Source: Pseudomonadota bacterium
Lineage (GTDB): Bacteria > Pseudomonadota > Alphaproteobacteria > Acetobacterales > Acetobacteraceae
Assembly (NCBI GenBank): GCA_021818505.1
Contig: JAKADX010000008.1
Coordinates: 1-64,000, forward strand
DNA length: 64,000 nucleotides
Reading direction: 5' to 3'
The position numbers were made by a program, and so were the translations under genes. Positions 1-64,000 of the stretch are shown here, in pieces; position 1 is the first letter of the stretch; every line of letters begins with the position of its first letter. The notes beneath the pieces are model-generated. The model ran no database searches. It worked only from the letters and a program-made list of their open reading frames with translations, and was not told the origin of the DNA.

Positions 1-2454
1 CTGAACGGCGGCACCGAGATCGTCAGCGCCGGCGGCACCAGCTACGCCATGGCCGTCAGCGCCGGCGGCAGCGAGGTCGTGCTGGCCGGCGGCAGCGCGG
101 TCGTCTCCTCGGGGCAGACCGATTACGGCCAGACGGCCAGCGGCGGGACAATCATCGTCTCGTCCGGCGGCAAGACCAGCGGTGCCCTGCTGCTCAGCGG
201 CGGCACCGAGATCGTCTCCTCGGGCGCCACGGCGGACGCCACCACGGTCAGTTCCGGCGGCGTGTTCCACGTCCTGTCCGCCGGCTTCGACAGCGGCGGG
301 ATCGTCAGCAGCGGCGGCACTCTGATCGCCGATCAGACCGGCACCGGCGGCGTCGGCGCCAATGCCGTCGCCGATCTGGTGCTGAACGGCGGCACTGAGA
401 TCGCGATCAATCACGGCTGGGTGCAGAGTGCGACCGTCCAGGGCAGCCTGATCCTCTCCTCCACCGGCTTCGGCCAGTTCGACACGGCGGAGGCCGGTGG
501 CAGCATCTCGGTGCTGTCGGGCGCCTCGGTGAACATCACCACGGTCAGCAGCGGCGGCAGCCTGATCGTCTCCGCGGGGGCCGAGGCCGACGCAACGACC
601 GTCGGCAGCGGCGGTGTCGCGCGCGTGCTCGGCCTCGACGTGCGCGGCGCGGTGGCAAACGGCGGGACGGAGATCGTCTCCGCCGGCGGCACCGCCGACT
701 ATACCGCGGTCAACAGCGGCGGCAGCCAGATCGTGCTGGCCGGCGGCAGCGCGGTCGTCTCCTCGGGGCAGACGGATTACGGCCAGACGGCGAGCGGCGG
801 GACCATCATCGTCTCCTCCGGCGGCACGACCAGCGGCGCGACCGTGCTGAGCGGCGGCACGCAGATCGTCTCCTCCGGCGCCACGACGGACGCCACCACG
901 GTCAGTTCCGGCGGCGTGTTCCACGTCCTGTCCGCCGGCTTCGACAGCGGCGGGATCGTCAGCAGCGGCGGCACTCTGATCGCCGATCAGACCGGCACCG
1001 GCGGTTACAGCGCCAATGCCTTCGCCGACCGCGTGCTGAACGGCGGCACCGAAATCGCCATCAATCACGGCTGGGTGCAGAGTGCGACCGTCCAGGGCAA
1101 CCTGATCCTCTCCTCCACCGGCTTCGGCCAGTTCGACATGGCGCAGGCCGGCGGCAGCATCTCGGTGCTGTCGGGCGCGTCGGTGAACATCACCACGGTC
1201 AGCAGCGGCGGCAGCCTGCTCCTCGCCGCGGGCGCGCAGGCTGACGCCACGACGGTCAGCAGCGGCGGTGTCGCGCGCGTGCTCGGCCTCGATGTTCGCG
1301 GCGCGGTGCAGAGCGGCGGGACGGAGATTGTCTCGTCGGGCGGCTTCGCCGAATACACCGCGGTCAACAGCGGCGGCAGCCAGATCGTGCTGGCCGGCGG
1401 CAGCGCGATCGTGTCCTCGGGGCAGACGGATTACGGCCTGACGGCCAGCGGCGGGACGATCGAGGTCGCCTCGGGCGGCACCGCGCGCGCCGCGAAAGTG
1501 TTTGATGGCGGGTCCCTGACCGTCTCCGGCGGCGGCTCGGCCGTGGTGCCCACGATCGGCAACGGCGGCACGCTCGACCTGCTTTCCGGCGCCGTGGTCG
1601 GCGGGGCGATCCTGTTCACGGGTGCCACCGGCGATCTGGTCATCGGCGATGCGGCGCCGCCCGCCAACCCGGTCGGCGGCTTCGTCTCGGGCGGCGATAC
1701 GATCGATCTGACGCAGCTGCTGTTCTTCGGCAATACCAGCGTCGGCTTCGACACGGCCACCGACGTGCTGACGGTGGTCGAGGGCGGCACCTCGGCGACC
1801 GTGCAGCTGGTCAGTGCGAATTATTCCGGCCTCACCTGGACGGCGGAATACGATGCCGGCGGCGGCACGCAGATCGTCGTCTGCTTCCTCGCCGGCACGC
1901 ACATCGCCACACCCATGGGCCCGGTGCCGGTGGAAAGCCTGCGCGCCGGCGATCGCGTGCTCACGGCCGAGGGCGCGGCCATGCCGGTGCGCTGGCTGGG
2001 TGCCCAGACCGTCGATACGCGCTTCGCCGATCCGATGCGCGCGCTGCCGATCCGCATCCGCGCCGGCGCGCTCGGCCCGAACCTGCCCGAGCGCGACCTG
2101 TTCGTCTCCCCCAGCCACGGCGTGCTGATCGACGGGCTGCTGGTCCATGCCGGCGCGCTGGTCAACGCCAGCAGCATCGTCCGCGTCACCCGCACCCCGA
2201 CGCGCCTCGTCTATTACCACGTCGAACTCGACACGCACGCGTTGCTGCTGGCCGAGGGCGTGGCGGCCGAGAGCTACCTGGAGATCGTGCAGGACCTGCC
2301 CTTCGACAACGCCGCCGAGCGTCCCGCCCTCCCCGGCCAGCCGGCCGAGCTGCCCTATCCGCGCGTCCGCTCGCACCGGCAGGTGCCGCACGCGTTGCGC
2401 GCTCGCCTCGCTGCCCGTGCTGCCGCGCTGCTCCCGGTATCGGCCGTGGCGTAG
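1..2454 (+). CDS. AIDA-type repeat surface protein with C-terminal Hint_2 domain (5' truncated by window edge)
   Basis: The frame is open from base 1, so the gene starts outside the window; 817 residues are visible. Residues about 1-560 are short Ser/Gly-rich units (GGT.IVSSGG type, as in AIDA/adhesin repeats), arranged in a 218-residue superrepeat. A Hint_2 (hedgehog/intein-like) domain starts at Cys628 (CFLAGTHIAT), continues through a VESLRAGDRV block and an SPSHGVL block, and ends near residue 775 with HALLLAEG and ESYLE. Proteins of this build are common in Acetobacteraceae and Rhodobacteraceae and are presumed secreted or surface exposed. Whether the Hint domain self-cleaves here is unknown. 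Family assignment is firm; function is inferred. Confidence 0.9.
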   Translation: MNGGTEIVSAGGTSYAMAVSAGGSEVVLAGGSAVVSSGQTDYGQTASGGTIIVSSGGKTSGALLLSGGTEIVSSGATADATTVSSGGVFHVLSAGFDSGGIVSSGGTLIADQTGTGGVGANAVADLVLNGGTEIAINHGWVQSATVQGSLILSSTGFGQFDTAEAGGSISVLSGASVNITTVSSGGSLIVSAGAEADATTVGSGGVARVLGLDVRGAVANGGTEIVSAGGTADYTAVNSGGSQIVLAGGSAVVSSGQTDYGQTASGGTIIVSSGGTTSGATVLSGGTQIVSSGATTDATTVSSGGVFHVLSAGFDSGGIVSSGGTLIADQTGTGGYSANAFADRVLNGGTEIAINHGWVQSATVQGNLILSSTGFGQFDMAQAGGSISVLSGASVNITTVSSGGSLLLAAGAQADATTVSSGGVARVLGLDVRGAVQSGGTEIVSSGGFAEYTAVNSGGSQIVLAGGSAIVSSGQTDYGLTASGGTIEVASGGTARAAKVFDGGSLTVSGGGSAVVPTIGNGGTLDLLSGAVVGGAILFTGATGDLVIGDAAPPANPVGGFVSGGDTIDLTQLLFFGNTSVGFDTATDVLTVVEGGTSATVQLVSANYSGLTWTAEYDAGGGTQIVVCFLAGTHIATPMGPVPVESLRAGDRVLTAEGAAMPVRWLGAQTVDTRFADPMRALPIRIRAGALGPNLPERDLFVSPSHGVLIDGLLVHAGALVNASSIVRVTRTPTRLVYYHVELDTHALLLAEGVAAESYLEIVQDLPFDNAAERPALPGQPAELPYPRVRSHRQVPHALRARLAARAAALLPVSAVA
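79..1470 (+). repeat. 654-bp tandem in-frame repeat, two full copies plus a partial third
   Basis: The string GTGCTGGCCGGCGGCAGCGC begins at 79 and 733, and a near-identical copy begins at 1387, giving an exact 654-base period (218 codons). Long stretches, such as the region around the STGFGQFD codons, are nearly identical between copies one and two. Copy three breaks off after about 80 bases. The repeat lies wholly inside the AIDA-type gene and keeps its frame. Confidence 0.9.
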
Positions 2455-2630
2455 CGGCGGGCGCAACCGGCGGGGCCGCGCCCCGATCGGGTGGCTGCAA
2501 CGAAAACGGGCAGCCGGTCCCGAGCGCGAATGTGACAAGGCCGAGGCACCTGCCTGGCCTGTCGGCAAAGCGGCGTGCCCAAAAATGCGCCAAAGCGGCC
2601 GGAGCGGTCATCCTCACCTTCTCGCGAGTC

Positions 2631-2645
2631 TGGCACGGTTCTTGT
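2631..2645 (+). promoter_or_regulatory. sigma54-like -24/-12 promoter for the ammonium transporter
   Basis: TGGCACG (2631-2637), four bases, then TTGT matches the TGGCACG-N4-TTGC consensus of RpoN promoters with a single mismatch in the -12 dinucleotide. It lies about 35 bases upstream of the GTG start at 2680. NtrC/sigma54 control of amt genes under nitrogen limitation is well known. No clear NtrC palindrome was found upstream. Confidence 0.6.
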
Positions 2646-2679
2646 TCCCCGCGGCGCTTCGAAATCGGGGAAAACCATC

Positions 2680-3942
2680 GTGCAGCATGTCGTACCGGGC
2701 GATGTCGCCTGGGTCCTGGTCAGCACCATCCTGGTGCTGCTGATGACCGTTCCTGGGCTGGCGCTGTTCTACGCCGGCATGGTCCGCAAGAAGAACGTGC
2801 TCGCGATCATGATGCAGTCGTTCATGCTGTGCGCGGCGATGACCGTTGTGTGGGTGGTCGCCGGTTATTCGCTGGCCTTCACCAATGGCGATGCCTGGCT
2901 GGGCGACCTGTCGCGGCTGTTCCTGAACGGGCTGGCCGCCGGCTGGGACAGGCCGTTCACCCTGGGCGCCGGCACCGCCGCCGCGCAGCCGACGACCATC
3001 CCGGAGTCGGTCTTCCTGATGTTCCAGATGGCCTTCGCCATCATCACCCCCGCCGTGGTGACGGGCAGTTGCGCCGATCGGATGAAGTTTTCGGCGCTGT
3101 TGCTGTTCTTCACGCTATGGTCGCTGGTGGTGTACGCCCCGCTGGCGCACTGGGTCTGGGCACCGACTGGCTGGCTGGCGCAGATGGGGGTGGCCGATTT
3201 CGCCGGCGGCACGGTGGTCGAGATCAACTGCGGCGTCTCCGGCCTAGTCTGCGCGCTGATGCTGGGCCGCCGCCTCGGCTACGGGCAGGAGAACATGGCG
3301 CCCTGGAACCTCAGCTACGCCGTGATCGGCGCCTCCCTGCTGTGGGTCGGTTGGATGGGCTTCAACTCCGGCGGCGCGCTGGGGGCCAACGGCCGGGCCG
3401 GCATGGCGGTGCTGGTCACGCAGATCGCCGCGGCCGGCGGGACATTGAGCTGGACCTTCGCGGAGTGGTTCCTGCGCGGCAAACCCTCGGTGCTCGGCGC
3501 GATCTCGGGCGCCGTCGCCGGGCTGGTGGCGATCACCCCGGCCGCCGGGTTCGTGCTGCCCGGACCCGCTCTCGCCATTGGTCTCGTCGTCGGCGCGGTT
3601 TGCTTCTGGTCGGCGACCAGCCTGAAAGCGGCGCTGGGCTATGACGACAGCCTCGATGCGTTCGGGGTCCACGGCGTGGGCGGCATCATTGGCACGCTGG
3701 CGACCGGCTGGTTCGCCTTCGGCCCGCTATCCGCCGGCCCGGACGCCCCGGCCGGCACCGCCATCGGCGGGACGCACTTGCTGGGCGTCCAGGCGGTCGC
3801 GGTCGCGGCGACCGTCACCTGGTGCGGCGGGGCAAGCTGGGTGCTGCTGAAGCTCACCGACCTTCTCGTCGGCCTGCGCGTCACGCGCGAGGAGGAGCGC
3901 GAGGGCCTCGACGTCGTCCTGCACGGCGAGCAGGTGTTCTGA
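2680..3942 (+). CDS. amtB: Ammonium transporter (Amt/Mep/Rh family) with Glu in the first twin-His position
   Basis: Inner-membrane ammonium channel/transporter, 420 residues with about 11 membrane helices. The GTG at 2680 is chosen because a GGGGA ribosome site sits just before it and the membrane domain begins at once; the frame is open upstream but that part is low-complexity. The second pore histidine is present (DAFGVHGVGG, His331). The first, in the motif GGTVVHIN of E. coli AmtB, reads GGTVVEIN here (Glu181, codon GAG at 3220). That is the substitution seen in fungal Mep1/Mep3. No glnK lies next to it, although the two genes are usually coupled. A sigma54-like promoter precedes it. Confidence 0.93.
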   Translation: MQHVVPGDVAWVLVSTILVLLMTVPGLALFYAGMVRKKNVLAIMMQSFMLCAAMTVVWVVAGYSLAFTNGDAWLGDLSRLFLNGLAAGWDRPFTLGAGTAAAQPTTIPESVFLMFQMAFAIITPAVVTGSCADRMKFSALLLFFTLWSLVVYAPLAHWVWAPTGWLAQMGVADFAGGTVVEINCGVSGLVCALMLGRRLGYGQENMAPWNLSYAVIGASLLWVGWMGFNSGGALGANGRAGMAVLVTQIAAAGGTLSWTFAEWFLRGKPSVLGAISGAVAGLVAITPAAGFVLPGPALAIGLVVGAVCFWSATSLKAALGYDDSLDAFGVHGVGGIIGTLATGWFAFGPLSAGPDAPAGTAIGGTHLLGVQAVAVAATVTWCGGASWVLLKLTDLLVGLRVTREEEREGLDVVLHGEQVF

Positions 3943-3952
3943 TCCCACCGCG

Positions 3953-4513
3953 CTACCGCATCCCCCGCAGCGCGAAGCCCATGCTGACCCAGCTCGCGCC
4001 CTGGATGATGAGTTCGACCGCGATGATGGTGCCCAGCACCCACAGGCCGGACCACGGCAGGCTGATATAGAGCAGCACCGCCAGCGCCAGGCTGATCACG
4101 CCGCCGATCAGCAGCAGCCACCAGCCATGCACCTCGCGGTGGCGCAGCGCGATGACGATGCGCAGCACGCCGCCGACCGCGAGTGCCGCCAGCAGGAAGA
4201 TCGTGAGGAGGATCGATCCCTGCACCGGCTCGCCCATGATCAGCAGCCCGCCGACGATGTAGAGCGCGCCACAGAGCAGCGCGAAGAGGAAGCTCGCCCA
4301 GCCCTTGTTGGCGAAGGCGTGGATGATCTGCACGATGCCGCTCACCACCAGCACCGCGCCGATGAAGATGACGCTGAGCAGCGTGACCAGCACCGTGTCG
4401 CCCAGCGCGAGCACGCCGCCGATCAGCATGATGATGCCCAGGCCCACGAACCAGCCCCACTTGCCCGCCAGTTCGCCCATTCCGACCGGGCGGGGAGATG
4501 TGTTTTCGGACAT
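3953..4513 (-). CDS. HdeD family acid-resistance-like membrane protein (DUF308)
   Basis: A 186-residue protein with about six transmembrane segments in three helix pairs, matching the DUF308/HdeD family (KWGWFVGLGIIMLIGG, then WASFLFALLCGALYIVGG and WWLLLIGGVISLALAV). HdeD is linked to acid resistance in E. coli; in alphaproteobacteria the role is not established. The start was set at ATG 4513 (MSENTSP) because longer in-frame starts give an Arg-rich leader with no family match. It converges on the amt gene with only 10 bases between stops. Confidence 0.85.
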   Translation of the reverse strand: MSENTSPRPVGMGELAGKWGWFVGLGIIMLIGGVLALGDTVLVTLLSVIFIGAVLVVSGIVQIIHAFANKGWASFLFALLCGALYIVGGLLIMGEPVQGSILLTIFLLAALAVGGVLRIVIALRHREVHGWWLLLIGGVISLALAVLLYISLPWSGLWVLGTIIAVELIIQGASWVSMGFALRGMR

Positions 4514-4545
4514 CGCGCGCATCCCTGGTTGTTGCCTTCGGCGCG

Positions 4546-5034
4546 TCAGTCGGCGGCGAGGGTGAGGTTCCAGATGCAGGCGGGATAGCGGCGCCAGAGC
4601 TGGCCGTAGAAGGTCCGACCCTCGAACCGGCCGCTGATCCACCGGTCGCCCGCCTGCATGACCACCTCCCCGGACGGGTCGATCGTGCCACGGAAGCCGA
4701 AGAAGCGTGCCTGGTCGCCGGAGACCTTGAACCCGCTGATCCGGTAGTCAACACAAGTGCTGTGTTGCATCGGGTTGTAGCTGACGACCGCGGTTCCGAC
4801 GTAGCTGCCGGACAGGTCGGCGGCCGGCGGCCGCGCCGGCAACGGGGTGCCGAGCGGCTCGGCCGGCGTCGCCGGCGCCGGCTGCGCGCCGGGCAGCGCT
4901 TGCGGTCCCGCCGGGAAGGTCAGGCTGAATGGCGGGGCGGTGCCGAGCCTGGTGCCGCTCGGGGTCTGGTACTCCGCGCAGCCCGCCGCGCAGGCCACCA
5001 GCGCCGCAGGCCACAGGTGCCGATGCCATGTCAT
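4546..5034 (-). CDS. Putative lipoprotein of unknown function
   Basis: 162 residues. The N-terminus is a lipoprotein signal: a short charged start, then a hydrophobic stretch ending in the lipobox L12-V13-A14-C15. A Pro/Ala-rich linker spans about residues 40-70. A C-terminal domain of about 90 residues follows, with YVGTAVVSYNPMQHSTC, SGRFEGRTFYGQLWRR and a final Cys, suggesting a small beta-structured domain with a possible disulfide. No family was recognised with confidence. It lies upstream of the HdeD-like gene on the same strand, 32 bases away, and could be cotranscribed with it. Confidence 0.6.
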   Translation of the reverse strand: MTWHRHLWPAALVACAAGCAEYQTPSGTRLGTAPPFSLTFPAGPQALPGAQPAPATPAEPLGTPLPARPPAADLSGSYVGTAVVSYNPMQHSTCVDYRISGFKVSGDQARFFGFRGTIDPSGEVVMQAGDRWISGRFEGRTFYGQLWRRYPACIWNLTLAAD

Positions 5035-5118
5035 CGCGACCGAAAACCTCTGTCGGACAATTGGCGTCAGGCTATCGTGGCACCGAGGCGAGGCTCAACG
5101 CACGCTTTGGCGCGCCGC

Positions 5119-6216
5119 TCACCGCGCGGCGCGCAAGCGGCGCGACAGTTCGAGCCGGTACCAGGCCAGCAGTCCCGGCACGCCCAACATCACGTCCGGC
5201 ACGCGATGCGCCAGGGACACCGCCAGCGCGGCGTCGGGCGGCAGCCCGAGCAGGTAGCCAAGCCCGACGAAGCCGGCTTCCTGCACGCCCAGGCCGGCGG
5301 GGACGATGAAGGCGAAGCCCCGCAGCGCATTGGTCAGGCTCTCCAGGATCACGGCGCCCCCGAAACCCGCCGGGTGCGCGGTGAACTGCGTGACCAGCCA
5401 GACCTCCACCGCGCCGATCATAAAGCAGGCGAAGTGCAGGGCGAGCGCCTGCGCCAGCCGGCCGCGGCCGGCCCAGACCGCGTCGCTGCCCTCCTGCAGC
5501 CGTAGGCCGGAGGCGGGGCGCGCGACGGCCCAGCGGGCGGCGAGTGCGGCCAGCAGCCGGTCGATCCGGCGCAGGCCGCCGTGGCGCTGCGCGGCGTAGA
5601 AACCGCCGATCGCCAGCGCCGCCAGCCCGACGCCGGCGGCGGCATTCAACGCCCGGACCCCGATCCCGGCGACCGATGCCAACAGGGCGAGGCCAAGCAG
5701 CGCGAAGGCGATCTGCGCGGTCGCCTGCAACAGCAGGTCCGCGAGGATGCTCGCGGTCGCGGTGCCGACCGGCACGCGCCAGAACGTCAGCAGCCGCGCG
5801 CCCACCAACTCGCCGCCGATACTCGCCACGGGGAGCAGCACGTCCACCGATTCGCGGATCCAGCGCAGCAGCAGGCAGGCGGAGAACGGCACCGTCGCGA
5901 CGCCGCCGAGCAGCCGCGCCCAGGCGATCGCGTAGCCGAGGATGATGACGCCCCGCAGCAGCACGATCGCACCCAGGCCCAGGCCCATCCCGGCGAACAC
6001 CCGCAGCACCGCGGCGGCATTGGCCGAGACGGTCAGCCACACCGTCACCGCCACGCCGAGCGTGAAGGCGAGCCAGACGGCCGCGCCGAACCTCTCGCGC
6101 GCCGGCCCGGTCAGGCGCCACGCCCGAGATAGGCCTCGGCGGCGTAGCGGCGCATCATGCGGTGCGAGGTGAACACGGCCCCCACCTTGCTGATCGCCCC
6201 CTTCATCACCCGGCAC
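5119..6216 (-). CDS. HpnL-like flippase-domain membrane protein
   Basis: Integral membrane protein with about eight helices of the LPG_synthase_TM/flippase-like superfamily. The conserved RESVDVLLPVASIGGELVGA block and a Gly-rich FIVPAGLGVQEAGFVGLGY block near the C-terminus resemble the hopanoid-associated HpnL family, thought to move lipids or hopanoid precursors. The start is uncertain. The only ATG (6216) overlaps the phosphorylase gene by 106 bases. A CTG at 6114, sharing CTGA with the phosphorylase stop, would give a 331-residue protein starting just before the first helix. No other hopanoid gene is nearby. Confidence 0.8.
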   Translation of the reverse strand: MPGDEGGDQQGGGRVHLAPHDAPLRRRGLSRAWRLTGPARERFGAAVWLAFTLGVAVTVWLTVSANAAAVLRVFAGMGLGLGAIVLLRGVIILGYAIAWARLLGGVATVPFSACLLLRWIRESVDVLLPVASIGGELVGARLLTFWRVPVGTATASILADLLLQATAQIAFALLGLALLASVAGIGVRALNAAAGVGLAALAIGGFYAAQRHGGLRRIDRLLAALAARWAVARPASGLRLQEGSDAVWAGRGRLAQALALHFACFMIGAVEVWLVTQFTAHPAGFGGAVILESLTNALRGFAFIVPAGLGVQEAGFVGLGYLLGLPPDAALAVSLAHRVPDVMLGVPGLLAWYRLELSRRLRAAR

Positions 6217-7886
6217 CAGCCGGCCGGGTCGTCGTGGAACAGCGGCAGCACCGTGCCCTCCAGCTTATCCAGCAGGGCGCGGCCGTGCGTCTCCGGCGCA
6301 TCGCCCTCGCGGCCGATGGCCCAGCCGGTCACGCCCTCGATGCAGCCCTCCACCCACCAGCCATCGAGCACGCTCAGGCTCGGCACTCCGTTAAGCGCCG
6401 CCTTCATGCCGCTGGTGCCGGACGCCTCCAGCGGCGGCTGGGGCGTGTTGAGCCACACATCAGCCCCGGCCACCAGCCGGCGCGCCAGCGCGAAGTCGTA
6501 ACCGGGCAGGAAGGCCATCGTCACTGCCCCGCGCAGGCGCGCGATGTCGGCCTGCAGGCGGGCGATCAGTTCGCGCCCGCCCTCGTCGCGCGGATGCGCC
6601 TTGCCGGCGAACACCACCTGGAACGGATGGCGCCGCGCGATCGCCGCCAGCCGGTCGGGGGCGTCCAGCAACAGATGCGGCCGCTTGTAGCCGGTGATGC
6701 GCCGGGCGAAGGCCAGTACCGGCAGCGCGGGGTCGAACGCTGGCCCGCCCGCCGCACGGATCAGGTCCAGCAACTCTGCCTTCGCCGCGTCGTGCGCGGC
6801 GCGCACATCCGCGTCCGATAGCTGATCCGCGCGGCCGAGCAGTTCCGGCTCGTGCGTCCAGTGCGGCACCAGTGCGTCGAACAGACGGGCGAAAGTGGGA
6901 TGCGCCCAGGTTTGCGGGTGCACGCCGTTGGTGACGGCACGGATCGGATAGCCGGGGAACATGCGCGCCGCTGTCTGCTGGTGCCGCTCGGCCACACCGT
7001 TGACGTAGGAACTCAGGTTGAGCGCCAGCCGTGTCATGTTCAGCGTATCATCACCCGCCAGGCGGCGCAGCACGCCCTGGTCGATGAAATCGCCGAGCAG
7101 GCGCTGCACCAGGGCGTAGTCGAAACGGTCGTGACCCGCCTCGACCGGCGTGTGCGTGGTGAACACGCAGCTTTCCCGCACCCGTGCCACGTCATACGGG
7201 AAACCGCCCTCGGCGCTGGTCGGCGTCTGCGGATAGCGGCGCAACAGCGAGATCGCGAGCAGCGCCGCGTGGCCTTCGTTGAGATGATACGTGGCGATCT
7301 CGAACCCCAGTGCGCGCAGCAGCCGCTCCCCGCCGATGCCCAGGACGATTTCCTGCTTCAGCCGCATCGTGGCATCACCGCCATAGAGGCGCCCGGTGAT
7401 GGCGCGATCGGCCGGGTCGTTCCCGGGCACATCCGTATCCAGCAGCAGGATCGGGACGACGTTGCCGTTGGGACGTTGCAGCATGTGCAGCCAGGGACGT
7501 ATCCAGACCAGTCGTCCCTCGATCTCGATCGCCGCCATCGCCGGGAGCGCCAGCGCCTCCTGCTGCGGGTCCCAGGGGTCCGGCGCGTCACCCTGGCGGC
7601 CGGAGGGATCCATCTCCTGACGCAGATAGCCGTCGCGGCTGATCAGGGTGACGAACACCATCGGCAGCCCGAGATCGGCGGCAGTCCGCGCGGTATCGCC
7701 CGCCAGTATCCCAAGCCCGCCGCTGTAGGTCGGCATGTCCGGCCGGATCGCGATCTCCATCGAGAAATAGGCGAGCCGCGTGCGCGCGACATACTGGTCG
7801 ATCGCGAGCGTCCCAACCTGGCGCGTCGCCGCGCGCCGCAGCCACGGACCGGACCGATCGTCGGTGGAGACCAGGATGGTCGGCAT
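6111..7886 (-). CDS. glgP: Alpha-glucan (glycogen/starch) phosphorylase
   Basis: Releases glucose 1-phosphate from alpha-1,4-glucans using pyridoxal phosphate in the cytoplasm. 591 residues, the size of the short TIGR02094-type phosphorylases rather than the 800-residue form. The N-terminal block AYFSMEIAIRPDMPTYSGGL is typical. The PLP-binding lysine lies in EASGTSGMKAALNG, about residue 493. ATG 7886 (MPTILV) has an AAGGGA ribosome site; the 16 in-frame residues upstream lack support. The HpnL-like gene overlaps its stop codon. The debranching partner glgX lies far away, at 47599-49743. Confidence 0.93.
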   Translation of the reverse strand: MPTILVSTDDRSGPWLRRAATRQVGTLAIDQYVARTRLAYFSMEIAIRPDMPTYSGGLGILAGDTARTAADLGLPMVFVTLISRDGYLRQEMDPSGRQGDAPDPWDPQQEALALPAMAAIEIEGRLVWIRPWLHMLQRPNGNVVPILLLDTDVPGNDPADRAITGRLYGGDATMRLKQEIVLGIGGERLLRALGFEIATYHLNEGHAALLAISLLRRYPQTPTSAEGGFPYDVARVRESCVFTTHTPVEAGHDRFDYALVQRLLGDFIDQGVLRRLAGDDTLNMTRLALNLSSYVNGVAERHQQTAARMFPGYPIRAVTNGVHPQTWAHPTFARLFDALVPHWTHEPELLGRADQLSDADVRAAHDAAKAELLDLIRAAGGPAFDPALPVLAFARRITGYKRPHLLLDAPDRLAAIARRHPFQVVFAGKAHPRDEGGRELIARLQADIARLRGAVTMAFLPGYDFALARRLVAGADVWLNTPQPPLEASGTSGMKAALNGVPSLSVLDGWWVEGCIEGVTGWAIGREGDAPETHGRALLDKLEGTVLPLFHDDPAGWCRVMKGAISKVGAVFTSHRMMRRYAAEAYLGRGA

Positions 7887-8010
7887 GGCATCGTTCCCTT
7901 GTCTGCACGGCCCGGCGCTGCCGGCCCTGCGCAATCCTGCGCAGAATCCATCGTGGCAGGCAGACAGGTGTTTGTGATGTGCGGCGCCGACCGGAATGGC
8001 GACCGCGCCC

Positions 8011-8027
8011 GTTCAGCCGGGGTTCAG
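8011..8027 (+). promoter_or_regulatory. Direct-repeat operator GTTCAG-N5-GTTCAG (site A)
   Basis: Two GTTCAG half-sites at 8011-8016 and 8022-8027, an 11-base period. The second half-site ends 61 bases before the ATG of the ferritin-like gene, and a TGTATCC -10-like element starts about 9 bases after it. An 11-base direct repeat overlapping the -35 region is the usual site architecture of OmpR/PhoB-family regulators such as PhoP. The identical element occurs at 8664-8680. Confidence 0.65.
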
Positions 8028-8087
8028 GTTGCGCGTGTATCCGACCTGCAACCGCCGCTTCCAGCGGTTCAGGCACAGGAGAATCAC

Positions 8088-8567
8088 ATGAACGCAGTCT
8101 CTCTGCGAACGGTACTCGCGGCACTTGGCATCGGCGCAATCGTCGCGTCGGGTGCCGCTTACGCCGCCAACACCTTGCAGCCGTCCACCAGCAAGGATCT
8201 GACGGACGCCATGAAGACCGAGGCGTTCGTCACCCTGAAATACATGGCCTACGCCGATGCGGCGCGCGCGCGCGGCAACACCCAGCTTGCCGCCCTGTTC
8301 GACAGAATCGCCGACAGCGAGCGCCGCAATCACTTCGCTGCCCATGCGCAGATGGCGGGGCTGGTCGGCGCCGATGGCGACAACCTGATGGACGCCATCA
8401 AGGGCGAAGCTTACGAGAGTGAAAAAATGTATCCGAAGATGGCACAGCGCGCCACCATCGTGGGCGACAAGGAGGCGGCCAAACATTTCCGTCAGGTTGC
8501 CACCGACGAGGCGCAGCACCGTGACGTGTACCAGGCCGAAGTGAACAGGCTGGTCGCGAAGAAATAA
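8088..8567 (+). CDS. Exported ferritin-like (rubrerythrin-type) protein
   Basis: 159 residues. A Sec-type signal peptide with AYA-A cleavage near residues 26/27 directs it to the periplasm. The rest is a four-helix ferritin-like domain with candidate di-iron ligands E45, E78/H82, E107 or E110, and E141/H144. The second ExxH motif is normal (EAQH), but the first reads E-RRN-H, one residue longer than usual. There is no rubredoxin-like zinc/iron domain. Likely roles are iron binding or peroxide detoxification outside the cytoplasm. A CAGGAG ribosome site precedes ATG 8088. It shares an operator with the next operon. Confidence 0.8.
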   Translation: MNAVSLRTVLAALGIGAIVASGAAYAANTLQPSTSKDLTDAMKTEAFVTLKYMAYADAARARGNTQLAALFDRIADSERRNHFAAHAQMAGLVGADGDNLMDAIKGEAYESEKMYPKMAQRATIVGDKEAAKHFRQVATDEAQHRDVYQAEVNRLVAKK

Positions 8568-8592
8568 AAGCCCGCGCACTGCCAGCTTGACG

Positions 8593-8620
8593 ACGCCGTC
8601 CCCACACCGGGGGCGGCGTT
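8593..8620 (+). terminator. Probable rho-independent terminator after the ferritin-like gene
   Basis: ACGCCGTCCCC (8593-8603) pairs with GGGGGCGGCGT (8609-8619) with one G-T pair and a loop of about five bases, followed by a short TTT. It sits 25 bases after the ferritin-like stop. It separates that gene from the PepSY operon promoter. The weak T-run lowers confidence. Confidence 0.5.
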
Positions 8621-8663
8621 TGCATGTGCGCCGCAACGCGCCGCGGACGGAAAATTTGCCGCG

Positions 8664-8680
8664 GTTCAGGTGGCGTTCAG
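8664..8680 (+). promoter_or_regulatory. Direct-repeat operator GTTCAG-N5-GTTCAG (site B)
   Basis: GTTCAG at 8664-8669 and 8675-8680, the same 11-base period as site A. Its end is 61 bases before the ATG of the PepSY gene, exactly the same distance as site A has to its gene. A CGATACC -10-like element follows at the matching offset. The response regulator encoded at 9927-10589 is the obvious candidate to bind it. Confidence 0.65.
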
Positions 8681-8740
8681 CGCACGGCGATACCACGGCG
8701 ACGGCCGCAAACCGCGGCCGACCGGAGAAGGAAAACACAC

Positions 8741-9073
8741 ATGACATCGAAATCTCTGCGCTGGGTGCTCGCCGCCGGCGTCATCACCCTCGCCGCGACC
8801 GGCGGCGCGCTGGCCGTCTCGGGCAGTTTCGCGTCGGAAGGCGAAAACGGAGAGCGCGGCGCCTGCACGCTGAAGCCCGCCGCCGATGGCAGCACGCCCG
8901 CCGCCCTGAGCGACGCCGAGATCCGTGGCAGGCTGACCGCGGCCGGCTACACCCAGGTGCGCAGCCTCGGCCACGAGGACGGCTGCGTCGAGGCCAAGGG
9001 CATCGACAAGGACGGCAAGCGGTTCGAGGTGTATCTGCACCCGGCGACCGGCGAGATCGTGAAGCAGCGATAG
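8741..9073 (+). CDS. Exported PepSY-domain protein
   Basis: 110 residues with an N-terminal signal or anchor helix (VLAAGVITLAATGGALAVSG), then a PepSY-type domain: LSDAEIRGRLTAAGYTQVRS, followed by a strand pair ending in FEVYLHPATGEIVKQR. Two cysteines (in ACTLKP and DGCVEA) could form a disulfide. PepSY domains act in the periplasm as modulators, often of proteases or redox and metal-handling membrane proteins. First gene of a five-gene operon. A GGAGAAGG ribosome site precedes ATG 8741. The direct-repeat operator lies 61 bases upstream. Confidence 0.82.
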   Translation: MTSKSLRWVLAAGVITLAATGGALAVSGSFASEGENGERGACTLKPAADGSTPAALSDAEIRGRLTAAGYTQVRSLGHEDGCVEAKGIDKDGKRFEVYLHPATGEIVKQR

Positions 9074-9082
9074 GAGGCAGGC

Positions 9083-9625
9083 ATGAACGCCCCTACACTG
9101 CTGGACGCGCCCGCTGGGACCGTCCGGGTCTGGGACCCCGTTGTGCGGATCGGCCACTGGACGCTCGCGCTCGGCTTCGTGGTGGCGTTCCTGGTCGAGG
9201 AAGGTGACCTGGTCCACCAGGTCGCCGGCTATGTCGCCGCCGGCGCGGTCGCGGTGCGGGTGGTCTGGGGCTTCGTCGGGCCCGGGCACGCCCGGTTCGC
9301 CAACTTCGTCCCAGGCCCGCGCCGGCTGCTCGGCCATCTCTCAGACCTCCTGCGCGGGCGGGACCGTCGCCATATCGGTCACAACCCGGCGGCCGGCGCG
9401 ATGGCGGTGACGCTGCTCGGGCTGGTGGCGAGCCTGGGGGTGACGGGTTGGCTGATGACCACGGACCGCTTTTACGGCACGAAATGGCTGGAGGGTCTGC
9501 ACGAGGCCATCGCCTACGCCGCGCTCGGCCTCGTCTGCCTGCACGTCGCCGCCGCCATCTACCAGAGCGTCCGGCACGCCGAGAACCTGCCCTGGGCAAT
9601 GGTCACGGGACGCAAGCGCAAGTGA
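9083..9625 (+). CDS. Cytochrome b561 / Ni-Fe hydrogenase b-type cytochrome
   Basis: 180-residue, four-helix di-heme b-type cytochrome. Candidate heme ligands are His25 (RIGHW), His45 (DLVHQVAGY), His140 (EGLHEAIAY) and His154 (VCLHVAAA). It would move electrons across or within the inner membrane. It begins 9 bases after the PepSY gene with an AGGAGG ribosome site and ends in GTGA, overlapping the next start. Enclosed by two PepSY genes and a two-component system, so a role in periplasmic redox or metal stress is likely. The electron partner is not evident. Confidence 0.88.
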   Translation: MNAPTLLDAPAGTVRVWDPVVRIGHWTLALGFVVAFLVEEGDLVHQVAGYVAAGAVAVRVVWGFVGPGHARFANFVPGPRRLLGHLSDLLRGRDRRHIGHNPAAGAMAVTLLGLVASLGVTGWLMTTDRFYGTKWLEGLHEAIAYAALGLVCLHVAAAIYQSVRHAENLPWAMVTGRKRK

Positions 9626-9927
9626 CGCGGCGCGGCATCCTGGCCGCGTTGTTCCTCGTCGCCGGGACGGTGCCGGCGCCGGCGGACAGTGACCAGGATG
9701 CCGCCCGCGACGCCTACAAATCGGGTCGCGCCGTCTCGCTCGAACGCATCCTTCAGCGCGCGCGTCAGGACCACCCCGGCGAGGTGCTCGGCGTGGAGAT
9801 CGAGCGGCACGGCGACGAGCTTCATTATGAACTCCGTATCCTCGCCCCTGACGGACAGATCGGCGAATGGCGGTATGACGCGCGCAGCGGTGCCCCGCTC
9901 GACGCCGCCCGCGAAGGACACGACTGA
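9622..9927 (+). CDS. Second small exported PepSY-domain protein
   Basis: 101 residues starting at GTG 9622, whose GTGA overlaps the cytochrome stop by four bases. A signal peptide (GILAALFLVAGTVPAPADS) is followed by a PepSY fold: ISLERILQRAR-like helix (SLERILQRARQDHPGEVLGV), then paired strands with YELRILAPDG and WRYDARSGAPLD. Its stop overlaps the ATG of the response regulator by one base (TGATG). PepSY proteins cotranscribed with histidine kinases are plausible periplasmic modulators of the sensor; that role is inferred. Confidence 0.8.
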   Translation: MTRRGILAALFLVAGTVPAPADSDQDAARDAYKSGRAVSLERILQRARQDHPGEVLGVEIERHGDELHYELRILAPDGQIGEWRYDARSGAPLDAAREGHD

Positions 9928-10589
9928 TGCGGCTGCTGGTCGTGGAGGACGAACCCAGGCTCGCCGCGCAGCTGCGCGAGGCGCTGGCCGCGTCCGGATT
10001 TTCCGTCGATGCTGCGCATGACGGCGAGGAGGCGAGGCTGCTCGGCGCGACGGAACCCTATGATGCCGTGGTGCTCGACCTCGGACTGCCGCGCCAGGAC
10101 GGGCTGGCCGTGCTACGCCACTGGCGCGGGCGCGGCGTGCGGGTGCCGGTGCTGATCCTCACCGCGCGCTCGGACTGGCACAGCAAGGTCGAGGGATTGA
10201 ACGCCGGCGCGGACGACTACCTGGGCAAACCCTTCGTCATGGAGGAGCTGGTGGCGCGTGTGCGCGCGCTGATCCGCCGCTCCCAGGGCTTCGCCGCACC
10301 CCAGATTTCATGCGGCCCGATCACGCTCGACCCGACGGCCGCGACCGTCAGCGTCGACGGCCGGCCGGTGGCGCTGACGGCGCAGGAATTCCGCACGCTC
10401 AGCTACTTGATGCATCGCCAGGGCCGGATCGTGTCGCAGCGGGAGTTGGGCGAACACATCTACGACCTCGATGACGAGCACGAGTCCAACACGATCGAGG
10501 TCTTCATCGGCCGCATCCGCCGCAAGCTGGGCGTGGACGCGATCCGCACGGTGCGCGGCCTGGGCTATCGGCTGCAGGCGCCGCAATGA
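9927..10589 (+). CDS. OmpR/PhoB-family response regulator (PhoP/QseB-like)
   Basis: 220 residues. The N-terminal receiver domain has the acidic pair at E7/D8, phospho-acceptor Asp51 (VVLDLGLPRQDG) and the conserved Lys of DYLGKPF. The C-terminal winged helix (residues about 125-218) contains LTAQEFRTLSYLM, the SNTIEVFIGRIRRKL recognition helix and a VRGLGYRL wing. Partner kinase is the next gene (ATGA overlap). This class binds 11-base direct repeats, matching the GTTCAG-N5-GTTCAG sites upstream of the operon and of the ferritin-like gene. Confidence 0.95.
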   Translation: MRLLVVEDEPRLAAQLREALAASGFSVDAAHDGEEARLLGATEPYDAVVLDLGLPRQDGLAVLRHWRGRGVRVPVLILTARSDWHSKVEGLNAGADDYLGKPFVMEELVARVRALIRRSQGFAAPQISCGPITLDPTAATVSVDGRPVALTAQEFRTLSYLMHRQGRIVSQRELGEHIYDLDDEHESNTIEVFIGRIRRKLGVDAIRTVRGLGYRLQAPQ

Positions 10590-11941
10590 TCCGCCTCGCC
10601 GGAGTGTCACTGCGCACGCGGCTGCTCGCCGGGGCTTTGACGTGGATCGCGGTCACGCTGATCGTCACCGGCCTCGTGCTGACCGCGCTGTTCCGGGCGC
10701 ACGCCGAACGCCGCTTCGACGTCGAACTGGCGACGCATCTCGATCAGCTCCTGGCGTCGCTGCGGGCCGCAAGCGACGGCACCTTGTCGCTGGCCCACCC
10801 GATGACGGACCCGCGCTTCCAGCGTCCCTATTCCGCGCTCTACTGGCAGGTTGACGGGCCGACCGGCCCGCTCCTGCGCTCCCGCTCGCTGTGGGACCAA
10901 GCGCTGCCGCTGCCCCGGGACACGCCCGGCGATGCCGAATTGCACCGCCATCTGCTCACCGGACCGGAGGGACAGCGGCTGGTCGCTGTTGAGCGGCGTG
11001 TGAGGCTGCCGGGAATGCACGGCGTCGTCCGCGCCGCGGTGGCCGGCGACCTCGACGTGGTCAACCGGGCGACGCGCGCGTTCGCCCGCACCACGGCGCT
11101 GGCGCTGGGCACGCTTGCGCTCGGGCTGCTGGTCGCGGTGGCGATCCAGGCGTTCGGCACGCTGCGTCCGCTCGGGCGGCTGCAGGCGGAACTGGCCGCG
11201 GTTCGGGCCGGGCGCGCCGCGCGACTCGCCGGGCGGTTCCCGGCGGAGTTGCAGCCGCTGGTGGACGGCCTGAACGGGCTGCTGGCGCACGACGCGGCAG
11301 TGCTCGCGCAGGCGCGGACGGAGGCAGGAAACCTCGCGCACACGCTCAAGACACCCCTCGCCGTCATCGTCAATGCCACGGGTGCGCTGCCTGGCGGGGA
11401 GGCCACCGCGATGGTCGCCGACCAGGCACGATTGATGGCACGACGCATCGACTACGCGCTGACGCGCGCGCGCGCCGCTGCGTCGGGCCGGGTGCTCGGT
11501 GCCACGACGGCGGTCGCACCACTGATTGAGCGAATGGCACAGGCGATGCGGACATTGCACGCCGATCGCGGGATCGTGGTGGACGCGCACGCGGAGGGCG
11601 ATTGCGTCGCGCAGATCGAGGAACAGGACTGCGAGGAAATCCTGGGCAACCTGCTCGACAACGCCTGCAAATGGGGGCGCACGCGCGTCGCCATTGCGGC
11701 ACGCGCGGCGGAAGCACGTGTCGTCGTCACGATAGATGACGACGGGCCCGGCCTGCCCGAGGTGGAGCGCGAGCGCGTGTTCCTGCGCGGCGAGAAGCTG
11801 GACGAGCGCGCCGAGGGTGCGGGCCTTGGCCTGTCGATCGTCCGCGACCTCACTGCGACCTATGACGGCAGCATCGGCTTGGATTCCTCGCCGCTCGGCG
11901 GATTGCGTGCGGTGCTGTCGCTGCCACGCGCCGCCGCCTGA
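10586..11941 (+). CDS. PhoQ-like sensor histidine kinase
   Basis: 451 residues. Transmembrane helix at about 15-36, a periplasmic sensor region of about 130 residues (40-165), a second helix at 168-190, a HAMP-like linker, then the phospho-acceptor His252 in NLAHTLKTPLAV. The HxLKTPL form is that of PhoQ rather than the HELRTPL of most kinases. The ATPase domain has an N box (EILGNLLDNACKW) and G boxes (IDDDGPGLP, GAGLGLSIV). It starts in an ATGA overlap with the regulator. The signal is unknown; the PepSY and cytochrome genes upstream suggest periplasmic metal or redox state. Confidence 0.95.
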   Translation: MIRLAGVSLRTRLLAGALTWIAVTLIVTGLVLTALFRAHAERRFDVELATHLDQLLASLRAASDGTLSLAHPMTDPRFQRPYSALYWQVDGPTGPLLRSRSLWDQALPLPRDTPGDAELHRHLLTGPEGQRLVAVERRVRLPGMHGVVRAAVAGDLDVVNRATRAFARTTALALGTLALGLLVAVAIQAFGTLRPLGRLQAELAAVRAGRAARLAGRFPAELQPLVDGLNGLLAHDAAVLAQARTEAGNLAHTLKTPLAVIVNATGALPGGEATAMVADQARLMARRIDYALTRARAAASGRVLGATTAVAPLIERMAQAMRTLHADRGIVVDAHAEGDCVAQIEEQDCEEILGNLLDNACKWGRTRVAIAARAAEARVVVTIDDDGPGLPEVERERVFLRGEKLDERAEGAGLGLSIVRDLTATYDGSIGLDSSPLGGLRAVLSLPRAAA

Positions 11942-12072
11942 ATGCCCCTGTCAGGACCGCGTTGCAGCGAAGGTTGATTGGCATGTCCAGACCACACCTC
12001 TCCAAATCGTGAATGATTGCGCCTGGCCATAGTGTTGAACACGGCTCTGTACGGATCTTGAACAGAAATAGA

Positions 12073-12086
12073 TTGACTTGGATCAG
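12073..12086 (+). promoter_or_regulatory. Possible FNR/FixK-type site
   Basis: TTGAC-TTGG-ATCAG matches the TTGAT-N4-ATCAA consensus of FNR/Anr/FixK regulators at eight of ten positions. It is in an AT-richer intergenic stretch (11942-12197), about 112 bases upstream of the Rap1a-like gene. The rest of that gap shows only a TTGAAC direct repeat (about 12033 and 12056) and no clear terminator. Confidence 0.35.
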
Positions 12087-12197
12087 TGCCCGGGACGACT
12101 CAATTGTATATTGATTTTGCTGGCGGCAGGCGACCCGGAGATCGGCGTCCTGCCGCGCGCGGGCGCGTCAGCACTGAATCACTGCGGGGCAGACATC

Positions 12198-12590
12198 ATG
12201 AAATGGCTTCTGGCATCAGCCGGGATTTGCGTCGTTCTGGCCGCCTCATCGGCCGCGCGCAGCCAGACGACAGAGCAGACCTTCATGGTACCGACGGCGG
12301 GCTCGCTCGCACAACTGTGCAGCGACACGTCGCCGAACGACCCGATGATGACCGCCGCGCAGAACTTCTGCCACGGCTTCATGGTCGGGTCGTATCAGGT
12401 GCTGTTGCAGGTCAATGCAGCGCGGAAGCGGCCGGCATTCTGCGTGCCCAGCCCCGCCCCCAGCCGCAGTCAGGCGATCGCCGAGTACGTGCAGTGGGTG
12501 AACGCCAGCCCGTCGAACGCGGCGATGCCGCCGACCGACAGCGTGTTCGCATTCCTGATGCAGCGTTTCCCGTGCAAGGCCGGAAAGTGA
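12198..12590 (+). CDS. Exported Rap1a/Tai-like domain protein
   Basis: 130 residues. A signal peptide (to about SSAARS, residue 22) precedes a domain with Cys41, Cys58, Cys82 and a terminal Cys126. The pattern LC...FCHGFMVGSYQ, then FCVPSPAPSRSQAIAEYV and a closing F.MQRFPC, matches the Rap1a immunity family, named for the Serratia T6SS immunity protein Rap1a. No T6SS gene or effector lies nearby, so an immunity role is doubtful; stand-alone homologues are common. ATG 12198 is preferred over the longer frame because the signal peptide begins there. Confidence 0.7.
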   Translation: MKWLLASAGICVVLAASSAARSQTTEQTFMVPTAGSLAQLCSDTSPNDPMMTAAQNFCHGFMVGSYQVLLQVNAARKRPAFCVPSPAPSRSQAIAEYVQWVNASPSNAAMPPTDSVFAFLMQRFPCKAGK

Positions 12591-12613
12591 CCCAGAGAAT
12601 GCGGAGACTGACG

Positions 12614-12892
12614 ATGACGCGAATTGCCACACTGGTCATGGTGGCCGCGCTGATGACCGCGTGCACCGATATGACGCAGCAGCAGAAGGCCGCGGGCGTC
12701 GGCACGCTGGGCGGCGCCACCGCCGGCGCCGTCATCGGCGCGATGGCGGGCAACGCTGCCCTCGGCACCGCGATCGGCGCCGGTGCCGGCCTCGTCGGCG
12801 GCCTCGTTTACAACAAGGTCAAGGAGAACCAGGCCGCCGACGAGAAAGCCGCCTACAACCAGGGCTACGCCGCCGGCCAGCAGAGCAAATAG
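12614..12892 (+). CDS. Glycine-zipper outer-membrane-type lipoprotein
   Basis: 92 residues. A lipoprotein signal ends in LMTAC (Cys17). Residues about 30-65 form a glycine zipper (GTLGGATAGAVIGAMAG, then GTAIGAGAGLVGGLVY), which packs as paired helices in the envelope. A polar tail follows, with YNQGYAAGQQ. This is the YMGG/Rick_17kDa-like small lipoprotein class. It follows the Rap1a-like gene by 23 bases and probably shares its transcript. ATG 12599 is an alternative in-frame start; 12614 has a GGAG site at better spacing. Confidence 0.75.
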   Translation: MTRIATLVMVAALMTACTDMTQQQKAAGVGTLGGATAGAVIGAMAGNAALGTAIGAGAGLVGGLVYNKVKENQAADEKAAYNQGYAAGQQSK

Positions 12893-12964
12893 CTTCCGCG
12901 CGCCACGTCGCGCCCGGCGCAGAGCCGGGCTATGCTCGGCCGCGGCGCGGCGGAGGGCGGCGGC

Positions 12965-13765
12965 ATGGAGGAGTGGACGCCAACGCCCGCGCCGCGCGCG
13001 CCCGGCGCGCGGGCGCGCCTGGGACCGTGGCAGGCGACGTGGCTGGTGCTCGGCTTCGGGTTGGTACAAGTGATCGCCGGGTTCGCCCTGCTGTTCGCGC
13101 GCGGCGTCGCAGTCCGACTGGTCGCGCGGATGCGCCACGTGGATATCGTGGTTCCGCCGCCCAGCGCGCAATTCCTGGCCTTCGTCGCCATTGCCGCTTA
13201 TGGGCTGGCCGGGCTGTGGTGCTACCGCTTCGTGCTGCGCCGCGCCGGGGCGCTGCTGCATGACGGCGGACCATCCGGCGTCGGGCTGTGTCCTGCGCCG
13301 CGCAGGGGCTATGTCGCCGCCGTGGTGCTGGGGGCCTGCGTGGCGGCCGTCGCCGTGACGCTGCTGCACGCCGTCCCGCCCGACCGCGCGCAGGCGTCGC
13401 AGCGCGTGTTCGTCCGCGCGCTCGAAGGCTCTGGCGAGTCGCGGGCGGCGATGCTGCTGCTGATCCTGGCGCTGCTCCTACTCGCCGGCCCGCTGGTCGA
13501 GGAGTTCGTCTTTCGCGGCGCGGCGCTGGCCGGATTCACGGCACGGTTCGGCCGCGCCGGCGCAGGCACCATTTCCACCGCGCTGTTTGTCATCGCCCAT
13601 GCTCAGGAGAAACTGCAATATCCACCAGGCTTCATCGACGTGGCACTGATGGCCGTGGCGGCGCTGTGGCTGCGCTGGCACTATCGCTCGCTGCGGCCGG
13701 CCGTGCTCTGCCACGCGCTCTATAATTTCGGCGTGATTGCCGGCGCCGCGACGCTGCTGCGCTGA
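12965..13765 (+). CDS. CPBP-family intramembrane glutamic endopeptidase
   Basis: 266 residues with about seven membrane helices. The Abi/CPBP signature is complete: EExxxR in PLVEEFVFRG, FVIAHAQE with the second motif His, and HALYNFG near the C-terminus. Such proteins are Rce1-like intramembrane proteases; bacterial members act in bacteriocin maturation, immunity or membrane-protein processing, and the substrate here is unknown. ATG 12965 follows a GGAGGGCGG ribosome site. A GCCCGGC/GCCGGGC hairpin (12912-12930) without a T-run lies just upstream. Confidence 0.85.
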   Translation: MEEWTPTPAPRAPGARARLGPWQATWLVLGFGLVQVIAGFALLFARGVAVRLVARMRHVDIVVPPPSAQFLAFVAIAAYGLAGLWCYRFVLRRAGALLHDGGPSGVGLCPAPRRGYVAAVVLGACVAAVAVTLLHAVPPDRAQASQRVFVRALEGSGESRAAMLLLILALLLLAGPLVEEFVFRGAALAGFTARFGRAGAGTISTALFVIAHAQEKLQYPPGFIDVALMAVAALWLRWHYRSLRPAVLCHALYNFGVIAGAATLLR

Positions 13766-13876
13766 CACGCGCCGCCGCGCGACGAAATGATCGGGATCAA
13801 GGCACCGGGCCCGCCGACGGTGCAGGAACGGCCCGTCGGCGTAGTTGTTCCAGCAAGCGGGCCGCCGCTGCGTCAC

Positions 13877-14686
13877 ATGATCCGGGATCGTCTCGTCCTC
13901 GCTCTTCTCGGCCTGATGGCGCTCGGCTCATGCGCCGGGCCGCCGCCGCCCGCCCCGCCCGCGCCGGGGCCGAGCGAGGCGTGGGTCGCACCGGAGGCCG
14001 CGCGGCTGCGCGCTGCGCTGGCCGCCGAGGTACCGCAGCACACCGTCTGCGGACCGGATCCGGAACAGAGCTGGATCGCCCCGGTTCGCGCGGCCGTCAC
14101 GTTCGCGCGCGCGGTCATCGACCGACCGCAACTCATCGTCGCCGTCGATCGCAACCCCGCCCGGCAGCGGATGTGCCTCCTGCTCGCCCGGCCGCGCGAC
14201 CCGTGGGAGGCACTCGGTGGCAGCACCGTCTCCACCGGCCAGTCGGGACGGCGCGGATACTTCATCACGCCGACGGGCGTGTTCGTGCATGCGCCCGCGA
14301 TCATCGACTACCGCGCCGAGGGCACGTTCAACGAGAACCACGTCCGCGGCCTGGGCGCCAAGGGAATGCGGGTGTGGGACTTCGGATGGCAGCCCGCCGA
14401 CAAGGGTTGGCCCAGTAACGAGACGAGTGGAGAGATCAGGCTGCTGCTCCACGCGACCGATCCGGACCAGTTGGAGCAGCGTCTGGGCCGCCCGGCGTCC
14501 AAGGGATGCATCCGCGTCCCCGCGGCGATGAACCGCTTCCTCGACCATTACGGCATTCTGGACGCCACCTATGAGCAGGCGGCCGCCGGCGATGCGCGCC
14601 TGCGCGCCGTCTTGGCACCAGACCGGGCTCCGACGCTGCTCGCGGGCGATCTGCTGGTGGTCATCGACTCCGCGGCACGGCCCTGA
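13877..14686 (+). CDS. L,D-transpeptidase (YkuD) family lipoprotein
   Basis: 269 residues. Lipobox LGSC puts the lipidated cysteine at residue 19, followed by a Pro-rich linker. The YkuD catalytic region includes TGQSGRRGYFITPTGVF, a His in LLLHATDP and the nucleophile in RPASKGCIRVP. L,D-transpeptidases form 3-3 peptidoglycan cross-links or attach proteins to the wall. ATG 13877 (MIRDRLVLALL) starts a proper signal peptide; the in-frame extension to 13787 is unsupported. The gene converges on folK. Confidence 0.83.
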   Translation: MIRDRLVLALLGLMALGSCAGPPPPAPPAPGPSEAWVAPEAARLRAALAAEVPQHTVCGPDPEQSWIAPVRAAVTFARAVIDRPQLIVAVDRNPARQRMCLLLARPRDPWEALGGSTVSTGQSGRRGYFITPTGVFVHAPAIIDYRAEGTFNENHVRGLGAKGMRVWDFGWQPADKGWPSNETSGEIRLLLHATDPDQLEQRLGRPASKGCIRVPAAMNRFLDHYGILDATYEQAAAGDARLRAVLAPDRAPTLLAGDLLVVIDSAARP

Positions 14687-14701
14687 CCACGCGACGGCGG
14701 A

Positions 14702-15190
14702 TTACGCCGGCGCGATCTCCTGCCCGGGCAGCGCCGCGACGAGGTCGGCGACCGTCCGCCCCAGGCGCGGATGCACCCAGTCCGGCGCCACGTCGGCCAG
14801 GGGCAGGAGCACGAACGCACGCTCATGTGCGCGCGGGTGCGGCAACACCGGGTCGGGGGCATCGCGGACCATGCCGTTGAGGTCGATGATGTCCAGGTCG
14901 AGCGTGCGCGCCGCGTTGCGCGCCCCCCGCACGCGCCCACCCGCCGCCTCGATCGCGTGCAGACGGCGCAGCAGCCATGCAGGTTCCGCGTCCCCCTCCA
15001 GCCGCGCGATGCCGTTGACATAGTCCGGCTGCCCGGAGGGCGGGACCGGCGCGGTCGCGTACCATCGCGACAGCGCGCCGAGTCGCAGTCCGGGAAGACC
15101 GCGCAGAGCCTCGGCCGCGGCGCGGCAGGTCACCAGCGGCAGCTCCCCATGCGGCCCCGGCAGGTTGGCGCCGATCGCGATCAGGATCAC
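14702..15190 (-). CDS. folK: 2-amino-4-hydroxy-6-hydroxymethyldihydropteridine diphosphokinase
   Basis: Transfers pyrophosphate from ATP to hydroxymethyldihydropterin in folate synthesis. 162 residues, the usual size. Typical blocks are IAIGANLPG at the N-terminus, a YVNGIARLEG block, RTLDLDIIDLNG and LPHPRAHERAFVLLPL. It starts at GTG 15190. No folB or folP is next to it. It is transcribed divergently from the NYN-domain gene, so the shared 133-base gap should hold both promoters. Confidence 0.95.
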   Translation of the reverse strand: MILIAIGANLPGPHGELPLVTCRAAAEALRGLPGLRLGALSRWYATAPVPPSGQPDYVNGIARLEGDAEPAWLLRRLHAIEAAGGRVRGARNAARTLDLDIIDLNGMVRDAPDPVLPHPRAHERAFVLLPLADVAPDWVHPRLGRTVADLVAALPGQEIAPA

Positions 15191-15323
15191 GCACGCTCTC
15201 GTGGCGAACTGGTCATTGCTGTTTCACGTCTTGGCAAGCTTGAAGGTTTACTCTATGCGACGAGGTAAAGGCCCGGGGATTAGCCCCGTCAACGCAATCG
15301 GCCTCACGAAAGGTTACTCATCC

Positions 15324-15935
15324 ATGCATTTTCTCCCTACCGAGCGCACCGCCCTGTTCATCGACGGCGCCAACCTCTACTCCGCCTCCCGCAATCTCGG
15401 TTTCGACGTGGACTACCGCAATCTGCTGGAGTTCTTTCGTAAGCGAGCCAATGTCCTGCGCGCCTACTACTACTCCGCCGTGGTCGAAACCGAGGAATAC
15501 TCACCCCTGAAGCCATTGACCGACTGGCTCGCCTATAACGGCTACACGCTCGTGACCAAGCCGGCCAAGGAATATACCGACGCCACCGGCCGTCGCCGCG
15601 TCAAGGGCAACATGGACATCGAGCTGGCGATCGACATGCTCGAACTCGCCGACAAGCTCGAACACGCCGTGCTGTTCAGCGGCGACTCGGATTTCCGCCG
15701 GCTGGTGGAAGCGGTGCAGCGGCGCGGCGTGCGCGTGTCCGTCGTCTCCTCGATCCGCACCAGCCCGCCGATGATCGCCGACGAGTTGCGCCGCCAGGCC
15801 GACCAGTTCATCGAACTGGCCGACATCGCGCCGGAGTTCACGCGCCGCCAGATGGAGCCGCGCCAGCACCGCATGGGCGCGCCGCTGCGCCAGACGCCGG
15901 CCGAGCCGTTCGCCGACTCGCACGACGCCGCCTGA
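15324..15935 (+). CDS. LabA-like NYN-domain protein (putative nuclease)
   Basis: 203 residues. The NYN (PIN-like) fold carries the acidic cluster expected for metal-dependent ribonucleases: ALFIDGANLY at the N-terminus, KGNMDIELAIDML in the middle and VLFSGDSDFRRLVEAV toward the end. LabA-like proteins in bacteria are linked to RNA handling, and labA to the clock in cyanobacteria; the target here is unknown. ATG 15324 (MHFLPTE) follows an AAAGG site. The last 40 residues are polar and probably disordered. The UDG gene begins 4 bases after its stop. Confidence 0.88.
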   Translation: MHFLPTERTALFIDGANLYSASRNLGFDVDYRNLLEFFRKRANVLRAYYYSAVVETEEYSPLKPLTDWLAYNGYTLVTKPAKEYTDATGRRRVKGNMDIELAIDMLELADKLEHAVLFSGDSDFRRLVEAVQRRGVRVSVVSSIRTSPPMIADELRRQADQFIELADIAPEFTRRQMEPRQHRMGAPLRQTPAEPFADSHDAA

Positions 15936-15938
15936 GCC

Positions 15939-16601
15939 GTGCAGCGCGTTGCCGCCGGCGGGATCGAGCAGCCGGACCACGACTGCCCGATCTGTCCGCG
16001 GCTGGCCGCGTATCGCGCGGTCCAGCGCGCGGCCCAGCCGGGTTGGTTCAACGGGCCGGTGCCCAGCTTCGGCCCGGTCGAGGCACGGCTGTTGATCGTG
16101 GGACTGGCGCCGGGCGTGAGGGGCGCGAACCGCACCGGCCGCCCCTTCACCGGCGACCATGCCGGCCTGCTGCTGTACGAGACGCTGATCCGTTTCGGGC
16201 TGGCGCGGGGCACCTATCGCGCCGACCCTGCCGACGGGCTGACGTTGAGCGACTGCCGCATCGCCAACGCGGTGCGCTGCGTGCCACCGGCCAACCTGCC
16301 CGAACCGGCCGAGGTGAACGCCTGCAACCGCTTCCTGCGCAGCGAATTGCAGGGGATGCCGAACCTGCGCGCGGTGCTGGCGCTGGGCGTGCTGGCGCAC
16401 GCCGCGGTGCTGAAGGCCTGCGGCATCGCGCCGACCCGCATCCGCTTCCGCCACGGCGAAATCCACGCGCTGCCGGATGGGCTTCTGCTGGCGGACAGCT
16501 ATCACGTCTCGCGCTACAACACGCAGACCGGCCGTCTGACCGCCGAGATGTTCGAGGCGACGGTGGACGCCGTGTTGCGACGACTTGGCACGGACGGATG
16601 A
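15939..16601 (+). CDS. Uracil-DNA glycosylase, family 5-like (UdgB type)
   Basis: 220 residues. Removes uracil and probably hypoxanthine from DNA. The active-site block GLAPGVRGANRTGRPFTGD (residues about 55-72) lacks the Asp/Asn of family 1 enzymes, as in UdgB. The C-terminal motif is DSYHVSRYNTQTGRLT. Cysteines at 16, 19, 106, 114 and 129 include the likely 4Fe-4S ligands. It begins at GTG 15939, four bases after the NYN gene, so the two are probably cotranscribed. Confidence 0.9.
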   Translation: MQRVAAGGIEQPDHDCPICPRLAAYRAVQRAAQPGWFNGPVPSFGPVEARLLIVGLAPGVRGANRTGRPFTGDHAGLLLYETLIRFGLARGTYRADPADGLTLSDCRIANAVRCVPPANLPEPAEVNACNRFLRSELQGMPNLRAVLALGVLAHAAVLKACGIAPTRIRFRHGEIHALPDGLLLADSYHVSRYNTQTGRLTAEMFEATVDAVLRRLGTDG

Positions 16602-16654
16602 ACGTGCGGCCCACGGCCGACGCGATGGCTCAAGACAACGGATGAGGCGCTGTC

Positions 16655-18487
16655 GTGACAATTTCCCGCAGATCCTGGCTGATCGACGGCGTCCTCCCGT
16701 TCCTTCGCGACGCGTGGCATCTGGCGCGGCCGTATTTCTCGTCCGACTCCGAGGAACGCTGGTCGGCACGCGCGCTGCTGTTCGCGATCGTCGCTCTGCG
16801 GCTGATGATGGTCGGCATCAACGTCATCTACAGTTTCTGGAACAACGCCTGGTTCACTTCGCTGCAGGAGCGGGACTGGAACACGTTCATCCACCTGCTG
16901 CTGATCGGCAAGCGGCTTCCGTCGGGCATGATCATGCCTGGGTTCTGCCTGTTCGCCGCTATTTTCATCGTGGTCGCGGTGACACGCGTCTATCTGTCGC
17001 AGCTTCTGCAGATCCGCTGGCGACGCTGGATGACGCACCAGTTCATCGGCCGCTGGCTGTCCGATCGCGCCTACTATCGCATCAGCCTCAAACCGAAGAG
17101 CGAGAACGTCGCCACCTACACCGACAACCCCGACCAGCGCATCGCCGAGGATTTGCGCGACTTCATCGGTGATTCGATCGGCGGCTCGCAGGGTATCCTG
17201 TATCTGGGCGTGGATCTGCTCTCCAACATCGTCTCGCTCGCCTCCTTCATCACCATCCTCTGGGGCCTGTCGGGACATTTCACGGTGTTCGGCTGGGCGG
17301 TGCCGGGCTACATGGTCTGGATCGCGCTGTTCTACGCGGTCCTCGGCACGTGGCTGACGCATCTGGTCGGACGGCAACTGGTGCCGCTGAACTATCGCAA
17401 GCAGCAGGTGGAAGCGGATTTCCGCTTCGCGCTGGTGCGCGTGCGGGAGAACACCGAGGGCATCGCGCTGTATGGCGGCGAAGCTGACGAGCAGGCGACG
17501 CTGCTCGCGCGCTTCACCGCGCTGATTCAGAACTGGCGCAAGTTGATGACGCGCTACAAATATCTGATCGGGCTGACCAGCACCTATGGCCAGGTCGCCG
17601 GCGTGTTCCCCTTCGTCATCGCCGCCCCGCCGTATTTCGCGGGCTTGGTGCAGCTCGGTGCGCTGACGCAGACGGCCAATGCATTCGGCGAGGTGCAGGG
17701 GGCCATGTCGTGGTTCGTCGATCAGTACAGCACCATCGCCTACTGGCGTGCCACCACCGAGCGTCTCGCGACGTTCTGGCGCGCGATCGAGGCGGCGCGC
17801 GCGCAGGCGTTCGAGGGGGTGCACACCGAGGCGAAGGAGGGCGAAGCATTCGCGCTGCACGACGCGACGATCGCGCTGCCGGACGGGCAGAAGCTGCTCG
17901 ACCATGTCACCGTGGCGCTGAAGCCCGGCACGCCGATTCTCATCACCGGCCGCTCGGGGGCGGGGAAATCAACGCTGTTCCGCGCCTTCGCCGGCATCTG
18001 GCCGTTCGGCGGCGGCGGGGTGCAGCGGCCGTCGGGCAGCACACTGTTCCTGCCACAGCGCCCCTACATCCCGCTTGGTACGCTGCGCCACGCAATCGCC
18101 TACCCGGCCCCCGCCGACAGTTACTCCGATGCAGCCATCCGCGAAGCGCTGACCGATGCCGGGCTGGGTCATCTGGGCGAGCAACTGGACGCGGAGGCCA
18201 ACTGGGCGTTGACCCTCTCCGGCGGCGAACAGCAGCGGCTGGCGCTGGCGCGCGCGCTGCTCGCGAAACCCGACTGGCTGTTCCTCGACGAGGCGATGGC
18301 CAGCCTGGATCCGGAGGCGGAAGCGGAGCTTTATGAGATGATCCACCGCCGCCTGCCCGGCACCACGGTTGTGGCGATCGAGCACCGCCCGCCGCGCATG
18401 AACCGGCCGACCCGGCATCTGGTACTCCGGCGAGCGCCGGACGAGGCCGGGCAGGTGGTCGAAACGGAGCAGTTGGCGGCCGAGTAG
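16655..18487 (+). CDS. SbmA/BacA-like ABC transporter with fused ATPase (YddA/ABCD type)
   Basis: 610 residues, starting at GTG 16655. The N-terminal half has about six helices and the SbmA_BacA/ABC_membrane_2 signature, including a YTDNPDQRIAEDLRDF block. The C-terminal ATPase has Walker A GRSGAGKST near residue 430, signature LSGGEQQRLALARALL and Walker B WLFLDEAMASLD. Relatives include BacA-related proteins and Rv1819c, which affect uptake of peptides and corrinoids or very-long-chain fatty acid modification of LPS. Substrate cannot be told from sequence. DUF2066 gene follows after 31 bases. Confidence 0.9.
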   Translation: MTISRRSWLIDGVLPFLRDAWHLARPYFSSDSEERWSARALLFAIVALRLMMVGINVIYSFWNNAWFTSLQERDWNTFIHLLLIGKRLPSGMIMPGFCLFAAIFIVVAVTRVYLSQLLQIRWRRWMTHQFIGRWLSDRAYYRISLKPKSENVATYTDNPDQRIAEDLRDFIGDSIGGSQGILYLGVDLLSNIVSLASFITILWGLSGHFTVFGWAVPGYMVWIALFYAVLGTWLTHLVGRQLVPLNYRKQQVEADFRFALVRVRENTEGIALYGGEADEQATLLARFTALIQNWRKLMTRYKYLIGLTSTYGQVAGVFPFVIAAPPYFAGLVQLGALTQTANAFGEVQGAMSWFVDQYSTIAYWRATTERLATFWRAIEAARAQAFEGVHTEAKEGEAFALHDATIALPDGQKLLDHVTVALKPGTPILITGRSGAGKSTLFRAFAGIWPFGGGGVQRPSGSTLFLPQRPYIPLGTLRHAIAYPAPADSYSDAAIREALTDAGLGHLGEQLDAEANWALTLSGGEQQRLALARALLAKPDWLFLDEAMASLDPEAEAELYEMIHRRLPGTTVVAIEHRPPRMNRPTRHLVLRRAPDEAGQVVETEQLAAE

Positions 18488-18518
18488 GTCGCACGACGAG
18501 AAACGGGGGCAACTCGCG

Positions 18519-19271
18519 ATGCGGCGGTCAGCCTTGCCCGTGGTGGCGATCATCGCGGCCGTCGCGCCCCCCTCGCTCGCGGCCCGGCATGACCCGCATC
18601 TGGACCGCTACGAGGCGCGCACCATCGTCACCGGCACTGACCTGCGCAGCCGTCCCGCTGGTATGGCGGCGTGCCTCGCCGATGTGCTGGTCAAGGTGTC
18701 GGGCGACCCGACCATCCTTGACGACCCACGCCTGCCGGCGCTTCAGGCGCGGGCAGGCAATTATGCAACCGGATTCGATTATTGGGACCGCATGAGCGGC
18801 ATCGCCCATCACGACGAGCAGGGCAGTTCCGACCGGCCGTATGACCTCACGGTCCGCTTCGACCCTGTGCGAGTCGCGGCGGCACTGCGCATACTCGGAC
18901 GCGCCCCCTGGCCCGACCCGCGCCCAGCGCTCGTGGTGCAGGTGAAGGTACAGGACCTGCACGACGCCTTTGATCTAACGGCCGGGGAAAAGCGCGCGGC
19001 GGAGATGCGAGCCGCACTCGTCGAGAGCGGAGAGAAATACGGCATCCGCGTGATCGTGCCTGACAGCCTCACCGCGCCGGCCAACGGAGTGGCGCTGCCG
19101 GGCACGCTGGTGCTGAGCGAGGCTGCGCTGGGCTGGGTGGCCTCGTGGCACCTGAAATGGCAGGGAGCGAACTACGTTTGGGGCGTCAGCGGCGTCAATT
19201 TCGATGCGGCCTTCCGCGACGGCGTGCGCGGCGCCGAGCAAGTGCTATCGGGCCACGGCCCGCCGCAGTGA
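18519..19271 (+). CDS. Exported DUF2066-domain protein
   Basis: 250 residues with a signal peptide ending near PSLAAR (residue 22). The conserved stretch CLADVLVKVSGDPTIL and the later YDLTVRFDPVRVAAALR match DUF2066, a family of periplasmic proteins without known function in alpha- and gammaproteobacteria. It is 31 bases downstream of the SbmA-like exporter and may work with it in the envelope. The stop is near that of the convergent marR gene. Family assignment is by pattern, not by profile search. Confidence 0.65.
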   Translation: MRRSALPVVAIIAAVAPPSLAARHDPHLDRYEARTIVTGTDLRSRPAGMAACLADVLVKVSGDPTILDDPRLPALQARAGNYATGFDYWDRMSGIAHHDEQGSSDRPYDLTVRFDPVRVAAALRILGRAPWPDPRPALVVQVKVQDLHDAFDLTAGEKRAAEMRAALVESGEKYGIRVIVPDSLTAPANGVALPGTLVLSEAALGWVASWHLKWQGANYVWGVSGVNFDAAFRDGVRGAEQVLSGHGPPQ

Positions 19272-19297
19272 CGTGCTACGGCGGGCTGCCGGCGCAG

Positions 19298-19774
19298 TCA
19301 GGCGACCGCGGCCTCCGGCACCTCCAGCCCGACGCTGCGGCTGATATTCACCAGTTCGCGGAAGAAAGCGGCCCCGCGCGTGGTGCGGCGCACCAGCACG
19401 CGGCGGCGATCGTCGCGATCTTCCTCCCGCGCCACCAGGTCGAACTGCACCAGGCGGTCCATGATGCGCGTGACGCCCGGCCGCGAGATGTGCAGCAATT
19501 CGGCAAGACTGCTCACGGTATGGGTCTGATCGTCCATATAGACGGTCAGGAAAGCCGTAAGCTGCCGGGCCGTGAGGTCGCGGCCGTCGCGACGCACCAG
19601 CGCCAACAGCGTGCCGCGAAGCACGATCATGCGCGGATCGGCGGCCAGAGCGCGCAGCGCCCGGGGACTGTCGATGCCCCCCGCCGCCGCATCCTCCAGC
19701 CGCGCCTCGTCCGCCGCGACCGAAAGGGGCCACTCCCCGAAGGGATGCGCGCCGAGATCCGTTTTGTGCGTCAT
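19298..19774 (-). CDS. MarR-family transcriptional regulator
   Basis: 158 residues. The winged helix covers about residues 60-140, with LTARQLTAFLTVYMDD, the recognition region SLAELLHISRPGVTRIMDRL and the wing REEDRDDRRRVLVRRT. MarR proteins usually repress their own gene and neighbours in response to small, often aromatic, ligands. The nearest catabolic gene is the fused indolepyruvate oxidoreductase upstream on the same strand, which would fit an aromatic acid signal. A 27-base imperfect palindrome lies 14 bases before the start. Confidence 0.88.
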   Translation of the reverse strand: MTHKTDLGAHPFGEWPLSVAADEARLEDAAAGGIDSPRALRALAADPRMIVLRGTLLALVRRDGRDLTARQLTAFLTVYMDDQTHTVSSLAELLHISRPGVTRIMDRLVQFDLVAREEDRDDRRRVLVRRTTRGAAFFRELVNISRSVGLEVPEAAVA

Positions 19775-20154
19775 GTCACTGTATCCGTCTGCAATTCGAG
19801 GGCCTCTTCGCAGATAACTCCCAAGCGGATATGAACAAGGGACATACTATTTTTGTGTTCTATCCTATCGGGAGAGGCGACCGCAAGAAGCGACGCTCAA
19901 GGGTTTCCGATAGTACACAGCCCCGTGTTTCCAGCACCCGCCGACCGGCGCCAGTGGCTCCCCGACCGACGCTGACCCAAGCGCGCGATCAGCTCTCACG
20001 ACGCACGTCACCGTGCGCGTCAAGCCGCCGCATCGCTTCGCCGGGATCAGGTTTTCGCCAGCCGACATTCACACCACCGAGTCGCCAATATTTGATGATA
20101 ACCAACTGCGGCAGCCAATACAATGCCATTTGACAGGAGTCCAGCGCCCGAAAG
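19775..20154. other. 380-base intergenic region, AT-richer than its surroundings
   Basis: Lies between the IOR stop and the marR start, both on the minus strand. The marR-proximal part holds the palindrome at 19788-19814 and a weak minus-strand promoter (TTGTTC and TTATCT separated by about 15 bases). An open frame at 19831-20133 on the plus strand has no ribosome site or family resemblance and is not called. No terminator for IOR was found. Confidence 0.6.
19788..19814 (-). promoter_or_regulatory. Imperfect palindrome, candidate MarR operator
   Basis: TCTGC (19788-19792) and GCAGA (19810-19814) flank an inner GAGG-G-CCTC dyad. It is 14 bases upstream of the marR ATG and overlaps a possible -10 element (TTATCT on the minus strand, 19812-19817). 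Position fits autorepression. Sequence evidence only. Confidence 0.4.
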
Positions 20155-23100
20155 CTACTCCGCCGCCAGTGCCACTGGCAATGCTGCCGACCCCCGTAGC
20201 CGCTGCAGCAGCCGCGCACGTTCCGCCGCAGCTTCGCGCATCGATTTTTCCTTGATGTGGCCATAGCCTCGGATACGCTCGGGCAACGACGCGAGCGCCA
20301 CCGCGGTCGCCAGAGTCGTCGGCGACAGCCCAGCCAACATTTCTGCAACGGTGGTCTCATATTCCGCAATCAGTGCGCGTTCGGCCCTTCGCTCCTCGGT
20401 GCGACCGAATGGATCGAGCGCAGTGCCACGCAGGAACTTCAGCGGCGCCAGAAAGCGGAACGCAGTCAGCACCCATTGCCCATACGCACGTTTCTGCAAA
20501 TGTCCGGTGCGCCTGTCGCGCCGCGCGAGCAGCGGTGGAGCCAGATGCACTTCAATCCGCCGCGCGCCTTCGAACTGCGTGTCCAACGCGGCGCGGAATG
20601 CCGCACTGCGATATAGACGCGCCACCTCGTACTCGTCCTTGTATGCAAGAAGCTTCGCGTAGTTGCGCGCCACCGCTTCGGCAAGCGCGGTCGAGCCGGA
20701 GAACATGCGGCCCTCCGTCTCCTGCACGTGCGTGACCAGCGCGCGATAGCGTCGGGCGTAGCGGCGGCTCTGGTAGGCCGTGAGCAGATTGCTGCGGTGC
20801 TCCACGATCTCCTCAAGTGTCTGCGGCAGCGGCGCCGGACCCTCGGCCAACCCGGCGGCCGCCAGGACGCGCGGCAGGTCCGCGGCGGCGAGACGCCCCC
20901 AGGCGAATGCCGTCTTGTTCGCCTCGATCGCAGTGCCGTTCAGTTCAATCGCATCGAGCAGGCTCTCACGGCGCAGCGGCACCAGTCCCTTCTGCCAGGC
21001 ATATCCGAGCAGGAAAACATTGGTGCCCATCGCATCGCCGAGCAGTGCCGTGGCGATCGCGGTCGCGTCGAGCAGATCGACATTGGCGCCGCCTGCCGCC
21101 TCTGAGATGCTGCGCCGCAACCGCGCGGACGGCAGGCGGAAGCTGCCGTCGAGAACAAAATCGGCGGTCGCGGATTCGTGCGTGTTCAGTACCACGCGCG
21201 TCCGGCCGCGCCGCAATGTGCCGAGCACGTCCCGGCCGGCAGTGACGACGAGATCGGCACCCAGCACCACATCGGCCTGTCCCATCCCGACATGCAGCCC
21301 GTGCAATGCGTCGCGCTCCGAACCGATGCGGATGTTGCTCCACACGCTTCCACCCTTCTGCGCCAGCCCGGTGATGTCGAGCACGCTCACGCACCGCCCC
21401 TCTGTATGCGCGGCCATACCGAGCAGCGCGCCGATCGTGACGACCCCCGTGCCGCCGACGCCGGTGACGAGCATGCTCCACGGCGCATCGAGGTCCGGCA
21501 CCTTCGGCTCGGGCAGTGAGGCATCGTCGGGGGTGACGCGGGCGCGGCGGCGCAGACTGCCGCCGTGGACGGTGACGAAACTCGGACAGAAGCCCTCGAC
21601 GCAGGAAAAGTCCTTGTTGCAGCTTGACTGCTCGATCTGCCGCTTGACGCCGAGCGGTGTCGCCAGCGGCACCACCGAGAGGCAGTTGGAGGCGTGCGAG
21701 CAATCCCCACAGCCCTCACAGACCTCCGCATTGATGAAGGCCCGCTTCGCCGGGTCTGGATAGGTGCCGCGCTTGCGCCGCCGGCGCTTCTCCGTAGCAC
21801 AGGTCTGGTCATAGATGATCGTGGTGCAGCCTGGTGTGTCGCGGAACGCGCGCTCCACCTCCTGCAACTCGCGGCGGTGATGCACGGTGACGCCGGGCGC
21901 GAAGTCGGTGACGTCGGCGTGCTTCTCGGGCTCGTCGGTAACGACGGCGATGCGCGCCACACCTTCGGCGGCAAGCTGGCGCGTGATCTGCGGCACCGTC
22001 GCCGGCCCATCCACCGGCTGCCCGCCGGTCATCGCCACCGCGTCGTTGTAGAGCAGCTTGTAGGTGATGTTCACGCCAGCCGCGACGGCGGCGCGGATCG
22101 CCATGATGCCCGAATGGTAGTAGGTTCCGTCGCCGATATTGGCGAAGACATGCTTCTCCTCGGTAAAGGGCGCCTGACCGATCCAGGCCGCGCCTTCGCC
22201 GCCCATGTGGCTGTAGAACTCGGTCGAGCGGTCCATCCAGCGCGCCATGAAGTGACAGCCGATGCCGGCCATCGCGCGGCTGCCGTCAATCACTTTGGTC
22301 GATGTGTTGTGCGGGCAGCCGGAGCAGAAATACGGCTTGCGCACCGCCGCCACGTCGGTGCGTTCCAGTTCGCCCGCGCGCGCGTCAAGAAAGTCGCGGC
22401 GCGCGCGCAGCGCTTCGGTCTGCGGCAGGCGGCGGGCAAGCGCACGCGCGATCTGGTCGGCCGAAAGCTCCGCGCCGGCGTGCAGCAGCGGCGCCCCGCT
22501 CTCGTCCCGGCGGCCGAGCACGCGCGGACGGTCGGGCAGGTCATAGAGGATGTCGCGCACCTGCTGCTCGACGAACGGCGACTTGTCCTCGATCACGATG
22601 ATCTCGCGCAGGCCCGCCGCGAAGCGCCGCAGCGTTACCGGGTCGAGCGGCCAGACCAGCGCCAGTTTGAGCAGCCGCACCGACGCACCGCCGAGATCGG
22701 CCAGCGCCTGCATGGTGTCGTGGTAGCACCGACCAAAGGTGATGACGCCGAGCGCGGGATCGGGCGGATCGAGCACGATGCGATCGAGCCCGTTGACGCG
22801 CGCATACGCCTGCGCCGCCGGCAGGCCGAGCGCCTGGATGCGTGCCTCCATCTCCAGCGGCTGTTCGGCCACCCGGATATGCACCGGCGGCGGCGGGCCG
22901 TCCGGCAGACGCAGATCGAGCGCGTCCAGCGCGAAGGCGACGGACGCAGAGGACTCGACCACATCGCCCACGGTCTTGAAGCCAATATAGCGCCCCGACC
23001 AGCGTGACATCGCCCAGCCGTGCAGACCCAGTTCCAGGATGTCGCGCAAATCCGCGGGCACGAGAACCGGAATGTTCGCCCCGGCGAAGGTCGGTTCGCT

Positions 23101-23574
23101 TTGGTGCGGCACGGTGGAGGATTTGCACGCATGGTCGTCGCCGGCCACCAGCAGCACGCCGCCGCTGGGCGAGGTGCCAGAGAGGTTGGCGTGGCGCAGC
23201 ACATCGACGCTGCGATCCACGCCCGGCCCTTTCGCGTACCACATGGCGAACACGCCGTCATAGGTCGCGCGTTCCAGCAGCGCGGCCTGCTGCGTGCCCC
23301 AGACGGCGGTCGCAGCGAGATCCTCGTTGACGCCAGGGACGAACCGGACATGGCTGGCGTCGAGATGCTCGCGCGCGTGCCAAAGCTGGATGTCCAGCCC
23401 GCCGAGCGGCGAGCCGCGATAGCCGGAGATGAAGCCGGCGGTGTTGCGCCCTGCGCGCTGATCGAGTGCGCGTTGCAGCAGCGGCAGGCGCACCAGCGCC
23501 TGCGTGCCGGTCAGAAAGACACGCTCCACCTCGGCACGGTATTTGTCGTCGAGCGTCACGGACGTGTGCTTCAT
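20155..23574 (-). CDS. Indolepyruvate:ferredoxin oxidoreductase, fused alpha/beta chain
   Basis: 1139 residues. Oxidatively decarboxylates aryl- or branched 2-oxo acids to acyl-CoA with ferredoxin as acceptor, using thiamine diphosphate. The N-terminal part has the pyrimidine and pyrophosphate domains, including FCSGCPHNTS near 415 and GIGCHFMARWMDRST. A ferredoxin-like cysteine set (CEGCGDCSHASNC) lies near 616-628. The C-terminal half has the gamma-type domain with VTGVGGTGVVTIGALLG. The single-chain form is typical of alpha- and betaproteobacteria. ATG 23574 (MKHTSVTL) is chosen over a start nine codons upstream. Its own transcript; MarR downstream. Confidence 0.93.
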   Translation of the reverse strand: MKHTSVTLDDKYRAEVERVFLTGTQALVRLPLLQRALDQRAGRNTAGFISGYRGSPLGGLDIQLWHAREHLDASHVRFVPGVNEDLAATAVWGTQQAALLERATYDGVFAMWYAKGPGVDRSVDVLRHANLSGTSPSGGVLLVAGDDHACKSSTVPHQSEPTFAGANIPVLVPADLRDILELGLHGWAMSRWSGRYIGFKTVGDVVESSASVAFALDALDLRLPDGPPPPVHIRVAEQPLEMEARIQALGLPAAQAYARVNGLDRIVLDPPDPALGVITFGRCYHDTMQALADLGGASVRLLKLALVWPLDPVTLRRFAAGLREIIVIEDKSPFVEQQVRDILYDLPDRPRVLGRRDESGAPLLHAGAELSADQIARALARRLPQTEALRARRDFLDARAGELERTDVAAVRKPYFCSGCPHNTSTKVIDGSRAMAGIGCHFMARWMDRSTEFYSHMGGEGAAWIGQAPFTEEKHVFANIGDGTYYHSGIMAIRAAVAAGVNITYKLLYNDAVAMTGGQPVDGPATVPQITRQLAAEGVARIAVVTDEPEKHADVTDFAPGVTVHHRRELQEVERAFRDTPGCTTIIYDQTCATEKRRRRKRGTYPDPAKRAFINAEVCEGCGDCSHASNCLSVVPLATPLGVKRQIEQSSCNKDFSCVEGFCPSFVTVHGGSLRRRARVTPDDASLPEPKVPDLDAPWSMLVTGVGGTGVVTIGALLGMAAHTEGRCVSVLDITGLAQKGGSVWSNIRIGSERDALHGLHVGMGQADVVLGADLVVTAGRDVLGTLRRGRTRVVLNTHESATADFVLDGSFRLPSARLRRSISEAAGGANVDLLDATAIATALLGDAMGTNVFLLGYAWQKGLVPLRRESLLDAIELNGTAIEANKTAFAWGRLAAADLPRVLAAAGLAEGPAPLPQTLEEIVEHRSNLLTAYQSRRYARRYRALVTHVQETEGRMFSGSTALAEAVARNYAKLLAYKDEYEVARLYRSAAFRAALDTQFEGARRIEVHLAPPLLARRDRRTGHLQKRAYGQWVLTAFRFLAPLKFLRGTALDPFGRTEERRAERALIAEYETTVAEMLAGLSPTTLATAVALASLPERIRGYGHIKEKSMREAAAERARLLQRLRGSAALPVALAAE

Positions 23575-23761
23575 GGGCGCATCCTCACGCGCGGCGGGCA
23601 CGCGGCGCCGCCATCCGACAATAGGGTCGGTGCGCTAACCGTCCAAGGGCCTGCGGAAAATCGCAGTTTCGCGTCGTGCGCGCACGTTCGCGGCCTCATG
23701 GCTTCGGCGCTACCCGCAATGCCGCGCAATTTTCTTGCGTCACGCTGCGGTGCAGCAAAAT

Positions 23762-24934
23762 TCAGGCGGTCTCGCGGAACAACTCGCGGCCGATGAGCAT
23801 GCGGCGAATCTCGCTGGTGCCGGCGCCGATCTCATACAGCTTTGCGTCGCGCAGCAGTCGCCCGGTCGGCGTGTCGTTGACGTAGCCGTTGCCGCCCAGG
23901 CACTGGATCGCCTCCAGCGCCATCCAGGTGGCGCGCTCGGCGGCGTACAGGATCGCGCCGGCGGAATCCTTGCGCGTGGTGTGGCCGCGGTCGCAGGCGC
24001 GCGCGACGGCGTACACGTAGGCGCGCGCCGCGCTCAGCGTCGTGTACATGTCGGCGATCTTGCCCTGGATAAGCTGGAATTCCCCGATCGGCTGGCCGAA
24101 CTGGCGGCGTTCGTGAACATAGGGCAACACGGTGTCCAGGCACGCTTGCATGATGCCTAGCGGTCCGGCGGCAAGCACCGCTCGCTCATAGTCCAGCCCG
24201 CTCATCAGCACCGCGACGCCGCCATCGACCGCACCGAGCACGTTCGCCGCCGGCACCTCGCAATCGGTGAATACGAGTTCCCCGGTGTTGGAGCCGCGCA
24301 TACCGAGCTTGTCGAGCTTCTGTGCGCAGGCGAAGCCCTTGGTGGAGGTTTCGACGATGAAGGCGGTGATGCCGCGCGACCCGGCATCCGGCGTGGTCTT
24401 GCCATAGACCACGACAATATCGGCATCCGGCCCGTTGGTGATCCAGAACTTCGTCCCGTTGAGGACGTAGCGGTCGCCGCGCCGTTCCGCGCGCAGCTTC
24501 ATCGACACGACGTCGGATCCCGCCCCCGGCTCGCTCATTGCCAGCGCGCCGACATGCGCGCCGGAGATCAGATCCGGCAGGAAGCGGCGGCGCTGCTCAG
24601 GCGTGCCGTTGCGGAAGATCTGGTTGACGCAGAGATTGGAGTGCGCGCCATAGGACAGTCCGACCGACGCGGAGGCACGGCTGATTTCCTCCATCGCCAC
24701 GCAATGCGCCAGATACCCCATGTTGGCGCCGCCGTACTCCTCGGCGACGGTCAGCCCAAGCACACCGAGGTCGCCAAACTTGCGCCACAGATCGGCGGGA
24801 AAGTCGTTGTCGCGGTCGATGGCGGCGGCGCGCGGCGCGATCTCGTTACCGGCGAAGCGGCGCACGGTCTCGCGCAACGGGACGATCTCCTCGCCGAGAT
24901 CGAGGTCGAGTGCGTAGTCGGCATTCGGGATCAT
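23762..24934 (-). CDS. ivd: Isovaleryl-CoA dehydrogenase
   Basis: 390 residues, the third step of leucine breakdown (isovaleryl-CoA to 3-methylcrotonyl-CoA), a cytoplasmic FAD enzyme. The catalytic glutamate is Glu250 in [15 protein letters not shown], matching the IVD-specific position (Glu254 in human IVD) rather than the C-terminal position of other dehydrogenases. FAD-binding blocks [16 protein letters not shown] and [12 protein letters not shown] are present. Start ATG 24934 overlaps the stop of the acyl-CoA synthetase (ATGA). Last gene of a four-gene operon. Methylcrotonyl-CoA carboxylase is not in the window. Confidence 0.93.
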
Positions 24935-26607
24935 CCGCCGCTCGCCTCCGCGAAATCCTCCTCCCGGAACTCGCCGGGCGGACGCTCGCTGCGCCCGGCC
25001 TCCAGCCGGCGCAGCTCCACGCGGCGGATCTTGCCGGAGATGGTCTTGGGCAGGTCGGAAAACTCGATGCGGCGGACGCGCTTGTAGGGAGCGAGGCGGG
25101 CGCGCAGGTGACGGAAGATGTCGGCGGCGGTCTCCCGCGACGGCTCGGCGGTGGCGACCAGCGCGACGAACGCCTTGGGCACTGCGAGCCGCAGCGGGTC
25201 TGGAGCCGGCACCACCGCCGCTTCGGCAACCGCAGGATGCTCGATCAGCACGCTTTCCAGCTCGAAGGGCGAGATCCGGTAGTCGGAGGCTTTGAACACG
25301 TCGTCGGAGCGGCCGACATAGGTCAGGTAGCCGTCGGCATCGCGCGCGGCCACGTCGCCGGTGCGGTACACGTCGCCGGTGACCGGCACGATGCCGCCCG
25401 CTTCGTCCAGATAGCCGCGCATCACGCCGGCCGGACGTGGCTCCAGCGCGATGCACACCTCGCCTTCATCGGCGTCGCGGTCCTCGGCATCCAGCAGCCG
25501 GATGCGATAGCCGGGCAGCGGCCGACCCATCGAGCCGGGCTTGAGCGGCGCCCCGGGCGGGTTGCCGATCTGCGCCGTGGTTTCAGTCTGTCCGTAGCCG
25601 TCGCGGATGGTCAGGCCCCAGGCGGCGCGCACGCGCTCGATCACTTCGGGATTGAGCGGCTCGCCGGCGCCGGTGACTTCGCGCAGGCTGACGCGCATCG
25701 CGGCGAGATCCTGCTGGATCAGCATCCGCCACACGGTCGGTGGCGCGCACAGCGTCGTCACGCGATGCGCGGCGATCGCCTCCAGCAATCCGGGTGCGGA
25801 AAAGCGCGGCTGATTGTGGATGAACACAGTCGCGCCGGCATTCCAGGGTGCGAAGAAGCAGCTCCACGCATGTTTCGCCCAGCCGGGCGAGGAGACATTG
25901 AGATGCAGGTCGCCGGGTTGCAGCCCCAACCAATACATCGTGGACAGAGCGCCCACCGGATACGAGACATGCGAGTGCAACACCAGCTTCGGCTTCGCCG
26001 TGGTGCCGGAGGTGAAGTACAGAAGCAGCGGGTCATCGCCACGCGTCACGCCCTCCGGCACGAAGCGCGCATCGGCGTGTAGCAGTTCGGCGTAGTCGGT
26101 GCAGCCGGGCGCGCCGCCCACAATTACGCGCGGGATGGTCAGGCCGGCGAGCTTGCCGGCGTCGTCCGCGCCGGCGACGATCGCGCGCACCCTGGCCCGC
26201 GCCACGCGCTCGGCGATATCCGCAGGCGGCAGCAGCGTGGTCGCCGGCACCACGACCGCACCCAGCTTCATCGCCGCCAGCATCACCTCCCACAGTGGCG
26301 CGACATTCCCGAGCATCAGCATGATCCGATCGCCGCGCGCGACACCCAGCGCGCGCAGCCCGTTGGCGACGCGGCTTGAATGCTCGGCGAGTTCGGCGAA
26401 GGTCAGTTCCGCGGCACCCGGCCCTGTGATGCGCAGCGCTGGGCTGCCGGCGCTGTCGCCGCCCGCCAGTTCAGCGTCGAACCAGTCCAGCGCCCAATTG
26501 AATTCCGGCAGCTCCGGCCAGCGGAATCGCGCATAGGCGGTCGCATAATCGCTGCGGTGCGCCAGCAGCAGGTCGCGCGCCGCCTTGAACGTCGCGGTTC
26601 CCGTCAT
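24931..26607 (-). CDS. AMP-forming acyl-CoA synthetase (ANL superfamily)
   Basis: 558 residues. The adenylation motif [19 protein letters not shown], the GYGQTETT motif and the regulatory lysine region [14 protein letters not shown] are intact. The N-terminus ([12 protein letters not shown], then FNWALDWFD) is typical of the acetyl/medium-chain synthetase-like branch. Its position between mmsB and ivd suggests it activates branched short-chain acids such as isovalerate or isobutyrate, or a related intermediate; this is inference. Overlaps both neighbours by four bases (ATGA), so translation is probably coupled. Confidence 0.9.
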
Positions 26608-27500
26608 GTCGCCTCCGATCGCGCCATGCGTGCGAGCCAGGGAAAGACGGCCGAGAAATCGCGCCCGCCCTCGCCTGCCTCGACGAGCGCCTGATACAGC
26701 CGCGCCGCGTGCGCGCCGAGCGGCGTCGCGGCACCCGCCGACGCCGCTGCCTGCTGAGACAGGCCGAGATCCTTGAGCATCAGCGCGGCGGCAAATCCGG
26801 CAGCATAGTCGCGATTGGCCGGCGAGGCCGGCACCGGGCCGGGCACCGGACAGTAGGACGTGAGTGACCAGCACTGTCCCGAGGAGACGCTGGCGATGTC
26901 GAACAGCTTCTGCCGGTCCAGGCCGAGCTTGTCGGCGAGAACAAAAGCTTCCGCAGTGACGATCATCTCGACGCCGAGCATCATGTTGTTGCAGATCTTC
27001 GCCGCCTGCCCCGCACCCGCGCCGCCGGCATGGACGACGTTGCGCCCCATCGTGCGCAGCAGCGCCTCGGCACGCGCAAAAGCGCTGTCCGGGCCGCCGA
27101 CCATGAAGGTCAGCGTGCCGGCTGTCGCCCCGCCGACGCCGCCGGAGACCGGCGCATCCAGCATGTCCAGCCCCGCCGCCGCCGCCGCCGCCCCCACCGC
27201 GCGGGCGCTCTCCACGTCGATGGTCGAGCAGTCGATCAGCAACGGCCGCGCCGACGCCACACGCGCGATGATGCCGCCAGCGCCGAGATAGGCCGCGCGT
27301 ACGTGCTCGCCGGCCGGCAGCATGCTGATGACTGCTTCGGCGCCGGCGAGCGCGTCGTCACGGGTCGCGGCCGTCGCGCCACCGAATTCCTGCATCGCCT
27401 GCGCGGAGATGTCCCAGCCGCGCACGTCATGCCCGGCGCGCGCGAGATTCAGCGCCATCGGCCTTCCCATGTTCCCAAGGCCGAGGAAGGCCACGCGCAT
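26604..27500 (-). CDS. mmsB: 3-hydroxyisobutyrate dehydrogenase
   Basis: 298 residues. Oxidises 3-hydroxyisobutyrate to methylmalonate semialdehyde with NAD in valine degradation. N-terminal Rossmann motif GLGNMGRPMALNLARAG, substrate block DAPVSGGVGGATAGTL and catalytic Lys168 in GQAAKICNNMM. ATG 27500 overlaps the upstream stop by one base (TGATG); a GTG one codon earlier is also possible. It lies directly after isobutyryl-CoA dehydrogenase, fitting the valine pathway, though enoyl-CoA hydratase and HIBYL-CoA hydrolase are not in the window. Confidence 0.93.
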   Translation of the reverse strand: MRVAFLGLGNMGRPMALNLARAGHDVRGWDISAQAMQEFGGATAATRDDALAGAEAVISMLPAGEHVRAAYLGAGGIIARVASARPLLIDCSTIDVESARAVGAAAAAAGLDMLDAPVSGGVGGATAGTLTFMVGGPDSAFARAEALLRTMGRNVVHAGGAGAGQAAKICNNMMLGVEMIVTAEAFVLADKLGLDRQKLFDIASVSSGQCWSLTSYCPVPGPVPASPANRDYAAGFAAALMLKDLGLSQQAAASAGAATPLGAHAARLYQALVEAGEGGRDFSAVFPWLARMARSEAT

Positions 27501-28645
27501 CACGCGGCCTCCAGCAATTTGCGAGCGATGATGACGCGCATGATCTCGTTGGTTCCCTCCAGGATGCGATGCACGCGCAGGTCACGCAGATAGCGTTCGA
27601 CCTGATAGTCACGGATGTAGCCGTAGCCGCCATGCAGTTGCAGCGCTTCATCGCAGATGCGGAAGCATACATCGGTCGCATACCGCTTCGCCATCGCGCA
27701 GCGCATCGTGGCGTCGGCATCGCCGGCATCCAGCGCCACGGCGGCACGATGCACCATCAGCCGCGCCGCCTCCAGGTCGGTCGCCATGTCGGCGATCTTG
27801 AACTGGAGCGCCTGAAACTCCGACAGCGTGCGGCCGAATGCGCGGCGCTGCTGCACATAGGCGAGCGCGAGATCGAGGCAGGCGCGCGCCCCGCCCAGCG
27901 AGCAGGCGGCGATGTTGATGCGCCCGCCGTCCAGCCCCATCATCGCAATGCGGAAGCCCTCATCCTCCGCGCCGAGCCGGTTGGCGACCGGCACGCGGCA
28001 ATCGGCGAAGTTGACCAGCGCGGTCGGCTGGCTGTTCCATCCGAGTTTCTTTTCTGGCGCGCCGAAGCTCAGTCCAGGCGTGTGCTTATCGACGATCACG
28101 CAGGATATCCCGCGCGGCCCCTCGCCGCCGGTACGCACCATCGTCACGTAGAGGTCGGAACGGCCGCCGCCGGAGATGAACGCCTTGCTGCCGTTGAGCC
28201 GGTACTGCGCGTTGCCCTCCGCCGTCGCGCGCGTCACCAGCGCCGCGGCGTCGCTGCCGCTGCCCGGTTCGGTCAGGCAGTAGCTGGCGAAATGCTCGCA
28301 GGTGAGAAGGCGCGGCAGGAAGCGCGCCTGCTGCTCGGCATTGCCGAAGCGCGCGACCATCCAGGCGACCATGTTGTGGATGGTCAGGAACGCCGCCGTG
28401 GACGGGTCCGCCGTCGCCAATTCCTCGAAGATCAGCGCCGCGTCCAGGCGCGTCAGCCCCGCGCCACCCAGCGCCTCCGGCACATAGATCGCGGCAAAGC
28501 CGAGGGCGGCGGCCTCTCGCAGCGCCTCGGCAGGAAAATGCCGCTGCTCGTCCCAGGCGGCGGCGTGCGGGGCGAGGCGGTCGCGGGCAAAGGCGCGCGC
28601 GGTCGCCACGAACGCCGCCTGGTCCTCATTCAACCCAAATTCCAT
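27500..28645 (-). CDS. Isobutyryl-CoA dehydrogenase (ACAD8-like)
   Basis: 381 residues. FAD acyl-CoA dehydrogenase acting on isobutyryl-CoA in valine breakdown. The catalytic base is Glu363 in ILEGTNEIMR, and the GLDGGRINIAACSLGGA block is characteristic of the ACAD8 branch. The active-site region SYCLTEPGSGSDAAAL is intact. ATG 28645 (MEFGLNEDQ) has a GGAGCG ribosome site; the in-frame start eight codons upstream lacks one. First gene of the operon with mmsB, the synthetase and ivd. Confidence 0.92.
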   Translation of the reverse strand: MEFGLNEDQAAFVATARAFARDRLAPHAAAWDEQRHFPAEALREAAALGFAAIYVPEALGGAGLTRLDAALIFEELATADPSTAAFLTIHNMVAWMVARFGNAEQQARFLPRLLTCEHFASYCLTEPGSGSDAAALVTRATAEGNAQYRLNGSKAFISGGGRSDLYVTMVRTGGEGPRGISCVIVDKHTPGLSFGAPEKKLGWNSQPTALVNFADCRVPVANRLGAEDEGFRIAMMGLDGGRINIAACSLGGARACLDLALAYVQQRRAFGRTLSEFQALQFKIADMATDLEAARLMVHRAAVALDAGDADATMRCAMAKRYATDVCFRICDEALQLHGGYGYIRDYQVERYLRDLRVHRILEGTNEIMRVIIARKLLEAA

Positions 28646-28694
28646 CAGGACGCTCCTGCCCGGCCGCAACTAAGCGAGCGGGAAGCGCCCGGCG

Positions 28695-29558
28695 TCAAGC
28701 CGCCCCGCCGCGCGTCCCCTCCGCCGGGGCGGCGGCCGGGCGGGCGGCGGCGCGCTGCACCTGCTCGGCGAGGCGCTGGCAGGTTTCCAGTTCGCCGACA
28801 TCGTGCGAGCAGAAGATCGTCACCGCGTCACGCTCGCGCGCCGCGAGATCACGCAGCCGCTGCTGCGTCAGTCGCCGCGCCGCGCCGTCGGTTTGCACCA
28901 GCCATTGCAGGGCGCCGAGGGCCGCCGGGCAGCGCGGATGCTGCGGGTGCATCTCAGCGCGGTCGAAATAGGCATCGCCGGCATGCAGCAGCCAACGCCC
29001 GCCGTCACGCACGGCGACACCGCAATGCCCCGCCGAATGACCCGGCAGCTTCACCATCTGGATGTCCGCCGGCAGGCCCTTCAGCGCCCGCACCGCCGGG
29101 AAGCCGAACCAGTCCTCGCCCTCGGGCCGATATTCCTGCCACTTCGCCACTGCGCGCCATTGCACCGGGCGATAGCGGCGGCGAGCCACGAAGCCGCGGC
29201 GATGCCGCGCCGCCGCAGCCTCCTCGGCCAGCACGTGCACCGTGGCGGCGGGGAAGTCGCTGACGCCGCCCGCGTGATCGAAGTCGAGATGCGTCAGCAC
29301 GATGTGGCGCACCTCGGCCGGCTTGAAGCCGAGCTCGCGCACCTGCTCCAGCGCCGTGTCCAGTGGCTCGAAGCGAATGCGGCCGAACCGGAGAGCCAGG
29401 CGGGAGAGCCGCGGGCGGGGGCGGGCCATGTCCTGGCTGCCGAAGCCGCTGTCGACCAGCACCAGCCCCTGGTCGGTCTCGATCAGCAGACAGTGGCAGC
29501 CCAACGCCGGCCCGCCGATCGGGCGGAACGAGCCGCAGTTGAGGTGATGGACGCGCAT
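28695..29558 (-). CDS. MBL-fold metallo-hydrolase (lactonase-like)
   Basis: 287 residues. The metallo-beta-lactamase signature [10 protein letters not shown] (HxDxDH) carries the metal ligands, with further ligands in [10 protein letters not shown] and LHAGDAYFD, and the final His in FCSHD. The overall plan resembles N-acyl homoserine lactonases and related esterases, but the substrate cannot be assigned. The last 25 residues are an Ala/Arg-rich tail. Divergent from the DnaJ-like gene with a 78-base gap; separate from the acyl-CoA dehydrogenase operon downstream. Confidence 0.85.
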
Positions 29559-29636
29559 GGCCGTGCTGACGCTCCAGGGTCGCCGCGGGTTCCGCCACCC
29601 CTCCCACGGTCAAACGCCCTCGTCTATGTTTCTCAC

Positions 29637-30518
29637 ATGGCAGACCCGTATGAAACCCTCGGCGTCCGGCGCGACGATTCCGAGGAAACGATCCGCAAGG
29701 CGTATCGCAAGCTCGCGAAACGCTACCACCCCGACCTCAATCCCGGCGACAAGCAAGCGGCCGAGCGGTTCAAGGCCATCAACGCGGCCAATGACATCCT
29801 CTCCGACAAGGAAAAGCGCGCCCGCTACGATCGTGGCGAGATCGACGCCGAGGGGCACGAGACCGCCGCCGCCCATGCCGGCGCGTGGCGGCAGTATGCC
29901 GGGGCCGAGCCCTATGGCGGCGGGGCCGGCCACGGCTTCTCGGCCGAGGATCTGGAAACCCTGTTCGGCCATGCCTTCGGCGAGGGCCTGGGCGGCGGGC
30001 GTGGGCGGGACATGCACTATTCGCTGACCGTCAGCTTCCTGGAGGCAGCGACCGGCGCGGTGCGGCGCGTGACGCTGCCCGATGGGCGCACGCTGGACGT
30101 GACCATTCCGCCCGGCGTGCATGACGGTCATGTGCTGCGGCTGCGCGGCCAGGGGCGGCACGGCGTCCGCGGCCCGGCCGGCGATGCGCTGGTGGAGATC
30201 AGCGTCGCCCCGCACCGGCTGTTCCGCCGGGAGGGCGACGATATCGTGATCGACCTGCCGATCACGTTGCAGGAGGCGGTGCTGGGCGGCACGATCGAGG
30301 TTCCGACAATCAAGGGTCGCGTGCGCCTGACCGTCCCGGCCGGCTCGGGCGATGGCACGCGGCTGCGGCTGAAGGGGCGCGGCATCGCTGGCGGGCATCA
30401 ATACGTGGTGCTGCACCCCGTACTGCCACCGGGCGAGGAGCCGGCGCTCGCCGCCTTCCTGCGTGAGTGGCAGCCGGCCCATCCGTTCAACCCGCGCGCC
30501 GGGCTGGAGGAGGTATGA
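29637..30518 (+). CDS. cbpA: DnaJ-type cochaperone of the CbpA class
   Basis: 293 residues. J domain at 1-67 with the HPD tripeptide at 31-33 ([12 protein letters not shown]). A Gly-rich linker follows, then two C-terminal beta domains ([20 protein letters not shown] and [21 protein letters not shown]). The zinc-finger domain of DnaJ is absent, as in CbpA. It stimulates DnaK ATPase and delivers clients in the cytoplasm. The adjacent CbpM gene supports the assignment. ATG 29637 (MADPYETLG) is the natural start. Confidence 0.93.
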
Positions 30519-30841
30519 TGCGGCTGGCCGGCGTCATCGCGTTGGTGCCGCAGGTGACGGCCCCGGAGCTTGAGGACTGGATAGGCCGCGGCTGGGTGCT
30601 GCCGGCCGGCGATTCGCCCGACTGGGTGTTCGCCGAGATCGATGTGGCGCGCGTCCGCCTGCTCAGCGAGCTGCGCCACGAGCTGGGCGTGGAGGCGGAG
30701 ACGCTGCCGCTGGTGCTCGCCCTGCTCGACCGGCTCTATGACCTGCGCTCCGCGCTGGACGCGATGCTGGCGGCGGCTGGAACCCTTCCGCCGCCGCAGC
30801 GGGAGGCGCTGCTGGCCGCGCTGCACCTGCGATTGGGCTGA
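30518..30841 (+). CDS. cbpM: Chaperone modulator CbpM
   Basis: 107 residues of the MerR-HTH_2-like CbpM fold, an inhibitor that binds the J domain of CbpA. Visible features are the helix-rich core with DWVFAEIDVARVRLLSELRHELGV and the later LVLALLDRLYDLRSALDAML. The sequence TATGATG contains two in-frame ATGs. ATG 30518 is preferred because the GGAGGAGG ribosome site ends too close to the one at 30515. It overlaps the cbpA stop by one base. Confidence 0.85.
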   Translation: MRLAGVIALVPQVTAPELEDWIGRGWVLPAGDSPDWVFAEIDVARVRLLSELRHELGVEAETLPLVLALLDRLYDLRSALDAMLAAAGTLPPPQREALLAALHLRLG

Positions 30842-30851
30842 CCTGGATCAA
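30838..30851 (+). promoter_or_regulatory. Possible FNR/FixK-type site before the CBS-BON gene
   Basis: CTGAC-CTGG-ATCAA matches TTGAT-N4-ATCAA at eight of ten positions, with a perfect right half-site. Its centre is 67 bases before the ATG at 30912, leaving room for a class II promoter. CBS/BON and stress proteins are often in FNR/Anr regulons. No strong -10 was identified. Confidence 0.35.
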
Positions 30852-30911
30852 TGCGCGACCCGCGCACGGCTGCTGTTGTGGCTGTCACGAGAGAAGCTGG
30901 AGGACCAGACC

Positions 30912-31616
30912 ATGAACGCCGCCGACATCATGACCCGTGACACCGTCACGGTGACCCCCGAGACCCCGGTGCCCGATCTCGTGCGCATGTTGCTCGCACG
31001 CGGCATCAGCGGCGCCCCGGTGGTGGACAAGGACGGCGTGCTGGTCGGCATGGTCACCGAAGGTGACCTGGTGCGCCGCGCCGAACTCGGCACCGAGCGC
31101 AAGCGTGGCGCCTGGGCGTCGTTTTTTACCGGCACGGCAGTGCTGGCGCGGGAGTATGTGCGCAGCCACGGACTGACGGTCAGCGACGTGATGACGCAGG
31201 GCGCGGTGGCGGTCGCACCCGACACCCCGCTTAATGAGATCGCCGACGTCATGGAAGGCCGCCGCGTGCGCCGCGTGCCGGTGGTGCAGGACGGCAAGGT
31301 GGTCGGCATCGTCAGCCGCGCCAACCTGCTGCGCGCCTGGGCGTCACTGTCGGGCGCGGCGAAGCCGGCCAGCGCCGACGATACCGCCATCCGCGACGCG
31401 CTGCTCACTGAACTGTCGCACCAGGCCTGGAGCCGGCGGCCGGAGAACAGCGTCGTGGTCGATGGCGGCGTGGTGCATCTGTGGGGCCTCGCAGGCACCG
31501 AGGAAGAAAAGCGCGCCCTGGAACTCGCCGCCACCCGCACGCCGGGCGTCAAGTCGGTCGAGAGCCACATCGTCGTGCTGACGGCGGAACCCTATCCGCT
31601 CCTGCTCGGCGCCTGA
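30912..31616 (+). CDS. Tandem-CBS plus BON domain protein
   Basis: 234 residues. Two CBS motifs (about 5-60 and 90-145; ADIMTRDTVTVTPETPVPDL and SDVMTQGAVAVAPDTPLNEI) form a Bateman module that usually binds adenosine nucleotides. A C-terminal BON domain (about 165-230; SVVVDGGVVHLWGLAGTEEE) suggests contact with membranes or other proteins. It is a cytoplasmic sensor-type protein without an output enzyme domain. GGAGGA precedes ATG 30912. Its 3' end overlaps the convergent TPR gene by 25 bases. Confidence 0.9.
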   Translation: MNAADIMTRDTVTVTPETPVPDLVRMLLARGISGAPVVDKDGVLVGMVTEGDLVRRAELGTERKRGAWASFFTGTAVLAREYVRSHGLTVSDVMTQGAVAVAPDTPLNEIADVMEGRRVRRVPVVQDGKVVGIVSRANLLRAWASLSGAAKPASADDTAIRDALLTELSHQAWSRRPENSVVVDGGVVHLWGLAGTEEEKRALELAATRTPGVKSVESHIVVLTAEPYPLLLGA

Positions 31617-33022
31617 GCCGCGAAGGCAGCGAGCTCGCCGGCCACGGCTGCGATCAGCGGGGTCCAGGCGCGCGGCTCGGGCTGGCGGAACAACCGCAGG
31701 CTCGGATACCAGGGGCTGTCGCCGCGCGCCATCAGCCAGCGCCAATCCGGCGCGTACGGCAGCATGATCCAGGCCGGCCGCCCGAGCGCGCCGGCGAGGT
31801 GGCCGAGCGAGGTATCGACGCAGACCAGCAGATCGACATGCTGCAGGATCGCGGCGGTGTCGTCGAAATCCCTGATTTCCGGGTCGAGCACGATCAGCGG
31901 CGCCTGCCCCTTCCAGCCGGCCGCCTGCGCCACCGCCGGGCCTTTCTGCAGCGCCAGCAGCGCGATGTCGGGGACGGCGCCGAACGGGGCCAGCATGTCG
32001 AGCGCGATCGAGCGGTTGCGGTCGTTGTTGTGCGTCGGCCGCCCGGCCCAGGCGATGGCAATCCGCTTCTTGCCCGCCGGCACCAGCGCATCCAGCCGCG
32101 CGCTCCAGTGCGCGACGCGATCCGGCAGCGCGCGGAAATACGGGGTGGTGTCCGGGATCGACCCGACGCGCGTGCCGGCCAGCCGCGGCAGACCGGAGAA
32201 CGGGCAGTAACAGGCGAAGGCCCCCGCCTCGTCCCAGCGAGAGAAATAGGTGGGACCGGGGAAATGCCGCTCCAGCAGCGGCTTCATCTCGCCGCTGGTG
32301 GCGACTGTCACTTCCGCCGCCCGCTCGATCGCCCAGGGCAGGAAGCGGGCGAACATGATGACATCGCCGAAGCCCTGATCGGCGACCAGCAGCAGCCGCT
32401 CGCCGGGACCGAGCCGGCGCCCATCCCATTGCGGCCGGTCGGTCTTGGGCATCAGCGGCTGGGCGCCCGAGATCTGGTATCGCCACTCGTACTCTTCCCA
32501 GCCTTCCTGGAGGTCGCCGACCAGCAGCAGGGTCTGGCCCAGGCGCATGTGCGCCTCCGGCAGATCGGGCTTGAGCGCGATGGCGCGGCGGGCGGCACGC
32601 ACGCACAGATCGGTCTCCAGCCGCTCGTAGCGGAGCATCGCCTCATTGAAATGACCGACCGCGTCGGTCGGCGCCAGCGCCTGCGCGCGGCGGATCAGCT
32701 TCAGCCCGTCATCCAGCCGGCCAAGAAGCCGGTACACCTCGGCAAGGTTGCAAAGCTGGCGCGGCGCGGCGGCGCCGGCGGCCATCGCCTGCTCCATGAG
32801 CGCCGCCGCTTCCTCCCCGCGCTCGCGCTTGAAGGCGATGTAGCCTTTCAGGTGCAGCGATTCGCCGTGCCGAGGCGTGGCGGCGAGTACGTGGTCCAGC
32901 AGCCGTTCGGCGGCGTCGTAACGGCTGGCATCGACATATTCGCGCACGACCGCCAGCAACTCGGCGATCGGCACCGGCACGGTCGGGGCAGTGGGCGCGG
33001 GCAGCGGCGTGACGGCGCTCAT
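31592..33022 (-). CDS. TPR protein with glycosyltransferase-9-like domain
   Basis: 476 residues. The N-terminal third is tetratricopeptide repeats (residues about 15-165, with LHLKGYIAFKRERGEEAAAL, NLAEVYRLLGRLDDGLKLI and EAHMRLGQTLLLVGDL). The rest resembles the TPR-linked glycosyltransferase family found in alphaproteobacteria, with LLLVADQGFGDVIMFARFLP, IAIAWAGRPTHNNDRNRSI and VCVDTSLGHLAGALGRPAW. The last two blocks resemble heptosyltransferase nucleotide-sugar sites. Target is unknown. ATG 33022 follows GGGAAG; the 50-residue upstream extension is Arg/Gly-rich and rejected. Confidence 0.85.
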   Translation of the reverse strand: MSAVTPLPAPTAPTVPVPIAELLAVVREYVDASRYDAAERLLDHVLAATPRHGESLHLKGYIAFKRERGEEAAALMEQAMAAGAAAPRQLCNLAEVYRLLGRLDDGLKLIRRAQALAPTDAVGHFNEAMLRYERLETDLCVRAARRAIALKPDLPEAHMRLGQTLLLVGDLQEGWEEYEWRYQISGAQPLMPKTDRPQWDGRRLGPGERLLLVADQGFGDVIMFARFLPWAIERAAEVTVATSGEMKPLLERHFPGPTYFSRWDEAGAFACYCPFSGLPRLAGTRVGSIPDTTPYFRALPDRVAHWSARLDALVPAGKKRIAIAWAGRPTHNNDRNRSIALDMLAPFGAVPDIALLALQKGPAVAQAAGWKGQAPLIVLDPEIRDFDDTAAILQHVDLLVCVDTSLGHLAGALGRPAWIMLPYAPDWRWLMARGDSPWYPSLRLFRQPEPRAWTPLIAAVAGELAAFAAQAPSRSG

Positions 33023-33168
33023 CCGGCTGGCTTCCCTCGCGGCTTCGTGCGCGCCTGCTACACCAAGCGCGCCCGCGAAACCAGCGTTTGCCGGAGGTGA
33101 CCGGCGCCGACGGCCGATCCGGCCGCGGAGAGGGACTTGCGGACCATCTGGCCCCGCCGCGCGGTCGC

Positions 33169-33804
33169 TCATGGTCTCGCGGTCAGCGCCGCGCGCAGTT
33201 CGGCGGCAAGCTTCCCGGCATCCGCATCCGAGGGCAGCAGCGCGCGGAACTTTCCGGCCGGGTCCATCAGGTAGAGAAACGTCGAGTGGCTGACGAGATC
33301 GGCGCCCGACTCTTCGTGCTTCGCAGGCGCATAGTACACGCGGTACGCCTTCGCCGCCGCGGCGATCTGGGCGTCGCTCCCCGTCAGCCCGGTGATACGC
33401 GGATCAAAGTTCGCCAGATAGGTCGCGAGCCGCCCCGGCGTGTCGCGTGCGGGATCGACGGTGATGAAGAGCGGCGCGATTTTGCCGGCCAGCGGCCCCA
33501 GCTTGCTCAACGCGCCCGCCATCTTCTGCAGGGTCAGCGGGCATTCGTCCGGACAGTTGCTGTAGCCGAAGAACACCAGCATCCATCGCCCGCGATAGTC
33601 CGCGTCCGTGACCGCCCTCCCCTTGTCGTCGGTCAACCGGAAGGGGCCACCGAGCGAAATGCCACCCGCAACCGCAACCGCTTCTCCCGCCGCATTCGCG
33701 GTTCGCTGCCCCTGCGGGCGCAGCGCCAGCACCACGATCGCGAGGCCCAGCAGCACGATCAGGCCGAGCGACGCCCAGCGGATGATGCGAAGTGTTCGAG
33801 CCAT
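33169..33804 (-). CDS. SCO1/SenC-family copper chaperone
   Basis: 211 residues. An N-terminal membrane anchor (residues 10-28) puts the thioredoxin-like domain in the periplasm. Copper ligands Cys84 and Cys88 (NCPDECP) and His173 (VSHSTFLYL) are all present. SCO proteins deliver copper to cytochrome oxidase CuA or act as thiol reductases. ATG 33804 (MARTLRII) is preferred; a GTG at 33864 overlapping the DsbD stop (GTGA) would add 20 residues. Last gene of the copper cluster. Confidence 0.92.
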   Translation of the reverse strand: MARTLRIIRWASLGLIVLLGLAIVVLALRPQGQRTANAAGEAVAVAGGISLGGPFRLTDDKGRAVTDADYRGRWMLVFFGYSNCPDECPLTLQKMAGALSKLGPLAGKIAPLFITVDPARDTPGRLATYLANFDPRITGLTGSDAQIAAAAKAYRVYYAPAKHEESGADLVSHSTFLYLMDPAGKFRALLPSDADAGKLAAELRAALTARP

Positions 33805-33860
33805 GGAGTTCGGGCCTTCAGCAGCAGGTCGGTGATTGTGAGGGTCTGCGGGCATCGCGA

Positions 33861-35975
33861 TCACTGCGAGGCTTGCTGCGCCCGGGGCGGGCCGGCGCGG
33901 CGGAGTGCGTCCATCACCGCGTTCCGCGTCAGCAGTTCAGGCAGTGCGATGCCGTCGGGCGCATCCGGCCCATAGACGACGTCGAGCGGCACGCCATAGC
34001 GGCCGAAGCGTTGCAGGTAGCCGGCGATGACAGGATCGGGCCGCGTCCAGTCGGCACGCATCGGTACCGTGCCGGGTGCGTGCAGCCGATCCACGACCGG
34101 CGCGCGGTCCAGCACCGTCAGTTCGTTGACCTTGCAGGTCAGGCACCAGGCAGCCGTCACGTCCACGAACACGATGTTTCCCTGCGCGACAAGCCGCGGC
34201 AGCGCGGCTTCGTCGAACAGTTGCCACATGGCGCTTTGCTCCGCCGGTGTCTTGATCGGCACAGCGCCTCCGCGAAGGGATGGGACCAGCACCGCAATGA
34301 CAGCCGCCGCGAAGGCAGCCAGGGTGGCGACCCTTCTGCGCGCCGGGCGCACGTGGCGCCAGGCGAGCATCGCCAGCAACACGGCAAGCACCGCGCCCGC
34401 CAGCAGGGCCATGTCCGCCCCGGCCTCCCGCCCCAGCACGAACAGCAGCCAACCGGCGGTTGCCAGGAGCGTGCCCCCAAGCAGGCGCCGCAGCGACGCG
34501 ATCCACGGTCCCGGTCGCGGCAGCCAGGCGACCAGCCCCGGTGCCGTTGCAACCGCGAGGAACGGCGCCGCCATGCCGAGACCGAGGGCGGCAAAGATCA
34601 GCGCGATGTCCCCTGGCCCGCGCGCCAGCGCGAAGCCGAGTGCCGTGCCGACAAACGGGGCCGAGCAGGAGGCCGCAAGCACGGTCGCGAAGCCGCCGAG
34701 CAGAAACGCCTCGGCGAACCAGCCGCCGCCGCGCACTGCGCCAAGCGTTCCGGCCAGCCCGCTCGGCAGCGTGAGCGGCAGCCAGTTCCAGAGGTTCGCG
34801 GCAAACAGCGTCGTCGCCACCGCCATCGCGGCGAGGAACCAGGGATGCTGGAACTGAATGCCCCAGCCAACCGACGCCCCCGCTGCCTTGAGCGCGATCA
34901 GCGCCAGCGCGATCACGGCGAAGCTCGCCAATACGCCGGCTGCACTCGCCAGCAGCCCGAACCGTGCCGTGCGGCGCGCGGCGCCACCGTAGCGCGCGAG
35001 CGCCAGCAGCTTCAGCGAGAGCACCGGCAGCACGCACGGCATCAGGTTCAGGATCAGTCCGCCGAGCAGGGCGATGCCGATCATGGTGGCGCGCACCATC
35101 CAGCCGGGCAACGGCGGCAGCGTGCCGGCGACCGGAACCGCCTCGGCTTCGGCCGCGCGCGCGCCATCGACAACGGTCAGATGCAGCGGCGCCCCGGCGA
35201 GCGATGCCGCCGCCGCGCCGCGGATGGGGACACGCAGCGTCGCCATCCGGCCTCCCTCCGTCAGCGCGCTCTCGGGACGGCCGGCGGAGGGATCGGAGGC
35301 GCCTTCCACGAACAGGTCGGGCGAGCGCAGCGGCGCCCCTGTGCTCGCCAGGCGCACGGACAGCACCGCGCCATTCGGTGCCGGCGCAACGACGACGCTG
35401 CGCAGGGCCAGGCCCGCCGCAGCAAGGTCGCCCGGCACGCGGGCACGCGCGGCCGCGATCAGCGGTGCCTCCGGCCCCGGCTGCGCGAGGCCGGGCGGCA
35501 GTCTCAGATCGAGGCTGGCGTGATAGGGAATGCACACCTCCTTGCAGGAGGCGTAGTCCACCTCGGCGTGCAGATGCAGCGCGGAACCGGGATGGGCGAG
35601 CGTCACGGTGACCGGCAGCACCGCGCCGTCCACGTAGCCGACGGTTTCCAGCCCACCGAGCGGCGGCAGGCGCTGCGGAGCCGGCCAGGCGATCTCCGCG
35701 CGCGCCAGATTGTGCGATCCGGTCCAGTCGATCGTCGGCGGAATGCCGGCATCACCCGGCGTCCGCCAGTAGGTGTGCCAGCCGGGCGACAGACGGAATT
35801 GCAGCCCGACGTCGAGGCGGCTCCCCGTCCCCGTCGCCTCCGTCGCGGCAATCAGCCGGGCGGCGCCGTGCGGATGGCCGTCCCAGTCGCTTGCCGCCGG
35901 GCGCGCCGGGCCGACCGGCAGCGCCAGCGCAAGCAACAGAGGCAAGGCGGCGGCAACCGCGCGGATCGTCTGCAT
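33861..35975 (-). CDS. DsbD/ScsB-family thiol:disulfide reductase
   Basis: 704 residues. Passes reducing power from the cytoplasm to the periplasm. An N-terminal periplasmic domain with Cys144/Cys148 (ASCKEVCIP) is followed by an eight-helix membrane domain with its cysteine pair (LMPCVLPVLSLK near 311, ASCSAPFVGTALG near 435). The C-terminal thioredoxin domain has WCLTCKVNE near 609-612. The large N-terminal domain is the ScsB type, associated with copper-tolerance loci. A signal peptide (LPLLLALALPVGPARPAAS) supports ATG 35975. Neighbours on both sides are copper-linked. Confidence 0.93.
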   Translation of the reverse strand: MQTIRAVAAALPLLLALALPVGPARPAASDWDGHPHGAARLIAATEATGTGSRLDVGLQFRLSPGWHTYWRTPGDAGIPPTIDWTGSHNLARAEIAWPAPQRLPPLGGLETVGYVDGAVLPVTVTLAHPGSALHLHAEVDYASCKEVCIPYHASLDLRLPPGLAQPGPEAPLIAAARARVPGDLAAAGLALRSVVVAPAPNGAVLSVRLASTGAPLRSPDLFVEGASDPSAGRPESALTEGGRMATLRVPIRGAAAASLAGAPLHLTVVDGARAAEAEAVPVAGTLPPLPGWMVRATMIGIALLGGLILNLMPCVLPVLSLKLLALARYGGAARRTARFGLLASAAGVLASFAVIALALIALKAAGASVGWGIQFQHPWFLAAMAVATTLFAANLWNWLPLTLPSGLAGTLGAVRGGGWFAEAFLLGGFATVLAASCSAPFVGTALGFALARGPGDIALIFAALGLGMAAPFLAVATAPGLVAWLPRPGPWIASLRRLLGGTLLATAGWLLFVLGREAGADMALLAGAVLAVLLAMLAWRHVRPARRRVATLAAFAAAVIAVLVPSLRGGAVPIKTPAEQSAMWQLFDEAALPRLVAQGNIVFVDVTAAWCLTCKVNELTVLDRAPVVDRLHAPGTVPMRADWTRPDPVIAGYLQRFGRYGVPLDVVYGPDAPDGIALPELLTRNAVMDALRRAGPPRAQQASQ

Positions 35976-35980
35976 GTGGT

Positions 35981-36265
35981 TCAGTCGGGCGCCACGTCGT
36001 TGTGCGGGCGGTGATGCCACTGGCTGTTTGGCCTTCCGTCGCCGCCGTTCATCGACTGCATCATGCTGGCGCAGCCCCCGGACATCATCCCGCCACCCGT
36101 CATGCCGCTTCCCATCATGCCCCCCGACATCATCCCGTGACCGGTGCCCATACCCTGATCGGGCGAGCGCCCCATGCCGCCCGCGTCCTGCGCCAGTGCG
36201 GGCACAATGAGGCCGCCAAGCGCGGCGGCGAGGGCGGTGAGCGCCAGTGACTTGCGGATTGTCAT
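35981..36265 (-). CDS. Small exported Met/Gly-rich protein
   Basis: 94 residues. A signal peptide (MTIRKSLALTALAAALGG to ALA-Q, cleavage near 25/26) is followed by a 45-residue tract of MMSGG/MMGSG type rich in methionine and glycine, then one Cys and His residues near the end. Methionine tracts bind Cu(I) in periplasmic proteins such as CopA-type oxidases and CusF/PcoE-like peptides, so copper buffering is likely from the context. GAGAGAAG precedes ATG 36265. Between DsbD/ScsB and DUF411 genes. Confidence 0.75.
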   Translation of the reverse strand: MTIRKSLALTALAAALGGLIVPALAQDAGGMGRSPDQGMGTGHGMMSGGMMGSGMTGGGMMSGGCASMMQSMNGGDGRPNSQWHHRPHNDVAPD

Positions 36266-36284
36266 TTCTTCTCTCTCATAGTCG

Positions 36285-36743
36285 CTAGACGACATCGAAC
36301 ACCCGCGGCGGCGTGCCGTCGCGGCTGATCGCAAAGATGGTGAACTTGTCCGTCTTCTCGCCGAACATGCCAGGCGAGCCGGCCGGCATGCCCGGCAGCG
36401 TGATGCCGACGATCGCGGGTTTCGTGTCGAACAGCTTGCGGATCGTCTCCACCGGCACGTGACCGTCCACGACATAGCCGCCGATGAAGCTGGTGTGGCA
36501 GCCTTCGAGATCCTCCGGAATACCGGCATTCCGACTGACCTCGGCGAGGTCATTCGTCGATCGTACATCGACCTTGAAGCCGTTCTGGTCCAGGTACTGT
36601 GCATATCCCTCGCAACAGGTGCAGGAAGGATTTTTGTACAGTGTAACTGGGATCGGCTCGGCAGCGCGCCCCCGACGCGGCGTCAGGAGCCCGCCTGCCG
36701 GCACGGCCATTGTCGTCAGCATCACGAACTTGCGGCGTGTCAT
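36285..36743 (-). CDS. DUF411 copper-binding protein
   Basis: 152 residues. A Tat- or Sec-like N-terminus (MTRRKFVMLTTMAVPAGG) exports it. The DUF411 core has NPSCTCCEGYAQYLDQNGF (Cys41, Cys43, Cys44), later GCHTSFIGGYVVDGHVP and GITLPGMPAGSPGM. DUF411 proteins bind copper and usually lie beside multicopper oxidases, as here, with 16 bases to the oxidase stop. Expected to act as a periplasmic copper carrier. Confidence 0.92.
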   Translation of the reverse strand: MTRRKFVMLTTMAVPAGGLLTPRRGRAAEPIPVTLYKNPSCTCCEGYAQYLDQNGFKVDVRSTNDLAEVSRNAGIPEDLEGCHTSFIGGYVVDGHVPVETIRKLFDTKPAIVGITLPGMPAGSPGMFGEKTDKFTIFAISRDGTPPRVFDVV

Positions 36744-36759
36744 CGTCGGAGTTTCCTTT

Positions 36760-38190
36760 TCAGCTTACGTGGATCGTGGTCATCAACCCGCCGACCTGAT
36801 GCTCCATGACATGACAATGCAGCATCCAGTCGCCGGGATTGTCGGCGACAAAGGCGACCCGCACCCGCTCGCGCGGGCGCACCAGCACAGTATCGCCCCA
36901 TTCGTCATGCGGCACCGCCGCACCGTCGCGATCGAGCACGGAGAAACTGTGCCCGTGCAGATGCATCGGGTGCCACCACGCGGTCTCGTTGCGGAAATCG
37001 AGGATGCAGCTCCGTCCGCGGTCGACGCGGAACAGCGGCGGCATTCCCGCGCTGCCGTCGCCCGTCATCGACATGCCGTTGATTGCCCAGGCGGCACCGG
37101 AGGCCATGCCCATCATGCCGCCCATGCCCCCGCCGCCCATGCCACCCATCATCCCGCCCTGCAGGCGGACCTCATGCACGACGGCGGAGGCGAGGTCCGG
37201 GCGGGAAAGCGGGTTGGCCGGCAGGCGCAGGAGTGCATCCAGCGGATGCGCACGCAGCGGCGGCGCTGGGTCATAGGCGATGCGGACCAGCGTGTAGGAC
37301 AGCCGGCCATAGAAATCGTCCACCACCCGATAACGCCGCCCCGGCTCACCCTGCATGTCCAGCATCACGTCGGCGCGCATCGCGGGACCGAGCAGGATGC
37401 GGCCGTCAGGCGGCTCGTGCGGCGCGCAGGGCTGGCCGTCCAGCGCCACGATCACCGGTCGGTGCCCCTCGAACCGAAGCGCCATGATGCGGGCGATGGC
37501 CGCGTTCAGCAGCCGCAGACGGATGCGTTCGCCGGCGCGGACGTGCAGCGTCTCCGGCAGGCGGCCGTTGATCGTGACCGTGTTGCCGACCCGCCCGTCC
37601 ATCGCGATTTCCATGCGGTTGAAAAACCCGGGCGCGAGCTGCGCATCCGCTTCCAGCCGCCAGTCCTGAAGCGTCCAGAGCAGGTCGCGATCGACCTGCG
37701 GCGGATCGGCTTCCTCGACGATCAGCGCCCCGGCCAGGCCGCGGCCCATCTGCACAAGGCTGTCGTCGTGCGAATGATACCAGAACGTGCCGGCATCCGG
37801 CGGCGTGAAGGCGTAGTCGAAGCGACCGCCGGGCGGAATCGGCAGCTGGGTGAGGCCGGGCACCCCGTCCATCGCGTTGGGCAGACGGATGCCGTGCCAG
37901 TGCACCGTGGTGCTCTCGGCAAGGCCGTTCGTCACGGCGGCGCGCAGCGGCATGCCCTGGCGCAGCCGCAGGACCGGGCCGGGAATTGTCCGGTTATACG
38001 CCCAGACCGCGGTGTCCGGCGCGTCGTCGCCGACCATGGGCACGCGCGTGGGGCCGGGCCGCAAGGCGACCGCAGGCCCATCGGAAGCTGCCCGGGCGCG
38101 TCCGATCAGCCCGATCGCAGCACCGGCCGCGGCGGCCTGGAGAAGCTGGCGGCGACGCAAGGCGGAAGCAGATGTGGATGGCATTCGCAT
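36760..38190 (-). CDS. Multicopper oxidase (CueO/CopA-like)
   Basis: 476 residues with a Tat signal (SALRRRQLLQAAAAGAAIG). All four copper-binding blocks are present: TVHWHGIRLPN, FWYHSHDDSL, HPMHLHGHSFSVL and WMLHCHVMEHQVGGLM, the last giving the type 1 His-Cys-His-Met set. It probably oxidises Cu(I) in the periplasm. A Met/Gly-rich insertion (GGMMGGMGGGGMGGMMGMAS) resembles the methionine segments that hold substrate copper in CueO, and echoes the small Met-rich protein two genes on. ATG 38190 is used; 38184 is also possible. Confidence 0.95.
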   Translation of the reverse strand: MRMPSTSASALRRRQLLQAAAAGAAIGLIGRARAASDGPAVALRPGPTRVPMVGDDAPDTAVWAYNRTIPGPVLRLRQGMPLRAAVTNGLAESTTVHWHGIRLPNAMDGVPGLTQLPIPPGGRFDYAFTPPDAGTFWYHSHDDSLVQMGRGLAGALIVEEADPPQVDRDLLWTLQDWRLEADAQLAPGFFNRMEIAMDGRVGNTVTINGRLPETLHVRAGERIRLRLLNAAIARIMALRFEGHRPVIVALDGQPCAPHEPPDGRILLGPAMRADVMLDMQGEPGRRYRVVDDFYGRLSYTLVRIAYDPAPPLRAHPLDALLRLPANPLSRPDLASAVVHEVRLQGGMMGGMGGGGMGGMMGMASGAAWAINGMSMTGDGSAGMPPLFRVDRGRSCILDFRNETAWWHPMHLHGHSFSVLDRDGAAVPHDEWGDTVLVRPRERVRVAFVADNPGDWMLHCHVMEHQVGGLMTTIHVS

Positions 38191-38310
38191 CGTCCTCGGA
38201 AGCCGGCGCCGGCGGCTCCGCGTTCGGAGGCCGCTGGTCCGGCCGTCAGCCCGGCAGGCAGGCTCGGGCGCATGGCGGATTGGAACCGCCTGCGGCCCGG
38301 CCGCGGCGGT

Positions 38311-38655
38311 TCAGAGGAGTGCGATGGGTCTGGGCGGGAACGGGTCCGGCGCGCGCGGCGCGGCTGCCCATTCGATCTCGGCCGCCGAGGCGAAGCCCGT
38401 CCACAGCACAGTGCGCAGGGGCAGCCAGACCGGCGTCACCAGCATGGCCGCCGCCCCGGGACAGGCCAACGTCGGGCACGGCAGGGTCTTGCCGCCGGAT
38501 GTCGTGCCCGGAGACGGCACCGGCAGGCAGGCTCGGCAATCCTGGTGCATCGCGGCCCCGGCGTCGCCCACCGTCATCGGCATGCCGTGCGCGCCCGCCG
38601 ACAGCATCGCCACCCCGAACAGCAAAGCGACCATGAGACGCGCGAACCGCCGCAT
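38311..38655 (-). CDS. Small DUF2946-like exported protein
   Basis: 114 residues. An N-terminal hydrophobic segment (LMVALLFGVAMLSAGAHG) and a second one (LVTPVWLPLRTVLWTGF) flank a Cys-rich loop with HQDCRACLPV and LPCPTLACPG. Four cysteines and nearby His suggest metal binding. The layout fits DUF2946, a family often placed first in copper-resistance loci. It is 120 bases upstream of the oxidase on the same strand and probably the first gene of the cluster. Confidence 0.65.
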   Translation of the reverse strand: MRRFARLMVALLFGVAMLSAGAHGMPMTVGDAGAAMHQDCRACLPVPSPGTTSGGKTLPCPTLACPGAAAMLVTPVWLPLRTVLWTGFASAAEIEWAAAPRAPDPFPPRPIALL

Positions 38656-38803
38656 CGGGCGATACTACGCCCGGCCGTGCGCGGCCTCAAGGGCGCGCCC
38701 TTGACTGGGCCGGAGCCGGGCCATCCGGGTTTGGCGGCGGCTGGCCTTCCGCCACTGCCACCGCTAGCCTCCGCCGCCGCACCGCGAGAGGGGGGTCCAC
38801 GCC

Positions 38804-39583
38804 ATGCCGCGCTTCGCCGCGAACCTGTCGATGATGTTCAACGAGGTGCCGTTCCTCGACCGATTCGCCGCCGCCGCGCGGGCCGGCTTTACGGCCGTCG
38901 AGTATCTGTTTCCCTACGAGCATCCCGCCGCCGAAATCCGCCGCCGGCTCGACGATAACGGACTGAAGCAGGTGCTGTTCAACGGCCCGCCCGGCGACTG
39001 GGCGGCGGGCGATCGCGGGACCGCCTCGCTGCCCGGCCGGCAGCGCGAGTTCCGCGACGGCATCGCGCGCGCGCTTGACTACGCCGCGGCACTCGACTGT
39101 CCGCTGGTGCATGTGATGGCCGGCATCCCGCCGGCCGGCCTTTCGCCCGTCACCGCCGCCGCGGTCTATGCCGCCAACCTCGCCTGGGCCGCCGAGCGGG
39201 CGCAGGCGGCCGGCAAGCGGCTGGTGATCGAACCGATCAACCATCGCGACATGCCCGGTTTTCATCTCAACACCGTCGAGCAGGGTGCCGCCGTGATCGC
39301 CGCGATCGGCGCGGAACGGCTGGGCTTGCAGTTCGACATCTACCATTGCCAGGTCACGCAGGGCGACGTGAGCAAGCGGCTGGAGGCGCTGATGCCGCTG
39401 GTCGCCCATATCCAGATCGCCGACGTGCCGGGCCGCCACGAGCCAGGCACCGGCGAACTCGGCTGGACCTGGCTGTTCGGCCGCATCGACGCACTCGGCT
39501 ATGGCGGCTGGGTCGGCTGCGAATACCGCCCGGCCGGGGAAACGGTCGCCGGCCTGGGCTGGCGCAAGACCTTCGGCGTCTGA
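38804..39583 (+). CDS. hyi: Hydroxypyruvate isomerase
   Basis: 259 residues. Interconverts hydroxypyruvate and tartronate semialdehyde. A TIM-barrel of the AP-endonuclease-2/Hyi family, with FAANLSMMFNEVPFLDRF at the start, metal ligands in VIEPINHRDMPGFHL, LQFDIYHCQV and HIQIADVPGRHEPGTGE, and a final Glu in GCEYRP. It is followed 16 bases later by tartronate semialdehyde reductase, so together they lead from hydroxypyruvate to glycerate. The glyoxylate carboligase is not in the window. Confidence 0.93.
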   Translation: MPRFAANLSMMFNEVPFLDRFAAAARAGFTAVEYLFPYEHPAAEIRRRLDDNGLKQVLFNGPPGDWAAGDRGTASLPGRQREFRDGIARALDYAAALDCPLVHVMAGIPPAGLSPVTAAAVYAANLAWAAERAQAAGKRLVIEPINHRDMPGFHLNTVEQGAAVIAAIGAERLGLQFDIYHCQVTQGDVSKRLEALMPLVAHIQIADVPGRHEPGTGELGWTWLFGRIDALGYGGWVGCEYRPAGETVAGLGWRKTFGV

Positions 39584-39599
39584 AGGAAAGGGAACCCTC

Positions 39600-40475
39600 A
39601 TGCAGATCGGATTCATCGGCCTGGGCATCATGGGCCGCCCGATGGCGCTCAATCTGAAGGCGGCCGGGCATGACCTGATCGTGCCCGACCGCAAGAGCCT
39701 GACCGACGAACTGCGGGCCGCCGCGACCGTCGTCGGCGACGCGGCAGCGGTGGCGGAGGCGGCGGAAATCGTCATCCTGATGCTGCCGGACACGCCGGAT
39801 GTCGAGCGCGTGCTGTTCGGCCCGCACGGCGTCGCCGAGGGGCTGACCGCGGGCAAGCTGGTGATCGACATGTCCTCGATCAGCCCCATCGCGACCAAGG
39901 GCTTCGCCGCGCGCATCAACGCGCAGGGCTGCGACTACCTGGATGCGCCGGTTTCGGGCGGCGAGGTCGGGGCCAAGGCGGCCAGCCTGACCATCATGAT
40001 CGGCGGGCCGGAGGCGGCGTTCGAGCGGGCGCGACCGCTGTTCGAGAAGATGGGCAAGAACATCACGCTGGTCGGCGTGGAGAACGGCGCCGGCCAGACC
40101 TGCAAGGTCGCAAACCAGATCATCGTGGCGCTGACCATCCAGGCAGTCGGCGAGGCGCTGACCTTCGCGCGCAAGGCCGGCGCTGACCCCGCCCGCGTAC
40201 GCCAGGCGCTGATGGGCGGCTTCGCCTCCTCCCGCATCCTGGAGTTGCACGGCGAGCGCATGATCGAGCGCAAATTCGCCCCCGGTTTCCGCATCCGGCT
40301 GCACCAGAAGGACCTGTCGCTGGCGCTGGGGGCGGCGCGAGAGATGGGCATGGCGCTGCCAAACACGGCGATCGCGCAGCAGATGTTCTCCACCGTGACT
40401 GCCCTCGGCGGGGCGGATCAGGACCATTCGGCGCTGGTGCGCGCGATCGAGCGGATGGCCGGCATGGCAGAGTGA
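39600..40475 (+). CDS. glxR: 2-hydroxy-3-oxopropionate (tartronate semialdehyde) reductase
   Basis: 291 residues, a beta-hydroxyacid dehydrogenase giving glycerate from tartronate semialdehyde. Motifs: GFIGLGIMGRPMALNLKAAG for NAD(P), DAPVSGGEVGAKAASLTIM for substrate and catalytic Lys169 in GQTCKVANQ. The ATG at 39600 has an AAGGAAAGGG ribosome site. It is close kin to MmsB in this window, but the pairing with hyi makes the glyoxylate/glycerate role more likely. Confidence 0.92.
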   Translation: MQIGFIGLGIMGRPMALNLKAAGHDLIVPDRKSLTDELRAAATVVGDAAAVAEAAEIVILMLPDTPDVERVLFGPHGVAEGLTAGKLVIDMSSISPIATKGFAARINAQGCDYLDAPVSGGEVGAKAASLTIMIGGPEAAFERARPLFEKMGKNITLVGVENGAGQTCKVANQIIVALTIQAVGEALTFARKAGADPARVRQALMGGFASSRILELHGERMIERKFAPGFRIRLHQKDLSLALGAAREMGMALPNTAIAQQMFSTVTALGGADQDHSALVRAIERMAGMAE

Positions 40476-40619
40476 CCGGGGATCATGGACGTTTTGTCAA
40501 CGTTGCATTAATCGCCTGCGTGCCAATAAACTGACTCGCGGATCGAATGTGAGACGCGCGGGCCGATCTGCCGGACGGCATCGCCCGTGCGGCGATCCGC
40601 TTCAGGACGTGAGGCGGAC

Positions 40620-41504
40620 ATGATGCGATTCTCCGACATCGGCGAGCAGTTACGATCGTTCCGCCTGGAGTCGGGCCTGCGCGCGGAGGAAATCGCCGCC
40701 CGTCTCGGCGTCTCCCGTGCGGCGCTCTATCGCTATGAAAAAGGCGAGGTCATCAAGCTCGACACGGTCAAGCGGCTGGCCGAACTGCTGAAGATTTCGC
40801 CGCTCACTCTGCTGGGCGTGGGCGTGGAGCACTACAGCCGCGCTATCGGCTTCTTTGAGCGGTTGCGGCAGTTGGAGGAAGCCTCCGAGCAGGTGCTGCA
40901 GCTCGACGGCGCGCTCTGCTACCTGACCACCAGCGACGCCTTCGATTCCGCCTATGCCGACGCGCTGGCGGAGGCGAGCGAGCAGGCCGGGGCCGAGCGC
41001 GCGCAGTGGCGGGCCGCGGTCGAGCAGGTGCTGGGCGTGCAGGCCGCGCGCAAGCGCAGCTTTCAGCAGCGCCGCCCGTCGGTGATCTGCCTGTTGAGTG
41101 CGAGCCGCATGACGGCGCTGCTGGAGGGGGGCGTGGCATCGGGCCTCGCGGTCTCCGAGCGGGCCCGGCGGCAGTGCCGGCAGGCGGCGGCGACCGAGCT
41201 GACGCGGCTGGCCGAGGTGATGGAGAGCGAGCCGATCGGCCTGCAATTCGGCCTCCTGGCCGGTCATGAGCCGAGCGCGTCCTTCCGCCTGCTACGCGGG
41301 CGCGAGCGGGCGAGCGTCGCGATCAGCCCGTTCCGGCCGGACGCCACGCCCTTCACCACCGCCGGCGTCGCCACCATCACCACTGCCGAGGAGGCTGTCA
41401 CGATCCATCAGCGCGTCGCCGAGGCACTGTGGCGTGAGGCACTCAAGGGCCCAACCGCAGCCGCCAGGGTGCGCGAGCTTGTGGCGGCGCGTGGGACGGC
41501 GTGA
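40620..41504 (+). CDS. XRE-family HTH transcriptional regulator with large C-terminal domain
   Basis: 294 residues. The N-terminal HTH_3 domain (residues about 5-60; IGEQLRSFRLESGLRAEEIA, then GVSRAALYRYEKGE) is classical. The remaining 230 residues are mostly helical and unrecognised, possibly a ligand-binding part. Two ATGs (40620, 40623) follow a GAGG site. An eight-base palindrome CAACGTTG (40498-40505) overlaps a possible -35 in the upstream gap and may be its own operator. Possible targets are the hyi-glxR pair upstream or the converging peptide importer; neither is proven. Confidence 0.85.
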   Translation: MMRFSDIGEQLRSFRLESGLRAEEIAARLGVSRAALYRYEKGEVIKLDTVKRLAELLKISPLTLLGVGVEHYSRAIGFFERLRQLEEASEQVLQLDGALCYLTTSDAFDSAYADALAEASEQAGAERAQWRAAVEQVLGVQAARKRSFQQRRPSVICLLSASRMTALLEGGVASGLAVSERARRQCRQAAATELTRLAEVMESEPIGLQFGLLAGHEPSASFRLLRGRERASVAISPFRPDATPFTTAGVATITTAEEAVTIHQRVAEALWREALKGPTAAARVRELVAARGTA

Positions 41505-41510
41505 GTGCGG

Positions 41511-41583
41511 CTGTGACCAAGCTGTGACCGGCCAATCGATGCAGGCTGTGACCGACCTGTGACCGTCAGTCACGCCCGGTGAC
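41511..41583 (+). repeat. Phased array of GTGAC half-sites (four CTGTGACC copies)
   Basis: CTGTGACC occurs at 41511, 41522, 41546 and 41557: two pairs with 11-base spacing, the pairs 35 bases apart. A reverse half-site GTCAC (41569-41573) and a further GTGAC (41579-41583) follow at 10-base steps. All are on about the same helical face. The array starts 7 bases after the XRE stop, in a convergent intergenic region without a coding start on either side. Confidence 0.75.
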
Positions 41584-41720
41584 AAAGGTGTGGCGTGTCT
41601 TGCACCGAGGCGAATCAAGGTCCACAACAGGGACGCGGAACGAGATCTGGTGCCTTCTGATCTGGCGCTGCGGTGCGGTTCGCTGCTGAGAGTTTGCGTT
41701 TTTTGACCGATTGCCAACTC

Positions 41721-41756
41721 GCCCCGCCGTTGCAAGCAACGGCGGGGCTTTCTTTT
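41721..41756 (+). terminator. Strong rho-independent terminator
   Basis: GCCCCGCCGTTGC (41721-41733) and GCAACGGCGGGGC (41736-41748) form a perfect 13-base inverted repeat around two bases, followed by TTTCTTTT. The T-run is only on the plus-strand side, so it ends rightward transcription: either the XRE transcript with a 250-base tail or an uncalled RNA. It is 33 bases past the end of the converging ABC operon. Confidence 0.9.
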
Positions 41757-41781
41757 GTGGCTGTTCTTGCAACTGTTTCGA

Positions 41782-42735
41782 TTAGCCCGGAAAATGGCAC
41801 GCCACTCCCCGCCCGTTCGCGCGCGTCAGGACCGGGGCCTCGGCACGGCAGCGCGGCGCCGCGCGCGGGCAGCGGACGGAATAGGGACAGCCGGCGCCCG
41901 GCGGCGCCGCTTCGGCCGGCAGGGAGGTGGGGGCGCGGACGCGCCCGACGCGCGGCACGGCGGCGACCAGGGCCCGCGTATAGGGATGGGCAGGAGCGGC
42001 GAAGACAGCCCTGGTCGGCCCCTCCTCCACCACCCGGCCGCGATACAGCACCACGACGCGCGCGGTGATGCTGCGCACGACGCCCAGGTCATGGCTGATG
42101 AAGAGCCAAGCTAGCCCGAGCCGTGCCTGCAGGTCCGCCATCAGCGTCAGTACCTGCGCCTGCACCGATACGTCCAGGGCGGATACCGGCTCATCGGCCA
42201 CCACCAGCGCCGGCCGCGTCACCAGCGCGCGGGCGATCGCGATCCGCTGGCGCTGGCCGCCGGAGAATTCGTGCGGGTATTTCCCCTCGGCCTGCGGCAG
42301 CCCCACGTCACGCAGCATGTCGGCGACGCGCCGGCGCCGTTCGGCCCGGCCCGTGCCCGGCTCCAGCGCGGCGATCGGCTCGGCGACGATGCGTCCGACC
42401 CTCTGGCGCGGATCGAGCGAGCCGTAGGGATCCTGGAAAACCGCCTGCACATGCCGCCGCGCCGCCCGCAGCTCCCGGCGGGAGAGCGCGAACAGGTCCA
42501 TGCCGCGCAGCCTGACGCTGCCTGCCTGCGGCGGCTCCAGCGCCAGCACGGCGCGCGCGAGCGTCGATTTGCCGCTGCCCGATTCGCCGACGATGCCCAC
42601 CCCCTCGCCCGCCTCCACCTTCAGGTCGATGCCATGCAGCACGCGCAACCGCGGCGCCGCCGCGAACGGGTGCGGGCGCGGCAGCGCATACTCGCGCACC
42701 AGCCCGCCGACCTCGAGCAGCGGCGGGTCGCTCAT
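41782..42735 (-). CDS. Dipeptide/oligopeptide ABC importer, ATPase 2 (DppF/OppF-like)
   Basis: 317 residues. Energises uptake in the cytoplasm. Walker [10 protein letters not shown] near residue 50, signature FSGGQRQRIAIARAL, Walker B LVVADEPVSALD, and the C-terminal oligopeptide extension with a cysteine cluster (CPYSVRCPRAAPRC) typical of OppF/DppF. ATG 42735 overlaps the stop of the DppD-like gene (ATGA). Last gene of a five-gene importer operon. Confidence 0.93.
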   Translation of the reverse strand: MSDPPLLEVGGLVREYALPRPHPFAAAPRLRVLHGIDLKVEAGEGVGIVGESGSGKSTLARAVLALEPPQAGSVRLRGMDLFALSRRELRAARRHVQAVFQDPYGSLDPRQRVGRIVAEPIAALEPGTGRAERRRRVADMLRDVGLPQAEGKYPHEFSGGQRQRIAIARALVTRPALVVADEPVSALDVSVQAQVLTLMADLQARLGLAWLFISHDLGVVRSITARVVVLYRGRVVEEGPTRAVFAAPAHPYTRALVAAVPRVGRVRAPTSLPAEAAPPGAGCPYSVRCPRAAPRCRAEAPVLTRANGRGVACHFPG

Positions 42736-43682
42736 GGCGCGACATGCGGATGCAAGCAGGCGACGCGGTGCGCCCCGCCGCCGACGAGGGACGGCGGCGC
42801 CCGGGTGCAGTCCCTCTCGGCGCGCGCGCAGCGCGGCGCAAAGGCGCAGCCGAGCGGACGGTGCGCCGGGTCCGGCACCTGACCGGAGATCGGCGCCGGC
42901 AGCCCGCCGGCCTCGTTCGGCGAAGCGGCCAGCAGCGCGCGCGTGTAGGGGTGCGCCATGTGGGCGAACACCTCGGCGGTCGGCCCCTGCTCCACGACCC
43001 GGCCGGCATACATCACCAGCATGCGGTCCACGGTCTGGCTGACCACGCCGAGATCATGCGTGATCAGCAGCAGCGCCATGCCGGAATCGGCGGCAAGCCC
43101 CGCGATCAGGTCGAGCACCTGTGCCTGCACCGTGACGTCGAGCGCGGTGGTCGGTTCATCGGCGATCAGCAGGTCGGGGCCGCAGGCGAGCGCCATCGCG
43201 ATCACTACGCGCTGCCGCTGGCCGCCGGAGAGCTGGTGCGGATAGAGGTCCGGCGTGGCGCGAGGTGGCGCCAGCCCGACACGCGCCAGCAACTCGCCCG
43301 CCCGCGCCGCCGCCGACCTGCGCGACATCCGCTCATGCACGCGCAGCGGCTCGGCGACCTGCGCGCCGATGGTCTGCAGCGGATTAAGCGCGGTCATCGG
43401 CTCCTGGAATACCATGGCAATGCGCCGGCCGCGCAACGCGCACATCTGCGCCTCGTCCGCCGCCAGCAGGTCGGCCCCGTCGAACATGATGCGGCCGGCG
43501 ACGCGCGCGCCCGGCGGCAGCAGGCCCATGATGGCAAGCGCCGTCATCGACTTGCCGCTGCCGCTCTCGCCGACCAGTCCGACGCTCTCGCCGCGCGCCA
43601 GCGCCAGCGATACGCCCGAGAGCACCGGCACCAGCCGGCCGCCCATCGGCAGCGCGACCGTGAGACTGCCCACGTCCAGCAT
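42732..43682 (-). CDS. Dipeptide/oligopeptide ABC importer, ATPase 1 (DppD/OppD-like)
   Basis: 316 residues. Walker [11 protein letters not shown], signature [15 protein letters not shown] and Walker [13 protein letters not shown] are intact. The C-terminal OppD/DppD extension has the cysteine set [17 protein letters not shown] 43682 shares one base with the stop of the permease gene upstream (TGATG). The in-frame extension of 53 residues upstream lies inside the permease gene and is rejected. Confidence 0.93.
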
Positions 43683-44506
43683 CAGCGCGCGCGCCGCAGC
43701 CGCGGGTCGAGCAGGTCCTGCAACCCGTCGCCGAGCAGATTGAGGCCGAGCACGGCGAGCGTGATGGCAAGGCCGGGAAACACCGCCAGCAGCGGCGCGC
43801 GCCAGATGAAGGTCTGCGCCTCGTTCAGCATCCGCCCCCAACTTGGCTGCGGCGGCTGCGTGCCGAGGCCAACATATGAGAGGCCGGCATCGGCGACGAT
43901 GGCCAGCGCGAACTGAATGGTCGCCTGCACCATCAGCACCGCTGCGATGTTGGGCAGCACATGGATCAGCGAAATCGCCGCGTCACCCCGCCCGGCGACG
44001 CGCGCGGCGAGGATGAAATCGCGCGCATGGATGCCGCGCGCGGACCCGCGCGTGACGCGCGCGAAGACGGGGATGTTGAAGATGCCGATCGCGAGCATCG
44101 CGTTGACCGCGCCGGGGCCGGCGAGCGCGGTGATCATCACGGCCGTCAGCAGCGCCGGAAAAGCGAAGGCGAGGTCGCAGGCGCGCATCACTACATCATC
44201 GAGCAGCCCGCCGCGCGCGGCGGCGAGCGCGCCCAGCGGCACGCCGATGCCCGCGCCGACCGCGACCGCGATCAGCGCCACCGCCAGCGAGCTTTGCGCG
44301 CCGGCCATGATCATCGAGAGCACGTCGCGGCCGAAGCTGTCGGTGCCGAACGGATGCGCGGCAGAGGGCGGCGCCAGCTTGTGCAGGAAATCCATGGCCG
44401 TCGGCGAATACGGCGTCCAGACAAGCGAAACGATGGCGATCGCGATCATGGCGAGCGTGATCGCGCCACCCGCGATCAGGCTGCGGCTGCGCCATGCGCC
44501 GGTCAT
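43682..44506 (-). CDS. Dipeptide/oligopeptide ABC importer, permease 2 (DppC-like)
   Basis: 274 residues, about six helices. The DppC-type periplasmic block HPFGTDSFGRDVLSMIMAGA and the cytoplasmic EAA-type loop (ARDFILAARVAGRGDAAISLIHVLPN) identify it. WGRMLNEAQTF near the C-terminus is also conserved. It starts at ATG 44506, overlapping the DppB-like stop by four bases. It pairs with the DppB-like permease to form the channel. Confidence 0.93.
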   Translation of the reverse strand: MTGAWRSRSLIAGGAITLAMIAIAIVSLVWTPYSPTAMDFLHKLAPPSAAHPFGTDSFGRDVLSMIMAGAQSSLAVALIAVAVGAGIGVPLGALAAARGGLLDDVVMRACDLAFAFPALLTAVMITALAGPGAVNAMLAIGIFNIPVFARVTRGSARGIHARDFILAARVAGRGDAAISLIHVLPNIAAVLMVQATIQFALAIVADAGLSYVGLGTQPPQPSWGRMLNEAQTFIWRAPLLAVFPGLAITLAVLGLNLLGDGLQDLLDPRLRRAR

Positions 44507-45453
44507 GCCGACACGTGCCGCTGGCGCGGGTCGATCCAGGCGGCGACCAGATCGACCAGAAAATTCACCACGATGACGCTGCCCGCGAGCAGCACCACAA
44601 GGTCCTGCACCACGATCAGGTCGCGCTGCGCAATCGCCTGGAACACCAGCCGTCCGAGGCCGGGCAGGGTGAACACGTTCTCGATGATGACCGTGCCGGC
44701 AAGCAGAAACGAGAATTGCAGACCGATCAGTGTCACCACCGGCACCAGCGCGTTCGGCACAGCGTGGCGCCACAGCGCCGCACGGCGCGTCAGTCCCTTG
44801 GCGCGCGCGGTACGCATGAAATCCTCGCCCAGTGTCTCGATCACCGCGGCGCGCGTGACGCGCGCCAGGATTGCGCCCTGCGGCAGGCCAAGCGCGAGTG
44901 CCGGCAGAATCAGCGCGCGCAGCCCGTGCCACGGCCCGCCGCCCCAACCGGGAAACCCGCCCGCCGGCAGCCAGGGCAGACGGATCGCGAAGGCCAGGAT
45001 CAGCAACAGCCCGAGCCAGAAATTCGGCAGCGCCACGCCGATCTGAGCCACTCCCATCGCCGCAGTGTCCGCCGCATGACCGCGCCGCGCCGCGGCCAGC
45101 ACGCCCACCGGAATGGCAATCGCCGTCGAGAGACAGATCGCCATGACCGCAAGCGGCAGACTGACCATGACGCGCTCGGCCACCAGGTCGCGCACCGGTA
45201 CGCTATAGGTGTAGCTGGTGCCGAACTGGCCGACCAGCATCCCGCCGACCCAGCGCAGGTAGCGCAGCGGCATCGGCGCATCGAGGCCGAGTTGGTGGCG
45301 CAACGCAGCCACCGTGTCCGGCCGCGCCCCGGTACCGAGCATGATCGCGGCCGGATCGCCGGGCAGGATTTGCAGCACCGCGAACACCACGAGCGAGGCC
45401 GCGAACAGCGTCGCCAGCAGGATCAGGAGCCGGCGAAGCAGGAAGCCCGTCAC
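44503..45453 (-). CDS. Dipeptide/oligopeptide ABC importer, permease 1 (DppB-like)
   Basis: 316 residues with six helices. The N-terminal LLRRLLILLATLFAASLVVF and LQILPGDPAAIMLG blocks, and the EAA loop EDFMRTARAKGLTRRAALWRHAVPN, are typical of DppB. GTG 45453 is the start codon. It follows the substrate-binding protein gene by 37 bases, so all five genes run in order SBP-B-C-D-F on the minus strand. Confidence 0.93.
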   Translation of the reverse strand: MTGFLLRRLLILLATLFAASLVVFAVLQILPGDPAAIMLGTGARPDTVAALRHQLGLDAPMPLRYLRWVGGMLVGQFGTSYTYSVPVRDLVAERVMVSLPLAVMAICLSTAIAIPVGVLAAARRGHAADTAAMGVAQIGVALPNFWLGLLLILAFAIRLPWLPAGGFPGWGGGPWHGLRALILPALALGLPQGAILARVTRAAVIETLGEDFMRTARAKGLTRRAALWRHAVPNALVPVVTLIGLQFSFLLAGTVIIENVFTLPGLGRLVFQAIAQRDLIVVQDLVVLLAGSVIVVNFLVDLVAAWIDPRQRHVSA

Positions 45454-45490
45454 GCCGCCGGCGCGGCCCTGCCCGCTCCGCCGTGCATCG

Positions 45491-46975
45491 TCAGTCGCCC
45501 CAGCTCACATGCGTCACGTCGTTCGCCGGCACCGGTTGGTTGTCCCACATCCCGCGCAGCTTGGCGTTCCACACGCCGACTTTGGCGAGCGCGAACAGGA
45601 ACACGTTCGGCTCGTCTTCGGCGAGCTTGCGCTGCAACTCGCCGACCAGGTCGAGCTGCGCCTTCGGCTCTACCGCCTCGACGAACTTCTGATACAGCGC
45701 CTTGTATGCGTCACTGTGATAGTTAAAGTAGTATTTGTCGCGCGCGTAGATATCGAGATCGCGCGCCTCGGTGTGGGAGATGATGGTGGCGTCATAGTCG
45801 GTACGCTTGAACACCTGGTCGAGCCACTGCGCCCATTCGATCGGCACCAGCTTCGTCTTGATGCCGACCTTGCCCCACATATCGGCGATGACCTCGCCGC
45901 CGCGGCGCGCATAGGGCGGCGGCGGCAGCATGATGGTGATCTGGGTGCCCGGCTTCACCCCCGCCTCGGCCAGCAGCGCCTTGGCCTTCGCCGGATCGTA
46001 GGGATAGACGCCGGTGAGGTCGACGTAGCCGGGATCGGTCGGCACGTAGTGCGAGCCGATCGGCTTGCCGTAGCCGGACTGCGCCGCGTCGATCAGCGCC
46101 TGGCGGTCGATCGCATAGGTCAGCGCGCGACGCACCCGCACGTCGTCGAAGGGCTTGCGGGTGTTGTTCAGCGCCACGATGGTCTTGCCCTCGGTGGTGC
46201 CGATGTTGACGTGGAAGCGCGCGTCCGCCTTGAACTGGTCGATCGCCTCGGGCGCCGGAAACAGCGGGAAGGCGTCGATGTCGCCAGCCAGCACCGCCGC
46301 CGTCGCCGCAGAAGGGTCGGCGACGAACTTGAACGTCACCGACTTGAGCTGTGGCCGCGATCCCCAGTACTCGGGATTGCGTTCCATCGTGACGTGATCG
46401 CCCTTGACCCATTCCCTGAACCTGAAAGGACCGGTGCCGACCGGATTGGTCTTGTTCAGGTCGGTCGCCGCGTCGGGATAGGATTTCGGCGATACCATCA
46501 CGGCATCGCCCCAGGCCATGTCGAACAGGAACAGCGCGGTCGGGCGCTTGAGCTTGATGACCGCGGTGTAGGTATCGGGGCATTCGACGCTGGCGATCGG
46601 CTCGAACAGTTGTTTCTGCGCGTTCACGCTGTCCGGCGCCATCGCGCGACCATAGGAGAATTTGACGATCGAGCAGTCGAACGGCGTGCCGTCGTGGAAC
46701 TTCACCCCGCCGATCAGCTTGAACGTATAGGTCAGGCCGTCCTTGGAGACCGACCAGCTTTCCGCCAGCGCCGAACGCACCTCGCCCTCGGCGTCAATGC
46801 GGGTCAGGCCCTCATAGATGTTGGCATACGTGACTTCGCGGATCGCCGAGGCCGCACCCGCCGTCGGGTCGAGGATCGGCGGCTCCAGCACCATCCCGAC
46901 CGTCAGCGTGTCCTTGGCCGCAGCCGGCCCGGCGACCGCACACAGCACGCTCGCCGCCAGCAGAATATGTTTCAT
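45491..46975 (-). CDS. ABC substrate-binding protein, peptide/opine/nickel family (SBP_bac_5)
   Basis: 494 residues. A signal peptide (MKHILLAASVLCAVAGPAAA) precedes a periplasmic binding protein of family 5. Blocks include LAESWSVSKDGLTYTFKL, GVKFHDGTPFDCSIVKFSY, GTGPFRFREWVKGDHVTMERN and VRRALTYAIDRQAL. The ligand may be a peptide or similar amine-containing solute; sequence does not fix it. ATG 46975 has GGAG ten bases upstream; ATG 46984 is too near that site. Confidence 0.92.
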   Translation of the reverse strand: MKHILLAASVLCAVAGPAAAKDTLTVGMVLEPPILDPTAGAASAIREVTYANIYEGLTRIDAEGEVRSALAESWSVSKDGLTYTFKLIGGVKFHDGTPFDCSIVKFSYGRAMAPDSVNAQKQLFEPIASVECPDTYTAVIKLKRPTALFLFDMAWGDAVMVSPKSYPDAATDLNKTNPVGTGPFRFREWVKGDHVTMERNPEYWGSRPQLKSVTFKFVADPSAATAAVLAGDIDAFPLFPAPEAIDQFKADARFHVNIGTTEGKTIVALNNTRKPFDDVRVRRALTYAIDRQALIDAAQSGYGKPIGSHYVPTDPGYVDLTGVYPYDPAKAKALLAEAGVKPGTQITIMLPPPPYARRGGEVIADMWGKVGIKTKLVPIEWAQWLDQVFKRTDYDATIISHTEARDLDIYARDKYYFNYHSDAYKALYQKFVEAVEPKAQLDLVGELQRKLAEDEPNVFLFALAKVGVWNAKLRGMWDNQPVPANDVTHVSWGD

Positions 46976-47101
46976 CTTAGGCATTCTCCCCAGCCTCCCG
47001 GCGAAGAACACATCAGCGGCGCAAGCGGGGTCAAGCCGGTGCGTGACATCCCTGTCAATCGCACGCAGATCCAGGCGCATGGACGGCGCCGGGCGAACCG
47101 G

Positions 47102-47521
47102 TCAGACCATCTGGTGACGCGCGCGCGCCCCGCGTTCGATCGCCGCGGCGACCAGGGGGTCGAGATGCAGCTCCGCCTTGACGAACTCCAGCATCCGCAG
47201 GCTGTCCTGCTCGGCGAAACGGTCGGCCGCCACCACTTCGCAGGCGAGCGCATAAGCGGTCTCGCGCAGCCGCGGCTCCAGCGCCTCGCGGACCAGGCGA
47301 CCGGCATGGTTCAGCCCGTCCTCCTCCCGCAGCAGTGCGATCGCGGCCTCTGTCGCCGCGGCCAGCCGCTCGGACGAGAACACATGGAACACCGGCAGGG
47401 TCTGCACCAGCCCTGACATGACGCCGATCTCGCGATCGGTGATCCCGCCGCCGGTGGCGGCGACGAGCACCATGGTGCAGACCAGGGCCTCCTGCGGGTC
47501 CAGTCCGGGGCGGGCGAGCAT
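47102..47521 (-). CDS. TerB-like (tellurite-resistance domain) protein
   Basis: 139 residues, all helical. Matches the TerB/COG3793 family with EALVCTMVLVAATGGGITDREIG, then RETAYALACEVVAADRFAEQDS and a closing LRMLEFVKAELHLD. Single-domain TerB proteins are common and generally not tied to tellurite; acidic residues may bind metal. No other ter gene is near. ATG 47521 has GGAG at six bases; ATG 47533 would add METT. Confidence 0.8.
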   Translation of the reverse strand: MLARPGLDPQEALVCTMVLVAATGGGITDREIGVMSGLVQTLPVFHVFSSERLAAATEAAIALLREEDGLNHAGRLVREALEPRLRETAYALACEVVAADRFAEQDSLRMLEFVKAELHLDPLVAAAIERGARARHQMV

Positions 47522-47598
47522 CGTCGTCTCCATCGGTGACGGGGCGACGGTGCGGGATCGCGCGGCATTGTTCAAGCTTCAGGCCGGTTATTTTTGCG

Positions 47599-49743
47599 TC
47601 AGGCGGGTCCTGCCGCAGGCCCTGGCCTGAGCACGAACAGCACCGAAGCACGACCGGCGACATCGTACGCCTCACCGAATACAAATGTCTCCCCGGCGGC
47701 GCGGTCCGGTTGGTTGGTATCGAACATCAGGCCCCAGTGGCGCCCGGCAGGCACCTCCGGCAGCGTGAACCCGACGACATCGAAATGGGCGTTCAGCACC
47801 CACAGCAGCGTCGCGTCGCTAGCCGGGCGGCGGATGCCGGTGGCCTGCGCGCGCCCGTCCATCAACATGCCGAAGCAGCGTGTCGCCGGATTGTCCCAGT
47901 CGGCGGGCGTCATCTCCGCCCCGTGCGCGGTCAGCCAGGTCACGTCCTTGACGCCGAGTTCCTCGTTGTAGGTGCCGGTGAGGAACCGGCCACGGCGCAG
48001 GATCGGGTAACGCTGGCGCAGGGCGATCAGCCGGCGGACGAAATCGGTCAGCGCCGCGCCGTCCTCCTCGATCGCCCAATCCAGCCAGCTGATCTCGTTG
48101 TCCTGGCAATAGGCGTTGTTGTTGCCCTGTTGCGTGCGCCCGAACTCATCGCCCGCCAGCAGCATCGGTGTGCCCTGCGCCAGCAGCAGCGTGGCAAGCA
48201 GGTTGCGCTGCTGGCGCGCGCGCAGACGTTCGATGCGTGGATCGTCGGTCGGCCCCTCTACGCCGCAATTCCAGGAACGGTTGTCGGAATGGCCGTCGCG
48301 GTTGTCCTCACCGTTGGCCTCGTTGTGCTTGTCGTTGTAGCTGACGACGTCGCGCAGCGTGAAGCCATCATGAGCGGTGATGAAGTTCACGCTCGCCCAC
48401 GGCTTGCGCCCGCGGCGGTTGAACACGTCACCCGATGCCGCAAGCCGCGTGGCCATGTCGGCCGCAGTCGCTTCGTCGCCCTTCCAGAACGCGCGCACGG
48501 TGTCTCGGAAGCGGTCGTTCCACTCCGCCCAGCCGGGCGGGAATTGCGCGACCTGATAGCCGCCCGGCCCGATATCCCACGGCTCGGCAATCAGCTTGAC
48601 GCTTGAAAGAATCGGGTCCTGACGGCAGGAATCAAGAAATCCGCCGCCCTCGTCGAAGCCGTACGGCTCACGCGCCAGGATGGTCGCAAGGTCGAAGCGG
48701 AAGCCATCGACATGCATCTCCGTCACCCAGTAGCGCAGGCTGTCGGTGACCATCTGCAGCACGCGCGGATGCGACAGATTCAGCGTGTTGCCGGTGCCCG
48801 TGTCGTTGATGTAGTAGCGTCGCTGGTCGGGCAGCAGACGGTAGAAGCTGGCGTTGTCGATGCCGCGGAACGACAGCGTGGGTCCGCGCTCGTTGCCCTC
48901 CGCGGTGTGATTGTACACCACATCCAGGATCACCTCCAGCCCGGCGTCGTGCATATGCGCGACCATGCCCTTGAACTCGTTGATCGCGTGCGTCGCGGTG
49001 TAGCGCACGTCGGGCGCGAAGAAGCCGATCGTGTTGTAGCCCCAATAGTTCGTCAGGCCGCGGTCGAGCAACAGGCTGTCGTTGACGAAGGCATGGATCG
49101 GCAGCAACTCGATGGCGGTGACACCGAGGCTGCGGATGTACTCGATGACCGGCTTGACCGTCAGCCCGGCGAAGGTGCCCCGCATCGGGTGCGGCACCGC
49201 CGGATGGCGCACGGTGAAGCCGCGCACATGGGTTTCGTAGAGGATTGTGCGCTCCCACCCGATCTGCGGCGGACGGTCGCGGCCCCAGGTGAAGGCGGGG
49301 TCGATGACGCGGCATTTCGGCACGAACGGCGCGCTGTCGCGCGCATCGAAGGTGGCGTCGTCCTCGGACTCCAGCGTGTAGCCAAACACCGCCGGGTCCC
49401 AGGTCAGCGCGCCCACAAGCTCCTTCGCGTACGGGTCGAGCAACAGTTTGTTGGGATTGAAGCGGTGGCCTTCCTCCGGCTCGTAGGGACCGTGGACGCG
49501 ATACGCGTAGACCATCCCCGGCCGCCCTTCCGGCAGATAGCCGTGCCACACCTCGTCGGTGTATTCCGGCAGTTCGATGCGTTGCAATTCGGTGCTGCCA
49601 TCGTCGTCGAACAGACAGAGTTCGACCCTGGTGGCGTGCGCCGAGAACAGCGCGAAGTTGACGCCGAGCCCGTCCCAGGTTGCGCCAAGCGGGAACGGCA
49701 GCCCTTCGCGGACGCGCGTCAGGTGGGTCGTCGGTGTGGACAC
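47599..49743 (-). CDS. glgX: Glycogen debranching enzyme
   Basis: 714 residues. Hydrolyses alpha-1,6 branches of phosphorylase-limited glycogen. An N-terminal CBM48 domain (FPLGATWDGLGVNFALFSAHAT) is followed by a GH13 barrel with LDVVYNHTAEGN, catalytic Asp near 349 (DGFRFDLATIL), catalytic Glu near 387 (LIAEPWDIG) and the third acid in ITAHDGFTLRD. GTG 49743 has a GGAGG site five bases upstream. It complements the glgP product encoded at 6111-7886. Confidence 0.95.
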   Translation of the reverse strand: MSTPTTHLTRVREGLPFPLGATWDGLGVNFALFSAHATRVELCLFDDDGSTELQRIELPEYTDEVWHGYLPEGRPGMVYAYRVHGPYEPEEGHRFNPNKLLLDPYAKELVGALTWDPAVFGYTLESEDDATFDARDSAPFVPKCRVIDPAFTWGRDRPPQIGWERTILYETHVRGFTVRHPAVPHPMRGTFAGLTVKPVIEYIRSLGVTAIELLPIHAFVNDSLLLDRGLTNYWGYNTIGFFAPDVRYTATHAINEFKGMVAHMHDAGLEVILDVVYNHTAEGNERGPTLSFRGIDNASFYRLLPDQRRYYINDTGTGNTLNLSHPRVLQMVTDSLRYWVTEMHVDGFRFDLATILAREPYGFDEGGGFLDSCRQDPILSSVKLIAEPWDIGPGGYQVAQFPPGWAEWNDRFRDTVRAFWKGDEATAADMATRLAASGDVFNRRGRKPWASVNFITAHDGFTLRDVVSYNDKHNEANGEDNRDGHSDNRSWNCGVEGPTDDPRIERLRARQQRNLLATLLLAQGTPMLLAGDEFGRTQQGNNNAYCQDNEISWLDWAIEEDGAALTDFVRRLIALRQRYPILRRGRFLTGTYNEELGVKDVTWLTAHGAEMTPADWDNPATRCFGMLMDGRAQATGIRRPASDATLLWVLNAHFDVVGFTLPEVPAGRHWGLMFDTNQPDRAAGETFVFGEAYDVAGRASVLFVLRPGPAAGPA

Positions 49744-49849
49744 GCAGGCCTCCGTTTCGATGCGCGAGGATAAGTGCGGAGGGCGGCAACAGTTGCAGGA
49801 TAGGCCGAGCAGGCCGCGTCCGCCACGGGACCGGTGTTGCGGCTGTGCG

Positions 49850-51877
49850 CTACTCCGCGGCGCGCTGCCGCGCCGCCGGTCCGGGCGCGGATAGCGCGGC
49901 CAGCAGCGTCGGAAGGTCGCGCTCCGCGGCGCAGACCAGGAACGACTCGGCCTTCGGATTGCGTGGGTCGTCACCTCGGTCGAGCAGCCGCCCAGCCGCG
50001 TCCAGCGGCAGCGCGGCCAGGCCCAGATCGGCCCAGACGCCAAGAAGGCTGCGTCCTGCGCGCCACACCGCCGGCCGCCGGCGCTCCTGTTGGGCAAGGT
50101 CGCGCAGTCGCCAGATCGCCGACACCTGGTCGCCGCCCCCGCCCACCGGGTCGCCCAGCGCCAGCAGCACCGTTCTGTTGAGGCGGCGGAACGCGATAGC
50201 CGCACGTTCGGCCTCGCCCCAGACCACGCCATCCGCCTGCGCCGGTGGCGTGGCGCCGAGGGCGGCGTAGCGCGACCGCTGCTCGGCGTTCCACGGCGCC
50301 CAGGTGACGCGGCGCGGCCGCAGCAGCCGCCACAGCGCCGCCAGCCCCAGCGCCACCGTCAGCGCCACCGACGCGCGCAGCGAATTCGGTACGTCCGGCG
50401 AGAGAATCACCTCCCAGAAGCTGTTGTCGGAGAGCCAGCGGACGTGCCGCTCGAACGCCGCCAGCGCCAGCACGCACACACCGAGCGTCAGCAGCGGCAC
50501 GGCGGTCGCGCCGTCCAGCGGCCCAGCCAGCAGCCGCGCATGACGGTAGAAGGCGCGGCGATAGGGCGCGACCATCAGGGCGGCGAACAGCAGCACGCCA
50601 GGAACCCATAGTGGCTCGCCCTGCGCCACCATCACCACCGCGCCGACCAGCAGCAATGCCAGCGTCACCGACCAGGCAAGATTGACCCGCTGGGAGATCG
50701 CGCCCGCCAGCACCATCAGCGCCGCGCCGATCAGCGAAGGCAGGAATTCCCCCGCCTGCGCCGCCACCGCCGCGTAGTCGGCGTCGATCCATGAATAGTC
50801 GGGCCGCTTCTCCAGCACACCCAGCGCGAGCAGCAAGAAGCCGCTCAGCGCCACCGACCCGGCGCCGACCGCAACGGCGAAATCGGGCTCGCTGATCCGC
50901 CCGATCGGCGCGATGCCGCCGCGCAGGATGGTGCCGCCGCGCAGCGCCAGCTCATTGCCGGCGAACAGCGTGCCAGCGATGAACAACGGAATAATGTAAT
51001 AATAGAGCCGGAAGATCAGGATCGCGCCAACGATGCGCGGCGCCGGGAGATAGGGCGCCAGCCCCAGCAGCATCGCCCCGTCGAACACGCCGATGCCGCC
51101 TGGCAGGGTCGCCAGCAGCCCTGCCGAGTACGAGGCGAGATACACCCCGACGAAGCGCATGTAGTTCAGCCCCGGCGCGGGTGGCAGCAGGGCATAGAAG
51201 ATCGCCGCCGTCACCGCGACGTCCAGTGTCGCCAGCGCAACCTGCGCCAGTGCCATCCGCGAGCCCGGCAATTCCACCATGTAGCCCAGCAGGCGAAAGC
51301 GCGGCACGAAATGCGCCGCCGCGACATAAAAAATGTCGATGCCCCACAGCAGCGTCGCGAAGGCATACATCGCCCAGTGCGGCACGCGCTCGCCCAGGAA
51401 CGGCACCGCGCCCGGCTCGATGAACAGAATGGTGCCGGCCAGCGCCATGCCGCCCAGGCCGAAGGTCAGACTGCAGAACGCAATCACCCGCGCGATCTGG
51501 GTCGGCGACAATCCCCAGTGCGCGTACAGCCGATAGCGCACCGCCGCGCCCGAGACGGCCGCAAATCCAAGATTGTGCGACAAGGCATAGGCGCAGAAGG
51601 AGGCGAAGGCGACGCGCGCATAACTGACGGCGTGCCCGGCGTAGTACGTGCCCAGCCGGTCGTAGAAGGTCAGCACGCCATAGGCCGCAAGCGTCCAGCC
51701 GAACGCGATCGCCAGCGAGCTGTCGGGGATCTGCACGATGGCGTGGTGAATGTCGGCCACGCGCAGGTTGCGGAACTCGCGCTGCACGACATAGACCGCG
51801 CCAATCAACAGCGCCACACCCAGCACCGCCGGCGCATGGCGCAGGATGCTCTTCCACCGTTCCGAGCGCCCCCGCAC
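49850..51877 (-). CDS. MprF-like lipid flippase with truncated lysyl-PG synthase domain
   Basis: 675 residues from GTG 51877. About 13 helices cover residues 1-500, including the flippase signature (SHNLGFAAVSGAAVRYRLY, LATLPGGIGVFDGAMLLGL). From about 530 a DUF2156/synthase-like part starts, with the ALGDPVG motif near 572 and WRLRDLAQQERRRPAV. It stops about 80 residues later, so the second GNAT fold that binds Lys-tRNA in MprF is missing (full MprF is about 850 residues). No continuation was found in other frames downstream. It follows class I LysRS by 15 bases, which suggests a tie to lysyl-lipid chemistry. Confidence 0.85.
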   Translation of the reverse strand: MRGRSERWKSILRHAPAVLGVALLIGAVYVVQREFRNLRVADIHHAIVQIPDSSLAIAFGWTLAAYGVLTFYDRLGTYYAGHAVSYARVAFASFCAYALSHNLGFAAVSGAAVRYRLYAHWGLSPTQIARVIAFCSLTFGLGGMALAGTILFIEPGAVPFLGERVPHWAMYAFATLLWGIDIFYVAAAHFVPRFRLLGYMVELPGSRMALAQVALATLDVAVTAAIFYALLPPAPGLNYMRFVGVYLASYSAGLLATLPGGIGVFDGAMLLGLAPYLPAPRIVGAILIFRLYYYIIPLFIAGTLFAGNELALRGGTILRGGIAPIGRISEPDFAVAVGAGSVALSGFLLLALGVLEKRPDYSWIDADYAAVAAQAGEFLPSLIGAALMVLAGAISQRVNLAWSVTLALLLVGAVVMVAQGEPLWVPGVLLFAALMVAPYRRAFYRHARLLAGPLDGATAVPLLTLGVCVLALAAFERHVRWLSDNSFWEVILSPDVPNSLRASVALTVALGLAALWRLLRPRRVTWAPWNAEQRSRYAALGATPPAQADGVVWGEAERAAIAFRRLNRTVLLALGDPVGGGGDQVSAIWRLRDLAQQERRRPAVWRAGRSLLGVWADLGLAALPLDAAGRLLDRGDDPRNPKAESFLVCAAERDLPTLLAALSAPGPAARQRAAE

Positions 51878-51892
51878 CGCGCGGCGTCTCCG

Positions 51893-53482
51893 TCAGGCCG
51901 CGTCGGCCGGCCGCGCGAGCGATGTCCGGATCAGGGCCACCGTCTCCGCGATCCCGTACAGCGCCACGAACTGTCCGAAGCGCGGCCCATCCGGCTGGCC
52001 GAGCAGCACCTGATAGAGACAGCCGAACCATGCACGCAGTTCGGGGAAAGGATGGCGCTTGCCGACCGCATAGATGGCGTTCTGAATGTCCTCGGCCGGC
52101 GTTCCGGCATCGAGCGGGGCAAGGGTGGCCGCCAGATCCTCCAGCGCTGCCCGCTCGGTTTCATCCGGCGCGCGGAATCGCTTGGCCGGGCGCACGAAGT
52201 CCCGATAGTAGGCGAGCGCGTATCCGACCAGCCCGGCCAGGAAGGGCATCGCCCGCGGCGTGGCGTGCGGATTGTAACGACGGATGAATCCCCACAGGAT
52301 ATCGGCCGAGTCCGCGTTCACCACGCTCGCCAGATTGAGCAGCATGGCGAACGACAGCGGGCTGTGTGCGGAGTCGGGCACCGCTCCGGCATGGATGTGC
52401 CACGCCGGGTTGGTCATCGCCTCGTCCGCCGGCTGCACACGCGCCTTCTCGGCATTCGCCAGATACTCATCGGTGGCGCGCGGGATCACGTCGAAATAGA
52501 GGCGCTTGGCACGCTGCGGGGCTGCGAACATGAACTGCGCGAGGCTTTCCGGCGGCGCGTAGCGCAGCCATTCCTCCACCGACAGGCCGTTGCCACGGCT
52601 TTTGCTGATCTTCTGCGCCCGCTCGTCGAGGAACAATTCGTAAGTGAAGCCGACCGGCGGCTCGCTGCCCAGAATGCGGCAGATGCGCCCCGACAGGCGC
52701 ACACTGTCGATCAGGTCCTTGCCCGACATCTCGTAATCGACGCCGAGCGCGTGCCAGCGCATCGCCCAATCGGCCTTCCATTGCAGCTTGCAGGCCCCGC
52801 CCGTCACCGGCGTCTCGAACCACGCGCCGTCATCAGGATCGCGCCAAGCGATGGTGCCAGCATCGGGATCAGTGCGCTCGATCCTTACCTGCATGACAAT
52901 GCCGCTGCGCGGATGCACCGGCAGGAACGGCGAGTAGGTCGCCTGCCGCTCTGCGCCGAGCGTCGGCAGCACCACGGCGACGATCTCGTCATGCCGCTCC
53001 AGCACCCGCCGCAGCGCCGCGTCGAACCGGCCGGAGGTGTAATACTCGGTGGCGGAGGCAAACTCGTAGTCGAAGCCGAAGCCGTCGAGGAAGCTGCGCA
53101 GCCGCGCGTTGTTGTGCGCGCCGAAGCTTTCGTGCGTGCCGAACGGGTCGGGGATGCGCGTCAGCGGCCGGCCGAGGAATTCCGCCAGCATGTCCTTGTT
53201 CGGCACGTTGTCCGGCACCTTGCGCAGGCCGTCCATGTCGTCGCTGAAGGCGATCAGGCGTGACGGCCGGCCGGTCAGCACGGTGAAGGCGTGTCGCACC
53301 CAACTGGTGCGCGCGACCTCCCCGAACGTGCCGATATGCGGCAGGCCGGAGGGGCCGTAACCGGTCTCGAACAGCGCCGAGTCACGGCCGCTGGCCGCAA
53401 GCCGGGGGATGAGCTTCGCCGCTTCCTCGAACGGCCAGGACCTCGGCACGGCGGGAAGCATGTTGCGAACCGTATCGGGCAT
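51893..53482 (-). CDS. lysK: Lysine--tRNA ligase, class I
   Basis: 529 residues. Charges tRNA-Lys. The class I signatures are LPHIGTFGE (HIGH, residues 48-51) and KISKSRG (KMSKS). This archaeal-type enzyme replaces class II LysRS in most alphaproteobacteria. ATG 53482 (MPDTVRN) is chosen; the upstream in-frame stretch is Arg/Ala-rich and antisense to the helicase gene. Followed by the MprF-like gene after 15 bases, so probably cotranscribed. Divergent from the helicase gene with a 62-base gap. Confidence 0.95.
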
Positions 53483-53544
53483 CCGGCGCAAGCTATGGAC
53501 CGCGAGTCGCTTGGTCAATCGCACCGCCCGCCTATAGTGCCGCC

Positions 53545-56361
53545 ATGGACCGAGCCGCCCCCGGCTTTTCGCCCCGTCTCGCGCTGCCGGACGCGCCAGC
53601 CGTGGTGGCAGGAGTGGGGCGTGCTTCGGTCCTGACGGCCGAGGGCGAGGTGCTCGACCTGCCGGCGCGCGAGGCCGGTCGGATGCTGCGCGGCGGCGCC
53701 CCGCCGCTGGTCGTGCACGCCCCGACGACGCTGCGGCGGCTGGGGCTCGTCGGCGCGCCGGCGCTCGACCTCCTGGAACTGTTCGCCTTCGCCTTCCCCG
53801 CCCGGCCGGCCACGCCGACACCGCGCGGGCTGGCCATGGCGCTCGACATGGTCCCGCCTGAAGACGCCGAGGCCGCCTGTCTGCTGCTGCCCGAGATCGC
53901 GCGCGCACTGCTCGCAAGGCTGGCTTCGGGGCGGGAGGCGCCCGCCAACCGCGACGCCGCGTCGCTCGCCGCCCGCATGGGCCGTGCCGGATGGGGCTGG
54001 GCGCCGTCCGTTACGGCCGCCCTCGGCGCGCCCGCCGCTGCGCCGCCCGACAACTCGGCCCTGCGTGTCTGGCGTCGCCTGCCGGAATGGGAGGAGACCG
54101 CGCCACCGCCGCAGCCGTCCTCCCATCCGGTTGCCCCCGCCGAGGCGCGACGCCGCCTCGCCACCATGCTGGGGCCGCAGGCGGAGCAGCGGCCGGGCCA
54201 GGCCGACTACGCCGCCGCCGTCGCCGCCGCCTTCGCCCCGCGCATGGAGGAGGGCACGCCGCACGCGGTGCTGGCGGAGGCAGGCACCGGCACCGGCAAG
54301 ACGCTGGGCTACATCGCGCCCGCCAGCCTCTGGGCCGAGCGTAACGGGGCGGCGGTCTGGATCGCCACCTTCACCCGCCACCTGCAACGTCAGATCGACG
54401 CCGAACTCGCCCGCCTCTACCCCGACCCGGTCGAGCGCCGCCGTAAAGTCGTGGTACGAAAAGGGCGCGAGAACTATCTGTGCCTGCTGAATTTCGAGGA
54501 ATCGGTGAACAGCGCCGTCGGCGGGCTGGGCCTGGGCGGGGTGGTGCCGCTGGGGTTGATCGCGCGGTGGCTGCCCGCGAGCGCGGATGGCGATCTGCAA
54601 GGTGGCGACCTGCCCGGCTGGTTCGCCGAACTGTTTGGCGCCCCGCTGCTGAGCACCCTCGCCGACCGGCGGGGCGAGTGCCTCTATGGCGCCTGCACGC
54701 ATTTCCGCCGCTGCTTCGTCGAGCACACGATCCGTCGCGCCCGCAGCGCCGATCTGGTGGTGGCCAACCACGCGCTGGTGATGGCGCAGGCCGCCTGGGG
54801 CGGCATCGACGACGCCACCGTGCCACTGCGCTATGTGTTCGACGAGGGCCACCACCTGTTTGCCGCCGCCGACGCCGCCTTCTCGGCCGAACTCTCCGGC
54901 GCCGAGGCAGCCGAGCTGCGCCGCTGGCTGCTGGGCGCGGAGGGCGGGCGCTCGCGCGCGCGGGGGTTGAAACGGCGGCTGGAGGAGCTCGTGGGCGAGC
55001 GGGCGGAGCTTGTCGCCCCGCTCGATGCCGCGTTACAGGCGGCGCGCGCGCTGCCGGGCGTCGGCTGGGCGACGCGGCTGGCTGATGAGGGGCCGGAACT
55101 GGCCGGCGTCGAGCCGGGGCAGCCGAACCCGACCGAGGCGTTCCTGCGCCTGCTGCGCCGGCAGGTGCTGGCGCGCCAGGGCGACGACCGCACCACCGGC
55201 CCGTTCAGCCTGGAATGCGACCTGCACCCCGTCCTGCCGGAGTTGCCGGAGGCCGCCGCCGCGCTGGGCCGGGCGCTGGCCCGGCTCGCCGCACCGCTGG
55301 CGACGCTCGCCGAGCGGCTGGCCGCCCGGCTCGCCGATGACGCCGAGACGCTTGAAGAAGCGGAACGCAACCGCATCGAGGCGATCTGCCGCTCGCTGCG
55401 CCGCCGCGCGCTCGATCCGCTGTCCGCATGGCAGGCGATGCTGCGCGACGTTGCCGAGACGCCGCCGCAGCCGGGCCAGCGGCCGCTGCATGTGCTGTTC
55501 CTGCGGCTGGATCGGCGCGACGGCGGACGGGAGGCGGATGTCGGGCTGCACCGCCACTGGCTCGACCCCACCGTTCCCTTCGCCACCACCCTGGCGCAGC
55601 CGGCCCACGGTCTGCTGGTCACCTCCGCGACCCTGCGCGACGCCGGCGAGGAGGACCCGGAACTGGCCTGGGCAGCGGCGGAGGAACACGCCGGCGTGAC
55701 CCACCTACCCGCGCCCGCGATCCGCGTCGCGGTGCCCAGCCCCTTCGACTATGCGGCACAGACCCGCGCCTTCGTCGTGACCGATGTGGCGCCCGGCGAC
55801 CTGGATGCGCTAGCCGGCGCCTACCAGGCACTGTTCCTGGCCGCCGGCGGCGGCGCGCTCGGGCTGTTCACGGCGATCCGCCGCTTGCAGGCCGTGCACG
55901 GCCGCATCGCGCCGGCGCTGGAGGCGGCAGGACTGCCGCTGCTGGCACAGCATGTCGACGCGATGGACAACGCGACGCTGGTCGACATCTTCCGCAGCGA
56001 GGAGGCGAGCTGCCTGCTCGGCACCGATGCCATGCGCGACGGTGTCGATGTGCCCGGCCGCGCGCTGCGGCTGGTGGTGTTCGAGCGGGTGCCCTGGCCG
56101 CGCCCGGACATCCTGCATCGCGAGCGGCGCATCCACCTCTCCGGCGGCGCGCCGAAGGCCTATGACGACCGGGTGGCGCGGTTCCGGCTGCGCCAGGCGT
56201 TCGGCCGGCTGATCCGTACCGCCGCCGACCGCGGCGTGTTCGTCCTGCTCGACCGCCAGACTCCAAGCCGCCTGCTCGCCGCCTTCCCGGCCGGCGTGCA
56301 GGTGCGCCGTCTGGGACTGGCGGCGACGGTGGCCGAACTGCGGGACTTCCTCGGGCAATAA
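53545..56361 (+). CDS. DinG/XPD-type ATP-dependent DNA helicase
   Basis: 938 residues. Superfamily 2 helicase, 5'-3' type. The N-terminal 170 residues are an extra domain common in alphaproteobacterial members. Walker [13 protein letters not shown] lies near 248 and the DEGH box ([10 protein letters not shown]) near 432. Cys313, Cys379, Cys384 and Cys390 have the spacing of the XPD/DinG 4Fe-4S cluster. C-terminal motifs include [13 protein letters not shown] and [16 protein letters not shown]. Likely acts in DNA repair or resolving R-loops and conflicts. The SDR gene follows after 13 bases. Confidence 0.93.
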
Positions 56362-56374
56362 TCGGGAGGACGAC

Positions 56375-57163
56375 ATGGACCTGGGTTTGCGCGGCAAGGT
56401 GGCGGTGATCACCGGCGGCAGTGTCGGCATCGGGCTGGCGATCGCGGAGGGCTTGGCGGCTGAAGGCGTGGACGTGGTGCTGGCCGCCCGCCAGCAGGCG
56501 CGGCTTGATGAGGCGGCGCAGGCGATCGCCTCTCGGCACAAGGTGCGCGCGCTCGGGGTTGCCTGCGACGTCGGCACCGCCGCCGGCTGCGATGCGCTGA
56601 TCGCGGCGGCGGGTGCGTTCGGCGGCACCGACATCCTGATCAACAACGCCGGCACCGGCAGCAACGAAACCATCATGGACGCGCCGGACGCGAAGTGGCA
56701 GGCGTACTGGGAGCTGCACGTGATGGCCGCGGTGCGGCTGGCGCGCGGGCTCGCGCCCTCGATGCGCGCGCGCGGCGGCGGCGTGATCCTGCACAACGCC
56801 TCGATCTGCGCCAGCCAACCGTTGTGGTACGAGCCGATCTACAACGTCACCAAGGCGGCGCTGGTCATGTTCTCGAAAACGCTGGCGACCGAGTTGGTCA
56901 GGGACAAGATCCGCGTCAACACCGTCAATCCCGGCCTGGTGCTCACACCCGACTGGATCAAGACCGCGAGGCAGCTCACGGCATCGAGCGGCGGCGACTG
57001 GGAAGGCTACCTGAAGGGTGTCGCCCGCGAGCACGCGCCGATCGACCGCTTCGCCGCGCCCGAGGAGATCGCCAACCTGTTCGTGTTCCTCTGCTCCGAG
57101 CGGGCGAGTTACGTGGTGGGATCGACGTATTTCATCGACGGCGGAATGTTGCGGACGATCTGA
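56375..57163 (+). CDS. Short-chain dehydrogenase/reductase
   Basis: 262 residues, classical SDR. Cofactor motif TGGSVGIG (13-20), NNAGTG (90-95) and the catalytic triad Ser143, Tyr156, Lys160 (YNVTK) are complete. The C-terminal VVGSTYFIDGGM is standard. The Asp of the CDV turn points to NAD(P) binding without showing which. Substrate is not determinable; nearest neighbour is the converging M24-fold gene. GGGAGG precedes ATG 56375. Confidence 0.9.
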   Translation: MDLGLRGKVAVITGGSVGIGLAIAEGLAAEGVDVVLAARQQARLDEAAQAIASRHKVRALGVACDVGTAAGCDALIAAAGAFGGTDILINNAGTGSNETIMDAPDAKWQAYWELHVMAAVRLARGLAPSMRARGGGVILHNASICASQPLWYEPIYNVTKAALVMFSKTLATELVRDKIRVNTVNPGLVLTPDWIKTARQLTASSGGDWEGYLKGVAREHAPIDRFAAPEEIANLFVFLCSERASYVVGSTYFIDGGMLRTI

Positions 57164-57166
57164 GGC

Positions 57167-58339
57167 TCAGCGCCGCACCAGTTCGATCGACGCGCGCGAC
57201 AGCGGTTCGGCGCCGGAGTCGCCCACCAGCGACGTCCGCCCCAGCGTCATCGCCAGCCCCCGCTCGGCATCGAAGACGATGATGTGGATGAAGAACACCA
57301 TGCCGGGCTGCGCCGTCACCTCCTGGCCGGCATAGAGCATCGGCCAGTCCATCCAGTTCGGCGCAAACGTGGTGCCAAGCGAATAGCCGCATGCGTTCAG
57401 CCGGTGCGCGCGCATCCCACGCGCGTCCAGCACGCGCGCATGCGCGTCGAACACGCTGCCAAGCGGCTCTCCGGGCCGTAGCGCCGCCTCGGCCGCGTGC
57501 AGGGCCTCCGCGCAAGCTGCGTGCATCTCGATCAGTCGCGGATCGGCGTGGCCGATCAGGAAGGTGCGCATCAGGCAGGCGTGGTAGTGGCGCCACGCGC
57601 CGGCGAACTCCAGCGTCAACTGGTCGTCGAGATCGAGCCGTCGCCGCCCGGAATAGTAGCGGCACATCTGCGCGCCCGCGCCTGAGCCGATGATGTACTC
57701 GTTCGCCGGATCGTCGCCGCCGCCGCGGAACACCGCGCCCTGCATGGCGGCGAGAATGTCGCCCTCGAACGCGCCGGGCGCGGCCAGCTTCTCTGCCGCC
57801 GCCAGCGCGGCGTCGGCGAGTTCGGCGGCGCGGCGGACATGCGCGATCTCGGCCGGGCTTTTCACCAGCCGCAGCCGCGAGATCAGGTCGGAAGCATCGA
57901 CCAGCGTCGCGAACCCGGCCAGGGCGGCCGCCAGCACCTGCCCGTTGCGCGCCGTCAGGCCATAGGCTTCCCACTCCACGCCCAGCGTCGCCCCGCCGCA
58001 GCGGAGTTCCTGCAACAGCCCTCGCAACTCCCGCGCCGGCTGTGCATCCGCCCCGTCAGCCCAGATGCGCACGTCCTCGACGATCGAGGTGAACCGCGCC
58101 TGCAGGCGGTCCGGCGCGCGCGTGAGCAAAGCGAGCCGCCCGTCATCGGTCAGCACGAGGCACTGAAAATAGACGTAGCCGAAGGTGTCGTAGCCGGTGA
58201 GCCAGTACATGCTCTCCTGGCGGAACATGAGCAGCGCCCGGAGGCCGCGGCGTTGCAATTCCGCGACGGCATCGGCACGGCGGCGCTCGAATTCCTCACG
58301 CACGAAATGAATGTGCTCGCCCTGGCGGATCAGCGTCAT
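57167..58339 (-). CDS. M24-fold (creatinase/Xaa-Pro peptidase-like) hydrolase lacking metal ligands
   Basis: 390 residues with an N-terminal creatinase-like domain (to about 150) and a pita-bread C-terminal domain. The five metal ligands of M24 aminopeptidases are all changed: LTLEFAG has Glu for the first Asp, YHACLMRT has Cys for the second, CGYSLGTT lacks the His, FFIHIIVF has His for Glu, and TLGRTSLV lacks the last Glu. This fits the non-metal branch with creatinase and ectoine hydrolase (DoeA). Substrate may be a small C-N compound. ATG 58339 follows GGAGGAGG. Stop is 4 bases from the SDR stop. Confidence 0.82.
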   Translation of the reverse strand: MTLIRQGEHIHFVREEFERRRADAVAELQRRGLRALLMFRQESMYWLTGYDTFGYVYFQCLVLTDDGRLALLTRAPDRLQARFTSIVEDVRIWADGADAQPARELRGLLQELRCGGATLGVEWEAYGLTARNGQVLAAALAGFATLVDASDLISRLRLVKSPAEIAHVRRAAELADAALAAAEKLAAPGAFEGDILAAMQGAVFRGGGDDPANEYIIGSGAGAQMCRYYSGRRRLDLDDQLTLEFAGAWRHYHACLMRTFLIGHADPRLIEMHAACAEALHAAEAALRPGEPLGSVFDAHARVLDARGMRAHRLNACGYSLGTTFAPNWMDWPMLYAGQEVTAQPGMVFFIHIIVFDAERGLAMTLGRTSLVGDSGAEPLSRASIELVRR

Positions 58340-58575
58340 CCGTACCTCCTCCCCGACGCTTCGAGCATCGCACTTCCCGAAGCGGGCGCCAACACGGCGC
58401 AACTCCTACGCCGTCCCCCTCACCCGCTGACGGTCATAGGGACACGCGAGCATCCTCGTTTGTTGCTCTTGGATAAATCGGACCTGTCGGTCCCGCGATC
58501 ACGCGGCGTTCATTTCACACAAGTTCTTGGCAGATGATCGCGACGCGTTCTGAAACCCGAGGGCCCGATACGCCC

Positions 58576-59643
58576 TTACCCGGTCTGCGCCAGAATCGCC
58601 ATCCGGCGCTGCATTCGCCGCTGCATCTGGTCGAGCACCACCGCTGCGATGATGACGGTCCCCTTGATGACCATCTGCCAGAATGAACTGACCCCCAACA
58701 TGACGAGTCCGTCGCCGAGGATGCCGATGACAAAGGCACCGACGATGGTGCCCCAGATCGTGCCGCGCCCGCCGGCAAGCGAGGTGCCGCCGAGAACGGT
58801 CGCGGCGATGGCATTCAGTTCGAATGTTTCGCCGCTCGCGGGATGCGAGGCGACCAGTTCGGATGCGACGACCAGCCCGGCAAAGGCGGCACAGGCGCCC
58901 GAGATCATATAAACGATCAGCTTCACGCGATCGACCGGCACCCCGGAGAGCAGCGCCGCCCGCTCGTTGCCGCCGACCGCGTAGACCCGCCGCCCGAACG
59001 GCGTGCGCCCGGCGAAATAGGCGGCGACCAGGCTCACCACAATCAGCGCGATCACGGACACCGGTACGCCCAGCACCGTGCCCGCTCCGAGGACCGGAAA
59101 GCCTGTGTTGTGGAATTGCGGGCGGCCGACAAGGTTGGGAAAGGTCTCGCCGCCGGACACCAGCAGCGCCGCTCCACGCGCGACATAGAGCGTGCCGAGG
59201 GTCGCGATGAACGGCGCGACATCAAGGCGCGTGACGAGAAGCCCGTTCACCAGCCCGACCAGCAGCCCGACGGCCAACGCGGCCACGATCACCACCGCCA
59301 CGTCCGGGAACAGCGTGACGTGAAACATCGGCAACGGCAGTCCGCGGTCGATGAGCCCCCCCGCGACCATGCCGGACAGCCCGACGATCGAGCCGACCGA
59401 CAGATCGATACCACCAGTGACGATGACAAAGGTCATGCCAATGGCGAGGAAGGCATTGATGGAGACATGTTTGGCGAGCAGCACCAGCGTCTCGACCGCA
59501 AGGAAGTTCGGCGCGGTCAGGCTGAAAAAGGCGAACACGGCGAACAGCGCGATCAGGGTCCGCAGACTGAGCAGCAGAAGCAGCGGCGAGGTCCGGCGCG
59601 ACCGGACTGGCGCGGCGATGGCCATCCCGGCGCCGCCGCTCAT
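58576..59643 (-). CDS. Sugar-type ABC importer permease (RbsC-like)
   Basis: 355 residues, about ten helices, BPD_transp_2 family. Signature blocks are FVIVTGGIDLSVGSIVGLSG, FIATLGTLYVARGAALLVSGG and NAIAATVLGGTSLAGGRGTIWG. ATG 59643 overlaps the ATPase stop (ATGA); ATG 59625 is an alternative. Last gene of the run SBP-DUF2291-ATPase-permease, which is a complete ribose/xylose-class importer. The sugar is not determinable. Confidence 0.92.
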   Translation of the reverse strand: MSGGAGMAIAAPVRSRRTSPLLLLLSLRTLIALFAVFAFFSLTAPNFLAVETLVLLAKHVSINAFLAIGMTFVIVTGGIDLSVGSIVGLSGMVAGGLIDRGLPLPMFHVTLFPDVAVVIVAALAVGLLVGLVNGLLVTRLDVAPFIATLGTLYVARGAALLVSGGETFPNLVGRPQFHNTGFPVLGAGTVLGVPVSVIALIVVSLVAAYFAGRTPFGRRVYAVGGNERAALLSGVPVDRVKLIVYMISGACAAFAGLVVASELVASHPASGETFELNAIAATVLGGTSLAGGRGTIWGTIVGAFVIGILGDGLVMLGVSSFWQMVIKGTVIIAAVVLDQMQRRMQRRMAILAQTG

Positions 59644-61193
59644 GCCAGGTGCCCGACGGATATCGCCGTGCCCTGGTTGGCAGCGGCGACCAGTCGGGTC
59701 TCGGTCGCCTCCGCGCGAGGGAAGTCCCCGGCGATGCGCCCACCCGCCATCACCACGATCCGATCGGCAACGGCCAGCACCTCCTTGAGATCCGAGGTTG
59801 CGAACATCACGCCCAATCCCTCCCGCGCCAACGCCCGCATGGTGCGGAACACCTCGGCCTTGGCACCCACGTCGATGCCGCGCCCCGGTTCGTCCAGCAG
59901 CAACAGCTTCGGTCTGGTCAGCAGCGCCCGGCCGATCACCACCTTCTGCTGGTTGCCGCCGCTCAGCGCCGTCACTTCCACATCGGGCGAGGACACCTTG
60001 ATGAACAGGTTGCCGATCGCGCGCGCAACGGCGTTGCGCTCGCGCGTCTTGTCGATCGCGAGCCCGCGCAGGAATTGCCACAGGCTGGCCAAGGTCAGGT
60101 TGGCCGCGACCGACAGGCTCTGCACCAGTCCGTCGCGCTGTCGGTCCTCCGGTACCAGGGCGATCCCGGCGCGCAGACGAGAGGCGATCGGCAGCGAGGT
60201 GAGATCAATACCGTCGAGCAGCACAGTGCCGGTCGCGTCCGGCTGGGCGCCGATCAGTACCTCGAACAACTCCGACCGGCCGGCGCCGAGCAGGCCGTAC
60301 AGCCCGACCACCTCGCCCGCGGCGACATCCAGGCTGACGTGATCGACCAAGAACCCGCCATGCGGATTGGCAAGGCTGACGTCGGCGATGGAGAGCAACG
60401 GCGCGCCGCCGGAGCGCGTCGCGGGACCGTCGGATTGGTCCGCCAGAGTGCCGACCATCTGCGCGATCATCCACGGGATGTCCACGTCCCGCATCTCGGC
60501 GCTCGCCTGCAACCGTCCGTCACGCAGCACGCTGACGGTGTCGCCGATGCGCACCAGCTCCTCCAGCCGATGCGAGATATAGACGACCGCGACACCCGAT
60601 GCTTTCAACTCCGCGATGACCCGGAACAGGATTTCCACCTCCGCGGCGGACAGCGCAGAGGTCGGTTCGTCCATGATCAGCACGCGCACGTCGCGCGCCA
60701 GCGCCTTGGCAATCTCCACGATCTGCTGCTGCGCGATGCGCAGGTCGCCGACAAGGGTATCAGGGTCGATTGCGTGTTCCAGACGGCGCATCAGCGCCCG
60801 CGCGGCCAGCGCATGGCGGTTGGTGTCGATGTCAATGCCGAAGCGCAGCGCCGGATGACCGAGAAAGATGTTCTCCGCAACGCTGAGGTTCGGGCAGAGA
60901 TTGAGTTCCTGGAAGATGATGCCGATGCCCTGCGCCGCCGCATCGTTAATCGAGGCAAAGCGGACCTCCTGCCCGTCGAGGAACAGGCGGCCGGAACTCG
61001 GCTGTTCGACGCCGGCGAGAATCTTCATCAGCGTGGATTTGCCAGCACCGTTCTCACCCAGCAGCACGTTCACCGCGCCGCGCCGCGCCGCGAAATCCAC
61101 CCCTTGCAGCGCCGTGGTGCCCGGATAGACTTTGCCGACCTGCTCGGCGCGCAAGACCACGTCGTCGTGCGCCTCGCTCTGCGACGCGCTCAT
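59640..61193 (-). CDS. Sugar-type ABC importer, double ATPase (RbsA-like)
   Basis: 517 residues made of two ATPase halves. The first has GENGAGKST near 45 and LIMDEPTSALS. The second has the degenerate P-loop GLLGAGRSE usual for RbsA, with LSGGNQQKVVIGRALL and LLLDEPGRGIDVG. It starts at ATG 61193, overlapping the DUF2291 stop by four bases, and ends overlapping the permease start. Energises the importer. Confidence 0.93.
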   Translation of the reverse strand: MSASQSEAHDDVVLRAEQVGKVYPGTTALQGVDFAARRGAVNVLLGENGAGKSTLMKILAGVEQPSSGRLFLDGQEVRFASINDAAAQGIGIIFQELNLCPNLSVAENIFLGHPALRFGIDIDTNRHALAARALMRRLEHAIDPDTLVGDLRIAQQQIVEIAKALARDVRVLIMDEPTSALSAAEVEILFRVIAELKASGVAVVYISHRLEELVRIGDTVSVLRDGRLQASAEMRDVDIPWMIAQMVGTLADQSDGPATRSGGAPLLSIADVSLANPHGGFLVDHVSLDVAAGEVVGLYGLLGAGRSELFEVLIGAQPDATGTVLLDGIDLTSLPIASRLRAGIALVPEDRQRDGLVQSLSVAANLTLASLWQFLRGLAIDKTRERNAVARAIGNLFIKVSSPDVEVTALSGGNQQKVVIGRALLTRPKLLLLDEPGRGIDVGAKAEVFRTMRALAREGLGVMFATSDLKEVLAVADRIVVMAGGRIAGDFPRAEATETRLVAAANQGTAISVGHLA

Positions 61194-61894
61194 TGCTCGC
61201 CACCCGGCAGACGCAGTTGCACCGCCGTCACCTGTGGCGGCTGCACGGCCGCCATCGCCCCGGCAACGGCGATATGCGCGCCCGGCACCAGCTTCGTCGT
61301 GTCGAGCCCGGTGCGCGCGGCCGCACTCGCTCGCAGGTTCAGTTCGCGTGAGACCTGGGCGAACTGGATCTGGTTGACGACCTGCTCGAAGGAGATGAAC
61401 GGCAGGCTGTCGCGCAACGCGGTGCCGAACACGACCGGGCCGATCTGTACCACCACGTCGCGCCCGCCGAACGCGACCGTCAGCGTTGCATGACGCGACT
61501 GCAAATCCGCCGCCTTGATTACACCCTCGCCACGGACGATGAAGGTCCACGGGCCGTCCCCGGATTTCGGGCGATGACCGTAGTGGGCACCCGCCTGATC
61601 CGGATTCTCCGCCAGCGCATCCAGGACAGTGCCGATATCCACCGCCTTGTCGCGCACCATCGGCAGCACGCGCGACGCCCACAACGATGCGACGAAGCGT
61701 CCCGCGTCGAAGCTCGGGTTGCCGGCGAGGTCGGTGCTGGCGACCTCGCCGTCCGGTACGACCGTGATCCCCTCCGCAAGCAGCAGCACGGCCACGGCCA
61801 GAAACACGATACCCAACAGCACGGACCGGAGACGGTGCGCACCACCGCTCCTGCCCGTTGCTGCGGAGCCTGCGAGAATCGGGCCGGCCGCCAT
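61190..61894 (-). CDS. DUF2291 lipoprotein-like partner of sugar ABC importer
   Basis: 234 residues. A membrane anchor (LLGIVFLAVAVLLLAEG, about 25-42) leads to a periplasmic domain with VLPMVRDKAVDIGTVLDAL, WTFIVRGEGVIKAADL and VVVQIGPVVFGTALRDSLPF. These match DUF2291, a family found almost only between sugar-binding protein and RbsA-like ATPase genes. Its biochemical role is not known. Seven bases downstream of the binding-protein gene. Confidence 0.87.
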   Translation of the reverse strand: MAAGPILAGSAATGRSGGAHRLRSVLLGIVFLAVAVLLLAEGITVVPDGEVASTDLAGNPSFDAGRFVASLWASRVLPMVRDKAVDIGTVLDALAENPDQAGAHYGHRPKSGDGPWTFIVRGEGVIKAADLQSRHATLTVAFGGRDVVVQIGPVVFGTALRDSLPFISFEQVVNQIQFAQVSRELNLRASAAARTGLDTTKLVPGAHIAVAGAMAAVQPPQVTAVQLRLPGGEQ

Positions 61895-61900
61895 CGCCGC

Positions 61901-62905
<1,005 letters not shown>

Positions 62906-62956
62906 TCATCACACCAGATGCGGACGCACAAGGCCCTGATCCCGGCGTCACGCCGG

Positions 62957-63910
62957 TCAGGCGGTCCGGCGGCTGAGCCCGCTTCCGGCCGCGGCCAGGA
63001 CGGCGATGATGACCGCGCCCTGAACCATGTCCTGCACGCCGCCGGGCAGGCCGGCGATCTGCATCGTGGTCACGATCAGCACCAGCAGCAGCGAACCGAG
63101 CAGCGTGCCGAAGGCTGTCGCGCTGCCGCCGAAGATCAGCGTGCCACCCACCACCACGGCCCCCACCGATTGCAGCAGATAGGGGCGTCCCATCTCCAGA
63201 AACGCGCCGCCGGTATGCGCGGAGAGCAGCGCGCCGTCGATGGCGGCGAGCACGCCGCTGAACACGAAGGCGGTGGCGGTCACGGACGCGACCGGCACGC
63301 CGGCGAGATCGGCTGCGGTCGCACTCTGCCCTGTCGCCATCAGCCATCGGCCGTAGGACGTCCGCCCGATCAACACCGCCACGGCCACTGCCAGCGCCAG
63401 CGCCAGCAGCAGAATCGCCGGGACTCCGGCCGGATGCGCCGTCGCCAGCGTGCGCAACGCCGGGCTGATCGCGAAGGTGGTGAAGCGGCGATTGGCCAGC
63501 AGCGAAGCCGTATCGAGCACGTAGCCGACCGCAAGCGTCGCGATGATCGCCGGGATGCGCAACCGCAGGATCAGGATGGCGTTGACCGCGCCGATCACCA
63601 CCCCGATCGCCAGCACCACCGGCAGCGCGCGCAGCAGCCCCATATCGGTTCCGCCGGAGAGGATCATGGTTGCGAACGCACTCAGCGTCACCACGCCGGG
63701 GATGGACAGGTCGACATTGCCGCCGCCCGTCGCCACCGCGAACATCTGGCCGAGTGCCACGACCGCGAGGAACGAGGCCGAGGTGGCGACGCCGGACAGG
63801 CTCGCGAGGCTGAATTGCGCCGTCGTGGCGGACAGAGCCACCCACAGCACCAGCACACCGATCCCGGCGAAGGCCCAGCGATGCGTGCGCAGCCAGTGCA
63901 GCGGGTTCAT
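62957..63910 (-). CDS. Sugar-type ABC importer permease (second, BPD_transp_2)
   Basis: 317 residues, about nine helices. Blocks include VALGQMFAVATGGGNVDLSIPG, where the usual GGIDLSV reads GGNVDLSI, then IPAIIATLAVGYVLDTASLL and SVGAVVVGGTLIFGGSATAFG. It starts at ATG 63910 overlapping the partial permease upstream (ATGA), so the two likely form a heterodimer, perhaps with an ATPase and binding protein beyond the window. It may instead belong with the downstream importer. Confidence 0.88.
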   Translation of the reverse strand: MNPLHWLRTHRWAFAGIGVLVLWVALSATTAQFSLASLSGVATSASFLAVVALGQMFAVATGGGNVDLSIPGVVTLSAFATMILSGGTDMGLLRALPVVLAIGVVIGAVNAILILRLRIPAIIATLAVGYVLDTASLLANRRFTTFAISPALRTLATAHPAGVPAILLLALALAVAVAVLIGRTSYGRWLMATGQSATAADLAGVPVASVTATAFVFSGVLAAIDGALLSAHTGGAFLEMGRPYLLQSVGAVVVGGTLIFGGSATAFGTLLGSLLLVLIVTTMQIAGLPGGVQDMVQGAVIIAVLAAAGSGLSRRTA

Positions 63911-64000
63911 CGCTTCATGGCCACACGCAGCATCAGGATGCCGATCAGCAGGCCACCCTGCACCGCCGCGTTGTAATCGGTGCTGACCCCCAGAAAGCCG
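63907..64000 (-). CDS. ABC importer permease, C-terminal fragment (cut by window edge)
   Basis: Only the last 30 or so codons are visible: GFLGVSTDYNAAVQGGLLIG, then ILMLRVAMKR and stop. The GVS...V.G pattern is the usual end of RbsC-type permeases, so this is a second subunit paired with the next permease through an ATGA overlap. The rest lies beyond base 64000. Confidence 0.7.
   Translation of the reverse strand, partial: GFLGVSTDYNAAVQGGLLIGILMLRVAMKR

Follow-up and report, generated by a model that had tools for sequence, protein, structure and literature searches.

A direct-repeat box conserved with a PepSY two-component regulator and found upstream of a probably exported rubrerythrin-like gene

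Introduction

In the window analysed here (the whole stretch of DNA, 64,000 nucleotides long), the same direct-repeat box stands in front of two neighboring units, one encoding a rubrerythrin-like protein and the other an operon that ends with an OmpR-family response regulator and its sensor kinase. This raises the question of whether the two boxes are operators of that regulator and, if so, which targets and what kind of signal would be connected through them. PepSY two-component modules and operators composed of 11-base direct repeats are both known already. To our knowledge, there are few PepSY two-component modules whose operators and targets have been described. A first-pass annotation of this DNA had proposed that the two boxes define a small regulon, composed of an exported ferritin-like protein and the sensory operon itself. 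Here, we have analyzed the genes of the locus, the occurrence of the box in its own genome and its conservation at orthologous loci from named genomes, from the family and class of the window and from plasmids.

Genes of the locus

All genes of the locus described here are encoded on the forward strand. The first of them, named FER in this study (8088-8567), encodes a protein of 159 amino acids that matches the Pfam family Rubrerythrin (5.4e-15) and, over residues 33-150 only, the rubrerythrins of the PDB (2.7e-11). Residues E45, E78, H82, E107, E110, E141 and H144 are invariant in seven homologs, and FER possesses the conserved Glu/His ligands of the erythrin di-iron domain at positions taken from the PDB alignment. 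We take E45, E78, E107, E110, E141 and H144 to have the di-iron ligand roles. With its di-iron erythrin domain and equivalent ligands, FER is similar to rubrerythrin and sulerythrin (PDB 1nnq, 3mps and 1j30); unlike these proteins, it is probably exported, its first ExxH motif has the form ExxxH (E78, H82) and, as it contains no cysteine, it lacks a rubredoxin domain. It is not a full-length rubrerythrin, which would have such a domain at the C-terminus. Export of FER is considered probable, as judged by eye from an N-terminus that reads as a signal peptide.

The second unit starts with PEP2 (8741-9073), a small PepSY_2 protein (Pfam 7.5e-15) that is probably exported as well (by eye), followed by CYTB (9083-9625), a cytochrome b561-type membrane protein (Pfam Ni_hydr_CYTB, 5.2e-24), and PEP1 (9622-9927), a small PepSY protein (Pfam PepSY, 5.6e-08) whose gene is directly upstream of the regulator gene. 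The regulator, RR (9927-10589), contains the Pfam domains Response_reg and Trans_reg_C and is the putative binder of the two boxes, whereas the last gene of the unit, HK (10586-11941), encodes a sensor histidine kinase with a HATPase_c domain and a PhoQ-like catalytic half (NCBIfam PhoQ). The earlier description of this pair as an OmpR-family regulator and a PhoQ-like kinase was correct with regard to the OmpR family, but needs to be narrowed in two respects. First, RR scored higher with the NCBIfam models of PmrA (220.6 bits), QseB (211.4 bits) and TctD (210.3 bits) than with that of PhoP (189.6 bits), all of which were under the cut-off (336 bits for the PhoP equivalog), and its best solved relatives were the DNA-binding response regulator D (1kgs) and PmrA/BasR. 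Second, the likeness of HK to PhoQ is limited to residues 184-442, with a score of 157.2 bits as compared with an equivalog cut-off of 497 bits. Downstream of the kinase gene, a Rap1a-domain protein (Pfam 8.3e-14) is encoded at 12195-12590. No tRNA was found in the window.

The locus is a PepSY two-component module with a cytochrome b561 and a probably exported erythrin, whose relatives are DbfQRS and BqsRS. Such modules have recently been reported to be widespread (PMC12714742; this and the other reports on known systems are cited from excerpts). As is characteristic of DbfQRS-like modules, a small PepSY protein is encoded beside the regulator and the kinase. In DbfQRS of Vibrio cholerae, a small exported PepSY protein is likewise encoded directly upstream of the regulator and the kinase; unlike DbfQRS, the unit described here includes genes for a cytochrome b561 and for a probably exported rubrerythrin-like protein. 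According to that report, DbfQ binds the sensor domain of the kinase and turns it into a phosphatase, DbfRS is activated by outer-membrane damage, and variants of DbfQ-like modules with two PepSY genes or with a PepSY gene on the opposite strand have been described (PMC12714742). Other PepSY clusters, of the membrane type, have been tied to iron reduction and VIT1, and not to the present gene set (PMC8238504).

Two identical boxes and their occurrence in the genome

Box A (GTTCAG-CCGGG-GTTCAG, 8011-8027) and box B (GTTCAG-GTGGC-GTTCAG, 8664-8680), both on the forward strand, match the GTTCAG-N5-GTTCAG pattern of the first-pass annotation without any mismatch and are separated by 60 bases from the ATG of FER and from that of PEP2, the gene that opens the operon of the regulator, respectively. 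The equal distance of 61 bases reported for the two sites corresponds to the step from 8027 to 8088 and from 8680 to 8741. Both boxes have the form of a PhoP/PmrA-type operator, that is, a hexamer direct repeat with a 5-base separation. They are similar to the PhoP box of Salmonella, which has the same separation and is placed in direct orientation near the -10 element (PMC3335776), whereas the PhoP half-site is (T/G)GTTTA, PhoP has many targets, and RR scores higher with the PmrA and QseB models.

A scan of the whole genome (4,442,636 bp), as had been suggested in the first-pass annotation, identified boxes A and B as the only exact copies of GTTCAG-N5-GTTCAG on either strand; the reversed control pattern had no exact match in the same genome. 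The number of exact copies expected by chance per genome is 0.20 on the basis of base composition and 0.66 on the basis of the hexamer frequency of the window, and a single copy would mean little. One alternative is that the match between the two sites arose by chance, or is a remnant of a recent promoter duplication. Within the window, eight matches with at most two mismatches were observed, compared with 2.42 expected, and this number was reached in none of 100 shuffles. Outside the box, the promoters A and B could not be aligned; as judged by eye, identical positions are scattered apart from a short stretch of identity at the start codon, which makes a recent duplication unlikely. Considering the rarity of the box in the genome, the unlike flanks and a conservation elsewhere (63 of 91 and 76 of 91 loci, see below) far above that of the controls, we rejected both chance and duplication as extremely improbable.

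The small regulon claimed in the first-pass annotation stands as far as it was tested. No further exact site was found, and 10 of the 11 sites with one mismatch in the genome are located inside mechanical ORFs of at least 180 amino acids (such ORFs do not prove genes). The remaining one-mismatch site, L128, had no convincing gene behind it. A wider regulon in this genome was thus rejected at the level of one mismatch. When up to two mismatches were allowed, 231 forward and 105 reversed sites were present in the genome, and weak sites could hide in this excess. A third copy had also been reported, GCGGTTCAGG at 8064-8073 on the forward strand in the FER leader. It is present, but as a lone half-site that probably occurs by chance and whose proposed role is unsupported; GTTCAG was counted 35 times on the two strands of the 64-kb window, and no GTTCAG half-site was seen in the FER leader of Methylocapsa.

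Conservation of the box with the regulator

To define orthologs, 126 loci representing several classes were queried, with the class level covered by the best 30 of 97 regulator matches. Eight loci had no regulator match; from the other 118, the window and 26 loci with at most 190 bits were dropped, which left 91 ortholog loci. A box with at most two mismatches was identified on the forward strand within 700 bp upstream in 63 of these 91 loci. The reversed pattern was matched in 1 of 91, and dinucleotide shuffles gave an expectation of 1.4. The exact box was present in the same stretches of 17 loci (0 reversed). The repeats are thus strongly conserved at orthologous loci, a point on which the first-pass annotation had made its reading depend. 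With a shorter core and a longer upstream stretch (TTCA-N7-TTCA within 1300 bp), the number of loci increased to 76 of 91; three control half-sites were found in none of the same 91 loci, and, with 7 excepted, each spacing in the range of 3 to 15 was seen in at most 3 of 91 loci. Among more distant regulators (100-190 bits), a box with at most two mismatches was present in 2 of 25, as compared with 63 of 91 orthologs; the box thus follows the clade of RR.

The 15 loci without the TTCA-N7-TTCA core include the close orthologs L005, L006, L030 and L174, as well as a Methylocapsa locus (L155) in which the box is located before FER, beyond the scanned stretch. Repeats of TTCAT were found in three of five Salinisphaera loci and in two of three Aeromonas loci. 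Within the family of the window, the regulator was detected in 12 of 60 genomes at E <1e-65 (15 at 1e-50). In ten of these 12, an exact box is found no more than ~450 bp from the regulator gene (in the case of the window, before the operon); G024, one of these ten, has the box facing away from the regulator. Of the remaining 48 genomes, 9 contain an exact box anywhere. In addition, two regulator genes of the same family (L107 and L108, in G037 and G042) have one internal stop, which reflects either a broken gene or a sequencing error.

As the box is conserved together with the regulator, RR is the likely protein to bind boxes A and B. We consider it highly probable that the two boxes are operators of RR (9927-10589) and that RR would thereby activate both its own operon and FER. 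It could be argued that they are bound by another OmpR-type regulator, such as a PmrA- or BqsR-like protein encoded on the chromosome, and that the local RR uses other sites, given that sites of this kind form a broad family and that the BqsR site, TTAAG-N6-TTAAG, differs by one base per half-site (PMC4682146). However, the box goes along with RR, in presence as well as in position, both in the family and in the 91 loci from several classes, is rare beside the more distant regulators and has only two exact copies in the genome. Binding by another regulator therefore appears very unlikely, and RR is retained as the probable binder.

BqsRS of Pseudomonas aeruginosa is nevertheless a useful comparison. 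Here as there, two pentamers are arranged at an 11-base period and a PepSY gene is adjacent, the latter encoding PA2658 in the case of BqsRS (PMC12714742); unlike in BqsRS, the half-site is TTCAG or TTCAT. BqsR has been described as an activator that has one of its pentamers overlapping the -35 element and Fe(II) as the signal, and for which 432 candidate sites with at most two mutations were reported, whereas only two exact sites are found here (PMC4682146). Another similar system is UzcR of Caulobacter, a metal-responsive envelope two-component system (PMC8963506, PMC12864828). A site of the UzcR type was rejected, as CATTAC-N6-TTAA is unlike the box (PMC8963506).

Promoter geometry

According to the first-pass annotation, each box is followed by a -10-like element at the same offset, TGTATCC for box A and CGATACC for box B. 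We found that these heptamers start 9 and 8 bases past the box, respectively, and that only their inner TA, at +11 and +12 in both promoters, has an equal position. The corresponding -10-like hexamers, TATCCG (8038-8043) and TACCAC (8691-8696), both on the forward strand, are weak matches.

A clearer picture was obtained from 59 distinct promoters of relatives (identical ones dropped) that were aligned on the box. An A at +13 was present in 85% of them and a T at +17 in 69%; the two occurred together (AnnnT) in 39 of 59 promoters (runner-up offset, 8), and the full TAnnnT was observed at +12 in 12 of 59 and at any other offset in at most 3. Relatives thus have, as a rule, a -10 hexamer that spans +12 to +17, which makes a separate -35 element unnecessary. 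The direct orientation of the box and a -10 element at a fixed short distance downstream are also what is seen in PhoP/PmrA-type promoters. Compared with this family position, the TA of the two sites in the window is one base nearer to the box and the hexamers are poor. In Salmonella, PhoP activates from a box in direct orientation located 12 nt upstream of the -10 element, and when the box was moved by 1 nt from the 23-nt position, expression fell to ~25% (PMC3335776). By analogy, the shifted and poor -10 elements suggest that the promoters of the window may be weak.

A predicted symmetric bidirectional operator in relatives

In many relatives, the region upstream of the regulator operon is common to a divergent gene. 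In 25 of 58 non-redundant loci, a second box on the opposite strand starts at an upstream offset of exactly 22 bases relative to the first one; an offset of 33, again a multiple of 11, came next with 4 of 58. Similarly, the arrangement TGAR-N7-TGAR-N7-TTCA-N7-TTCA, which has a gap of 7, was present in 22 of 71 non-redundant loci, whereas other gaps within the range of 0 to 60 were restricted to 27, 36, 47 and 58, once each. In both data sets, identical promoters and promoters at least 90% identical had been dropped. On sequence grounds, such head-to-head boxes constitute a predicted symmetric bidirectional operator. In the window, no second box with up to two mismatches lies beside box A or box B, and the two units are arranged collinearly, each with a single box.

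The head-to-head loci also bear on the direction of regulation. The box covers the place of the -35 element, where a bound protein could exclude the polymerase, and RR might accordingly act as a repressor, rather than an activator, of these promoters. However, AnnnT was found at +13 in 15 of the 22 head-to-head loci when read toward the regulator and in 16 when read in the opposite direction, in addition to 39 of the 59 promoters described above. Such a single fixed offset is similar to that of PhoP-activated promoters with a box in direct orientation, and a repressor would not need it. Repression by RR thus seems distinctly unlikely, and activation remains the preferred reading.

The divergent ORFs (mechanical translations, judged by eye) varied and included PepSY proteins, cytochromes, a protease-like protein and exported proteins of unknown kind; a tblastn match to PEP2 or CYTB on the divergent strand was obtained in 7 of 58 loci only. 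At L010, L057, L167 and L172, the divergent genes were recognized by eye as encoding a c-type cytochrome, a cytochrome b561, a PepSY membrane protein and a DegP-like protease. It looks as though the operator had stayed constant while its targets were exchanged.

FER in other genomes and a GTCAG variant of the box

Homologs of FER were found in 5 of 385 genomes of the class at E 1e-12, four of which were weak (32-34% identity), and in 4 of 28 genomes of relatives at E 1e-5, all weak except that of the window's own genome. Given this scarcity of FER in the class, the window and a small number of plasmids are the basis for placing it in the regulon. Twelve plasmid records contained FER; the annotated plasmid loci were chosen by hand, 7 from these 12 records and 4 from 124 records of the cytochrome. 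The closest plasmid FER is that of Methylocapsa polymorpha pRX1, in which the order FER-PepSY-cytochrome b-PepSY-regulator-kinase is the same as in the window and GTTCAGGCCAGATTCAG is located 59 bases before the FER start.

A different organization was observed on the plasmids of Xanthobacter Py2, Methylovirgula HY1, Sphingomonas naphthae and Sphingomonas FARSPH. On these plasmids, FER is divergent from the PepSY-cytochrome-regulator-kinase operon, and a GTCAG-N6-GTCAG box is present at both promoters. In Sphingomonas NIC1, both boxes are beside the operon, and a FER-like gene without a box is ~4.7 kb away. The regulators of the GTCAG group are 38-42% identical to RR. They differ from the TTCAG group in a segment that we take to be the recognition-helix region of the regulator, which reads PNALEAAVSR or PNALEAVVSR in the GTCAG group and typically SN[T/V][I/L]EV in the TTCAG group. 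The GTCAG variant and the change in this region make the specificity code of these regulators testable. An extra GTCAG-N6-GTCAG box was observed upstream of a VIT-family gene in two Sphingomonas plasmids (L158, position 1799, minus strand; L160, position 1799, minus strand). This location points to the VIT-family gene, presumably encoding an iron/manganese transporter, as a candidate third target on these two plasmids.

Proposed mechanism and significance

We suggest the following model for the function of this module. The signal to which HK would respond by phosphorylating RR is probably located in the envelope, and the PepSY proteins probably tune this step; by analogy with DbfQ, either PEP1 or PEP2 might tune HK. 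A dimer of RR would then bind head to tail on two TTCAG half-sites, one helical turn apart, cover the place of the -35 element and recruit the polymerase to the -10 element ~11 bases downstream. In this way, RR would raise the expression of its own operon (PepSY, cytochrome b561, PepSY, regulator and kinase) and of the separate FER gene. Judging from the targets, which comprise an erythrin and a cytochrome b561 as well as VIT transporters elsewhere, periplasmic iron or peroxide may be the signal. Activation, control of the kinase by PepSY proteins and a role of the module in the handling of periplasmic iron or peroxide are what we infer from these comparisons.

A more specific and speculative version, which we consider rather unlikely to be correct in its entirety, is that the module represents a mobile and self-contained periplasmic redox circuit. 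A two-component system tuned by PepSY proteins would sense periplasmic iron or peroxide and, in relatives through a phased bidirectional operator with four half-sites in an 11-base register, would induce a cytochrome b561 that passes electrons from the quinone pool to the exported, rubredoxin-less erythrin; the latter would serve as a periplasmic peroxidase or ferroxidase.

Among the open-licence literature matches listed, we recognized none that deals with a TTCAG/TTCAT operator with a fixed -10 element, with its bidirectional form of four half-sites or with a tie to an exported erythrin. The TTCA[G/T]-N6-TTCA[G/T] pattern with its fixed -10 element makes the regulons of this clade readable from genome sequences. 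A concrete hypothesis for the signal is provided by the link to an exported erythrin and a cytochrome b561.

Origin of the module

The RR of the window is 68% identical to the regulator of a genome from another family (G289), compared with 61% identity to that of a genome from the same genus (G004), and the nearest relatives of FER in the plasmid collection are plasmid-borne. Taken together, these observations hint that the module might have been acquired horizontally.

Similar arrangements were also noticed on an actinobacterial plasmid from Mycolicibacterium (L161). Here, GTTCAGCATTCCTTCAG (2259-2275) is located before a FER-like gene, which lies close to a VIT gene and to the gene of a distant regulator (38%), and a near-identical 17-mer, GTTAAGCATTCCTTCAG (4736-4752), is located before an aquaporin gene.
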